Shown: positions 1-37,322 of the stretch, piece by piece
Position numbering within the stretch: the first letter of the stretch is position 1
Layout of the letters: each line of letters begins with the position of its first letter
IMG/VR virus record: IMGVR_UViG_3300011013_000042
Location: 1-37,322 of that record
DNA: 37,322 nt
Strand: one strand, 5' to 3'
DNA from: a virus
Translations under genes and position numbers: made by a program
The notes under the pieces: model-generated
What the model saw: the letters and a program-made list of their open reading frames with translations, nothing else
Databases searched by the model: none
What the model was told of the DNA's origin: nothing

Positions 1-1
1 A

Positions 2-157
2 GGGTGCGAAAATAGGCCAGTAGGTTATTGGGATGATTTTTTCAGTGAAAAATGCTCTAGTTTTTTTGAAACTCCAAGAGATTCAGAGCAATTTAAAGAA
101 ATTAAAAAATGTTACTTACTTGCTAAGACTGCAATCGAATTAGAGCATGTCCATTAA
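2..157 (+). CDS. C-terminal fragment of an unknown protein (5' end outside the window)
   Basis: An open frame enters from the left edge and stops with TAA at 155-157, giving 51 residues that end IELEHVH. There is no ATG, GTG or TTG start in it, so this is either the end of a gene cut by the window edge or a spurious frame. It is polar, rich in Lys, Glu, Phe and Cys (three Cys), and I recognise no domain. The stop lies 28 bases before the hydrolase start on the same strand, which suits two genes in one unit. If the window's last base were joined to its first, the codon just upstream would be TAA, so a simple circular join does not supply a start. Confidence 0.4.
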   Translation, partial: GCENRPVGYWDDFFSEKCSSFFETPRDSEQFKEIKKCYLLAKTAIELEHVH

Positions 158-185
158 ACTAATTAGATTATCAAGAGAGGCAAAA

Positions 186-911
186 ATGAAAACAATTAAT
201 GTGCTTTTTATCCACGGTATTGGTGGCGATAAAACCCACGCCCACGAAACGATGCTAAAAAACCTAAGGGCAAAACTTCCAAAAAACTTGGAGATAACTC
301 CCTTTGCCGTAAACTATTTGAGTTATTCAAATTACAATCAAGAGGAAAACTTTCAAAGAATGTTAGGTGCCGAAAATGGCAAGTACATGAAGCGTCTAAA
401 ATTTGTGCGCAAACTCTTTTTAAGTTCTTTTGGTGATGCGCTTGGCATTTATGCAGATAGAGGCATTTATAATCAGGTTATGGAAAATATTGACTATGGG
501 GTTAGGCGTCTTGTAAAGCTTAATCCCAAAGCCCCCACTATAGTCATATCGCAATCTCTAGGCTGCCAAATGTTCTCTTGCTATATGTGGGATAAGCAGC
601 GTAATGAGAGTATAAACCCTAAAATTAATATGTGGTTTAGCACTGGCAACAATATGCGTGGATTTTTTCACTCACGAAATTATCTGCAAGTAGTTCCTTT
701 TGACAGGCCTACTCCTAATTTTAAGTGGATTAACTTTTTTTCCTGGTCAGATCTTTTACTCGGTTACCATATGACAGGCATTAATAAGGCCTATGACAGA
801 CTACTAACACAGGATGTCCACGTTAAGGGTATCCCGTTTCTTAGCCATTCACGCTATGATGATAGTAATAAGGTGATAAAGACTATTGTAAGCGAATTAG
901 AGAAAATCTAA
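186..911 (+). CDS. Alpha/beta hydrolase (putative esterase/lipase)
   Basis: A 241-residue protein. The N terminus has a beta strand followed by HGIGG, the usual oxyanion-loop motif. A strand-turn-helix near residue 130 reads ISQSLGC, the position of the nucleophile elbow normally written G/H-x-S-x-G, so the serine of QSLG is the likely nucleophile. Candidate partners are an aspartate in the FSWSDLLLG or LLTQDVH stretch and the histidine in LSHSRYDD near the end, which together would make a Ser-Asp-His triad. I chose ATG 186 rather than ATG 147 because AGAGAGG sits five bases upstream of 186. No signal peptide is seen, so it acts in the cytoplasm or after lysis. Its last 15 bases overlap the end of terS on the opposite strand. 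The substrate cannot be told; it looks like an accessory gene beside the packaging genes. Confidence 0.7.
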   Translation: MKTINVLFIHGIGGDKTHAHETMLKNLRAKLPKNLEITPFAVNYLSYSNYNQEENFQRMLGAENGKYMKRLKFVRKLFLSSFGDALGIYADRGIYNQVMENIDYGVRRLVKLNPKAPTIVISQSLGCQMFSCYMWDKQRNESINPKINMWFSTGNNMRGFFHSRNYLQVVPFDRPTPNFKWINFFSWSDLLLGYHMTGINKAYDRLLTQDVHVKGIPFLSHSRYDDSNKVIKTIVSELEKI

Positions 912-1460
912 GTCTTCTTCAGTAGTATTTTCAGGGGAATCAAACATATCCTCAATATTTTGGGTAAACTTGGGCCCCGGCCGCTCCTCTTCTTCTAAAT
1001 CATCAAACTCCAAAGGGCCTTCAATGTCGGCCTTTTCTACAACTTCCCCCTCAATAATCTGATTATTGTCACGATGGCCAATGCCTGTATCTACGACTAT
1101 TTGAGTCGCAGTCACGGCCACTTCTCTTTTGTCCTGAAAGTCTTCTGGGAAGAAGTTCTTAAGAGCAAAGATCATTGCTGCTGGATTGGCCTTATTCTGG
1201 CCCTGGGCCTGTTCTAGGAGAATTTTCTCCCATTGATACCTTTGCAAGTTCCGGCCTATCTCCATGGCCTCTGAGAACTCTGGGAAGTTCTTTGCCCATG
1301 TCTTAACAATACCCATCGTGAGATAGTATTTTCCGCAAAATGACTGAACGCTGTGGCCATAGCTCATATGTTCCATAAGGGTAAAGCACACTTCGGGTGT
1401 GTAAAGTGTTCGGCCCATCATCTGCTTAATCTCTGCTTGGCTATATCTGATCATTGTCAT
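897..1460 (-). CDS. terS: Terminase small subunit
   Basis: A 187-residue protein with the layout of phage small terminases. A helix-turn-helix-like segment comes first (HSVQSFCGKYYLTMGIVKTW, then FPEFSEAMEIG), followed by a helical oligomerisation stretch (AMIFALKNFFPEDFQDK) and a disordered acidic tail. Small terminases bind the packaging site and regulate the large subunit. It lies 10 bases after an HNH gene on the same strand, a pairing that is common in packaging modules. The start ATG at 1460 has AAGGT a few bases upstream. The acidic tail ends EEDLDFL, the tip shared with several replication proteins of this phage. It is separated from terL by the window edge and by a plus-strand hydrolase, which is unusual if the map is circular. 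Confidence 0.8.
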   Translation of the reverse strand: MTMIRYSQAEIKQMMGRTLYTPEVCFTLMEHMSYGHSVQSFCGKYYLTMGIVKTWAKNFPEFSEAMEIGRNLQRYQWEKILLEQAQGQNKANPAAMIFALKNFFPEDFQDKREVAVTATQIVVDTGIGHRDNNQIIEGEVVEKADIEGPLEFDDLEEEERPGPKFTQNIEDMFDSPENTTEEDLDFL

Positions 1461-1470
1461 AAGTCTAACC

Positions 1471-1827
1471 TTATAGGTAAATGGTGCCTAACCTAATACT
1501 CTCCATGAAGCTATTAGTCTTAGCTAAGTGACACCTGGTGCATAATATTTGAAACCCCCACGATTCGCAAAAAAGTCTCTCAATCCAATTTTCCCAACAA
1601 TCAAATTGACCCACTTCAATAATATGATCTACTTGAACCTCTTCCCGTAAATAGTCTTTAGCACAAAAGGCGCAAGTATGGTGAACTCTAAATTTATCCT
1701 TACCGTTTTTGTACTTGCCAACGAACTTTAGAACCTTACAATCTTTTAAAGCTTGAGAGTATTCGGGCGTTTGAATAGACAGCTCCCTAAGTCGATTCTG
1801 TATCCTCTGTTGCGTTTTCTTGTCCAA
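1471..1827 (-). CDS. HNH endonuclease
   Basis: A 118-residue protein with two zinc-binding CxxC pairs, CAFC near residue 52 and CTRC near residue 96. Between them is VDHIIEVG, which supplies the first HNH histidines, and a later asparagine in CWENWIERLF; the last histidine is in CTRCHLAKT. HNH proteins encoded next to terminases assist DNA cleavage during packaging in many phages, and this gene directly precedes terS. The frame has no ATG at its front. TTG at 1827 preceded by AGAAGG at 1832-1837 is the best start. It is transcribed away from the regulator gene from a shared promoter region. A free-standing homing role is possible but less likely given its position. Confidence 0.8.
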   Translation of the reverse strand: MDKKTQQRIQNRLRELSIQTPEYSQALKDCKVLKFVGKYKNGKDKFRVHHTCAFCAKDYLREEVQVDHIIEVGQFDCWENWIERLFCESWGFQILCTRCHLAKTNSFMESIRLGTIYL

Positions 1828-1841
1828 AATGCCTTCTAGTA

Positions 1842-1870
1842 TTTACTTACAAGCTTTAAAATGTTATAAC
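1842..1870 (+). promoter_or_regulatory. Sigma70-like promoter for the regulator gene
   Basis: TTTACT (1842-1847), a 17-base spacer and TATAAC (1865-1870). Each hexamer is close to consensus, and the predicted start falls about 40 bases before the regulator ATG. The -10 lies inside the palindrome GTTATAAC. An operator-like 13-mer at 1868-1880 overlaps the -10 and start point, the expected geometry for autorepression. Confidence 0.5.
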
Positions 1871-1892
1871 TGTATACCAATACAAGTGTATA
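1863..1892 (-). promoter_or_regulatory. Divergent sigma70-like promoter for HNH-terS
   Basis: Read on the minus strand: TATACA (1892-1887), an 18-base spacer and TATAAC (1868-1863). The -10 is the other face of the palindrome GTTATAAC (1863-1870), so the two divergent promoters share one -10 region and should exclude each other. Both operator-like 13-mers fall in the spacer and -35 of this promoter. The -35 is a weak match, so this call is less secure than the rightward one. Confidence 0.35.
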
Positions 1893-1896
1893 CCAA
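1868..1896 (+). promoter_or_regulatory. Two direct operator-like sites
   Basis: AACTGTATACCAA at 1868-1880 and AAGTGTATACCAA at 1884-1896 differ at one base and are spaced 16 bases apart. They cover the start point of the regulator promoter. Close copies recur upstream of the replication operon (2583-2595 and 2611-2623) and in the repeats at 37113-37199. Binding by the adjacent XRE-like protein is inferred from position only. Confidence 0.5.
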
Positions 1897-1917
1897 GAAA
1901 CATAAAGGAGCAAGTAA

Positions 1918-2322
1918 ATGGAATTATATGAATATTTGAGAGAGCATGAAATACCTCTAAAAGTGGCCGCAGAGGCAATTGGGGTTAAGCAAGTTACGCT
2001 AAAAAAATACATGACGCATGAGCGTGAACCAAGACTTGAGACTGTTTTACGCATCTTAAAAGTCTTCGATGGTGCGGTGCAAATTGAAGACTTACTAAAT
2101 GTAAGGGTGAATCATCTTTGTTTGAGAAAAATAAATTTAAATAATTTGCCAAAAAGCAAAAAATGGCGGCGCGTTAAGGCAATTCAGGCCGTTTGTCGCG
2201 TCAAATCTGATAAAGTTAAATTTGAAAAAAAGTACGTTAGACTTGATTATAAAGTACCAGAAAAATGGTTTTTGCCTGCAAATGAAAAAACAGAAGAAAA
2301 TGAAAATTTAGACTTTTTATAG
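1918..2322 (+). CDS. XRE/Cro-like helix-turn-helix regulator
   Basis: A 134-residue protein whose residues 1-62 look like a Cro/CI-type DNA-binding domain: short helix, then PLKVAAEAIGVKQVTLKKYM as the helix-turn-helix, then REPRLETVLRILKVFDG. The rest is basic and lysine-rich, without a peptidase or oligomerisation domain that I recognise, so it is not a full CI-type repressor. It is first in the rightward direction, has AAAGGAG seven bases before its ATG, and is followed by two terminator-like stem-loops, so it is probably transcribed alone. Operator-like direct repeats over its promoter suggest autoregulation. The C terminus, after an acidic linker, ends ENLDFL, the tip shared with TerS and replication proteins. 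Whether it controls an early/late or lytic/latent decision cannot be told. Confidence 0.7.
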   Translation: MELYEYLREHEIPLKVAAEAIGVKQVTLKKYMTHEREPRLETVLRILKVFDGAVQIEDLLNVRVNHLCLRKINLNNLPKSKKWRRVKAIQAVCRVKSDKVKFEKKYVRLDYKVPEKWFLPANEKTEENENLDFL

Positions 2323-2348
2323 TCCGCGGAACTCGACATTTTTAAAAC

Positions 2349-2378
2349 CGCGTCATTTTTTCACGACGCGTAATTTTT
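2349..2378 (+). terminator. Stem-loop terminator after the regulator gene
   Basis: CGCGTC (2349-2354) pairs with GACGCG (2365-2370) across a 10-base loop and is followed by TAATTTTT. The stem lies 27 bases after the regulator stop. Confidence 0.5.
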
Positions 2379-2408
2379 GGAAAAAAAATATTTTCCGGTT
2401 TTTTTTAA
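2379..2408 (+). terminator. Second stem-loop with a long T run
   Basis: GGAAAA (2379-2384) pairs with TTTTCC (2391-2396) and is followed by GG and eight T residues. Together with the preceding stem-loop it makes a tandem terminator isolating the regulator from the replication operon. Confidence 0.4.
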
Positions 2409-2436
2409 TTTTTTTTAATTTTTTTTAATTTTTTTT
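2401..2436. repeat. 10-bp T/A tandem repeat
   Basis: Three exact copies of TTTTTTAATT and most of a fourth, with all T on the plus strand apart from the AA steps. Phased tracts of this kind melt easily and can bend DNA. It may be an unwinding element of an origin or simply the extended T run of the upstream terminator. Confidence 0.75.
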
Positions 2437-2582
2437 CGACTTTTCAAGTAGTTAACTGCCCCGTTTTCCGCCAAACGTAATGTAACTAACCCCCCCTGAA
2501 ATTTACATAAGTACACTGTACTACTTTTTTGGGCAATCCCATATTTTTTACGTTGGTGCGCGGAAGCAAGTGCGTTATAAAG

Positions 2583-2623
2583 TTGATATACACTTGTGTA
2601 CTTTTTACACAAGTGTATACCGT
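2583..2623. promoter_or_regulatory. Inverted operator-like pair
   Basis: A perfect 14-bp inverted repeat (2587-2600 with 2606-2619) and a 5-base spacer. Extended outward, the right arm reads AAGTGTATACCGT (2611-2623) and the left arm on the other strand reads AAGTGTATATCAA, each within one or two bases of the sites at the regulator promoter. ACAAGTGTATACC is identical at 1882-1894 and 2609-2621. It lies about 120 bases upstream of the replication promoter. Confidence 0.5.
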
Positions 2624-2738
2624 ATATGTTGCGGGGTATAACGTATTATATATTTTACCTAATAGCACTATGGACTTTTGATTAGCTTGATATTGTATGT
2701 TGTGTAACTATTCGTCAAGTCATAAATAAATTAATTTT

Positions 2739-2768
2739 TTAACGTGCTATAGCTTTACATTTTATAAG
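2739..2768 (+). promoter_or_regulatory. Sigma70-like promoter of the replication operon
   Basis: TTAACG (2739-2744), an 18-base spacer and TATAAG (2763-2768), matching consensus at four and five of six positions. Transcription would begin near 2775, giving a leader of about 50 bases that contains AAGGAAAG ahead of the helicase ATG at 2828. Confidence 0.45.
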
Positions 2769-2827
2769 GATTTATTAAGACTGTTCAGGCTGCCCAGCGG
2801 ATTATTAACAATTAAGGAAAGTTACTT

Positions 2828-4285
2828 ATGGATGAAGTCTCAATTAAACTGATCGACGAGTATCAGGTCAAAAAAATCTCCAGCACTAATATATTTTACT
2901 TCGGGACTTATTGCAGAGTAGCTAAGTTTTTTAAGGATGTAATACCCAATAAGAAGCTTTTAGACTATGGAGTAGAAGCAGAGGAACTCATCCTTAATCG
3001 AGATAAAGTCATAGATGATTTACTTAACTCTATGCGTGGACAATTGCACCGAGAGATTCAAGCACCCATAACAGAATTGCCCGAGTCAGGGCTAAATTTC
3101 TCAGAATTTATACTTCTTACTAGTATTAAAGACGCACAGCAAATGCTCTTTAATACTTTTTCAGAGACGGTTAGTCCAGTTAGTGCAGAAGCACTAATGC
3201 TCCCCATGGATAAGGAGGATAAGGCCTTCTTTATGGATAATATGCGGTATTGTGAGTTTATCTATAATCCCTTAAGCCCCCGAAAATATCAAATGTCTAA
3301 ACTGCATGGGCGTGATTTTATGGAATTTAATTCCCATGTGCCGGCCGACTGGAGAGTGTTACCCGAAATAGTTGACGCTGTATGTCCTGAGATTATTGCT
3401 AAAATGTTAAATTATTTATTTTTAGATGGGCCCAGTCTTGACTATACTTTGGATTGGATATATACCTGTATCGAATCTCGTAATGAGGTTTATCTCGTAC
3501 TGAACGGCTCAAAGGGCGTGGGAAAAGGCTTATTGACTTCCTTAGTTAAAAGTCTGCTTGGCAGCACGAACGCCCTGGATGCCCCCTTATCCTCTTTCAC
3601 CTCTCAATTTATGGCCGCTCTTGATAATAACCGCCTGGTAGTCTTTGACGAGTTTACAGTAGGCAAAAAAGAGCATACACGACTAAAAAGACTTGCCAAC
3701 AAATTTCAAACAATAGAGAAAAAAGGCATAGATGCTGACAAGGCCATTCTTACTCATAACTCTTTTATAATCTCTAATAACGATACTTCGGATATGTACC
3801 TAGAAGGAGATGACCGACGCTTTTCGGTACCTAATCTTAACACTAAGCGCATGACTGATATTTGGACTAAAGAGGAAATGGACGAGATTATAAAGGCAGT
3901 AGAAGAACCTAATACTATTTATAAGTTTGGACAATGGATTCTACAGCGAGGCCTTAAAACAGCTAAAGACTTTAACTCCTTTAGTCGTGAGGAATTTAGG
4001 TCAAATCACTTCCATTTACTCGTCTACACTTCCCTGGCCGAATGGCAAAGATTTATGGTTGATCATATCCTAGATTCAGAAGAGGCCGAGATAGAACTAG
4101 CAGAAATAAGAAAGGCCTTTACCCGAGAGTTTAAAGAACTAAAATTTCCCCGAAAATTCTCGAAAATTTCTGACTTTCTTACTAACTATCGACATGAAGG
4201 GGTTATGGAAATAGGAGAGTTAGTGCGTGAAGACCATGAGGCCATGTTTATAAGAGTATTTAAGAACGACCTTAATTTCCTATAG
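2828..4285 (+). CDS. SF3-type replicative helicase (primase-helicase C-terminal family)
   Basis: A 485-residue protein. Residues 1-190 are an unassigned N-terminal region without a zinc finger or clear primase motifs. From about 215 there is a superfamily 3 ATPase: Walker A GSKGVGKG at 227-234, Walker B LVVFDEF near 278, a sensor segment NSFIISNND near 317 and an arginine pair in EGDDRRFSV. Proteins of this D5/VirE-like group unwind DNA at phage and plasmid replication forks. It is first in the replication operon and has AAGGAAAG seven bases before its ATG. The protein ends KNDLNFL, the tip shared with the polymerase and TerS. No separate primase is visible, so priming must come from the N-terminal region, from the host or from transcription. 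Confidence 0.75.
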   Translation: MDEVSIKLIDEYQVKKISSTNIFYFGTYCRVAKFFKDVIPNKKLLDYGVEAEELILNRDKVIDDLLNSMRGQLHREIQAPITELPESGLNFSEFILLTSIKDAQQMLFNTFSETVSPVSAEALMLPMDKEDKAFFMDNMRYCEFIYNPLSPRKYQMSKLHGRDFMEFNSHVPADWRVLPEIVDAVCPEIIAKMLNYLFLDGPSLDYTLDWIYTCIESRNEVYLVLNGSKGVGKGLLTSLVKSLLGSTNALDAPLSSFTSQFMAALDNNRLVVFDEFTVGKKEHTRLKRLANKFQTIEKKGIDADKAILTHNSFIISNNDTSDMYLEGDDRRFSVPNLNTKRMTDIWTKEEMDEIIKAVEEPNTIYKFGQWILQRGLKTAKDFNSFSREEFRSNHFHLLVYTSLAEWQRFMVDHILDSEEAEIELAEIRKAFTREFKELKFPRKFSKISDFLTNYRHEGVMEIGELVREDHEAMFIRVFKNDLNFL

Positions 4286-4294
4286 GAGCAAATT

Positions 4295-4531
4295 TTGGAA
4301 AGCATGAAAGAACAGTTAAAAAAGATTAAAGTAATTATGTCGGAAAAGCCAAATATAAAAGAAAAAAATATCTCTTTTGGTAAGTATTTTGGAAGCACTT
4401 TTAGTGAAGTGGCCATTTGTGACCCCGACTATTTTCGTATACTGCTAAAAGAGAAAATGTTTACCCTAAGAAAGCACACAAAAAACGAAATATTAAAAGC
4501 AATGAAGGATGCCGGGCATGAACTTAACTAA
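4295..4531 (+). CDS. Small protein with an ExoX C-terminal-like domain
   Basis: A 78-residue protein. Residues 27-55 read FGKYFGSTFSEVAICDPDYF, the pattern FGKYxGxxFxEVxxxDPxYx found at the C terminus of exodeoxyribonuclease X-like proteins and in small stand-alone phage proteins. No catalytic exonuclease residues are present. AGGAG at 4284-4288 is six bases from TTG 4295 but 15 from ATG 4304, so TTG is preferred. It follows the helicase stop by nine bases and overlaps the next gene, so the genes are probably translationally coupled. It may be a DNA- or protein-binding accessory of replication. The family match is from memory of the motif. Confidence 0.55.
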   Translation: MESMKEQLKKIKVIMSEKPNIKEKNISFGKYFGSTFSEVAICDPDYFRILLKEKMFTLRKHTKNEILKAMKDAGHELN

Positions 4532-4805
4532 ACTTTTCCATTGGGCCGATACGGCCAACCTAGATTATTTAAAAGTGCGACAATTCCCTCAAATAAATAA
4601 ATCTAAAAAGACTTGCCGTATTCGCTTAGACGTAGAGCTATTAGTGTCTGATCGAAGAGATAGCTACGAATATATAAACGTGACAGGATATATAGAACTA
4701 ATCGTAGAATTGTTGAGAGAGGAACTAAAACCCAACACGCACCAAATGAGAGAGTTTATAAAATACTTCCCTGAAGAAACCGAACAAGACTTGGATTGTC
4801 TCTAA
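4518..4805 (+). CDS. Unknown small protein of the replication operon with C-terminal tip QDLDCL
   Basis: A 95-residue protein I do not recognise. It appears to be an alpha/beta fold with a strand pair around CRIRLDVELLVSDRRDSYEY followed by helices, then an acidic end ETEQDLDCL. ATG 4518 is chosen over 4509 because GAAGGA ends eight bases before it. It overlaps the upstream gene by 14 bases and its TAA overlaps the polymerase ATG as TAATG, so stoichiometry with the polymerase may be fixed. Position and tip suggest a replisome accessory factor. The tip is the closest of the set to a bacterial clamp-binding motif, because it keeps glutamine at the first position. Confidence 0.6.
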   Translation: MNLTKLFHWADTANLDYLKVRQFPQINKSKKTCRIRLDVELLVSDRRDSYEYINVTGYIELIVELLREELKPNTHQMREFIKYFPEETEQDLDCL

Positions 4806-6913
4806 TGGGCAATAAAATAACTCTTTCAATTGACGATGAAGAAAAAAGTAAATACGTCTACATTGACTATGAGTACAATGGAGTAAATCAAAAGCGACTT
4901 AATGTTGTCTCTGTCTCCTTTATGTGGGCTAGTGAAATATCTACTCGGTGGTTACATAAGAACAAAACAAATAAAGAAGAGTTACGTCAAGACTTAATAG
5001 ACTTTCATAACGAGGGTTATACTTTTGTGGCCTTCTCCTCGGAAGCAGAAGCGAGAAGTTTCCTATCGCTATCAATGAATAACGATAGAAGACTTATAAC
5101 TCAAATGCGCTGGATTGATCTCTATACAGAGTACAAGTGTATAAGCAATCACAATGCCCGAATATGTTACGGAAAACATTTAGTTAAAGGCACCGTAATA
5201 AACATAAGGGAACCGAAGCCAAAATGGGAACGCAAAGAGGGTGAAAAAGAAAGCCCACCTATGCAATACGGCCTGGCCAGCGCACTTTATAAATTCCTGG
5301 GCGTAGTTATAGACACCGACCACAAGGAAAAAATAAGGGATATAATAATAGCTTCCCCCAATGAATTTTCTACGCCACAAAAGAAAGCAATTTTAGAGTA
5401 CAACGAATCGGATATAATTTACCTTCCAAAGCTACACAAAGAAATTAATAAAGAATATCGGAGAGTATTACCAAGGAAAGAACATGCAAAAATTGAAAAA
5501 GAAATGCTACTCCGAGGAGAGTATGGGGCAAGAACCGCCATCATGTCTATGGACGGGTATCCAGTTGATACTATATCCGCTAGGAACTTTTCTAATAGTG
5601 TCTCTACTATATTGTCAGACATACAACGAGACATTAACAGATTGTTTCCGGCCATCAAACCTTTTCAATTTTGCACCAAGGAACTTAAATATAAATGGAG
5701 GCAAAAAGAAACCCGACAATGGATTGAAACCCTTCCAGAAGCTATACGTGCAGGATGGATGCGCACCAAAAAAAGCACCAAATTCCCAAAGGGGCAATAC
5801 TCCCTAAGTGTTGACGCATTTAGGCGATTCTATAGTGAACGCCACAATTATAGCGAAGATTCGCTAGGCAATCAATTTGTGCGTTATTTGACCACAAAAA
5901 CTAACCTAAATGGCTTTCTACCGCCGCCAAAGGGCAAGAAGTGCTTTTGGGACTTTGTAGGCCAGGACGGACGAGTAAGGCCTTTTTGGAACACATTTGG
6001 CAGTCAATCTTCAAGAACTCAACCAAGCGCAACTTCCTTCCTTTACCTAAAATCGGCCTGGATGCGTGTCCTAAATGTACCGCCTAGAGGCGTGGCCATA
6101 GGCTCAATTGACTACGGAAGTGAGGAATTTTTAATCGCGGCCCTACAGTCGGGCGATATGAACATGATTACTGCCTACATGTCCGGTGACGTTTATTTCT
6201 ATTTTGCTAAGCTAGCTAGGGCAGTTCCCCAAGATGCAAAACGAGAAGACTACGAGGGAATAAGGGACAAATTTAAGCAAGTTGTTTTGTCCATGCAGTA
6301 CCTTATGACAAAGTTTGGCCTGGCCATTCGCCTAACAGAAGTTACAGGAGAATACCATACTGAAGAAGAGGCCCAAGATTTTATCGATATGTTTAACGAG
6401 GCTTTTCCAGACTTTTATGATTACCGCGAACAAGTTTTAATTGATTATTATGAAGACGGATATTTAAAGTTACCGTGTGGGTGGCTAATGTTAGGAGACA
6501 ATACAAATTTTAGAAGCGCAACAAATTGCCCCACACAAGGCTTTGGGGCCTCTATTATGAGACTGGCCGTAAAATTGGCGCAAGATAGGGGCCTGCAAGT
6601 AATGCAAACGCTACACGACGCGCTTTATATAATGTTTAAAAGTAAAAATACTCAAAGTATGAAAGTTTTAGGCGATTGCATGAAAGAAGCGTTCGTGCAT
6701 TATTTCCCTAAAGAAATGAAAAAGTATGCTGTAAAAATTAGGCTAGATAGTGCAATATGGTCACTTGATTACCCTGACAAAGTAGAAGTCATAGAAGTAG
6801 AAGGAATGAAAATTAAAAAGATGCAAAAGTATATCGACCCTAGAGGTAAAAAAGAGTATCAAAGATTTAAAGGATACTTTAATAGTAACGGAGAAGGGTT
6901 AGATATTTTGTGA
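4805..6913 (+). CDS. polA: Family A DNA polymerase with 3'-5' exonuclease domain
   Basis: A 702-residue replicative polymerase. The N-terminal exonuclease has motif I DYE at 21-23 and motif III YNESD at 199-203. The polymerase domain has motif A IDYGSEEF (D436, E441), motif B with R, K, Y and FGLA in the usual spacing, and motif C LHDA with D605. At the site of E. coli Pol I F762 there is L495, the leucine class known from viral PolA surveys. The glutamate that usually follows the motif C aspartate is alanine. There is no 5' nuclease domain. I prefer ATG 4805 (TAATG with the previous stop) to TTG 4796. The tail after the palm is lysine-rich and ends GEGLDIL, the shared tip, which may tether the enzyme to a processivity factor. 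Confidence 0.93.
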   Translation: MGNKITLSIDDEEKSKYVYIDYEYNGVNQKRLNVVSVSFMWASEISTRWLHKNKTNKEELRQDLIDFHNEGYTFVAFSSEAEARSFLSLSMNNDRRLITQMRWIDLYTEYKCISNHNARICYGKHLVKGTVINIREPKPKWERKEGEKESPPMQYGLASALYKFLGVVIDTDHKEKIRDIIIASPNEFSTPQKKAILEYNESDIIYLPKLHKEINKEYRRVLPRKEHAKIEKEMLLRGEYGARTAIMSMDGYPVDTISARNFSNSVSTILSDIQRDINRLFPAIKPFQFCTKELKYKWRQKETRQWIETLPEAIRAGWMRTKKSTKFPKGQYSLSVDAFRRFYSERHNYSEDSLGNQFVRYLTTKTNLNGFLPPPKGKKCFWDFVGQDGRVRPFWNTFGSQSSRTQPSATSFLYLKSAWMRVLNVPPRGVAIGSIDYGSEEFLIAALQSGDMNMITAYMSGDVYFYFAKLARAVPQDAKREDYEGIRDKFKQVVLSMQYLMTKFGLAIRLTEVTGEYHTEEEAQDFIDMFNEAFPDFYDYREQVLIDYYEDGYLKLPCGWLMLGDNTNFRSATNCPTQGFGASIMRLAVKLAQDRGLQVMQTLHDALYIMFKSKNTQSMKVLGDCMKEAFVHYFPKEMKKYAVKIRLDSAIWSLDYPDKVEVIEVEGMKIKKMQKYIDPRGKKEYQRFKGYFNSNGEGLDIL

Positions 6914-7007
6914 AATTAGAAAATATGGAAGGTAATAATTTAAAATAGATTATTCGCAATCAAGCGATTAAGTAACGTGGCCGTAAGTTTAGCGGCAAGG
7001 AGAAAGT

Positions 7008-7385
7008 ATGGCAAGAGTATTTAAGAAACGACCACTAAACGGGCCAAAGACATATAAGGCCTGGAAGGAGTGGCAAGAAGGTGACTACGTTGTAGGTAAA
7101 TTTGTAGCTACGTCAATTGACAAGTTCAAAAAAACCAATTGGCATTTAGAATTAATTGAATATAAATTTAAAGACGGCACAAAGCTACCAGAAAATAAGG
7201 TTTTAGGTCTTAATTCTACTGCCCTACTAGATAAGGTAATGGAAGGGGTAACGATTGGCGAAGTATTGCAAATTGATTATGACGGAACAGAAACTTTAAC
7301 TTCTGGCCCTTATGAAGGAAACGAGAGTCATAGTATGATAATCTCAATTCTTGAAGAAGAAGAACTAGACACAGACGGATTGTAA
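7008..7385 (+). CDS. Single-stranded DNA-binding-like protein
   Basis: A 125-residue protein predicted to be mostly beta strands (GDYVVGKFVATS, WHLELIEYKF, VLQIDYDGTE, HSMIISILEE), as in an OB fold, with a basic N terminus and a strongly acidic tail EEEELDTDGL. An acidic C-terminal tail on a small OB-like protein next to a polymerase and exonuclease is the hallmark of phage SSBs such as T7 gp2.5. AAGGAG precedes the ATG, and a 94-base spacer separates it from the polymerase, with a small GCCG/CGGC stem that could tune expression. The tail ends in leucine rather than the phenylalanine of bacterial SSB and may be a variant of the tip seen on its neighbours. No closer family is certain. Confidence 0.6.
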   Translation: MARVFKKRPLNGPKTYKAWKEWQEGDYVVGKFVATSIDKFKKTNWHLELIEYKFKDGTKLPENKVLGLNSTALLDKVMEGVTIGEVLQIDYDGTETLTSGPYEGNESHSMIISILEEEELDTDGL

Positions 7386-7387
7386 AG

Positions 7388-8260
7388 ATGAAAAGCGGTA
7401 TTTACAAAAAAATCTCTAATGAAGAGTATCACCGGGTTAGTAACAGCGAGAATGAGAGATCATACTCATCTTCGCAATTAAAAACCATGTTACAAAACCC
7501 AGAAGCATTTATTGATCAGTATATCCATAAAACAGTGCCGGGCCCCACAGGCGAAGCACTAGACATTGGCAATTACTATCACGCTCATTTCTTAGAACCT
7601 CACGCGCTTAATGAGTACGCTGTATTTAAAGGCAAGCAACGCAGAGGCATAGAATGGATAAATTTTAAGGCGGAAAACGAAGGTAAAACTATACTAACGC
7701 TAAAGGGACTTGCAGAAGCTAATATTTGCATAAAAGCTACTCAAGCAAGCCCATACGCAATGGATACGTTAAAGGGCGCTATGTACGAAGTCTCGCTTTA
7801 CGACATTTTAGAAGGCCTCCCGTGTAAAGTACGTTTTGATATTCTCTTCCTCTCGCAGAAGTTAAGTTACATTGCGGATCTCAAGAGTACCCGAGGTGAC
7901 GTAAAAGACCCAAAAAAGATCAAGAAGACAATACGCGAGCGAGATTATGACCTATCTGCTGCACAATATGTGGACATGATGAATAATTATCTCACACGTA
8001 AAAACCTCTTGACCAAGTATGCACCTATAACGCAATTTAGGTGGCCTTTTGCCTCAAAAGATCAAAAAATCTGTCGTGAATATGTTGCCGATAAGGCCAT
8101 GCTTGAACTTGGACGCTACAAGTATAAAAGAGCTATCGCATTAATTAAAAAACATCGTGCAAATAACTGGACGATTAAAGAAGAAAGAACTTCAATTGGG
8201 CCAGAGGGGTGGGAACTCCAAGCATGGAAACCGGAAGTAAAAAAGGAGAAAAAAAAATGA
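7388..8260 (+). CDS. PD-(D/E)XK exonuclease (RecE/DUF3799-like)
   Basis: A 290-residue nuclease. It opens with ISNEEYH, then a Ser-rich SSSQLKTML segment, GEALDIGNYYHAHFLEP with the conserved Gly and His, PCKVRFDIL with the first acidic residue, YIADLKSTRGD with the D-x-K catalytic pair, and a later AAQYVDMMNNY carrying the Q-x-x-x-Y element. This is the order seen in exodeoxyribonuclease VIII-like phage enzymes, which resect double-stranded ends for annealing recombination. It starts three bases after the SSB-like stop and overlaps the next start as ATGA. The partner annealase is not identifiable; the next gene is a candidate by position only. The C terminus is lysine-rich and lacks the shared tip. 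Confidence 0.8.
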   Translation: MKSGIYKKISNEEYHRVSNSENERSYSSSQLKTMLQNPEAFIDQYIHKTVPGPTGEALDIGNYYHAHFLEPHALNEYAVFKGKQRRGIEWINFKAENEGKTILTLKGLAEANICIKATQASPYAMDTLKGAMYEVSLYDILEGLPCKVRFDILFLSQKLSYIADLKSTRGDVKDPKKIKKTIRERDYDLSAAQYVDMMNNYLTRKNLLTKYAPITQFRWPFASKDQKICREYVADKAMLELGRYKYKRAIALIKKHRANNWTIKEERTSIGPEGWELQAWKPEVKKEKKK

Positions 8261-8805
8261 GTACAAGAATTAACAGCGTCACATTAAGCAAGTCTATTCA
8301 AACAGCAAGCGGTGATTGGGTAAAGTGTGAAGTTTCTGCTTCTAACTTTGAAAGCTATGGTGAAGCGGTAAAAGACCTGGTGGGGGATATTGAGTACACC
8401 TTGCTAGAAATGCAAGACACGCCTATGCCAGCTACTCCCGAAGCGGACGAAGCAGCAGCGGAAATTGAAGCAGAAACCGAAGCGGAAAAGAAAGCCGAAG
8501 CTAAGAAAGCTAAAGCAAAAGAGAAGAAAAAGGAGAAAGCTGAAAAGAAGTCTAAGACGACAAAAACTAAGGAAGTCGCTTACGACCGTGAAAACGATAC
8601 TCTTAAGAAAAAATTTGCAGAAGTCCTCACTAATGTCCTTCCTTCATGGAAAACAGATTGTAAGCCTAAAGCTGGGGAACTTTCCAAGGGCCTTAATGGT
8701 ATGGCTATGCTTGACAGTGATGGGAACGTCTTACCTAGTTTTGAAGAAGCCGTTAAAACTGGCCTTGCAGAGTACCTTCCAAACGAAGAAGAAGACGGCC
8801 TCTAA
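8257..8805 (+). CDS. Unknown protein with Ala/Lys/Glu-rich linker between exonuclease and helicase
   Basis: A 182-residue protein. Residues 1-55 form a small beta-rich domain (RINSVTLSKSIQ, WVKCEVSASN) of a type often found beside phage recombination nucleases. Residues 60-110 are a low-complexity charged stretch of Ala, Glu and Lys that is probably an extended helix or linker. A C-terminal domain follows (LKKKFAEVLTNVLPSW to AEYLP), ending in EEEDGL. ATG 8257 is chosen because AAGGAG is eight bases upstream and the ATGA overlap with the exonuclease couples them. The two-domain, long-linker plan suggests bridging partners. An annealase or exonuclease partner role is a guess from the neighbourhood. 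Confidence 0.5.
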   Translation: MSTRINSVTLSKSIQTASGDWVKCEVSASNFESYGEAVKDLVGDIEYTLLEMQDTPMPATPEADEAAAEIEAETEAEKKAEAKKAKAKEKKKEKAEKKSKTTKTKEVAYDRENDTLKKKFAEVLTNVLPSWKTDCKPKAGELSKGLNGMAMLDSDGNVLPSFEEAVKTGLAEYLPNEEEDGL

Positions 8806-8808
8806 TCT

Positions 8809-10065
8809 GTGGCAATAACTTTAGAAAAGCATCAAGTGGAGGGCCTGGAATATGCTATGGCCCATCACTACTGTATCAATGGGGACGAGGCCGGAGTAGG
8901 TAAAACTTTTCAGGCCTTGGCCCTTGCCCAAAAAACTAAACTTAATACCTTAATTGTTTGCCCTGCATTTCTAAGGGAAAATTGGCTAAGCGAGATTAAG
9001 ATTTTCGCCCCTCATAAGGGCGTTACGGTTTTTAGGAAAAGGGCCCAGATATACTTCCCCTTTGATACAGATTTAGTGATTATATCTTATTCCCTAGTAG
9101 AGCACGCAAAGGAGTGTTTCCATTGGGCCGAGTTAATTATTGCTGATGAGGTACATATGGTAAAAAATATGGAGTGTGCTAGAGGAATATTATTTCATCA
9201 AAGACTTTTTGAGTCGGAGGCCGAGAGATTTATAGGGCTAACTGGAACGCCCATTAAAAATCATGTAAGTGACTTTTATTCTCTCCTGGGGCTTACGTCT
9301 TATAATACTAAGCCTACTTCTGGCCTTGATATATTCGTGGACTACCCCACACCAATAGACTTTAACGAAGAGTTTTGTCTAAGTAGAGTGCAAAGGACTA
9401 GAGAAGGATACGTCAAAAAGTATTTTGGCTTAAAGAATATTGTTAGGCTAAAGAAGTATTTAAAAGGTTGTTTCATAAGCCGAAAGGCCGCCAATGTTTT
9501 AGACTTAAAGAAGCCAGTGTATAAGCACGTGCTTGTAGACTACAAGGTTAAAGAAGATAGAGAACTTTGGGACGACTTCCAGAAAAATAAGTCCGTCAGT
9601 TCTAAAAGTAAATGCAAAAATGCATTACTTAAAGCAAAGTTTACGGCAAAATATGTTAAAGGATTAATGCTTGAAAACCCTGATAAATTTTACCTTTGTT
9701 TTTCTGACCATATTGATGCTACTGAAATGGTGGCCACAGAGCTAAATTGTCTGGCCGTCACAGGAAAAGTCCCCGCTAGAAGAAGAGGGAAAATAGCTTT
9801 AGAGTATCAAACAGGAAAACATAAAGTCTTGGCGGCCACGATTGGATCATTTTCCGAAGGGGTTAATTTATTTAAGAGTCATAATCTTATCTTAAATGAT
9901 TTTCCTTGGGTGCCTGGAGACATAGAGCAATTGTTTAGACGCATATTACGTAAAGGTCAAAAAGAAGTTTGCACCTTTCACATAATAGGTGGAAGTGAAC
10001 AAGATAGATATATTAATAATTTGCTACTGCAAAAAACTAAAGTAGTCAAGGAGGTTATAGAATGA
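8809..10065 (+). CDS. SNF2-type DEAD/DEAH helicase
   Basis: A 418-residue superfamily 2 ATPase. It begins with the Q-like motif LEKHQVEGLEYA, then Walker A DEAGVGKT at 26-33, motif Ia-like IVCPAFLRENW, Walker B DEVH at 113-116, motif III LTGTP at 144-148, and motif VI QLFRRILRKGQ near 380. The SNF2 hallmarks are the HQ start, PxxLxxNW and the RxxRxGQ end. Phage members are thought to remodel or unwind branched DNA in replication and recombination. It starts with GTG four bases after the preceding TAA in the same frame, so it is translated by reinitiation. There is no nuclease or DNA-binding extension, making it short for the family. Confidence 0.85.
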   Translation: MAITLEKHQVEGLEYAMAHHYCINGDEAGVGKTFQALALAQKTKLNTLIVCPAFLRENWLSEIKIFAPHKGVTVFRKRAQIYFPFDTDLVIISYSLVEHAKECFHWAELIIADEVHMVKNMECARGILFHQRLFESEAERFIGLTGTPIKNHVSDFYSLLGLTSYNTKPTSGLDIFVDYPTPIDFNEEFCLSRVQRTREGYVKKYFGLKNIVRLKKYLKGCFISRKAANVLDLKKPVYKHVLVDYKVKEDRELWDDFQKNKSVSSKSKCKNALLKAKFTAKYVKGLMLENPDKFYLCFSDHIDATEMVATELNCLAVTGKVPARRRGKIALEYQTGKHKVLAATIGSFSEGVNLFKSHNLILNDFPWVPGDIEQLFRRILRKGQKEVCTFHIIGGSEQDRYINNLLLQKTKVVKEVIE

Positions 10066-10505
10066 AGGTCAAGACTAAACGAAAGTACAAAGGGATAATA
10101 ATCCATTGCTCGGATAGCGATAGACTACAACATGACAGCATGGAGGCCATAAAGGAGTGGCATTTAGAAAACGGATTCGACGACATAGGTTATCACTACG
10201 TAGTAACTAAAACCCGTGGCGTAGAGACAGGAAGAGACATAAATAAATTTGGGGCCCACGCTAGAAACTATAATAGAAATTATATAGGTGTTTGCTTAAC
10301 TGGCCGTAGCATGTACACACATGATCAGTTTGAGACTACCGCGCAATTGTGTCGCACACTTATGCAAACATTTGGCATTCCATTGAAAAACATTATACCG
10401 CATAATGAAGTAAACTTAGATAAGACTTGTCCAAACTTTGATATTAAAGCAATATTATACCCTAGAATAAAGGAGCTACAGCTATATGAAACCCACGAAC
10501 AGTAA
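10062..10505 (+). CDS. N-acetylmuramoyl-L-alanine amidase (T7 lysozyme-like endolysin)
   Basis: A 147-residue Amidase_2 enzyme that cleaves the amide bond between muramic acid and the peptide stem. Zinc ligands are the His of IIHCSDS near residue 16, the His of IIPHNEV near 112 and the Cys of DKTCPNFD; GYHYVV and GAHARN supply further conserved histidines. The size and plan match T7 gp3.5. As in T7 it sits among DNA-metabolism genes, not with the holin-like genes, and has no signal peptide, so it needs a holin for access. AAGGAGG lies seven bases before ATG 10062, which overlaps the helicase stop. In T7 this protein also inhibits the phage RNA polymerase; none is encoded here, so that second role is not expected. 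Confidence 0.9.
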   Translation: MKVKTKRKYKGIIIHCSDSDRLQHDSMEAIKEWHLENGFDDIGYHYVVTKTRGVETGRDINKFGAHARNYNRNYIGVCLTGRSMYTHDQFETTAQLCRTLMQTFGIPLKNIIPHNEVNLDKTCPNFDIKAILYPRIKELQLYETHEQ

Positions 10506-11001
10506 CTTACACGAAAACAACACAGTAAAGGAAAATGACACAAATCTTCTAGTCAATTTCGATAAGCGTAAAATTGTAATGTACCAAAAAGCACAGAAGG
10601 AAAAAATTTTTGTGGTCGGGGACGAAGCACTTAGACTTGGAATGAAAGCCGACTATTCCCATCTGGATTATTTGCTATCAATTATTAAGTTCCGTGAAGA
10701 AGGCACAAGGCTAGAAGATCTGACAGTGCTTTGGGGTCATCTTTGGGAGTATCTAGGGCCCGTGCTTACCTCTTACAAAAATATATCTAATGCTTTCTTG
10801 GCCTTAGAACAGGATCAAAATGAGGTGCTTGGCGAATACGGTGAAAACGCGCTAGAATTAAAGATATATAAAGGATTTTTAAAGACCCGTACCGAGCTAG
10901 CGAGGCGGCAATTTGAAGTATATCGACGCGAAGTTACTCGACAGCAAAATGAGAGACTTAAAAAGATACAAGAAGAAAACGAGGAGAAGAAAAGATTATA
11001 A
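10486..11001 (+). CDS. Unknown helical protein
   Basis: A 171-residue protein I cannot assign. A polar Asn/Thr-rich N terminus leads to a strand (EKIFVVGDEALRLG), a helical middle (LDYLLSIIKFREEG, LEDLTVLWGHLWEYLG) and a long basic C-terminal coiled coil (residues 125-171, rich in Arg, Glu, Gln and Lys). It overlaps the amidase by 20 bases with AGGAG ten bases upstream of its ATG, so it is expressed with the early genes. The coiled coil suggests self-association or binding to a partner. No signal peptide or membrane segment is seen. Confidence 0.6.
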   Translation: MKPTNSNLHENNTVKENDTNLLVNFDKRKIVMYQKAQKEKIFVVGDEALRLGMKADYSHLDYLLSIIKFREEGTRLEDLTVLWGHLWEYLGPVLTSYKNISNAFLALEQDQNEVLGEYGENALELKIYKGFLKTRTELARRQFEVYRREVTRQQNERLKKIQEENEEKKRL

Positions 11002-11051
11002 AACTCGAAGAAAACTTAATTTTAAAAGTAAAAAACAAGGGAAGCTGCTTC

Positions 11052-11201
11052 GTGCAAAGGTACGAAGGAAACCTTCAAGAGATAATGAGTTACATGATGA
11101 ACTACAACTTGCAGATAGCGAGCGGCCTAGAATTTAGGGTGTATAAGGAAGGAGAGGAAAGGCCATCTGTCTTTATATCAAAAGGAAAATCAAGGCTTTA
11201 A
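11052..11201 (+). CDS. Small unknown protein at the end of the early operon; true start may be AUU at 10995
   Basis: From GTG 11052, with AAGGGA nine bases upstream, this gives 49 residues ending VFISKGKSRL. The frame remains open back to 10962, and the residues upstream of the GTG (IIKLEENLILKVKNKGSCF) look like the natural first strand of the same domain. No ATG, GTG or TTG is available there, but AGGAG at 10982-10986 stands eight bases before ATT 10995, which would give 68 residues. The protein looks like a small alpha/beta domain of unknown role. Its last 12 bases overlap the end of the lipoprotein gene on the other strand. Confidence 0.5.
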   Translation: MQRYEGNLQEIMSYMMNYNLQIASGLEFRVYKEGEERPSVFISKGKSRL

Positions 11202-11486
11202 TTTTCTACGGACACGAAGAGTAAAGCCTTGCGATCTTAATTCCTTAAGTTTATCAACCTCATTAAATTCTATTCTTTTTTGCGCAAAAGACTTACACTT
11301 GCCAAAAATGCTCCTCTTGTCGCACCAATTATAGACAATTGCTTTTAAGTCCCTGGATATTTCATACTCCCTTAAGGCTTTCTTTTCTGGCAAGATATTC
11401 TTCGCCAAGGACGAGCAACTCACGCTCATAATCATGCAAAACGCGATTATCCAAAAAGTCCGTAGGTTTATGGCCAGGGTAATCAT
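11190..11486 (-). CDS. Small lipoprotein, possible outer-membrane spanin
   Basis: A 98-residue protein with a hydrophobic N-terminal signal segment (LRTFWIIAFCMIM) ending in SVSCSS, an imperfect lipobox, followed by a basic periplasmic part with two more cysteines. GGAG eight bases upstream favours ATG 11486 over GTG 11495. Its first third overlaps the preceding gene in another reading frame by 125 bases, as Rz1 overlaps Rz in many Gram-negative phages. It is last in the late operon, after holin-like genes, which also suits a spanin. The lipobox -3 residue is Ser rather than Leu, so lipidation is not certain. Confidence 0.5.
   Translation of the reverse strand: MITLAINLRTFWIIAFCMIMSVSCSSLAKNILPEKKALREYEISRDLKAIVYNWCDKRSIFGKCKSFAQKRIEFNEVDKLKELRSQGFTLRVRRKLKP
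11191..11231. terminator. Bidirectional stem-loop between converging operons
   Basis: CAAGGCTTTA (11191-11200) and TAAAGCCTTG (11222-11231) are perfect complements with a 21-base loop. The early (+) and late (-) operons end head-on here, and the stem lies within both final coding ends. The minus-strand side is followed by ATTTTCCTTTTG, a fair T tract; the plus side has none, so termination is likely stronger for the late transcript. Confidence 0.5.
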
Positions 11487-11634
11487 GACGGTCACTCCAA
11501 GAAGGTTTATTAAATTCCTTAAGATACTTCTCTTGCACCTTTACAAGCCTCTTAATGAAACCATATCTTTTATTGTGATTCCATGCAAGTAAAGCTTGCT
11601 CTAACACACTAGCTATTATGGTGAAAGAGTCCAT
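11362..11634 (-). CDS. Unknown lysis-cassette protein overlapping the lipoprotein gene
   Basis: A 90-residue protein. The first 18 residues are amphipathic (DSFTIIASVLEQALLAW) but too short and polar for a clear membrane span; the rest is charged and helical with two likely helices (IKRLVKVQEKYLKEF, VLHDYERELLVLGEEYLARKE). Its ATG overlaps the stop of the holin-like gene as TAATG and its 3' part overlaps the lipoprotein gene in a different frame. By position it would be the inner-membrane spanin, but the absence of a firm transmembrane helix is against that. It could instead be a cytosolic lysis regulator. Confidence 0.5.
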   Translation of the reverse strand: MDSFTIIASVLEQALLAWNHNKRYGFIKRLVKVQEKYLKEFNKPSWSDRHDYPGHKPTDFLDNRVLHDYERELLVLGEEYLARKESLKGV

Positions 11635-11816
11635 TATTGCTTTAAGACTACTTTATCCTTAGTGACGTAACGAAGGATAATAGAAATACTGCCCCATAAC
11701 ATCCCTATTTCTACGGCATGTCCCTGGAGATAGGTCTCAATAGGAGGATACAAAGGCGCAAATGCGCTAACAATACCGAACCAAAAAGTCTTAGACGCTA
11801 ATATGTGCTTATTCAT
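11634..11816 (-). CDS. Holin-like small membrane protein
   Basis: A 60-residue protein with two hydrophobic segments, KTFWFGIVSAFAPLYPP (9-25) and IGMLWGSISIILRYVT (37-52), separated by a short polar turn, and a charged C terminus. Small two-span proteins of this pattern (SKTFWFG then LRYVTK) in phage lysis cassettes are probable holins that permeabilise the inner membrane to release the amidase. GGGAGG lies a few bases before ATG 11816. It overlaps the upstream small membrane gene by four bases (ATGA) and the downstream gene by one. Confidence 0.6.
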   Translation of the reverse strand: MNKHILASKTFWFGIVSAFAPLYPPIETYLQGHAVEIGMLWGSISIILRYVTKDKVVLKQ

Positions 11817-11998
11817 ATTCCTCCCTTGAGTAAATAATTTTTTATCTCTCTTATGTCTGATTTTATTTCTAATAAAGTATCATGTACAGCAATATCATTC
11901 GCCTTTAGGCCTATAACATCAGTGTACATACCAAAAAAAGTAGATATTAACCCCACAGTAATTGCAGTTAAAATCCCCCAAGTAAATTTATTTTTGAT
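11813..11998 (-). CDS. Small membrane protein with coiled coil, apparent AUC start
   Basis: A 61-residue frame with a clear protein pattern: a basic start KNKFTW, one membrane helix (GILTAITVGLISTFFGM, residues 8-24), then a charged heptad-like helix (LKANDIAVHDTLLEIKSDIR) and a lysine-rich end. It is open from the TAG stop of the upstream gene in the same frame and has no ATG, GTG or TTG before the membrane helix. AGGGGG lies five bases before ATC 11998, which read as the initiator would give a typical (M)KNKFTWG beginning. Its stop overlaps the holin-like ATG as ATGA, strong support for a real gene. It could be a second holin, an antiholin or an inner-membrane spanin. TAG readthrough from the secreted protein upstream is the alternative. 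Confidence 0.55.
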   Translation of the reverse strand: MKNKFTWGILTAITVGLISTFFGMYTDVIGLKANDIAVHDTLLEIKSDIREIKNYLLKGGI

Positions 11999-12007
11999 AA
12001 CTACCCC

Positions 12008-12610
12008 CTACCTATTGGATAAATACTTACAGACTAGTAACTGAAAAGGCTCAGAAATTGTGCCGCAATCGAAATTTTTTATATCCTTTAGAGCGTTTTC
12101 AGACGTAACTCTTTTAGCCTTACTATTGCTGTTTTTAGTATCAATAAGCGCAAGTTCGGCCTCCATGCAATCCAGTAAAACAGTGTCACGGTCGATTTGC
12201 GCCTGTCTTATAATAGCATTCGGGTTAATAACATTGGGATGGCCACAAGAGCGAAGTATAGAAATCCGGGATCTCAAATTTTTAAAGCGGAGATTCCAAA
12301 TTCGGTCGGCCTCTAACTCTGCAAGGATAATATCCACTTTACTTATAAGAGTATTTCTTTTAGGTTTTGGCTTTGCCAATAATCTTTGGTAACTAGTTTT
12401 ATTGTCGTTCAATGTCCTAGGGAGAAAAGAATATATGCTATTAAGCTCATCGCAATTAGTGTCAAAACACTTCTGATAAATAACAAATTCCACCTCTCTT
12501 ATTCCTGGGGAGTATAACCTTAAAGCTGCACCAAAGTGTTTCTCTAGCTCAGCATTAGTTGCCGAAAATAAATTACTGGAAAACAATATAAATAAAAGTA
12601 TAAATTTCAT
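12008..12610 (-). CDS. Secreted protein of unknown function
   Basis: A 200-residue protein starting MKFILLFILFSSNLFSATNA, a typical signal peptide with cleavage near Ser-Ala. The mature part is helical and contains four cysteines, with pairs CFDTNCDE and, later, single Cys near DCMEAE and at LLVCKY, so disulfides in the periplasm are likely. No enzymatic motif is recognised. ATG 12610 overlaps the TAA of the giant fibre-like gene as TAATG, and AAGGT is present upstream. It precedes the lysis genes. Possible roles are a periplasmic lysis aid or a surface or exclusion factor; none is demonstrated. Confidence 0.6.
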   Translation of the reverse strand: MKFILLFILFSSNLFSATNAELEKHFGAALRLYSPGIREVEFVIYQKCFDTNCDELNSIYSFLPRTLNDNKTSYQRLLAKPKPKRNTLISKVDIILAELEADRIWNLRFKNLRSRISILRSCGHPNVINPNAIIRQAQIDRDTVLLDCMEAELALIDTKNSNSKAKRVTSENALKDIKNFDCGTISEPFQLLVCKYLSNR

Positions 12611-15600
12611 TATCTGACCTTTGTTATTTTGCATTTCGTATATGTGTCAACTACGGCATTGTTTCCTGCTAATGTGGACGCAGCAAGACCTAGCCCGTCA
12701 CTTGCTTTCGCCGTTTTTATAAAATGTCTAATCTCATATGTTTTAGAACCCGCAAGAGTATAAAAGTCACTAACACTTGATCGAGTAACAACATTCGTTG
12801 TGTTCAAGGTGTACGCTGCTTCTCCGTCCTTCTGTCTTATAGAGTCACTAAAGTTGTATAGGTGAACTTGATGCTCGTCAGAACTATGTGCTGGTGCACT
12901 ACACTCTAAGTCATATGTTCCTTTTATCAATATAAATCTATTGGCCGTTCCGTTCAACCCTGTTGTCCCATTGGTTAACGTAACAAATTCGCAATTTCCC
13001 GTGGCAGTATTTAATATTCTCGTCTGTTCCCCCGCAATAGACGAACCGGCAGCAGCAGTGTCTTTTACTCCCTCAAGAATACAAGTTCGTGATGCCGCAA
13101 AACGGCCGGTGACAATGCCCGTTTTTAACTTTACGTCACTCCCTTGACGAGCACATTGCAATGTCCAGGGAATAGATCCGTCGTTCGCCCCCAAGAACTG
13201 AGTGACAACAGAGACCGACGTTGTGCTTATGGCGTTTATAGTAGCATTGGTATCCGCACTTGAACCTTCTGTTTCTGCGAAGCAAGCAGGGATCACCGAG
13301 AACTTATTGGCGACAAGAGCACAAGCGAAAACTCCGGCCGGTGACTCGACGCAATCGCTTTCAATAAAGTTTTCATTTTCAGATAGTACAACGCCAGCGG
13401 CGTTCACTCTTGCACTGAACTCGTTTTTGAACTCGTCGTCAATCGGAATTGAAACATGCGGTGAGACTTTCGGTTTCGATATAGTAAAACTTGCTTTGGT
13501 GGATGCTGAATTGACTGTTCCGATGTCCGCAGCTGCTCTGATAATATCATCTTTATTGAGTATTCCCGACCATGATGTTGATACATAATCACCGTCGGTA
13601 ACGTCCATTGACTCTTGAGTCAACCTTTCGGATGATGTCACGATAGAATCCGGCGCTGATGTTGTGCCTTTAGTTATACCCGCAACCCCTCCACTGCTCG
13701 CTTCCTCTGTATATGATACCGTATAAAACCCAGTTTTATTTATCTGAAAGCTGTCTCCGTCGTTGGCCGATGAAATATAGGTTATATCCCCCCCGAAATT
13801 ATCAATCACATTGACGAATCTACGAACCGCGGTGTTGACTATTCCTTGACCGTTACCGACTGTTACCCTCACCATTGAGTCGAGTTCGCTTGTGTTCGTA
13901 GCTCTAACTAAAGTATCACTATCTGATACCGCGCTGAAAGTTAAAACAGTATCTGCGCCTGTATTAGTAATATTGCCTGTAATAAATATTTGGAAAGTCT
14001 CACCTGCATCTAAATGTAAACTGCCTACAACACTTGCATAGGCGTTTAAAGAATAAACTTCAGGACCAGGCTTGTATAAAACTCCATTCTTATAAATGCT
14101 AAGACTGTCATTAGTCGCGGCCATAAAAGAGGAAATGGAAATATCTACGATACATTTTTTTGTTGCAGTAAATAAAGTAACACTACCTGTATCCGTAGCT
14201 AATACTATTTTCGACTCCTCATCTGTAATAGTAGCAGTTCCAAGATTAAACCTCATATTTCCGGTCAATCCGATCATACTATTTTGTTGCTGTGTTATTG
14301 AGTACGCTTGTGTAATAGTTAACTTTTTGATATTTGCAGGAAAAGGAGTAATTTTAACAGAATCAAAAAATAGCTCTTTACCCGCATTAGCAATAGCTAC
14401 TTTTAAAATAAATTTAATTTGAGTACATGTCCCAGGAGAAAACTCACCAGAGGCCAAAGCAGATCCCGTCGTGGCCGTATAGGCTTCTAATTTATGATCC
14501 CCATCACTTACTAAAAATAAGGAATCGTCCACACATTGAATAAGAACATCAATATCTGAGTCGTCGCCGTCGTATTTATAACGAAACTCATAACCTATAT
14601 CGCTTAATCTAAATGCAATAGGAATATCTATAGTTAAGGATACTAAGTCATTTGCTATTGTGCCCGTATCGGTCCATTTCCAAACAGAAAACTCTCCAGT
14701 TAATAAATTGGAGGCCCCTACATCCTGAGTTAAATTAGCTCCTGTCCAATCAGAAACTAATCCATAATCTGATTGACCCCGGATAAAAAAATTTTCTATC
14801 CCTTTAAACTTCTCTCCTACAGGCTTATAATCCCCATCGGTCGGCGTCTCTTCTACAAAGAAACCTGTAACCCCATCCACTTTAGAAAGAGCATTAGTAG
14901 TATCCAAGTCAGTAACAAAATTAATATCCTTTGCATTAGTGGCAAAAACAATCTCCCCAGCTAAAGCGGCAGTAGCAAAAGCATCACCATAACCGCAAAT
15001 ATTTGCTCCATCTACTCCAAAATCAAAGACTCCTTTATGACTTAAGCAAAATGATTTATCAAAAGGAGCTAATATATCCTGAGTACCTAACTCTAAATTA
15101 CCTACTGATAAAATCTGATTACTTGAAAGTGTAAAAGTGCTAGAACTTATATCGTTAATCCCTGTAATGTCATCTAAATCGCTTACAGTTATACCGCTTT
15201 CTTGTAAAGAATCGGCCCCTGTACCATCAGAACGTATAAGCCTATTATCATTACTTGACGTAAAATTAAGCCCTACAAGTGATTCAACGCCCCCGTTAGT
15301 TAGCCTATAAAGTTTATCATCTGATTTAAAATAGAGCTTATCCCTTCCGGCCGCTGGAACAGGAGGTGTAACTACTTGCCCTAAATCTAAAATATCTGAA
15401 AGTACCCCGCCCGTAAGAGTTAAATTATTTACGCCAGTCATATTCCCAGAATCATCAACAATAATTAAAGAATTTTGAACGTCATCTCCTCCTGTTCCAT
15501 CCCATCTTGTTAAAGCATCGTCTGTCACGGATAAATCCGCTTCTCTGTTAAGATCGTCGGATAGTTCAACCCATTCATTAGAAGCTAAATCAGGAGGGAA

Positions 15601-16638
15601 AGTGGCCCCTGAAGTATGATCAGTTAAGGCCAAATAAATTTTATTACTCTCATGAACAGTATTGCCTATTTTATAAGCAGTTAAGGCCACCCAGGGGTCT
15701 ACCCCTCCGCCAACAGCAGTCCAAATAGTGCCGTTATACACGTTCAATTTAACTGTAGTAGTATTAAATACACAGCTACCATTAACAGGCGTTAAAGCGT
15801 CTCTCTGTACTTGAGTCATTTGAGGGCAAGGCCTAGAAGCTTTAACCGTTGTAACTAAATCTAATACTAAATTCGCATCGACTGTTGCACCATTAGCATA
15901 TTCTTTATTAGTGATAGTCTGAATATCTGAGACTGTGACTATTTCTTTTTCACTACCTATTTCACCAATTGTAAATTTACTTGCTGTAGTTGAATCGTAA
16001 TTTAATTTAGCGTCCGTGGCATCAGACATTTCAACCTCTAAGGCAGCATCACTATCCGCGCTTGCTTGATTCCCGCCTACGTTCACTGTAATTTTAGCGG
16101 CGGTAACATCAAGAGTAGTTGAGTTTACAGTGGTAGTCGTGCCATCGACTTGAAAGTCCCCATCTACTATAACTTTACCCGCTCCATTTCCTACTAGATG
16201 TAAATCACCTCCTATATCTGTTACGCTAATTGTATTGCCATTTACTTGTACATTATCCACATTCAATTGAGTAAGGCCTGACATGGCCCCTGCATCAGTT
16301 AAAGAGACTAAAGAGTCTTGTACATTATCCCCGTCAGTGCCATCCCATCTAACGAGCCTATCATCATTTACAGTGCCATTATCTTCTCTATTTAAGTTAT
16401 CTGCCATTTCTTCCCAAAGAGGAAAGGCCAAATCAGGGGGAAAAGTAGCTCCAGATAAATGGGCACTTATTGCTTTATAAAATTTTAAACTTACTGCCTC
16501 CCACACTATTTCATCTTGTCGGAAGTTTACACCAGGCTCCCATTTAGGAATACCGCCACCACCTAAACTTAAAGGGTATTGAGCCGCTTGCGCAACTACA
16601 ATAAATAGAAGCAGAATAAAGGTAATTAATTTTTTCAT
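12610..16638 (-). CDS. Giant fibre-like protein with signal peptide and repeated carbohydrate-binding modules
   Basis: A 1342-residue protein. Residues 1-18 are a classical signal peptide (LITFILLLFIVVAQA) with an A-Q-A cleavage site. Two modules at about 31-79 and 313-357 share W-x-Y/F-x-x-x-x-x-V, a YKAI/YLAL strand, HxSGATFPPDLA and W-x-E, as in CBM5/12-like chitin or cellulose-binding folds. Each is followed by a repeat of the type NRE-x-D-x-L-x-RWDGTxGDxVQxSL, and a third degenerate copy lies near 470. Later parts are beta-rich, ending in C1q-like and other receptor-binding-looking segments. The repeat style is that of tail fibres, and the gene follows other fibre genes. A Sec signal on such a protein is unusual, because virions assemble in the cytoplasm. 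Confidence 0.7.
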   Translation of the reverse strand: MKKLITFILLLFIVVAQAAQYPLSLGGGGIPKWEPGVNFRQDEIVWEAVSLKFYKAISAHLSGATFPPDLAFPLWEEMADNLNREDNGTVNDDRLVRWDGTDGDNVQDSLVSLTDAGAMSGLTQLNVDNVQVNGNTISVTDIGGDLHLVGNGAGKVIVDGDFQVDGTTTTVNSTTLDVTAAKITVNVGGNQASADSDAALEVEMSDATDAKLNYDSTTASKFTIGEIGSEKEIVTVSDIQTITNKEYANGATVDANLVLDLVTTVKASRPCPQMTQVQRDALTPVNGSCVFNTTTVKLNVYNGTIWTAVGGGVDPWVALTAYKIGNTVHESNKIYLALTDHTSGATFPPDLASNEWVELSDDLNREADLSVTDDALTRWDGTGGDDVQNSLIIVDDSGNMTGVNNLTLTGGVLSDILDLGQVVTPPVPAAGRDKLYFKSDDKLYRLTNGGVESLVGLNFTSSNDNRLIRSDGTGADSLQESGITVSDLDDITGINDISSSTFTLSSNQILSVGNLELGTQDILAPFDKSFCLSHKGVFDFGVDGANICGYGDAFATAALAGEIVFATNAKDINFVTDLDTTNALSKVDGVTGFFVEETPTDGDYKPVGEKFKGIENFFIRGQSDYGLVSDWTGANLTQDVGASNLLTGEFSVWKWTDTGTIANDLVSLTIDIPIAFRLSDIGYEFRYKYDGDDSDIDVLIQCVDDSLFLVSDGDHKLEAYTATTGSALASGEFSPGTCTQIKFILKVAIANAGKELFFDSVKITPFPANIKKLTITQAYSITQQQNSMIGLTGNMRFNLGTATITDEESKIVLATDTGSVTLFTATKKCIVDISISSFMAATNDSLSIYKNGVLYKPGPEVYSLNAYASVVGSLHLDAGETFQIFITGNITNTGADTVLTFSAVSDSDTLVRATNTSELDSMVRVTVGNGQGIVNTAVRRFVNVIDNFGGDITYISSANDGDSFQINKTGFYTVSYTEEASSGGVAGITKGTTSAPDSIVTSSERLTQESMDVTDGDYVSTSWSGILNKDDIIRAAADIGTVNSASTKASFTISKPKVSPHVSIPIDDEFKNEFSARVNAAGVVLSENENFIESDCVESPAGVFACALVANKFSVIPACFAETEGSSADTNATINAISTTSVSVVTQFLGANDGSIPWTLQCARQGSDVKLKTGIVTGRFAASRTCILEGVKDTAAAGSSIAGEQTRILNTATGNCEFVTLTNGTTGLNGTANRFILIKGTYDLECSAPAHSSDEHQVHLYNFSDSIRQKDGEAAYTLNTTNVVTRSSVSDFYTLAGSKTYEIRHFIKTAKASDGLGLAASTLAGNNAVVDTYTKCKITKVR

Positions 16639-17111
16639 TAAAGCCCTAACCTTGTTATTTCATCATTCATCATATCAAGAAATCCATCCTTCCTATTTTG
16701 ATCCATCCAAGTGGTATTAGGAACAAAAGGTAGGAACCAATCCCTGCAAACTTTTAACATGCCTAAAGTTAAATATCTAATAGGTATGTCTAATTCAACT
16801 AGCATCTCGTCCCTATAAGACTCAGGCCAAGAAAGATCATCAAATTTTATTTTATTTTCCATTCTAAAAGTATTTATAAGGATATGAGAAAAGGCCATAG
16901 CTTGTTCTTGTACTTCTAAATTACTTAAACTATTAGGTATAAGTATTTCTTCAAACCCTGAAACCGTAAAAGCTAAACTAGTTCCGTCTTTGAAATAATA
17001 GTGTGTAGAACTAAATCTATCTATCGTAAAAATAACTTGATCTGAAGTTCTTTTTATTTGAAATCCTACAGAATTTTGGTATTTATCTTTTATTGCTTGT
17101 AATGTGCTCAT
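16638..17111 (-). CDS. Unknown protein between the two large fibre-like genes
   Basis: A 157-residue protein, soluble, with alternating strands (GFQIKRTSDQVIFTIDRF, HYYFKDGTSLAF) in the first half and helices with many Trp and Phe residues in the second. No signal peptide. Its stop overlaps the next ATG as TAATG and it begins one base after the TAA of the upstream gene. In many phages small genes interleaved with fibre genes encode fibre-assembly chaperones or adaptors, which is the best guess here, from position only. Confidence 0.55.
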   Translation of the reverse strand: MSTLQAIKDKYQNSVGFQIKRTSDQVIFTIDRFSSTHYYFKDGTSLAFTVSGFEEILIPNSLSNLEVQEQAMAFSHILINTFRMENKIKFDDLSWPESYRDEMLVELDIPIRYLTLGMLKVCRDWFLPFVPNTTWMDQNRKDGFLDMMNDEITRLGL

Positions 17112-17112
17112 A

Positions 17113-19911
17113 TTATATCCCCATAAATTCTGCTGTTAAAACACTATCAATATATTGTGAATTAGTGGCTTGAGTAACTACTTGCCCGACTGACCGTATA
17201 ACGTCATTAATACCAAATACCCTGGAAATAATTCGACATACCGTTACAGGCCTATTAGTTCTAAATGTCCCTACTGTTCTAGTTACAGGCAATAAAGCAA
17301 AAGGACCGCCTGTAGAAAGTTCTATTCGCATATCACCTTCTCTAATAGTTGTACTTCCAGTAGCGTCTAAAGTAGTGCAGTATGAAAGCTTGTATCTTCC
17401 TGCTTTTGTTAAAGTCATTTCATCTAAACCAGCATTATATGTACAAACTAAAGCATCAGTTACTTCAATAACATTAAAATCAATAATAATATCAGTTAAA
17501 TTCGCTATCGGCACAGTAGGAAGTGTAGAATAGACCTCACAAAACCCCCCTTGAGTCATATTCTCCCTATTTTTCCCGTTTATTTGTGTTTGTATGGCCG
17601 AAGTAACTCCCCCAACAAAACCTAATTCGGTATTCGTTACAGCACTAACTATAACTTTACCCGTGCCGGAAGAAATTAAGGCCCTGTTAATTGTTAAATC
17701 TGCCGATGTAATTGTAGAGGCCCCACCAACTATGTTAGGCTCCTTTTCAGTATCTAATTCATTTAAAGCCGCTTGAACTTCCACAGCAGCAATAGATCCA
17801 GCAGGAACATTAGTGATATTTGAAGCAGTATAGTCTCCATTGACTGCTACAACAGCACCTATTCTACCAAAGACAGAATCAACAGGAGCAGAAGCAAGAC
17901 CAGTTAAAAAATCGGCTCTAGTCATTTCCCTATGTGCTCCCGCAGAAACATCAAAAATTGCTACAGTATCTGTAGCGGCTATTACAGTTTCATTAATCAA
18001 ATTTGTAATATCTAATTGCATGGTTCTATTAGCTGTAAGATCGCCTCCTCCTGTTAAACCTAAAACACCATTAAAATTTACCGCAGAGTGATCTATCCAT
18101 CTATTAGCATCAAATCCCAATAAATTAGTTATAAGGATATTTGCTTCTACTACGTCCAGAGCTACATCATCAAGATTAGGAGTAATTGAAAGTTTAGTAG
18201 ATCCTGAAGTTAAAGACTTAAATTGTAAATCTACGCCGACCTTAGTTTTAAAAACTCCTGCGCCAATTCCAACATTAGATGCTGTATTGCCCTCTCCAAC
18301 AACAGGCACGCCCGCCAATAAATCAGTTACTGTAGTCTTTCTCAAATTATTGGTGCCTACGTCCCAAATCATAATCTCCTCATTACCAGCAAGTGCTGCC
18401 GGTTTTAGAACAAGAGTATTAATATCGACGGTTAAAGACCTTGTGGCAGTAAGATCTCCACCGCCTGAAAGGCCGTCATTAACTGCACTTACATCAATTA
18501 GAACAGAGGAATGAGGGATATGCTCATCAAGGATAAAATTTGTTAAATTATCATGGTCAATAAGAGATTCGTTGACTGTAAAGTCTGGATTGCCGAGAAT
18601 ACCGTCACCGTTAACAACAGAAAGTAAAGCATTGCCGGAAGTTAAAACTCTTTGAGTATAAGTGCCCGCGCCATCTACCGCTGTCATTATCCCTGCAAAG
18701 GCAAAATCAGCGTCCATAACTGCCCCCGCCGCTGTGACATTCAATGTATCGGTAACGTCCGCTAATGCCTCAACACCATCCAATTTAACACCATCTACTA
18801 CCATATTTCGCCCATTAACAAGGCCAAGAATAGTTGCAGTTGTATTTATAGTAAGGGAATTACCAGTTATAGACCCTGTAGTTAAAAGGTTTTGAGTAGC
18901 GGATGTCCAATCTATATGCTCATTGGCCACAAAATTAGTCAGTAAATCGTGGTCAATTTGTGTTTGGTCCACATCAATTGTCGGATTGCCTGCAACTCCA
19001 TTGCCATCAGCGATTGTCACTTTTGTAGAACCAACAACTAAAGTCCTTCCTGTAAAAGTATCCGGTGCGGTTTGAGTCATAAGCCCATTAGTGTTAAAAG
19101 CTGCTAAAGCCGTCAAAGTAGGGTCAGTATTAACTTTTTCCGCATCCAATTCATTTAAGGCCGCCTGTACTTCGACGGCCACTATATTCCCGGCAGGCAC
19201 ATTTGTAATCTGAGAAGCAGTATAGTCCCCTGCTAGAGGTAATACGTCCCCAACACGGCCAAACACGGAAGAGACAGTATTATTAATAAAACCAGATAAA
19301 GTAGATCCTCTAAATCCAGTAACATGAATAACAGTAGCGGATTCAACAAAAACAACAGGGTTAGAAAATAAATCAGGCTCCACAGGCGTAATAGCTCCGG
19401 CAACCGTTTTAGAAGTAAAATAGTGAGTGTCAACTACAAGGCCATGAACCCCAACATCGTATCTACCACTTGAAGCAACTATAAAATTATTAGCGTCTAC
19501 TATTTGAACAATAACATGGGAAGCTATAGTTAATTGACTGTTTGAAATAGCATCAGTCCAAACACCTCCAACGATATAGACTGGAATAAAAGCAAAGCCA
19601 ATAGTCCGGCCATGGCCAACTTGATTAACCTTAAAGAAAGAGTTACCGCCACCGATTGCAGTAAATTGTATCCCGTCCCAAAATTCTTTGGTTCCAGTAT
19701 CAGTATTGAAAATCTCCATCCCTATAACTTTAACGGGTATGGCATCTCTTTCTAGTGTTGTCATCCTAGGAACTATAAAACCTTTAGTCTTACTGGCCAC
19801 TTCTAAAGCAATACCGTCAGTAGGTTTTACCCGGTCACCAATAACCACTGGATCATCAATTAATTTGAAGGATAAAAGAAGCAACAATAAAAAAGGTAAT
19901 AGAATTTTCAT
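17113..19911 (-). CDS. Large repetitive fibre-like protein with hydrophobic signal sequence
   Basis: A 932-residue protein. The N terminus MKILLPFLLLLLLSF is a strong hydrophobic signal without an obvious cleavage motif. Next is a segment typical of surface and fibre proteins (KGFIVPRMTTLERDAI, then EIFNTDTGTKEFWDG). Two tail-fibre-type repeats, VFGRxGxVxxxxGDYTASxI followed by AVEVQAALNELDxEK, occur near 214-258 and 676-720, with several copies of the GLTGGGDLTANRTMQLDI type between and around them. The C-terminal 150 residues look like a globular receptor-binding domain. It is one base upstream of the small unknown gene and two bases from the collagen-like fibre gene. A virion fibre is the likely role; export to the host envelope is the alternative raised by the signal. 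Confidence 0.7.
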   Translation of the reverse strand: MKILLPFLLLLLLSFKLIDDPVVIGDRVKPTDGIALEVASKTKGFIVPRMTTLERDAIPVKVIGMEIFNTDTGTKEFWDGIQFTAIGGGNSFFKVNQVGHGRTIGFAFIPVYIVGGVWTDAISNSQLTIASHVIVQIVDANNFIVASSGRYDVGVHGLVVDTHYFTSKTVAGAITPVEPDLFSNPVVFVESATVIHVTGFRGSTLSGFINNTVSSVFGRVGDVLPLAGDYTASQITNVPAGNIVAVEVQAALNELDAEKVNTDPTLTALAAFNTNGLMTQTAPDTFTGRTLVVGSTKVTIADGNGVAGNPTIDVDQTQIDHDLLTNFVANEHIDWTSATQNLLTTGSITGNSLTINTTATILGLVNGRNMVVDGVKLDGVEALADVTDTLNVTAAGAVMDADFAFAGIMTAVDGAGTYTQRVLTSGNALLSVVNGDGILGNPDFTVNESLIDHDNLTNFILDEHIPHSSVLIDVSAVNDGLSGGGDLTATRSLTVDINTLVLKPAALAGNEEIMIWDVGTNNLRKTTVTDLLAGVPVVGEGNTASNVGIGAGVFKTKVGVDLQFKSLTSGSTKLSITPNLDDVALDVVEANILITNLLGFDANRWIDHSAVNFNGVLGLTGGGDLTANRTMQLDITNLINETVIAATDTVAIFDVSAGAHREMTRADFLTGLASAPVDSVFGRIGAVVAVNGDYTASNITNVPAGSIAAVEVQAALNELDTEKEPNIVGGASTITSADLTINRALISSGTGKVIVSAVTNTELGFVGGVTSAIQTQINGKNRENMTQGGFCEVYSTLPTVPIANLTDIIIDFNVIEVTDALVCTYNAGLDEMTLTKAGRYKLSYCTTLDATGSTTIREGDMRIELSTGGPFALLPVTRTVGTFRTNRPVTVCRIISRVFGINDVIRSVGQVVTQATNSQYIDSVLTAEFMGI

Positions 19912-19912
19912 G

Positions 19913-21199
19913 TTACACCCCTATCGGTATTTCTTGGCCTAACCAAGCTATTTTACTTTGAGTATCATGGTTTACGCCGGCCATATTATCTGTCGCGTAA
20001 GAGACTTGACCAACTTTACTTGGCCCATCAGTGGCTATAGTCAGAATAACCCCGTCTAAATCAAGAGTCACTTCTAATTGCAAAGTCTCTCTTCTTGCAA
20101 CATACCAAACAGCATCAACATACTGAAATATTAGATTAAAGGTACTAAACCGAGTCTCTGTGTCAGTTTTACGGCTAATATAAAGCATAACATCAGCAAA
20201 AACAGTACCGTCACCATCACGATTAAGTGGGGCCCCTTGACCTATAGGAGAACCCTGCCCAAGCAATTCTACAGGAACAGCTTGATTGTTTAAAAGGAAT
20301 TGAGAACCTGTAAATTTACCAATTGCTTGCTGGACGGCAGTTTCGACTGCTATCATTCGAGTAGTTAAATCGGAGATATTAAGAGCATTTGTACTGATGT
20401 CTGCTTTTATTTGAATTATATCTGCATGTGTAGGTAATTGAGCAGTAATGGCCTGAGCTGTCCTTAAAGGAGTCATACCCTTAACATTGTCTATTCCGGC
20501 CTCTGCTTCCGGTTGACTTGCTATTGCGGCGAAAATTCCATCATTCCCGTTGGCCCCGTCAAGCCCATTAGTTCCTGGGATACCTTGAATGCCTTGAGCC
20601 CCTTGAATACCCTGTATACCTGGAGGCCCTTGAATACCTTCAGTTTCCAAAAGTTCCCAATTACCCGCAACTAAATCAACAGAGAAAGTCCCCGAAGTAT
20701 GGGCAATAAGCGCACGATACATTTTTTGTGTTTCAATAACTACTTGATCTACAACGTAAGCAGTAAGAGGGGCCCAATCAGGAAAAGTTGAAAGAATTGT
20801 AATAGATCCGCCTGTTACGGTAGTCTCCAGATCAGTCAATTTACTATCAATCTCTTGAGTAACCATTACATTTCGATCTAATTGCGCCTCTACAGACTCT
20901 TCATGACCTGGACTATTATTTATTAAGTCCGTTGGTTGAGTACGAGGACTAATTCTTTCTACCCTTAGTGTTTCATCCGCAGCGGGGGCAATATTCATAA
21001 TCACATTAACGGGATTCAAAGGATCATTTAAAGTATAATCGGCAGTAATCACTTGAAGAGTCTCGGCCCCCACACTATCGATTAAAAAGACGTTAATAAC
21101 AGTCGTTTCTCCTGTAATAAAGGTAAAGGGAATAGCAAAGTTGACATTAATCCCATCCCCGTTATACGTTTGCTTTGTGACTAAATTAGCTACTGTCAT
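19913..21199 (-). CDS. Tail fibre protein with T7 gp17-like N terminus and collagen-like segment
   Basis: A 428-residue protein. Residues 1-120 (TYNGDGINVNFAIPFTFI, then VERISPRTQPTDL and QLDRNVMVTQEID) match the N-terminal domain by which podovirus tail fibres attach to the tail. A carbohydrate-binding-like module lies at 139-184 (WAPLTAYVVDQVV to WELL), related to those in the 1342-residue protein. A collagen-like G-x-y stretch follows at 188-221. A helical region (DIIQIKADISTNALNI) and a beta-rich C-terminal domain end the protein. There is no signal peptide, in contrast to the two larger fibre-like genes downstream. It is probably the tail-anchored fibre onto which the others could dock. 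Confidence 0.85.
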   Translation of the reverse strand: MTVANLVTKQTYNGDGINVNFAIPFTFITGETTVINVFLIDSVGAETLQVITADYTLNDPLNPVNVIMNIAPAADETLRVERISPRTQPTDLINNSPGHEESVEAQLDRNVMVTQEIDSKLTDLETTVTGGSITILSTFPDWAPLTAYVVDQVVIETQKMYRALIAHTSGTFSVDLVAGNWELLETEGIQGPPGIQGIQGAQGIQGIPGTNGLDGANGNDGIFAAIASQPEAEAGIDNVKGMTPLRTAQAITAQLPTHADIIQIKADISTNALNISDLTTRMIAVETAVQQAIGKFTGSQFLLNNQAVPVELLGQGSPIGQGAPLNRDGDGTVFADVMLYISRKTDTETRFSTFNLIFQYVDAVWYVARRETLQLEVTLDLDGVILTIATDGPSKVGQVSYATDNMAGVNHDTQSKIAWLGQEIPIGV

Positions 21200-21203
21200 A
21201 CCT

Positions 21204-23585
21204 TTAATCCCCTAAAAGACTTGCGCTTCTATCGTAGTAGTATTTATTACCGTTTTTTAAGTCCTTAACTTGTTTTTTTGAGCTGTATCCTGGCTCTAAC
21301 ATTTCATAAATACTGTTCATGAAGATATAGTTCAACATAGGGCCAGCTATTGGCATATTATAACCTGGAAGGTTTTTTTGTAAAATCTTAAAGGCTTTCA
21401 TTCCAGTTTTACTATTTAACTCAGTGCCCTCAATACCGCCCTTAAGTAAATTCTCAACATCGGCCAGTTGTCCAAAGGTAGGGCCCGCAATATCTTTAAA
21501 GATACTCCGACCAAAATGCTTGTATTCACCTCTAATCATATCTAAAGTATATTGGGCACTTAACGGCAAAACGCTATTTGCAAAAGAATCCTCAAAAAAT
21601 TTCTCATCAAATTTAGTTTCTTTACCCTTTAACACATCTTTTATAGCTTGACCGCCCATATGAAACATATAGGCAGAAGCGGCTAAACTCGCTGTTGCCG
21701 TGGCATAACCTATTCGCCCTCCATTTGCCTTGGCAGTTTCACCTACCCTATTAAAAACTCTTGGTTGAGCCAAAGCAAAAGACTTAAATTGTAGCATCAA
21801 TCTAAGTCCTGCCCCCATAGGATCTGTAGAAGAGAGTCCTTGATTTATCATGGCCCTCTCACGTATAGACGCTTCAGGAGAACCAACACGCGCCATATCT
21901 CCAATATACATAGAGTATTTACGAGTCGCTTCGGGGGATAAACCCATTTCCCTCATTCTTGCAGGAGAAACCCAGAAATTCTTACCATCAATAGTTTCAG
22001 AACCTTGCCTTATAGCATCCCAATCTTTTGAAGAAATATCAAATCTTTCTAAGCCAAATCTAAAAGAAGGGTCCAATTCTTTAAAAGTCATATCCTTAAC
22101 ATCATGGACAAACCCTGCAAACCATTTAGCATTAGCAGTTTTTGCCCTGGATGATTGAGCCTCCAATAAAGTAGCTGACATGAAGAAATCTCTAGTTCTA
22201 GACCAAAATCCCGCACCATTTCTAATTATACCGTCTGAGCCTGAGCCCATGCGGTCATAAACTTCGGCTTGCAAATCGCCAAAATACATGTCCATTCTAG
22301 CCGCTATTTTATTTCTATCAGAAGTTTTTAAAACTGAAAAAAACTTTTTAATTCCATTTAGAGTTTGAACCCCTTTAGTGCCTGTAGCGGCCTTAAAATT
22401 ACTAACAGAGAAAGAAGTGTCACTTACAGTTGCGCCAAGTGCTGTACCTAATTTTGATATTGCTTGAACTACCCCTAAATTTCTGACTGTTTTAGATAGC
22501 CATTCTCTTGAAGGATCAAATTCATGCCCAAACATTTGATTTTTCCAAGCTAATCGTTGACGACCTTGTGAAAAGAACCCTGAAGAATTAAATTTGGCGC
22601 GTTCTTTACCTGTTAAAGTTTCTGCTATTCCTTTCTCTAGCCATTCATATGTATTTTTTGGATTAGGCCCAAATATTCGTGCAGCAGCAGTCATTTTTGA
22701 AGTGGTCTCAGCACTCAAAACTACAGTATCAAGTAGTGTGCCCTTCCCAAATTTAGAATTATATTCCGCCCAAGACTTACCGTTTTTAAAATGTAATGAT
22801 CTTTTACCTTTTACAGAAAAGCCTATAGTGTTTTCCACACCTCCTTCGATTATCTCATCGTAAATACCTCCTAAAAAAGCTTCTCTAGTTTCTCCAGAAG
22901 GAAGCGAATCAAAAGTTTCGTCGGAAAGCCTATCTTTTATTTCTGCGACCCATTCTTCTTTTTTAACTTTAGACAATTTAATTGGGTCATGTGTCTGGCG
23001 AGTAATGTAGTCGCCTCTTTGTTTAATACTTATTCCAGCAGACCGCAATAAATCAAGCATATGGTCATTGACGCCTTTAATGGCTTTAGCAGATTCTCTC
23101 ACTGCTTCACTAACCCCCGAAATACTTTCTCCACGATGAAGCTTTATAATAGCGTCAGCAACATCAAGATCCATCTCGCCTGTTCTTAATTGGGGAATTA
23201 GGTCATTAAGTCCTTGAGAGAGCATATTGTAGATTCTGCCTTTTATAGAATTTAATCCACCCTCAAAACTTACATTACCTCCCGTCACAGATTTAGACAC
23301 CCCAAAAGTTTTTGCTCTAAAAATATCGTTTCCCCGTAAATCCACAGATTCAACAAACCTAATTAATTCTTTACGTTTAATAACTTCCGATGCCTTTTCT
23401 TCTAAGATAGCCTGCACTTCTTCAATACTTCTTTTTTTAATTTTGGCCGCAGCAATAGCGTAATCTGCCCTTTTACTCGCATCAGTCAATGCTTGAAAAG
23501 TACCTTCTAAATCTTCCCTCTTAAGATCAGGAAACTTTGTTAATACCTTACTAAGACAATCTATTCTTTTTACTTTTTTAGCCAT
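21204..23585 (-). CDS. Large ejection/internal virion protein
   Basis: A 793-residue, mostly helical protein without a signal peptide. It follows two other ejection proteins in the order seen in podoviruses and occupies the place of T7 gp16. The C-terminal third contains a hydrophobic segment (GYATATASLAASAYMFHMGG, about 628-647) and an end typical of polyvalent internal virion proteins (LPLSAQYTLD, GPMLNYIF). No transglycosylase motif is evident. Such proteins are expelled into the cell to make a channel for DNA. It overlaps the upstream stop by eight bases. Confidence 0.7.
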   Translation of the reverse strand: MAKKVKRIDCLSKVLTKFPDLKREDLEGTFQALTDASKRADYAIAAAKIKKRSIEEVQAILEEKASEVIKRKELIRFVESVDLRGNDIFRAKTFGVSKSVTGGNVSFEGGLNSIKGRIYNMLSQGLNDLIPQLRTGEMDLDVADAIIKLHRGESISGVSEAVRESAKAIKGVNDHMLDLLRSAGISIKQRGDYITRQTHDPIKLSKVKKEEWVAEIKDRLSDETFDSLPSGETREAFLGGIYDEIIEGGVENTIGFSVKGKRSLHFKNGKSWAEYNSKFGKGTLLDTVVLSAETTSKMTAAARIFGPNPKNTYEWLEKGIAETLTGKERAKFNSSGFFSQGRQRLAWKNQMFGHEFDPSREWLSKTVRNLGVVQAISKLGTALGATVSDTSFSVSNFKAATGTKGVQTLNGIKKFFSVLKTSDRNKIAARMDMYFGDLQAEVYDRMGSGSDGIIRNGAGFWSRTRDFFMSATLLEAQSSRAKTANAKWFAGFVHDVKDMTFKELDPSFRFGLERFDISSKDWDAIRQGSETIDGKNFWVSPARMREMGLSPEATRKYSMYIGDMARVGSPEASIRERAMINQGLSSTDPMGAGLRLMLQFKSFALAQPRVFNRVGETAKANGGRIGYATATASLAASAYMFHMGGQAIKDVLKGKETKFDEKFFEDSFANSVLPLSAQYTLDMIRGEYKHFGRSIFKDIAGPTFGQLADVENLLKGGIEGTELNSKTGMKAFKILQKNLPGYNMPIAGPMLNYIFMNSIYEMLEPGYSSKKQVKDLKNGNKYYYDRSASLLGD

Positions 23586-24792
23586 TGTTTCCTACACAGT
23601 TAATTAGAAGATCTGTAGAAGACTCTAATAACTTACTTCTACTCAAATCGGATTTAAGTTCTACTATTTCATCTATTAACTCTTTATTCTCTAATATCCC
23701 ACTTTCTACTGCATCATCTAAAAGATCAATGCGTTCTTTCATTAACTCTTGATGCTCTAATACTTTATCTTGATTTATATTATTAATCTTAGCATTTAAA
23801 ATATCGTCTGCTTTAGCGTCATAGTGGGAATTAGTTTCTGGGCTATTGTCCGCCAATATAGTTTTAGGCTCATCTAGTTTTATGCCGCTGACATCTATTT
23901 CTCTAAGTCTATCTGTTATATCAGAAATCTCTTTTGTAACTGCTTCAGTGGCCTCTTGACCATTTAATTTTATAAGTCTTTTATTTAGATCCTCGACCTC
24001 GACCTTTTGTGCTTTTTGTATTACTGGATCTATATCAATGCGTTTTCCCCTATCTAATTGCTTTCCTACAAAATCTGATACTGCTCCCGTAAAGTTAGTA
24101 CCGAACTTTTTAGTTAAGGGCCCAAGTAATTGAACTCCTTTAACCCCTATAGGGAACAAGGTGCCTCCGATAACTGAATTGGCCAAGGTTTGCGAGATAG
24201 AAATATCTAGGCTTTCTTGTGCCCTTCTTGCATTTACTACAGTGCTTTCTACTAGAACATCTCCTACGATATTAGCGGTTATTTGCTTAGTTATGGGGGC
24301 CTTAAATGCTGAAGCAGCTAATTTAGCCCCTACAACTTTTGCGACTCCTGCTGATCCAATCGCTATTCCTGCAAAAGCGTTAAAGGGGTCAGTTATATGG
24401 AATACTGTCTCAGCAGCAAAATTGGCCGTCTTAAAAGGGAAATTAGAAAAGGACAATGGATCGGAGTTTCCTTCTTTTTGTATCCCTTTTAAAATAGAAC
24501 GTCTTTGTTCTCTTTGATTCGCAAGTTCTAAAAACTTGCGCCCTTGAGGGGTTTTAAATCTTCCTTTCAATCTAGGGAACTCTAAGTCAATAGAAGGACC
24601 ATCTAAAAATTCTTTACTTCTGTTTTTAGCATTTTGAAGTTCCATAAAACTAAGAGCAGAATGTAAAGGGGTATTCTCTATTCCCAAAGCTAAAGAAGCC
24701 CCTAGAGTTTTTAGGCCAGAAGGTTTAGGCTTATCGAAACGAGCCCTTCCTGTAACTTCAATTATTTTATTATAGTCTAATCCAAAACTCAT
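23578..24792 (-). CDS. Ejection/internal virion protein
   Basis: A 404-residue protein. The middle (about 120-240) is rich in Ala, Gly and Val with two membrane-active-looking segments (AFAGIAIGSAGVAKVVGAKL and SQTLANSVIGGTLFPIGVKG), followed by long charged helices to the C terminus. This is the composition of podovirus ejection proteins. ATG 24792 is chosen over an upstream TTG because GGGAG is eight bases before it and the overlap ATGA couples it to the preceding gene. It may form one complex with the proteins on either side. Sequence similarity cannot be confirmed here. Confidence 0.6.
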   Translation of the reverse strand: MSFGLDYNKIIEVTGRARFDKPKPSGLKTLGASLALGIENTPLHSALSFMELQNAKNRSKEFLDGPSIDLEFPRLKGRFKTPQGRKFLELANQREQRRSILKGIQKEGNSDPLSFSNFPFKTANFAAETVFHITDPFNAFAGIAIGSAGVAKVVGAKLAASAFKAPITKQITANIVGDVLVESTVVNARRAQESLDISISQTLANSVIGGTLFPIGVKGVQLLGPLTKKFGTNFTGAVSDFVGKQLDRGKRIDIDPVIQKAQKVEVEDLNKRLIKLNGQEATEAVTKEISDITDRLREIDVSGIKLDEPKTILADNSPETNSHYDAKADDILNAKINNINQDKVLEHQELMKERIDLLDDAVESGILENKELIDEIVELKSDLSRSKLLESSTDLLINCVGNNG

Positions 24793-26927
24793 GGTAGAAG
24801 CTCCCAAGGAATAACAATAATTTCCCCATCTATATCTTTAAGAGGAGAAAATCCAGTAGAAGTCTTTTTACCCCGAGTCAAAAGATTCTCTTCTCCTAAA
24901 GAGTCATTTCTAAATAAAAATGAGACTCCATTGCTTTTAGGGGAATTAACTATTGTAGAATTTTCTCTAACTAGATCAAAAAAATCTTCTTCTGTCCCGC
25001 CTGTTTGTATTTGAAATTGCCTGGGACTTATCCCGAACTTTCTAAGATTTTCATCTAAAAATAATTTATCAAAAGATTCTTCTAGGGATTCAGCATCTCT
25101 TTCTATATCTGTAGGAGCTATAACCATAAATTTTCTGTTAATGGATCTATCAACTACAGGAACCATGCTGGAGTTTACAATAGTCTTTACTGCCTTTTTA
25201 ACTGAACCGCCTACATTGTTCCGCGTAGATGAAAAAGGGTCCATAAAAATTCTCATGGACTCAGTTACCACCGCCTCTCGAACTTCTTGAAATCTTTTAT
25301 TATTTCTAAAAGCACTGTATACAAAATCTAAGTCCCTTAATTCTCTATCTACATGCAAATTAAGATTGGACCTATTAGAACTAATTAAAGGATCAGCATC
25401 AAAGTTTTTCTTTATGCTGTTATCTGAAGCATTGGAAATTATAACTTTTTGAGATTGTATATTATCCATTTCAGCGGCCAAAGTAAATGCGGCCCCAAAT
25501 AAACTATTTACCTCTTCCATTTCATCAAAAGCTATTCGGGCCATTTTCATGCCATGTTTATTTTTAAAATTATTTAACTCTAAGACTTTTTGTTCCACTC
25601 CTTGCGCCTCTAATATTTTTGAAGATTCTAAAGTGGCTTCGTTTTTATCTAAAAATTGAGGATTCGGTAAGCCAAGTTTTTCTTGTTTTCTAAATAGCTC
25701 CGCATGAGGTAAAGTTCCTACTATTCCCCTAACATATTCTTTAGGTTTATTAGCCCTCATTCTGTCTATTCGGCCAATAGAAGATTTAACCATCTCTTCA
25801 TATTTTTTAACGTCAGCAGCATTAGCTATTGTTTTCTCAGGTAGAGGGATGTCTGAATTTTTAAAAGTTAAAAAGTCCTCTTGAGGCATTGTATTAGTGG
25901 CACGTATTAAGTCTCCCGCTTGAATAGATAAATCTATCTCTCTAATCAAATCCTCTTTATCCTTACTATCAGGAATGCCTGTCAATTTTGATGCTACTTG
26001 ATTAGAAAGAACAAAATTAGAATCTGCATCAATTACAGGCTCCATATTGATAACGGTAAGATTTTTAACGTCCTCTTTAAGCCCTTTCAGTAATTGTTTT
26101 TGTCCCGATTTTAAACTATTTATCATTTGCGTTCGATAACTTTTAGATTCTTGAGCAGACATACCTTTAAACAATATTTTAGTTTGTGGATCCTTACCCG
26201 CTAAAAAGTTATCAATCTCTTTTATTTGTTTATCATTAGAAATTCCTGGCGTAACTACCCCTATTAAATCCTGGTTAATCACTCCTTGAATAGCTCCTCT
26301 CCTGACTGCATCTATTTTTTCATTTATTATCGCTTCGGTCGCATCCTTTCTGCCATTATAGAAAAGCTCCCTATTAGCTTCAACTAAAGAAACTTCAAGA
26401 GTTAATCCTGACGAAATATCTGTAAGATTAGGATTTATTAAAGCATCTTGGGCCATTTCTACTGTGCGATTACGATCAGAGGCCACAGCAACTTTAGACC
26501 GATTAAATCTTTCCGTATCTTCTGCATTTCTTAATCGATTATTCTCAGAGGCCACGATACTAGTATTAAAGGCCTGCAATGCTCTAGGAGTAGGCGCAGA
26601 AGATCTAATGCCCCCGAGAATTTCTTTTTGCCAATCACTATACGTTTTGGAATAGCCTCTAAAATCAGTTCCGGCATGTTCTTCTCTAAGGGATTCTAAT
26701 TTTTTACGGGACTCTCTATTAAAAGTAGAAACAGAATTATTGCGATAATCTACAATTTCCGCTTGAGCACGCCTTTCTTCCAGAGCACTGACAAAGTTTG
26801 TAACTTGTCCTGCTAATTGACCAAAAGCTTTTTCTTTAATTCCCGCCTGACTTACAGGCTTAGTAGGATCTACAGTAGGATTTGGATTGACTCTAGTTCT
26901 AAGACCAATCAAAGGTATTTTGGCCAT
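24789..26927 (-). CDS. Internal virion protein (T7 gp15-like position)
   Basis: A 712-residue, largely alpha-helical, charged protein without signal peptide or membrane spans. The N terminus (IPLIGLRTRVNPNP, then SQAGIKEKAFGQLAGQV) is of a kind common in podovirus internal proteins. It sits directly after the gp14-like gene, separated by no bases (TAA then ATG), and overlaps the next gene by four. The likely role is the middle component of the ejection channel. Assignment is by position, size and composition. Confidence 0.7.
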   Translation of the reverse strand: MAKIPLIGLRTRVNPNPTVDPTKPVSQAGIKEKAFGQLAGQVTNFVSALEERRAQAEIVDYRNNSVSTFNRESRKKLESLREEHAGTDFRGYSKTYSDWQKEILGGIRSSAPTPRALQAFNTSIVASENNRLRNAEDTERFNRSKVAVASDRNRTVEMAQDALINPNLTDISSGLTLEVSLVEANRELFYNGRKDATEAIINEKIDAVRRGAIQGVINQDLIGVVTPGISNDKQIKEIDNFLAGKDPQTKILFKGMSAQESKSYRTQMINSLKSGQKQLLKGLKEDVKNLTVINMEPVIDADSNFVLSNQVASKLTGIPDSKDKEDLIREIDLSIQAGDLIRATNTMPQEDFLTFKNSDIPLPEKTIANAADVKKYEEMVKSSIGRIDRMRANKPKEYVRGIVGTLPHAELFRKQEKLGLPNPQFLDKNEATLESSKILEAQGVEQKVLELNNFKNKHGMKMARIAFDEMEEVNSLFGAAFTLAAEMDNIQSQKVIISNASDNSIKKNFDADPLISSNRSNLNLHVDRELRDLDFVYSAFRNNKRFQEVREAVVTESMRIFMDPFSSTRNNVGGSVKKAVKTIVNSSMVPVVDRSINRKFMVIAPTDIERDAESLEESFDKLFLDENLRKFGISPRQFQIQTGGTEEDFFDLVRENSTIVNSPKSNGVSFLFRNDSLGEENLLTRGKKTSTGFSPLKDIDGEIIVIPWELLP

Positions 26928-27383
26928 TTAAAACCTACCCGATGCTCTACCGGCAGAAACTGCACCGCTGAGAAATATAGACGCTCTTTGTAGTCTGCTA
27001 GCGGAGGCCAAATCAGAACCAAGACTCAAATCCACATCAGCACCTAGTTTTAATTGACGGGCCTTAAATTCTGCTTCTTTTTCATCTATTTCTAACTGAC
27101 GGGAAAGTTTTCTATTTGTATCCTCCATAACTAAAAGAGCTGATCCCGTGCCTACATCGACCCCGCCTTTTATAAACCCTGCGGCTTGACTTCCCTGGAA
27201 GGCTTTAGCTTCTAAAGTTAACAAATCTTTATTAATAAAAAACCTGTCTAAAAGTTCATTAGCTTGTACTCTTTTTGCATGGGCATTTGCTTCCGCAGCA
27301 GCTTCTTGAGCATCAGACTCTTTTTTATTAGCATATAATTGCACGGCTGTGCCAACAATTATAGCAGCGGGTAAAAAAGACAT
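26928..27383 (-). CDS. Internal virion protein (T7 gp14-like)
   Basis: A 151-residue protein starting with a hydrophobic helix (FLPAAIIVGTAVQLYA), then a long Ala/Glu-rich helix (ESDAQEAAAEANAHAKRVQA) and a Gly/Ser-rich part (GFIKGGVDVGTGSALLV) before another helix. This is the standard pattern of the smallest ejection protein, which enters the outer membrane on infection. GGAGG lies close upstream of the ATG. It follows the tail nozzle gene as in T7. Confidence 0.75.
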   Translation of the reverse strand: MSFLPAAIIVGTAVQLYANKKESDAQEAAAEANAHAKRVQANELLDRFFINKDLLTLEAKAFQGSQAAGFIKGGVDVGTGSALLVMEDTNRKLSRQLEIDEKEAEFKARQLKLGADVDLSLGSDLASASRLQRASIFLSGAVSAGRASGRF

Positions 27384-27392
27384 ATAGCCTCC

Positions 27393-29522
27393 TTAATCAT
27401 AACTAACCCCTCTCATTGCTAGCGATAGTATCGTGCAAGGATAGGGCTGTTTAGACTCTAATAATACTCTTACTGTCTCATCTGGATTTTGGGCCAAATT
27501 AATTCTTTTACTACCCGTAAAAACATTACTCCCAAAACTTATAGGATCTATTTGACCGTTGACAACACCCACAGATAAATCAAAAGTACGAAAACACTTA
27601 ACTGTAACTCTGTCAATTCTTTGAATAGATCCTTCAGAAAATCCAAAATCCCCTCCGGCCTCTATATCTACAGTTTCTATAGTAGAAGTGTACTTATATC
27701 CAAAAGCAAAAATATCAACATTCATTATGCCTACTGATGGAGAAATATCTACAAGTCCTGCACCATCAACAGGGAAATCCCCAATCACAAAACCATTCTT
27801 AGTAACTGTAACAGTCGTGTTTTTAAAATAATCTGGAGCTAAAGTAATTGTACTTCCAGTTGCTGGGAAACTTGTAATGAAAGCGGCATCTAAGAAATTT
27901 ACGGGATTAGGGAAAGTTTCAGAAAAATCTAACCCCAAAGAAGGGTAAAAGAAATCATCCCCTATAGTTTCAAGAACAAACTTATCTGCCCTTTCAAACA
28001 TCAAAAATACTTTATCTATTTCCTCAGTATTTAAAACGCAAAAACTTTCTACTTTAGATTCACCATTAAATTCTGAAATTCTGTGTCGGTGCCAAGATAA
28101 AAGCCCATTCTCTTTACTGTAAGATAAGCCTAAAAGAGAATTATTTTCAGTCAAAAGCCAAAGACAATCCCTAGAGGAGCTATACATTGCGTCTCTAAAT
28201 TGATCTATATTGCTATCATCATTCCCTCTATACATGTGGTCAGAAAGAAGATTTAAGTCTAAAGAAATATTAGAACCGTTATTTATAGAAAATCCAAAAG
28301 ATCGAACTCTTCGGCCATCATTAGTTATATAAATAACTTCATCACCTATAGTTTCAGTTCTAAAAGGTTTCCCTCCGTAACTAGTTTGGCGTGAAACACT
28401 TATCGATAAAGGGCTAAGAATACGATCATGACCTGTGGCCACATACTCCCCAGCATTTGACCCGACATTTAATACCCTTTGAGAATTTAACCAAGTAATG
28501 AATTGTGTCTTAGTAGACCCGATTCTATAAGCTATTGGATCGTTTTCGGAAATATCGCCAAAATAAAAGCTACCGGAAACATCAGTAGCAGATCCTTGAT
28601 CCTGTAAAAGCCTTTCTTGCATAAACAGAAAGGGATTGCCTGCCAATGATCCCCAGAACTTACCCGGCTCCGTTTTAGTATTAGCGTAAAAAATTCTTTG
28701 CTCAAAATACGCCATTGTTTTAGGATAACCCTTATCCCCAGACCAGGCGGACTCTGCCCAATTGGTTGAAGCGGACGTGGCCCCTAAATCAACTAAAACG
28801 GTACACGTCGCTGTGTTGCCGCTTGTAACTGTATTTACCGCAAAAACACCCTCTGTTACTCCATGAACTACTTTGAAAAATGTAGTGTCATTCATAGAAG
28901 CATTGAAAATCGCTATAGAAGAAGTTACCGTAATAACTCCAGTAGTTCCTGAAAAAGTGAAACTTGTTCCCGTAATATTCCTATCTAAATAAGGAACTCT
29001 TAAAAAAGAGTCTATTTGAGGGATAGATTCGTCGAAAAAAGGGAAAAATATAGTTTGGATAGTTACAAAGGTATCGCTTACAAATCTAAGACTAAAAGGG
29101 ACTTGAAGTCCATCTGAATGGCAAAAAAGCATTGTGTCGCCGACATTTAGAAACGTCCACTTTCCTGCGCGAGAATTAGCAATAGGAAATGCTGTGTCAT
29201 TTATTACTGTGCGGTCAGAAACTTTAACTACTCTAATATTTCCCGTAGATAAAGGGACAATAGAAGCCTCTTCAATAATTACAATATATCTTTCTTTGCG
29301 GGAGTCTTCAAAAGGGAAAATGGCAGGGCTTGCCCCTCTTTTATCTAATTCTTTAAAGAATATTGTACCTGGCCTTTTAGTCACGCCTCCAGTAATTAAT
29401 GGAAGAAAGTTTTCACAAAGTCTTAGACCTCTTGCATACTCTTGAGCGTCAATTCGACCCAAGGCCCTATCGGAAATCTCGCCGTTATTAAAATTTGTTT
29501 GAACATGATTAAACTTGGACAC
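27393..29522 (-). CDS. Tail tubular protein B (gp12-like nozzle)
   Basis: A 709-residue beta-rich protein. The N terminus has the family pattern FNNGEISDRALGRID followed by YARGLRLCENFLPLITGGV and KRPGT, shared by podovirus tail nozzles. The middle has blade-like repeats (KGYPKTMAYFEQRIFYANT, then a short Gly-rich strand pair). It forms the lower tail tube and carries fibres. The start is GTG at 29522, overlapping the adaptor gene by 14 bases, with AGGGG upstream. Length is close to T7 gp12 (794 residues) but shorter. Confidence 0.85.
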   Translation of the reverse strand: MSKFNHVQTNFNNGEISDRALGRIDAQEYARGLRLCENFLPLITGGVTKRPGTIFFKELDKRGASPAIFPFEDSRKERYIVIIEEASIVPLSTGNIRVVKVSDRTVINDTAFPIANSRAGKWTFLNVGDTMLFCHSDGLQVPFSLRFVSDTFVTIQTIFFPFFDESIPQIDSFLRVPYLDRNITGTSFTFSGTTGVITVTSSIAIFNASMNDTTFFKVVHGVTEGVFAVNTVTSGNTATCTVLVDLGATSASTNWAESAWSGDKGYPKTMAYFEQRIFYANTKTEPGKFWGSLAGNPFLFMQERLLQDQGSATDVSGSFYFGDISENDPIAYRIGSTKTQFITWLNSQRVLNVGSNAGEYVATGHDRILSPLSISVSRQTSYGGKPFRTETIGDEVIYITNDGRRVRSFGFSINNGSNISLDLNLLSDHMYRGNDDSNIDQFRDAMYSSSRDCLWLLTENNSLLGLSYSKENGLLSWHRHRISEFNGESKVESFCVLNTEEIDKVFLMFERADKFVLETIGDDFFYPSLGLDFSETFPNPVNFLDAAFITSFPATGSTITLAPDYFKNTTVTVTKNGFVIGDFPVDGAGLVDISPSVGIMNVDIFAFGYKYTSTIETVDIEAGGDFGFSEGSIQRIDRVTVKCFRTFDLSVGVVNGQIDPISFGSNVFTGSKRINLAQNPDETVRVLLESKQPYPCTILSLAMRGVSYD

Positions 29523-30093
29523 TTGCCCTACCCCTACCCCTTATACGTGAATTAGACCATAAGTCATCTTGTATTTTATCCAATTTACCTTCTTGACCGT
29601 CAATGCCTCTTGCATCTTTAAGCCAACGCAAAGCCTTTTTGTCCATTCTTTCCCCAACGCTATTACTTTGAATAAGGGGATAGGCCCAATCAGCCGCAAG
29701 TCTATACGCTAATGCTTCTGAAAAGGAGCTACTATACTCCGAAGCATTCGTATCTGAAGAAATATATTGAATATCTACAATTTCACTAAAAGATAGGAGT
29801 ACCCGACCTTCAACTACAAAATCTTCCTCGCTGAAGGACTTTCGGACTCTTAAGCAATCCGCAGGCAGTTGAAAGGCAAAGTCATACTCAAATAGAGGAG
29901 GATCAGGTAATTTTGCTAACGTAACTCGTCGCATTGCAAAATTCCAGTAGTGACTTTCAAGCAATTCATCCCTTATTTTGGTAAACTGCTCTTGGCAGAT
30001 TCTTGCGGCTTTTGAAGTATCGCTAAATGAGTTTATGCGCTCTACCCCTATTTTAATAAGGGCAGAATTGCATATAGATAAATCGGTCGCCAT
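29509..30093 (-). CDS. Tail tubular protein A (gp11-like head-tail adaptor)
   Basis: A 194-residue protein. It starts ATDLSICNSALIKIGVERI, followed by RICQEQFTKIRDELLESHYW, the pattern of gp11-family adaptors that join the portal to the tail nozzle. PPLFEYDFAFQLPADCLRV and a helical LAYRLAADWAYPLI segment complete the family layout. GGAG is present upstream of the ATG. It overlaps the nozzle gene, as is usual for this pair. Confidence 0.88.
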   Translation of the reverse strand: MATDLSICNSALIKIGVERINSFSDTSKAARICQEQFTKIRDELLESHYWNFAMRRVTLAKLPDPPLFEYDFAFQLPADCLRVRKSFSEEDFVVEGRVLLSFSEIVDIQYISSDTNASEYSSSFSEALAYRLAADWAYPLIQSNSVGERMDKKALRWLKDARGIDGQEGKLDKIQDDLWSNSRIRGRGRASVQV

Positions 30094-30105
30094 CTAATCT
30101 CCAAA

Positions 30106-30585
30106 TTAAGATTCTAGCATGTAAAAAACGAACATTTCTATAATGTTGTTAGTGGTCGTCGAAGCCTCTGTACATTTTGCAAAGATTTGGGCCCCACCAA
30201 GACCAACTTGCTGGCCAATACCAACATCGCCTGCCAAGGATCGTTTGAATACGGCCTGTCCACCAGCATCTGCCTGGTTAACAAGAGCATTTTGATCCTC
30301 CACAAGAGCGGTTCCGGCCTTATTAGTAAAGGCTTTTAAACCCATATCCAAAATTCCAGAAGCCCCCATTGAAGTATCAATCTTAATAGCAGCATCTACA
30401 ATTTTGGCCCCCTCAGGAATAAAAGGCCCTAAAATTTCGTCCCCGTTGGCCAAAACAACACCAAGGGTAGACATATCGTATTTTTCACTAACGCATTTGA
30501 CCCGGGTATCGACTTCTGAAGGATCAGTTTTCTCAATTGGAAACGCCTGAGATTTAGCGTAATTTAGACCATTTAAAATTGCCAT
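30106..30585 (-). CDS. Capsid-associated structural protein (possible decoration protein)
   Basis: A 159-residue protein immediately after the major capsid gene. It is beta-rich with many Gly and Ala residues, GPFIPEGAKIVDAAIKI near the middle and a hydrophobic C-terminal strand (IIEMFVFYML). Position and composition fit a head decoration or stabilising protein; no specific family can be named with confidence. AAAGG precedes the ATG by seven bases. Confidence 0.55.
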   Translation of the reverse strand: MAILNGLNYAKSQAFPIEKTDPSEVDTRVKCVSEKYDMSTLGVVLANGDEILGPFIPEGAKIVDAAIKIDTSMGASGILDMGLKAFTNKAGTALVEDQNALVNQADAGGQAVFKRSLAGDVGIGQQVGLGGAQIFAKCTEASTTTNNIIEMFVFYMLES

Positions 30586-30644
30586 ATCGTTACCTTTCAG
30601 AGGCCTAAGCCCCCGATTAAATTAATATTACAAGACCACCAAAA

Positions 30645-31583
30645 TTATTCAATTACGATAATCTCGATTACCTTTTCCTCTTCCATTCGAACTGAACCAA
30701 CAGAATGCTCGACAAATACTTGCGTATTCATCTTTTTGTCACGACGAGGACCAACATCAACGAAAAGATCCTCTCCAGTTACGGAAATCATCCCATCACC
30801 AATCCAAGCAAAACAACGCCTTGCTCCTGCGGGCAGAGCAGCACCGGCCCCAACATCGCCAGTCACTAAATCGTAATTCGTTACAGCGGCAGTTACAGGG
30901 AGTCTTTGAGAGCGGATAAAATTGAAATTCATGAAAAAGTCAGTTTTACCCTGAACCAATGCTTTAACTACTGCAAAATCTTGATCAGTTAATTGAGGAT
31001 CACGAAGCAAATTTTGACGTTGCTTTCCAGAGATTGCAAAGTATCTGATTATTTCTTCATCAATGTCAGCTTCATCGAATTTTGCTTGAACTAGAGTTAA
31101 AGTAAATACGTTAAGACCTACGGCCCCTGTTACACCATCTTCATCAATAGCAACAATTTTTTGTGTATCAGGAAGAGGAACAGCAATAGTACCTTTTTTA
31201 CCCGTAAAAGCATTTCCAAGAGCAGCAGCAATAAAAACGTCATCTTTTTGACGGTTTAAAGACATAATAGCTGATTGGACATAAGCGTCATCAGGGTTAA
31301 TAAGTAATCGAACACGATCTAGTCGATCAATCATGTCCCCCCATTCTGTATCCTCAAGAGTTACAGATCTACGAGAATGAGGTGTATTTAGAATCGGTGT
31401 ATCACCATGACGCTCAGTAACTGGTTGTGCCTCAACTACTCCGATTCTCTCATAATTATCCTTTTCGGATGCTTGAGTCTCCATGCGAGACTTACCGAAA
31501 AGACGAGCTTTCTTTTGTTGTGAAAGCATATAAATGTTGTTTTTAAAGCCTTCAACAAAGGCAGTGGTTATTTGAAAAGACAT
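30645..31583 (-). CDS. Major capsid protein
   Basis: A 312-residue protein. The N-terminal arm (SFQITTAFVEGFKNNIYMLSQQKKARL) and the segment RRSVTLEDTEWGDMIDRLDRVRLLINPD are those of an HK97-fold capsid subunit common in podoviruses and some siphoviruses; the spine helix and P-domain follow (DDAYVQSAIMSLNRQKDD). It lies between scaffold and adaptor genes in the expected order. It is separated from the scaffold by 179 bases containing a stem-loop terminator, and has TGAGGAT before its ATG, so its transcript level can be set separately from the upstream genes. Confidence 0.85.
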   Translation of the reverse strand: MSFQITTAFVEGFKNNIYMLSQQKKARLFGKSRMETQASEKDNYERIGVVEAQPVTERHGDTPILNTPHSRRSVTLEDTEWGDMIDRLDRVRLLINPDDAYVQSAIMSLNRQKDDVFIAAALGNAFTGKKGTIAVPLPDTQKIVAIDEDGVTGAVGLNVFTLTLVQAKFDEADIDEEIIRYFAISGKQRQNLLRDPQLTDQDFAVVKALVQGKTDFFMNFNFIRSQRLPVTAAVTNYDLVTGDVGAGAALPAGARRCFAWIGDGMISVTGEDLFVDVGPRRDKKMNTQVFVEHSVGSVRMEEEKVIEIIVIE

Positions 31584-31702
31584 AATATCCTCACTTTAAG
31601 TTTATAAAATTTTTTTATCGGTGAAGTGTCCCAAAGGATTCAGCCTAGAATTGCTTTGTTTGGGCCGGAAGGGTATCCGCAATGTCTTAATTAAATAATA
31701 AA

Positions 31703-31732
31703 GCCAGAACTTGAGCAAAGTCAAGTTCCGGC
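31703..31732 (-). terminator. Terminator between scaffold and capsid genes
   Basis: Two 12-base arms (31703-31714 and 31721-31732) pair with one G-T type mismatch across a six-base loop. On the minus strand the stem is followed by TTTATTATTT. It would reduce transcription into the capsid gene unless a further promoter follows; I found no convincing promoter in the 119 bases between the stem-loop and the capsid start. Confidence 0.6.
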
Positions 31733-31762
31733 CCGGAAGTAAAAAAAAGAAGCGGTTATTTA

Positions 31763-32734
31763 TTATCTCGCACTTATTACTGTTTTACCATGTAATTGCT
31801 CAAGCATCCTCTCCATTTCTTTACGATAAAAGTTTTGTTGCGGGTGGCCGGAAATTCTAAAAGGGTGTTTCTCATCATAAAAAGAATTTATTTTATCTTG
31901 AATCTCTTCAGGGGTACTGCCACTAGTTCCTTTTACTTGAGGATCAAACTTATCTTCTAGAAGACCAGATCCAATCCTTTGGAAAATATCCGTCAACAAA
32001 ACAGATTCCATAAATCCCTGGTCAGTAAGAGAATCTATTTCTTCTTTAGAGGCAAATTGTTCTAAACCTCTACCCGCTAATTGCACGTTATGCTCGTACT
32101 TTTCGCCCCATTTTGTCTTAAGTCCCTCAATTTGAGTATTTCTATCCGCAAGAGCTGCATTTGTTTGTTCCTCTGCACTTGTGTGATTACTTGTATTCAT
32201 ATAATCAAAAAGGGCTTGAGCTTGTCTAGGTAGAATCCCATTATCGTGGGCCACCTTTTTAAATCCGTCTAAGAGGCCGCTATCTTTTTGGCCATCCGCT
32301 AGATTATTTTTGATGTCGTATTTTTCAATAGTTTCTGGAACACCTAATTTTTTATACGTCTCTTTCCATTGATCCGTTGTAAATTTTTCGTTAGGTACTA
32401 GCATTTTATCCGCACCTATCTGGCTAGAGGCATGTATCAAAGCTTTAAAGACTTCATTATTTTTAAATTTTCCTGTAGTGGTATCAAGATACTTTAATAG
32501 TGTTTTATTCCCATGATACTCTTGATCCAATCCTTCTGGATATTCGATAGTAGCCGCGCCGGAATCATCATCACCCCCAGAGCCACCGCCACTGTCGCCT
32601 CCACCAGAGGTACCGTTAGAATCTCCACTAGTTCCGCTACCCCCATCAGTCTCTCCTCCGAGGTTAAAATTACCCTCTTGATTCTGTAATACTAGTACAA
32701 AAAATGAATACAAACTTAATAATAATTTTTTCAT
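31763..32734 (-). CDS. Capsid assembly scaffold protein
   Basis: A 323-residue acidic protein upstream of the capsid gene. After the N terminus comes a Gly/Ser/Asp-rich linker (about residues 25-62), then helical parts including LGVPETIEKYDI, found in phage scaffolds, and a long charged C-terminal region (EEIQDKINSFYDEKHPF, RKEMERMLEQL). Scaffolds direct procapsid assembly and leave before packaging. The start overlaps the preceding gene as ATGA, with AAAGGG upstream, so the unusual N terminus MKKLLLSLYSFFVLVL is probably real. That stretch looks like a Sec signal or membrane anchor and is not typical for a scaffold. Confidence 0.75.
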   Translation of the reverse strand: MKKLLLSLYSFFVLVLQNQEGNFNLGGETDGGSGTSGDSNGTSGGGDSGGGSGGDDDSGAATIEYPEGLDQEYHGNKTLLKYLDTTTGKFKNNEVFKALIHASSQIGADKMLVPNEKFTTDQWKETYKKLGVPETIEKYDIKNNLADGQKDSGLLDGFKKVAHDNGILPRQAQALFDYMNTSNHTSAEEQTNAALADRNTQIEGLKTKWGEKYEHNVQLAGRGLEQFASKEEIDSLTDQGFMESVLLTDIFQRIGSGLLEDKFDPQVKGTSGSTPEEIQDKINSFYDEKHPFRISGHPQQNFYRKEMERMLEQLHGKTVISAR

Positions 32735-33012
32735 AGGTTATACGCCCTTTCGTTTTCTTTTTGTTGCTCAATAAATTTTATTACCTGTTCAATATCGCGG
32801 TTAATTTGCTCTAAGATATAGACTACTAATTCCCTTTGACCTTCATTTCTTGAAGTCTCTTCAGGGCTAGAACCGACTGTCTTAGTAAACATTCGCCCTG
32901 CCCTCATTAGATCATAAAGAATTAATTTACCGTCTTCTGTTTCAAAAAATGACTGATACGCTTTGATTAAATCTAGTTGTTGATCCCCGCTTTTCTTTTT
33001 TCTTCTCGCCAT
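32731..33012 (-). CDS. Bbp19-like small virion-module protein
   Basis: A 93-residue protein with a basic start (ARRKKKSGDQ), FFETEDGKLILYDLMRAG and EGQRELVVYILEQIN. This matches the pattern of Bordetella phage Bbp19 relatives, which lie between portal and scaffold genes in many podoviruses and have no proven role. It is adjacent to the portal stop and overlaps the scaffold start by four bases. Confidence 0.7.
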   Translation of the reverse strand: MARRKKKSGDQQLDLIKAYQSFFETEDGKLILYDLMRAGRMFTKTVGSSPEETSRNEGQRELVVYILEQINRDIEQVIKFIEQQKENERAYNL

Positions 33013-34710
33013 TTAGCCTCCTTGAGCTTTAGTTAAATCCGCGGCCGTTTTAGCGTTTGCTTGATTAGTTTGTTCCTCCGCCATGGCCTCTTCTTCGTTA
33101 TTTCTATCCTGTCTTATCTCCTCTACTTCAGAATCCTCTCTAAAAATTCTCTGATCTACGCCAAACAATCGCGCATTTAATTTTATAATCTCCTCAGAAT
33201 TTATAATGTCAGCAGCGTTAGGTTGTATTTGAATGGCCACAGCAGAAGACTCTATAAACCTTTGCACATTAGTCGCGTCTGCCACTCTTTGCGCTTTAGC
33301 TATTTGAGAAGAAAAGAATACATTTAGCTGCCCATCTTTTACGGCCAAAATAGGTGGAGGATTCTCAGGCAAGACTTTCTTTCTGCCCATGATAGAAATT
33401 AAACGAGCTATCAAGGGTTTTAAAAGTTCAAAGTGTTGACGGCCAAGAATGGGGCCCAACAGACGTAGTTGTTCTTCTACTCTTTGATTAACCTCGGTTG
33501 CGGTCATTTGCGGTCCTTCTTTTAATTGAAGTTGATCAATAAAGAAGGCCTGTTTAATACGGTCCCTAACATCACGGAGCATTTCTAATCCAATACCAAT
33601 ATCCCCTCCGGTCAATAGAGGGAATATTCTATCCTCGGTCCCTGAACGATACGAATTTAATCCTCCGGGTATAGTATTAACTCTTCCCATGATACCATCA
33701 TCAGGAATCATAAGAGGAGGATCTACAGTTTTCTGAGCGGATCTAATCGTTGTTTGCATCATACTATTAAGCATACGAATATCGGGCAATGACTTCATAG
33801 CAGGAGAGCGACCATAAGTCTCTCCAGAGGATTTTATCCAACGACTAATAATATAGGGATTCTCATCAAAGCCAGACTCTTTAAGAATTATATCCCTATC
33901 AATCCAGACATGAATAGAAGCAAACTTTTTATTTCTTTTATTTAATTTACCAAATTCAATATCTGTACGAGGCATAATAATGTGTACTGTCCTTACGGGC
34001 TTATTAAAATCTTTTTTAAGTTCTTCTGCGAACTCTCCAAATGCATCTTCTCCAAAACGCTCAAACGCTTTTCTAACTGAAATAGTATCTTCTCTAAACA
34101 CAGTGTCTATAATTCCTTTAGAGTTTTCTAGGACATGCAATTCAAAAATAGGTATAGAAAGGAATCGAAAAATATCTTCTGTATCTTCAACAACTAAAAT
34201 AGCTCCTGTACCGAAAGAACCTAAGTCTATATAAAACTCATGAATCTCTGTCTGAAAATTTGAATTATTTAAAAAGTCGTGAATGTTTCTAACTAAAAGT
34301 TGAAGATACTTTTTAACTTCAGGATCGTTATCCACTTCCTCTTTATTAGTAGTCAATGAAAACCATTGGCCAGCGGGATTAGTTAACATAGAATGAAGTG
34401 CAGAGGCCAACAATTCATTGAAGTGTTCGGGAGAACCATCATATAAATGATCGTTCTTCTCATCCCCTTTAGTTTTATGGAATTTATCCGTAAAAATTTG
34501 ATCTTTACTAGGAACAACGTAGTCGGCAATCTCCGCCCAAGTGGTGTCCCAATTACGTCTAAGGGACTTTGTATCCTCATACATTTTAATTAATTTTTTA
34601 GCTTTAGCCTTTTGGCCAAATTCTTCAGGAGAAGGGGCCATAGGGGTTTCGGGCGCATTGTTACTCAATACCGTCCGCTTACTGGGAATAATTACTTTTT
34701 TACGAACCAT
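33013..34710 (-). CDS. Portal (head-tail connecting) protein
   Basis: A 565-residue protein of the podovirus head-to-tail connector family. Recognisable segments are YEDTKSLRRNWDTTWAEIAD at the front, GSPEHFNELLASALHSMLTN, then FYIDLGSFGTGAILVVED, and SSGETYGRSPAMKSLPDIRM with TATEVNQRVEEQLRLLGPIL. Twelve copies form the ring through which DNA is packaged. ATG 34710, preceded by GGGAG nine bases upstream, is preferred to a start at 34788, whose extra residues overlap the previous gene and have no family match. The C-terminal tail is Glu- and Gln-rich. Confidence 0.9.
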   Translation of the reverse strand: MVRKKVIIPSKRTVLSNNAPETPMAPSPEEFGQKAKAKKLIKMYEDTKSLRRNWDTTWAEIADYVVPSKDQIFTDKFHKTKGDEKNDHLYDGSPEHFNELLASALHSMLTNPAGQWFSLTTNKEEVDNDPEVKKYLQLLVRNIHDFLNNSNFQTEIHEFYIDLGSFGTGAILVVEDTEDIFRFLSIPIFELHVLENSKGIIDTVFREDTISVRKAFERFGEDAFGEFAEELKKDFNKPVRTVHIIMPRTDIEFGKLNKRNKKFASIHVWIDRDIILKESGFDENPYIISRWIKSSGETYGRSPAMKSLPDIRMLNSMMQTTIRSAQKTVDPPLMIPDDGIMGRVNTIPGGLNSYRSGTEDRIFPLLTGGDIGIGLEMLRDVRDRIKQAFFIDQLQLKEGPQMTATEVNQRVEEQLRLLGPILGRQHFELLKPLIARLISIMGRKKVLPENPPPILAVKDGQLNVFFSSQIAKAQRVADATNVQRFIESSAVAIQIQPNAADIINSEEIIKLNARLFGVDQRIFREDSEVEEIRQDRNNEEEAMAEEQTNQANAKTAADLTKAQGG

Positions 34711-34714
34711 TCTT

Positions 34715-34993
34715 TTATCTCCCAGATAAAAATATTGATCGGCCTGGAAGGGCCACTCTTCTTTGGATTGACCTTCTTCTCTTCTCAAACACTTGCGCCA
34801 ATTTATCTAGTTGCGAAGTACCTCCAGAAGATCCGCGAATGGCCCCAGGAGTAGAGACTTTAAACCCTTCAAAACCTTCCCTTGGTAAAAATGAAGTAGA
34901 TTGGGTATCTCCGGCCAATAAAAAAGACTTTAGGCTATTTTTTAAAAAAATACTACTCCCTCTAGTGTTCTTTCTTTGATCTAAATTCGGCAT
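34715..34993 (-). CDS. Small unknown protein between terL and portal
   Basis: A 92-residue basic protein, rich in Ser, Gly and Arg, with little predicted structure apart from a short helix (QLDKLAQVFEKRRRS). AGGAGAG lies just before its ATG, eight bases after the terL stop, and it ends four bases before the portal start, so it is a genuine member of the operon. I recognise no family; small basic proteins at this place may be minor head or packaging factors. Confidence 0.55.
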   Translation of the reverse strand: MPNLDQRKNTRGSSIFLKNSLKSFLLAGDTQSTSFLPREGFEGFKVSTPGAIRGSSGGTSQLDKLAQVFEKRRRSIQRRVALPGRSIFLSGR

Positions 34994-35001
34994 AAACTCT
35001 C

Positions 35002-36639
35002 CTATGCGGACAAGGCCAATTCGTTATATTTGCCATCCGCTACTTGTTGTTTCCCTCGATTCCTTCTCGGATCATTAGGAAAATAAGAAATACGATCATC
35101 TAGTGAGGAGTATCCAAAACTATCTGCCCCATGAGAAGACCAATCATGTTTTGGAGTCTTTTTGAACATCATTAGCTTACCATCGTACTCCTTTTGGTAA
35201 TTGTATAGGCAATCTAGGCCTCTTGCACACTTTTCTGCATCAAACCATGAGTTTTTTAGTCGATCACGCGACGCATTTATACGATCTTCGATACTTTGGC
35301 GTGTCTGTATCTCCACATTAAGTCCTTTTGCTCTTGCAGATTCTTGCCTAGACACTCCGGTAATAAAATCCTTTGCCGCCCCATCATGCGGCCAAACATG
35401 TCTACCGTATTTATAGCCGTATCCTTTAATCTCTTCGCTCCCGTCCTCATCAATATTAGTGAGGCGATTAAGTTGCTCTTTTGCTTCAAGGAGGCGAATA
35501 TAATGATCTACACCCCTACCGTTATTTTCGTAGTAGTCAATATACCTGTATTGCCCTCCAATTTTTTGGATAAACCAAATTGTACACTTATCGCCAATGC
35601 CTAAATCCCAAAAGGTATCCACGGGGTACCGACTATCGTAAGGTACAGAACAAATTCTCCCTTCTTCTCGTAATCTATTAAGTCTATGTCCGAAATAAGC
35701 CCCTATAACGGCGGCAGTAAAAGAACACTCAAGCTCTTGTTCTATTTCCTCGGGAGATAAGTCCTCCCGCATATCGTCTAATTCTTCTCGATCTAAAATT
35801 CCAGTTTCAGAGGCGCGATATATGGCGGTAAACCAATTACTACATACTAGATACTTACGGTATTGATTATATCTATTTTGTTCCGCAGGATCTAAATCCA
35901 AAAGCATCCGGTTGAGATCTATATCTGAGGTATCGTTATTTATTCCTAAACGGCGATTAATCATTAACTCAAAATGAGCTTCCTTTTTAAGATCACGGTC
36001 CATTAGGTATCTTTTCACATAAAGTTCATTGGCCCTGCCTTTTTCGTATCTATGGTAAAAATGGTTTTGTCCTTTTGGGGTGCCTATAAAGATGGCCCAT
36101 GGTTCAAGAGGACAACCACTCATGTCCATATAAACGCCCATATCTCTTGCGGTCTTCTTTCTATCAGCAAGGGCCGGTCTAACAATCTGACCCCAAAGTA
36201 TGGGGTCACATTGGGCAAATTCATCTAGTATGCCCCCGTCGAGATAGATCCCACGTAAATCATCGGGTGCGTCCGCACCTATAAGCATAAGTTTTATAAC
36301 ATCGGGGTCTCTATCTCCTGTTTCGGGACAAATTCTCCCAGGTCTTGGAATATAGATAGTTAGTTCCGTCTTGTTTACTTTAACGCCCGGGATATTTCGC
36401 GTATAATCTACAAAGTATTGCCAAGCTATCTTTTTCGCTTGCTTGTAAGTAGGGGCTATATAGGCATATTGAGGATTTCTTAAAGGATTCGAGAGCCCTC
36501 TATGTAAGATCTCATTGATGGCTAGTACCGTTTTACCAAATCTACGATGGCATACTAAAACATTAAAACGCTTTAGCGCACCATGAATTAACTTTTGGAG
36601 TCTACGGGGCTTATAGCCCGTACCTATCTTCTTAATCAT
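35002..36639 (-). CDS. terL: Terminase large subunit
   Basis: A 545-residue packaging motor. The ATPase has Walker A CHRRFGKT at 30-37 and Walker B GGILDE at 135-140, with the coupling segment IFIGTPKGQNHFY near 183-195. The RNase H-like nuclease has acidic residues D345 (FWDLGIGD), D419 (PHDGAAKD) and D506 (HGADSFGY). It pulls DNA into the procapsid and cuts it. Its ATG overlaps the preceding gene's stop as TAATG. terS is not next to it in this window but lies beyond the left end on the same strand. Confidence 0.95.
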   Translation of the reverse strand: MIKKIGTGYKPRRLQKLIHGALKRFNVLVCHRRFGKTVLAINEILHRGLSNPLRNPQYAYIAPTYKQAKKIAWQYFVDYTRNIPGVKVNKTELTIYIPRPGRICPETGDRDPDVIKLMLIGADAPDDLRGIYLDGGILDEFAQCDPILWGQIVRPALADRKKTARDMGVYMDMSGCPLEPWAIFIGTPKGQNHFYHRYEKGRANELYVKRYLMDRDLKKEAHFELMINRRLGINNDTSDIDLNRMLLDLDPAEQNRYNQYRKYLVCSNWFTAIYRASETGILDREELDDMREDLSPEEIEQELECSFTAAVIGAYFGHRLNRLREEGRICSVPYDSRYPVDTFWDLGIGDKCTIWFIQKIGGQYRYIDYYENNGRGVDHYIRLLEAKEQLNRLTNIDEDGSEEIKGYGYKYGRHVWPHDGAAKDFITGVSRQESARAKGLNVEIQTRQSIEDRINASRDRLKNSWFDAEKCARGLDCLYNYQKEYDGKLMMFKKTPKHDWSSHGADSFGYSSLDDRISYFPNDPRRNRGKQQVADGKYNELALSA

Positions 36640-36938
36640 TAAAGATCAGTTAGATCCTCAGGCGGGACTGGGCCTAAGGTGTCTTCGGTGGTCCCCAAAA
36701 TTTCTTTATCCGCATTTACTAGCAAAGCAAGAAGAGTTTCTTTTGAGGCATTCCCTTTAAATTCTATTTTTCTTTCAGTTAGTGCCTCTTTTAGACTAGA
36801 TGCGGTCATAAGAGTATAGTCCTTTTGCACTTTTGTCGCAGGTTCTTCTTTTTCTTCTAATATGTTTTCTACCTTTTTAGATGCCGCCGGAGCTTTAAAA
36901 GGCTCAAAGCCAGTATCAGTTAAGATTCTCTTTTTCAT
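36639..36938 (-). CDS. HeH/SAP-like DNA-binding protein at the head of the late operon
   Basis: A 99-residue protein. Residues about 45-80 (SSLKEALTERKIEFKGNASK, then ETLLALL) match the helix-extension-helix pattern of HeH/SAP domains, which bind DNA. The start is disordered and basic; the end is acidic and finishes PEDLTDL, related to the D-L-D-x-L tips of the replication proteins. ATG 36938 with GAGGG upstream is chosen over 36953. It is translationally coupled to terL. A role linking packaging to DNA ends or to the replisome is plausible but not shown. Confidence 0.6.
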   Translation of the reverse strand: MKKRILTDTGFEPFKAPAASKKVENILEEKEEPATKVQKDYTLMTASSLKEALTERKIEFKGNASKETLLALLVNADKEILGTTEDTLGPVPPEDLTDL

Positions 36939-36974
36939 AAATTCTACCCTCATTAAAGTTTTACGTAAAAGACT

Positions 36975-37003
36975 AAAATACAGTAAAGGCGCAAGAGTGT
37001 AAC
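36975..37003 (-). promoter_or_regulatory. Possible late-operon promoter
   Basis: On the minus strand: GTTACA (37003-36998), 17-base spacer, TATTTT (36980-36975). Each hexamer matches consensus at four positions. A transcript would start near 36968, about 30 bases before the first late ATG. Confidence 0.3.
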
Positions 37004-37112
37004 ACTGCTATGCGTCACCTTAAGGGGCCGGGAGGTATTTTGGGTCAAGGAAACTAGGGAACATTCTATCCTTATTAGTGCCTTTGCTAGGAGGTAGGGA
37101 TTTTTAGTAGGG

Positions 37113-37217
37113 TTAGTATACAGTTGGGGTGCTTTTAAGCGTAAAGTAGTTAGTATACAGTTGGGGTGCTTTTAAGCGTAAAGTAGTTAGTATACAGTTG
37201 GGGTGCTTTTAGGCGTA
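37113..37217. repeat. 37-bp tandem repeat with operator-like cores
   Basis: Two identical 37-base units (37113-37149, 37150-37186) and a third that matches for about 31 bases (from 37187). Each begins TTAGTATACAGTT, whose complement AACTGTATACTAA differs by one base from the operator-like site at 1868-1880. On the minus strand each unit also contains TTTACG and, 19 bases later, TATACT, so each could be a weak leftward promoter or a regulator site. Confidence 0.85.
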
Positions 37218-37220
37218 GGG

Positions 37221-37322
37221 GGGAAAGGCCGTTTTGTAAAAAATCGTGCTCTTTTAGGGTAGGGAAAAGGCCGTTTTGTAAAAAATCGTTCTCTTTTAGG
37301 GTAGGGAAAAGGCCGTTTTGTA
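37221..37322. repeat. 41-42-bp tandem repeat cut by the window end
   Basis: Unit A 37221-37261 (41 bases), unit B 37262-37303 (42 bases, differing by one inserted A and one G-to-T change) and the first 19 bases of unit C. Each contains AAAGGCCGTTTTGTA. Sequence at position 1 does not continue the unit, so the window breaks inside the array. Confidence 0.85.

Follow-up and report, generated by a model that had tools for sequence, protein, structure and literature searches.

In the genome of an uncultured phage, we found that the tandem repeats lying upstream of the late genes resemble the operator-like sites around the phage's own regulator gene. That the repeat units are sites for this Cro/CI-type regulator is, judged from sequence, the best supported single explanation, and we hold it with about even confidence. 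A role in DNA packaging ranks second, and the same place may serve both purposes. The repeats, their likeness to the sites of the regulator region, the gene order of related phages and the recurrence of the motif in other phages can all be read directly from the sequences described below. The window, i.e. the whole stretch of 37,322 nucleotides that was analysed, is a linear IMG/VR record representing a linear fragment.

Results

Tandem repeats at the contig end

The relevant features at this end of the window are as follows.

35002 to 36639, minus strand: terminase large subunit TerL (phrog_2, E 4e-28), start of the late/structural operon
36639 to 36953, minus strand: first late gene, directly before TerL, with a weak HeH/LEM/SAP-like match below the Pfam cut-off
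37112 to 37217, minus strand: array 1, three 37-bp units (2.9 copies, Tandem Repeats Finder)
37206 to 37322, minus strand: array 2, 42-bp units (2.7 copies, Tandem Repeats Finder)

The late operon comprises the minus-strand genes from 36953 downward, namely the small gene, TerL, portal and then further late genes, which after the portal match scaffold, capsid and tail genes of HTVC010P. Array 1 precedes the first late gene by 160-265 bp. The initial annotation had described three 37-bp units with AACTGTATACTAA on the minus strand, differing by one base from the site at 1868-1880, and both statements are correct, coordinates included: every unit carries AACTGTATACTAA reading toward the late operon, which corresponds to TTAGTATACAGTT on the plus strand at 37113-37125, 37150-37162 and 37187-37199. 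The first two units are identical, the third departs from them after about 26 bases, and AACTGTATAC is part of each unit. Searched against viral_contigs, an 18-base stretch from the unit matched exactly nowhere else.

Directly adjoining is array 2, which had escaped the initial annotation and whose units include the A/T tract ATTTTTTACAAAACGG. Among the tandem arrays of the window, these two have by far the highest scores. Array 2 runs to the final base of the contig and is the probable reason why the assembly ended at 37322.

Gene order in related phages

At the opposite end of the contig from the late operon lie the small terminase subunit and its neighbours.

897 to 1460, minus strand: terminase small subunit TerS (phrog_309, E 2e-17)
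1471 to 1827, minus strand: HNH endonuclease gene, divergent from the regulator
1918 to 2322, plus strand: Cro/CI-type HTH regulator of 134 aa, matching HTH_3 above the gathering score (28.4 bits, cut-off 23)

Relatives of the window phage were collected by TerL (50-63% identity); single queries with the first late gene and with TerS returned no close relatives, and the TerS alignment was too diverse to serve as a search query. In the relatives, the order HTH regulator, HNH, TerS, small genes of opposite direction, non-coding region, small gene and TerL is contiguous, with TerS and TerL encoded on one strand and TerS 1-4 kb upstream. By this contiguous order, about 2.1 kb and a gap of unsequenced DNA separate the array from the regulator sites. 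The distance of 35 kb given earlier is thus wrong and arises from the point at which the linear contig happens to be cut. The array does stand upstream of the first late gene, as was claimed, but in the relatives operons leave the equivalent region in both directions, so that it is probably a divergent intergenic region and not solely the upstream region of the late operon. Pentapeptide-like short-repeat genes were seen at 4517-4924 of L109 and 7535-7948 of L009, among the small genes that separate TerS from the array region.

A Cro/CI-type HTH gene stands beside HNH/TerS in the relatives whose contigs cover that place, and five of the seven regulator homologues match HTH_3; the gene was not located in L014 and L008.

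Direct repeats occupy the array's place in eight of 14 phages, window phage included. Their sequences are unrelated and their periods mostly 45-64 bp, and they precede the first late gene by 44-369 bp. Tandem repeat periods are 50 bp in L008, 13 and 50 bp in L010, 30 and 50 bp in L018, 32 bp in L026, 47 bp in L030, 51 bp in both L014 and L034, and 64 bp in L009, while the array regions of L012 and L016 hold no repeats clearly above background.

Operator-like sites in the window

Four operator-like sites surround the regulator gene.

1866 to 1881, plus strand: half-consensus site ATAACTGTATACCAAT, HNH/regulator divergent promoter region
1882 to 1897, plus strand: dyad ACAAGTGTATACCAAG with core ATACA-AG-TGTAT, same region
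2582 to 2597, minus strand: dyad ACAAGTGTATATCAAC, between regulator and primase
2609 to 2624, plus strand: dyad ACAAGTGTATACCGTA, between regulator and primase

By their sequence, these sites are probably bound by the phage's own regulator, and the one at 1882 places an ACA-N2-TGT dyad in the regulator's own promoter region. The sites at 1866 and 1882 read in the direction of the regulator gene, those at 2582 and 2609 have opposite orientations, and the array units point toward the late operon. A run of T8AA repeats is located nearby, at 2399-2444, between the regulator and primase genes.

Counting the 13-mer with at most one mismatch over the whole window gave four matches against 0.09 expected from shuffles; as three of these belong to the tandem array, the number of independent occurrences is two. 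All good sites are confined to two regions. The seven copies mentioned in the initial annotation hold only loosely, as those at 1884, 2583 and 2609 differ from the 13-mer by at least two bases and, on their sequence, are better described as a separate dyad, TACACA-AG-TGTATA. GTATAC is indeed rare in coding DNA (three in about 35.4 kb, against six in 1,880 non-coding bases), but its total of nine is not above chance, 5.9 being expected and 14 of 100 shuffles reaching nine. Good dyad matches also occur within coding DNA, at 5129-5144 in the polymerase gene (GAGTACAAGTGTATAA) and at 3036-3051 in the primase gene (GTGGACAATTGCACCG).

An unweighted local comparison of the two non-coding regions of the window was not significant (P=0.62), and for this reason weighted matrices with cross-phage controls were used. 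The first matrix was built from the four regulator-region sites of the window alone, with the array left out. Over the whole 37 kb, the array units rank directly after the training sites (14.2 bits), a score reached by 0.0005 of shuffled regions and expected 0.175 times genome-wide. With a three-site matrix, the array drops to rank 6, below one match in coding sequence. Another matrix was made from ACA-N2-TGT sites of the relatives L111, L018 and L026, the window being left out; it places the window sites 1878, 2586 and 2605 at ranks 3, 5 and 7 in 37 kb, and the array units only 93rd. The units are not full dyad operators, having one half-site (TGTATAC) and lacking the second. Strong by the window's matrix and weak by that of the relatives or by three sites, the array looks like a half-consensus operator.

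Recurrence of the motif in relatives

The ACA-N2-TGT dyad, first spotted by eye and afterwards confirmed by a scan of all dyads, ranks first among the 576 dyads scanned across non-coding DNA of 15 phages, with 32 occurrences against 5.0 expected (z=12). Motifs were also discovered blindly, phage by phage, in the regulator region, and their best matches then scored in the terS-terL region. Between terS and terL, the motif from the regulator region reappears at P<=0.02 in five of ten phages (window phage 0.008, L010 0.002, L016 0.001, L111 0.001, L014 0.011), whereas cross-phage controls were positive in three of 90 cases (Fisher exact 1.6e-4). Taken with the rank of the array under the window's own matrix, this recurrence lends fair support to the array units being operators.

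The clearest layout is that of L111, where the dyad occupies the same three places, HNH/HTH, HTH-primase and terS-terL, with a single copy at the first, upstream of the regulator, a pair at the second, upstream of the primase, and six copies at the third. Tandem array units of L018 and L026 contain the ACA-N2-TGT dyad, and those of L010 near the late genes match the L010 regulator-region motif (P=0.005); repeats were divided into late-gene-proximal and distal ones once the sequences had been seen, and P values based on this division are exploratory. The regulator-region motif is absent from the repeats nearest the late genes in L009, L030, L034 and L014.

What had been observed in the initial annotation therefore stands with the corrections given above, and its interpretation of the array units as regulator sites is partly supported: the four-site matrix and the recurrence in relatives speak for it, the single half-site and the rank of 93 against it.

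Discussion

A possible circuit and its known counterparts

In the circuit that we propose, the array would be a tandemly duplicated stretch of the terS-terL control region of an uncultured podovirus, each unit providing a half-consensus operator for the regulator encoded at 1918-2322. Stronger sites would be those at the regulator's divergent promoter (1882, with the half-consensus 1866) and before the replication genes (2582, 2609), and the weaker, multiplied sites of the array would be filled only at higher levels of the regulator. Once occupied, the array would act on late transcription, either as a repressing or as an activating element, and might also affect the small-gene operon leaving the same region in the other direction. 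Holding, triggering or, by titration, delaying the late operon, as put forward in the initial annotation, are conceivable effects of the array. Binding by the regulator, the later filling of the array and the sign of its effect are what we infer. The circuit amounts to a testable regulon, in which one Cro-like regulator would have three target regions and arrays would change with regulator specificity.

The window phage shares with the Cro/CI-type systems of lambda, 434 and P22 a small HTH_3 regulator that diverges from the adjacent gene, as well as dyad sites both in the promoter region of that regulator and before further early genes. Unlike those systems, it has extra tandem half-consensus sites at the late/terminase region, and no lysogeny genes were recognised in the window. 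HTVC010P-type pelagiphages are the closest cultured relatives (portal 43%, TerL 33%) and share the late gene order, but neither HTVC010P nor HTVC035P has a tandem array upstream of TerL. Our literature search found no description of operator arrays upstream of late or terminase genes. In cluster A mycobacteriophages such as L5 and TipsytheTRex, too, a regulator site of about 13 bp recurs in numerous short non-coding copies in addition to the classical operator; these copies are known as stoperators (PMC9283540). Stoperators, however, are more than 20 dispersed, asymmetric intergenic sites at which a two-domain repressor of temperate phages stops elongation (PMC9283540), whereas the window phage has a 134-aa regulator and a handful of sites at three places, including a clustered array; four sites have at most one mismatch, and the good ones lie in two regions. 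The orientation of stoperators follows transcription, to be compared with the orientations of the window sites given above.

Alternative explanations

Each unit of array 1 might be one of several tandem promoters of the late operon, with TATACT as the -10 element: this hexamer faces the late operon in all three units, and L026 units have TATAAT placed likewise relative to the dyad. Yet a search for sigma-70-like promoters found none in the array, the units lack a -35 hexamer at 16-18 bp, and most arrays of relatives lack such a -10 element, which makes tandem promoters a very improbable account. Replication-origin iterons or a functionless neutral minisatellite we consider unlikely as well. 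Slippage generates tandem repeats, the arrays change rapidly in sequence from phage to phage, and some relatives have no arrays, but the arrays recur at the same place in most relatives, and GC skew tracks the direction of transcription without a separate origin sign at the array region.

Compared with these, the possibility that arrays 1 and 2 are amplified parts of a cos- or pac-like packaging-initiation site, their resemblance to operators being incidental or secondary, deserves more weight as a serious rival, although we regard it as less likely than not. In favour of it, repeats are found at the same place in the eight of 14 phages despite their unrelated sequence, and that place is directly upstream of the terminase genes, in the window before the gene preceding TerL and similarly in relatives. 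The cos region of lambda-type phages combines a cosN dyad, cosB repeats and terminase genes; here, too, repeats lie just upstream of terminase genes and, in relatives, a palindrome lies beyond them, but TerS of the window phage is on the far side and there is no known cut site or overhang. The palindrome, GGGGGTACCCCCAA, which many uncultured podoviruses carry upstream of TerL, was found via words common to terS-terL regions and stands just beyond the late-gene-proximal repeats in several relatives. In three relatives, the palindrome has these positions.

L009, 9354 to 9367: GGGGGTACCCCCAA, upstream of TerL, same orientation
L010, 5697 to 5710: GGGGGTACCCCCAA, upstream of TerL, same orientation
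L034, 3813 to 3826: GGGGGTACCCCCAA, upstream of TerL, same orientation

A scan of 2.9 million viral contigs (viral_contigs) for GGGGGTACCCCCAA matched 115 stretches. This TerL/portal family is carried by 34 of 88 examined loci, a raw share that includes a few near-duplicates, and in 29 of the 34, again with some near-duplicates, GGGGGTACCCCCAA lies upstream in the same orientation. At fixed spacing after it, a subset has an A/T tract at +43 to +51 (6 of 25; shuffled mean 0.5) and T[AG]AC[GAT]CA at +58 to +66 (9 of 25; shuffled mean 1.0). The 42-mer of the window contains a similar A/T tract and the 37-mer contains TTTACGC, in the same order as after GGGGGTACCCCCAA, but these matches are weak (P 0.05 and 0.14, respectively). 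The window lacks GGGGGTACCCCCAA, its contig stopping short of the point at which the palindrome would appear; a candidate dyad cut site, GGGGGTACCCCC, lies beside the repeats in relatives, and the window contig ends inside its repeats. Moreover, the members have no known genome ends, and none could be transferred from cultured or isolate-like records, as those checked (HTVC010P, HTVC035P, Venkman, Rhodoferax P26218, Ochrobactrum OH, Limnohabitans DC33 and others) lack a comparable palindrome. The conserved palindrome, the elements at fixed spacing and the motif-free repeats in four phages make a cos- or pac-like site at the array region plausible but unproven; GGGGGTACCCCCAA itself is a candidate for such a site or for a conserved cis element of another kind. 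Its presence upstream of TerL would, once a packaging role were confirmed, give a handle for genome ends in metagenomic genomes. Packaging start and late control might also form one composite element, in which the palindrome, the A/T tract and TRACGCA at fixed spacing would be joined to tandem units whose regulator half-operators couple late transcription to the start of packaging; we think such an arrangement improbable.

In a more distant phage, several tandem TTTTTATCTTAGAAAACAA-like units follow the palindrome (L170, 1277-1450).
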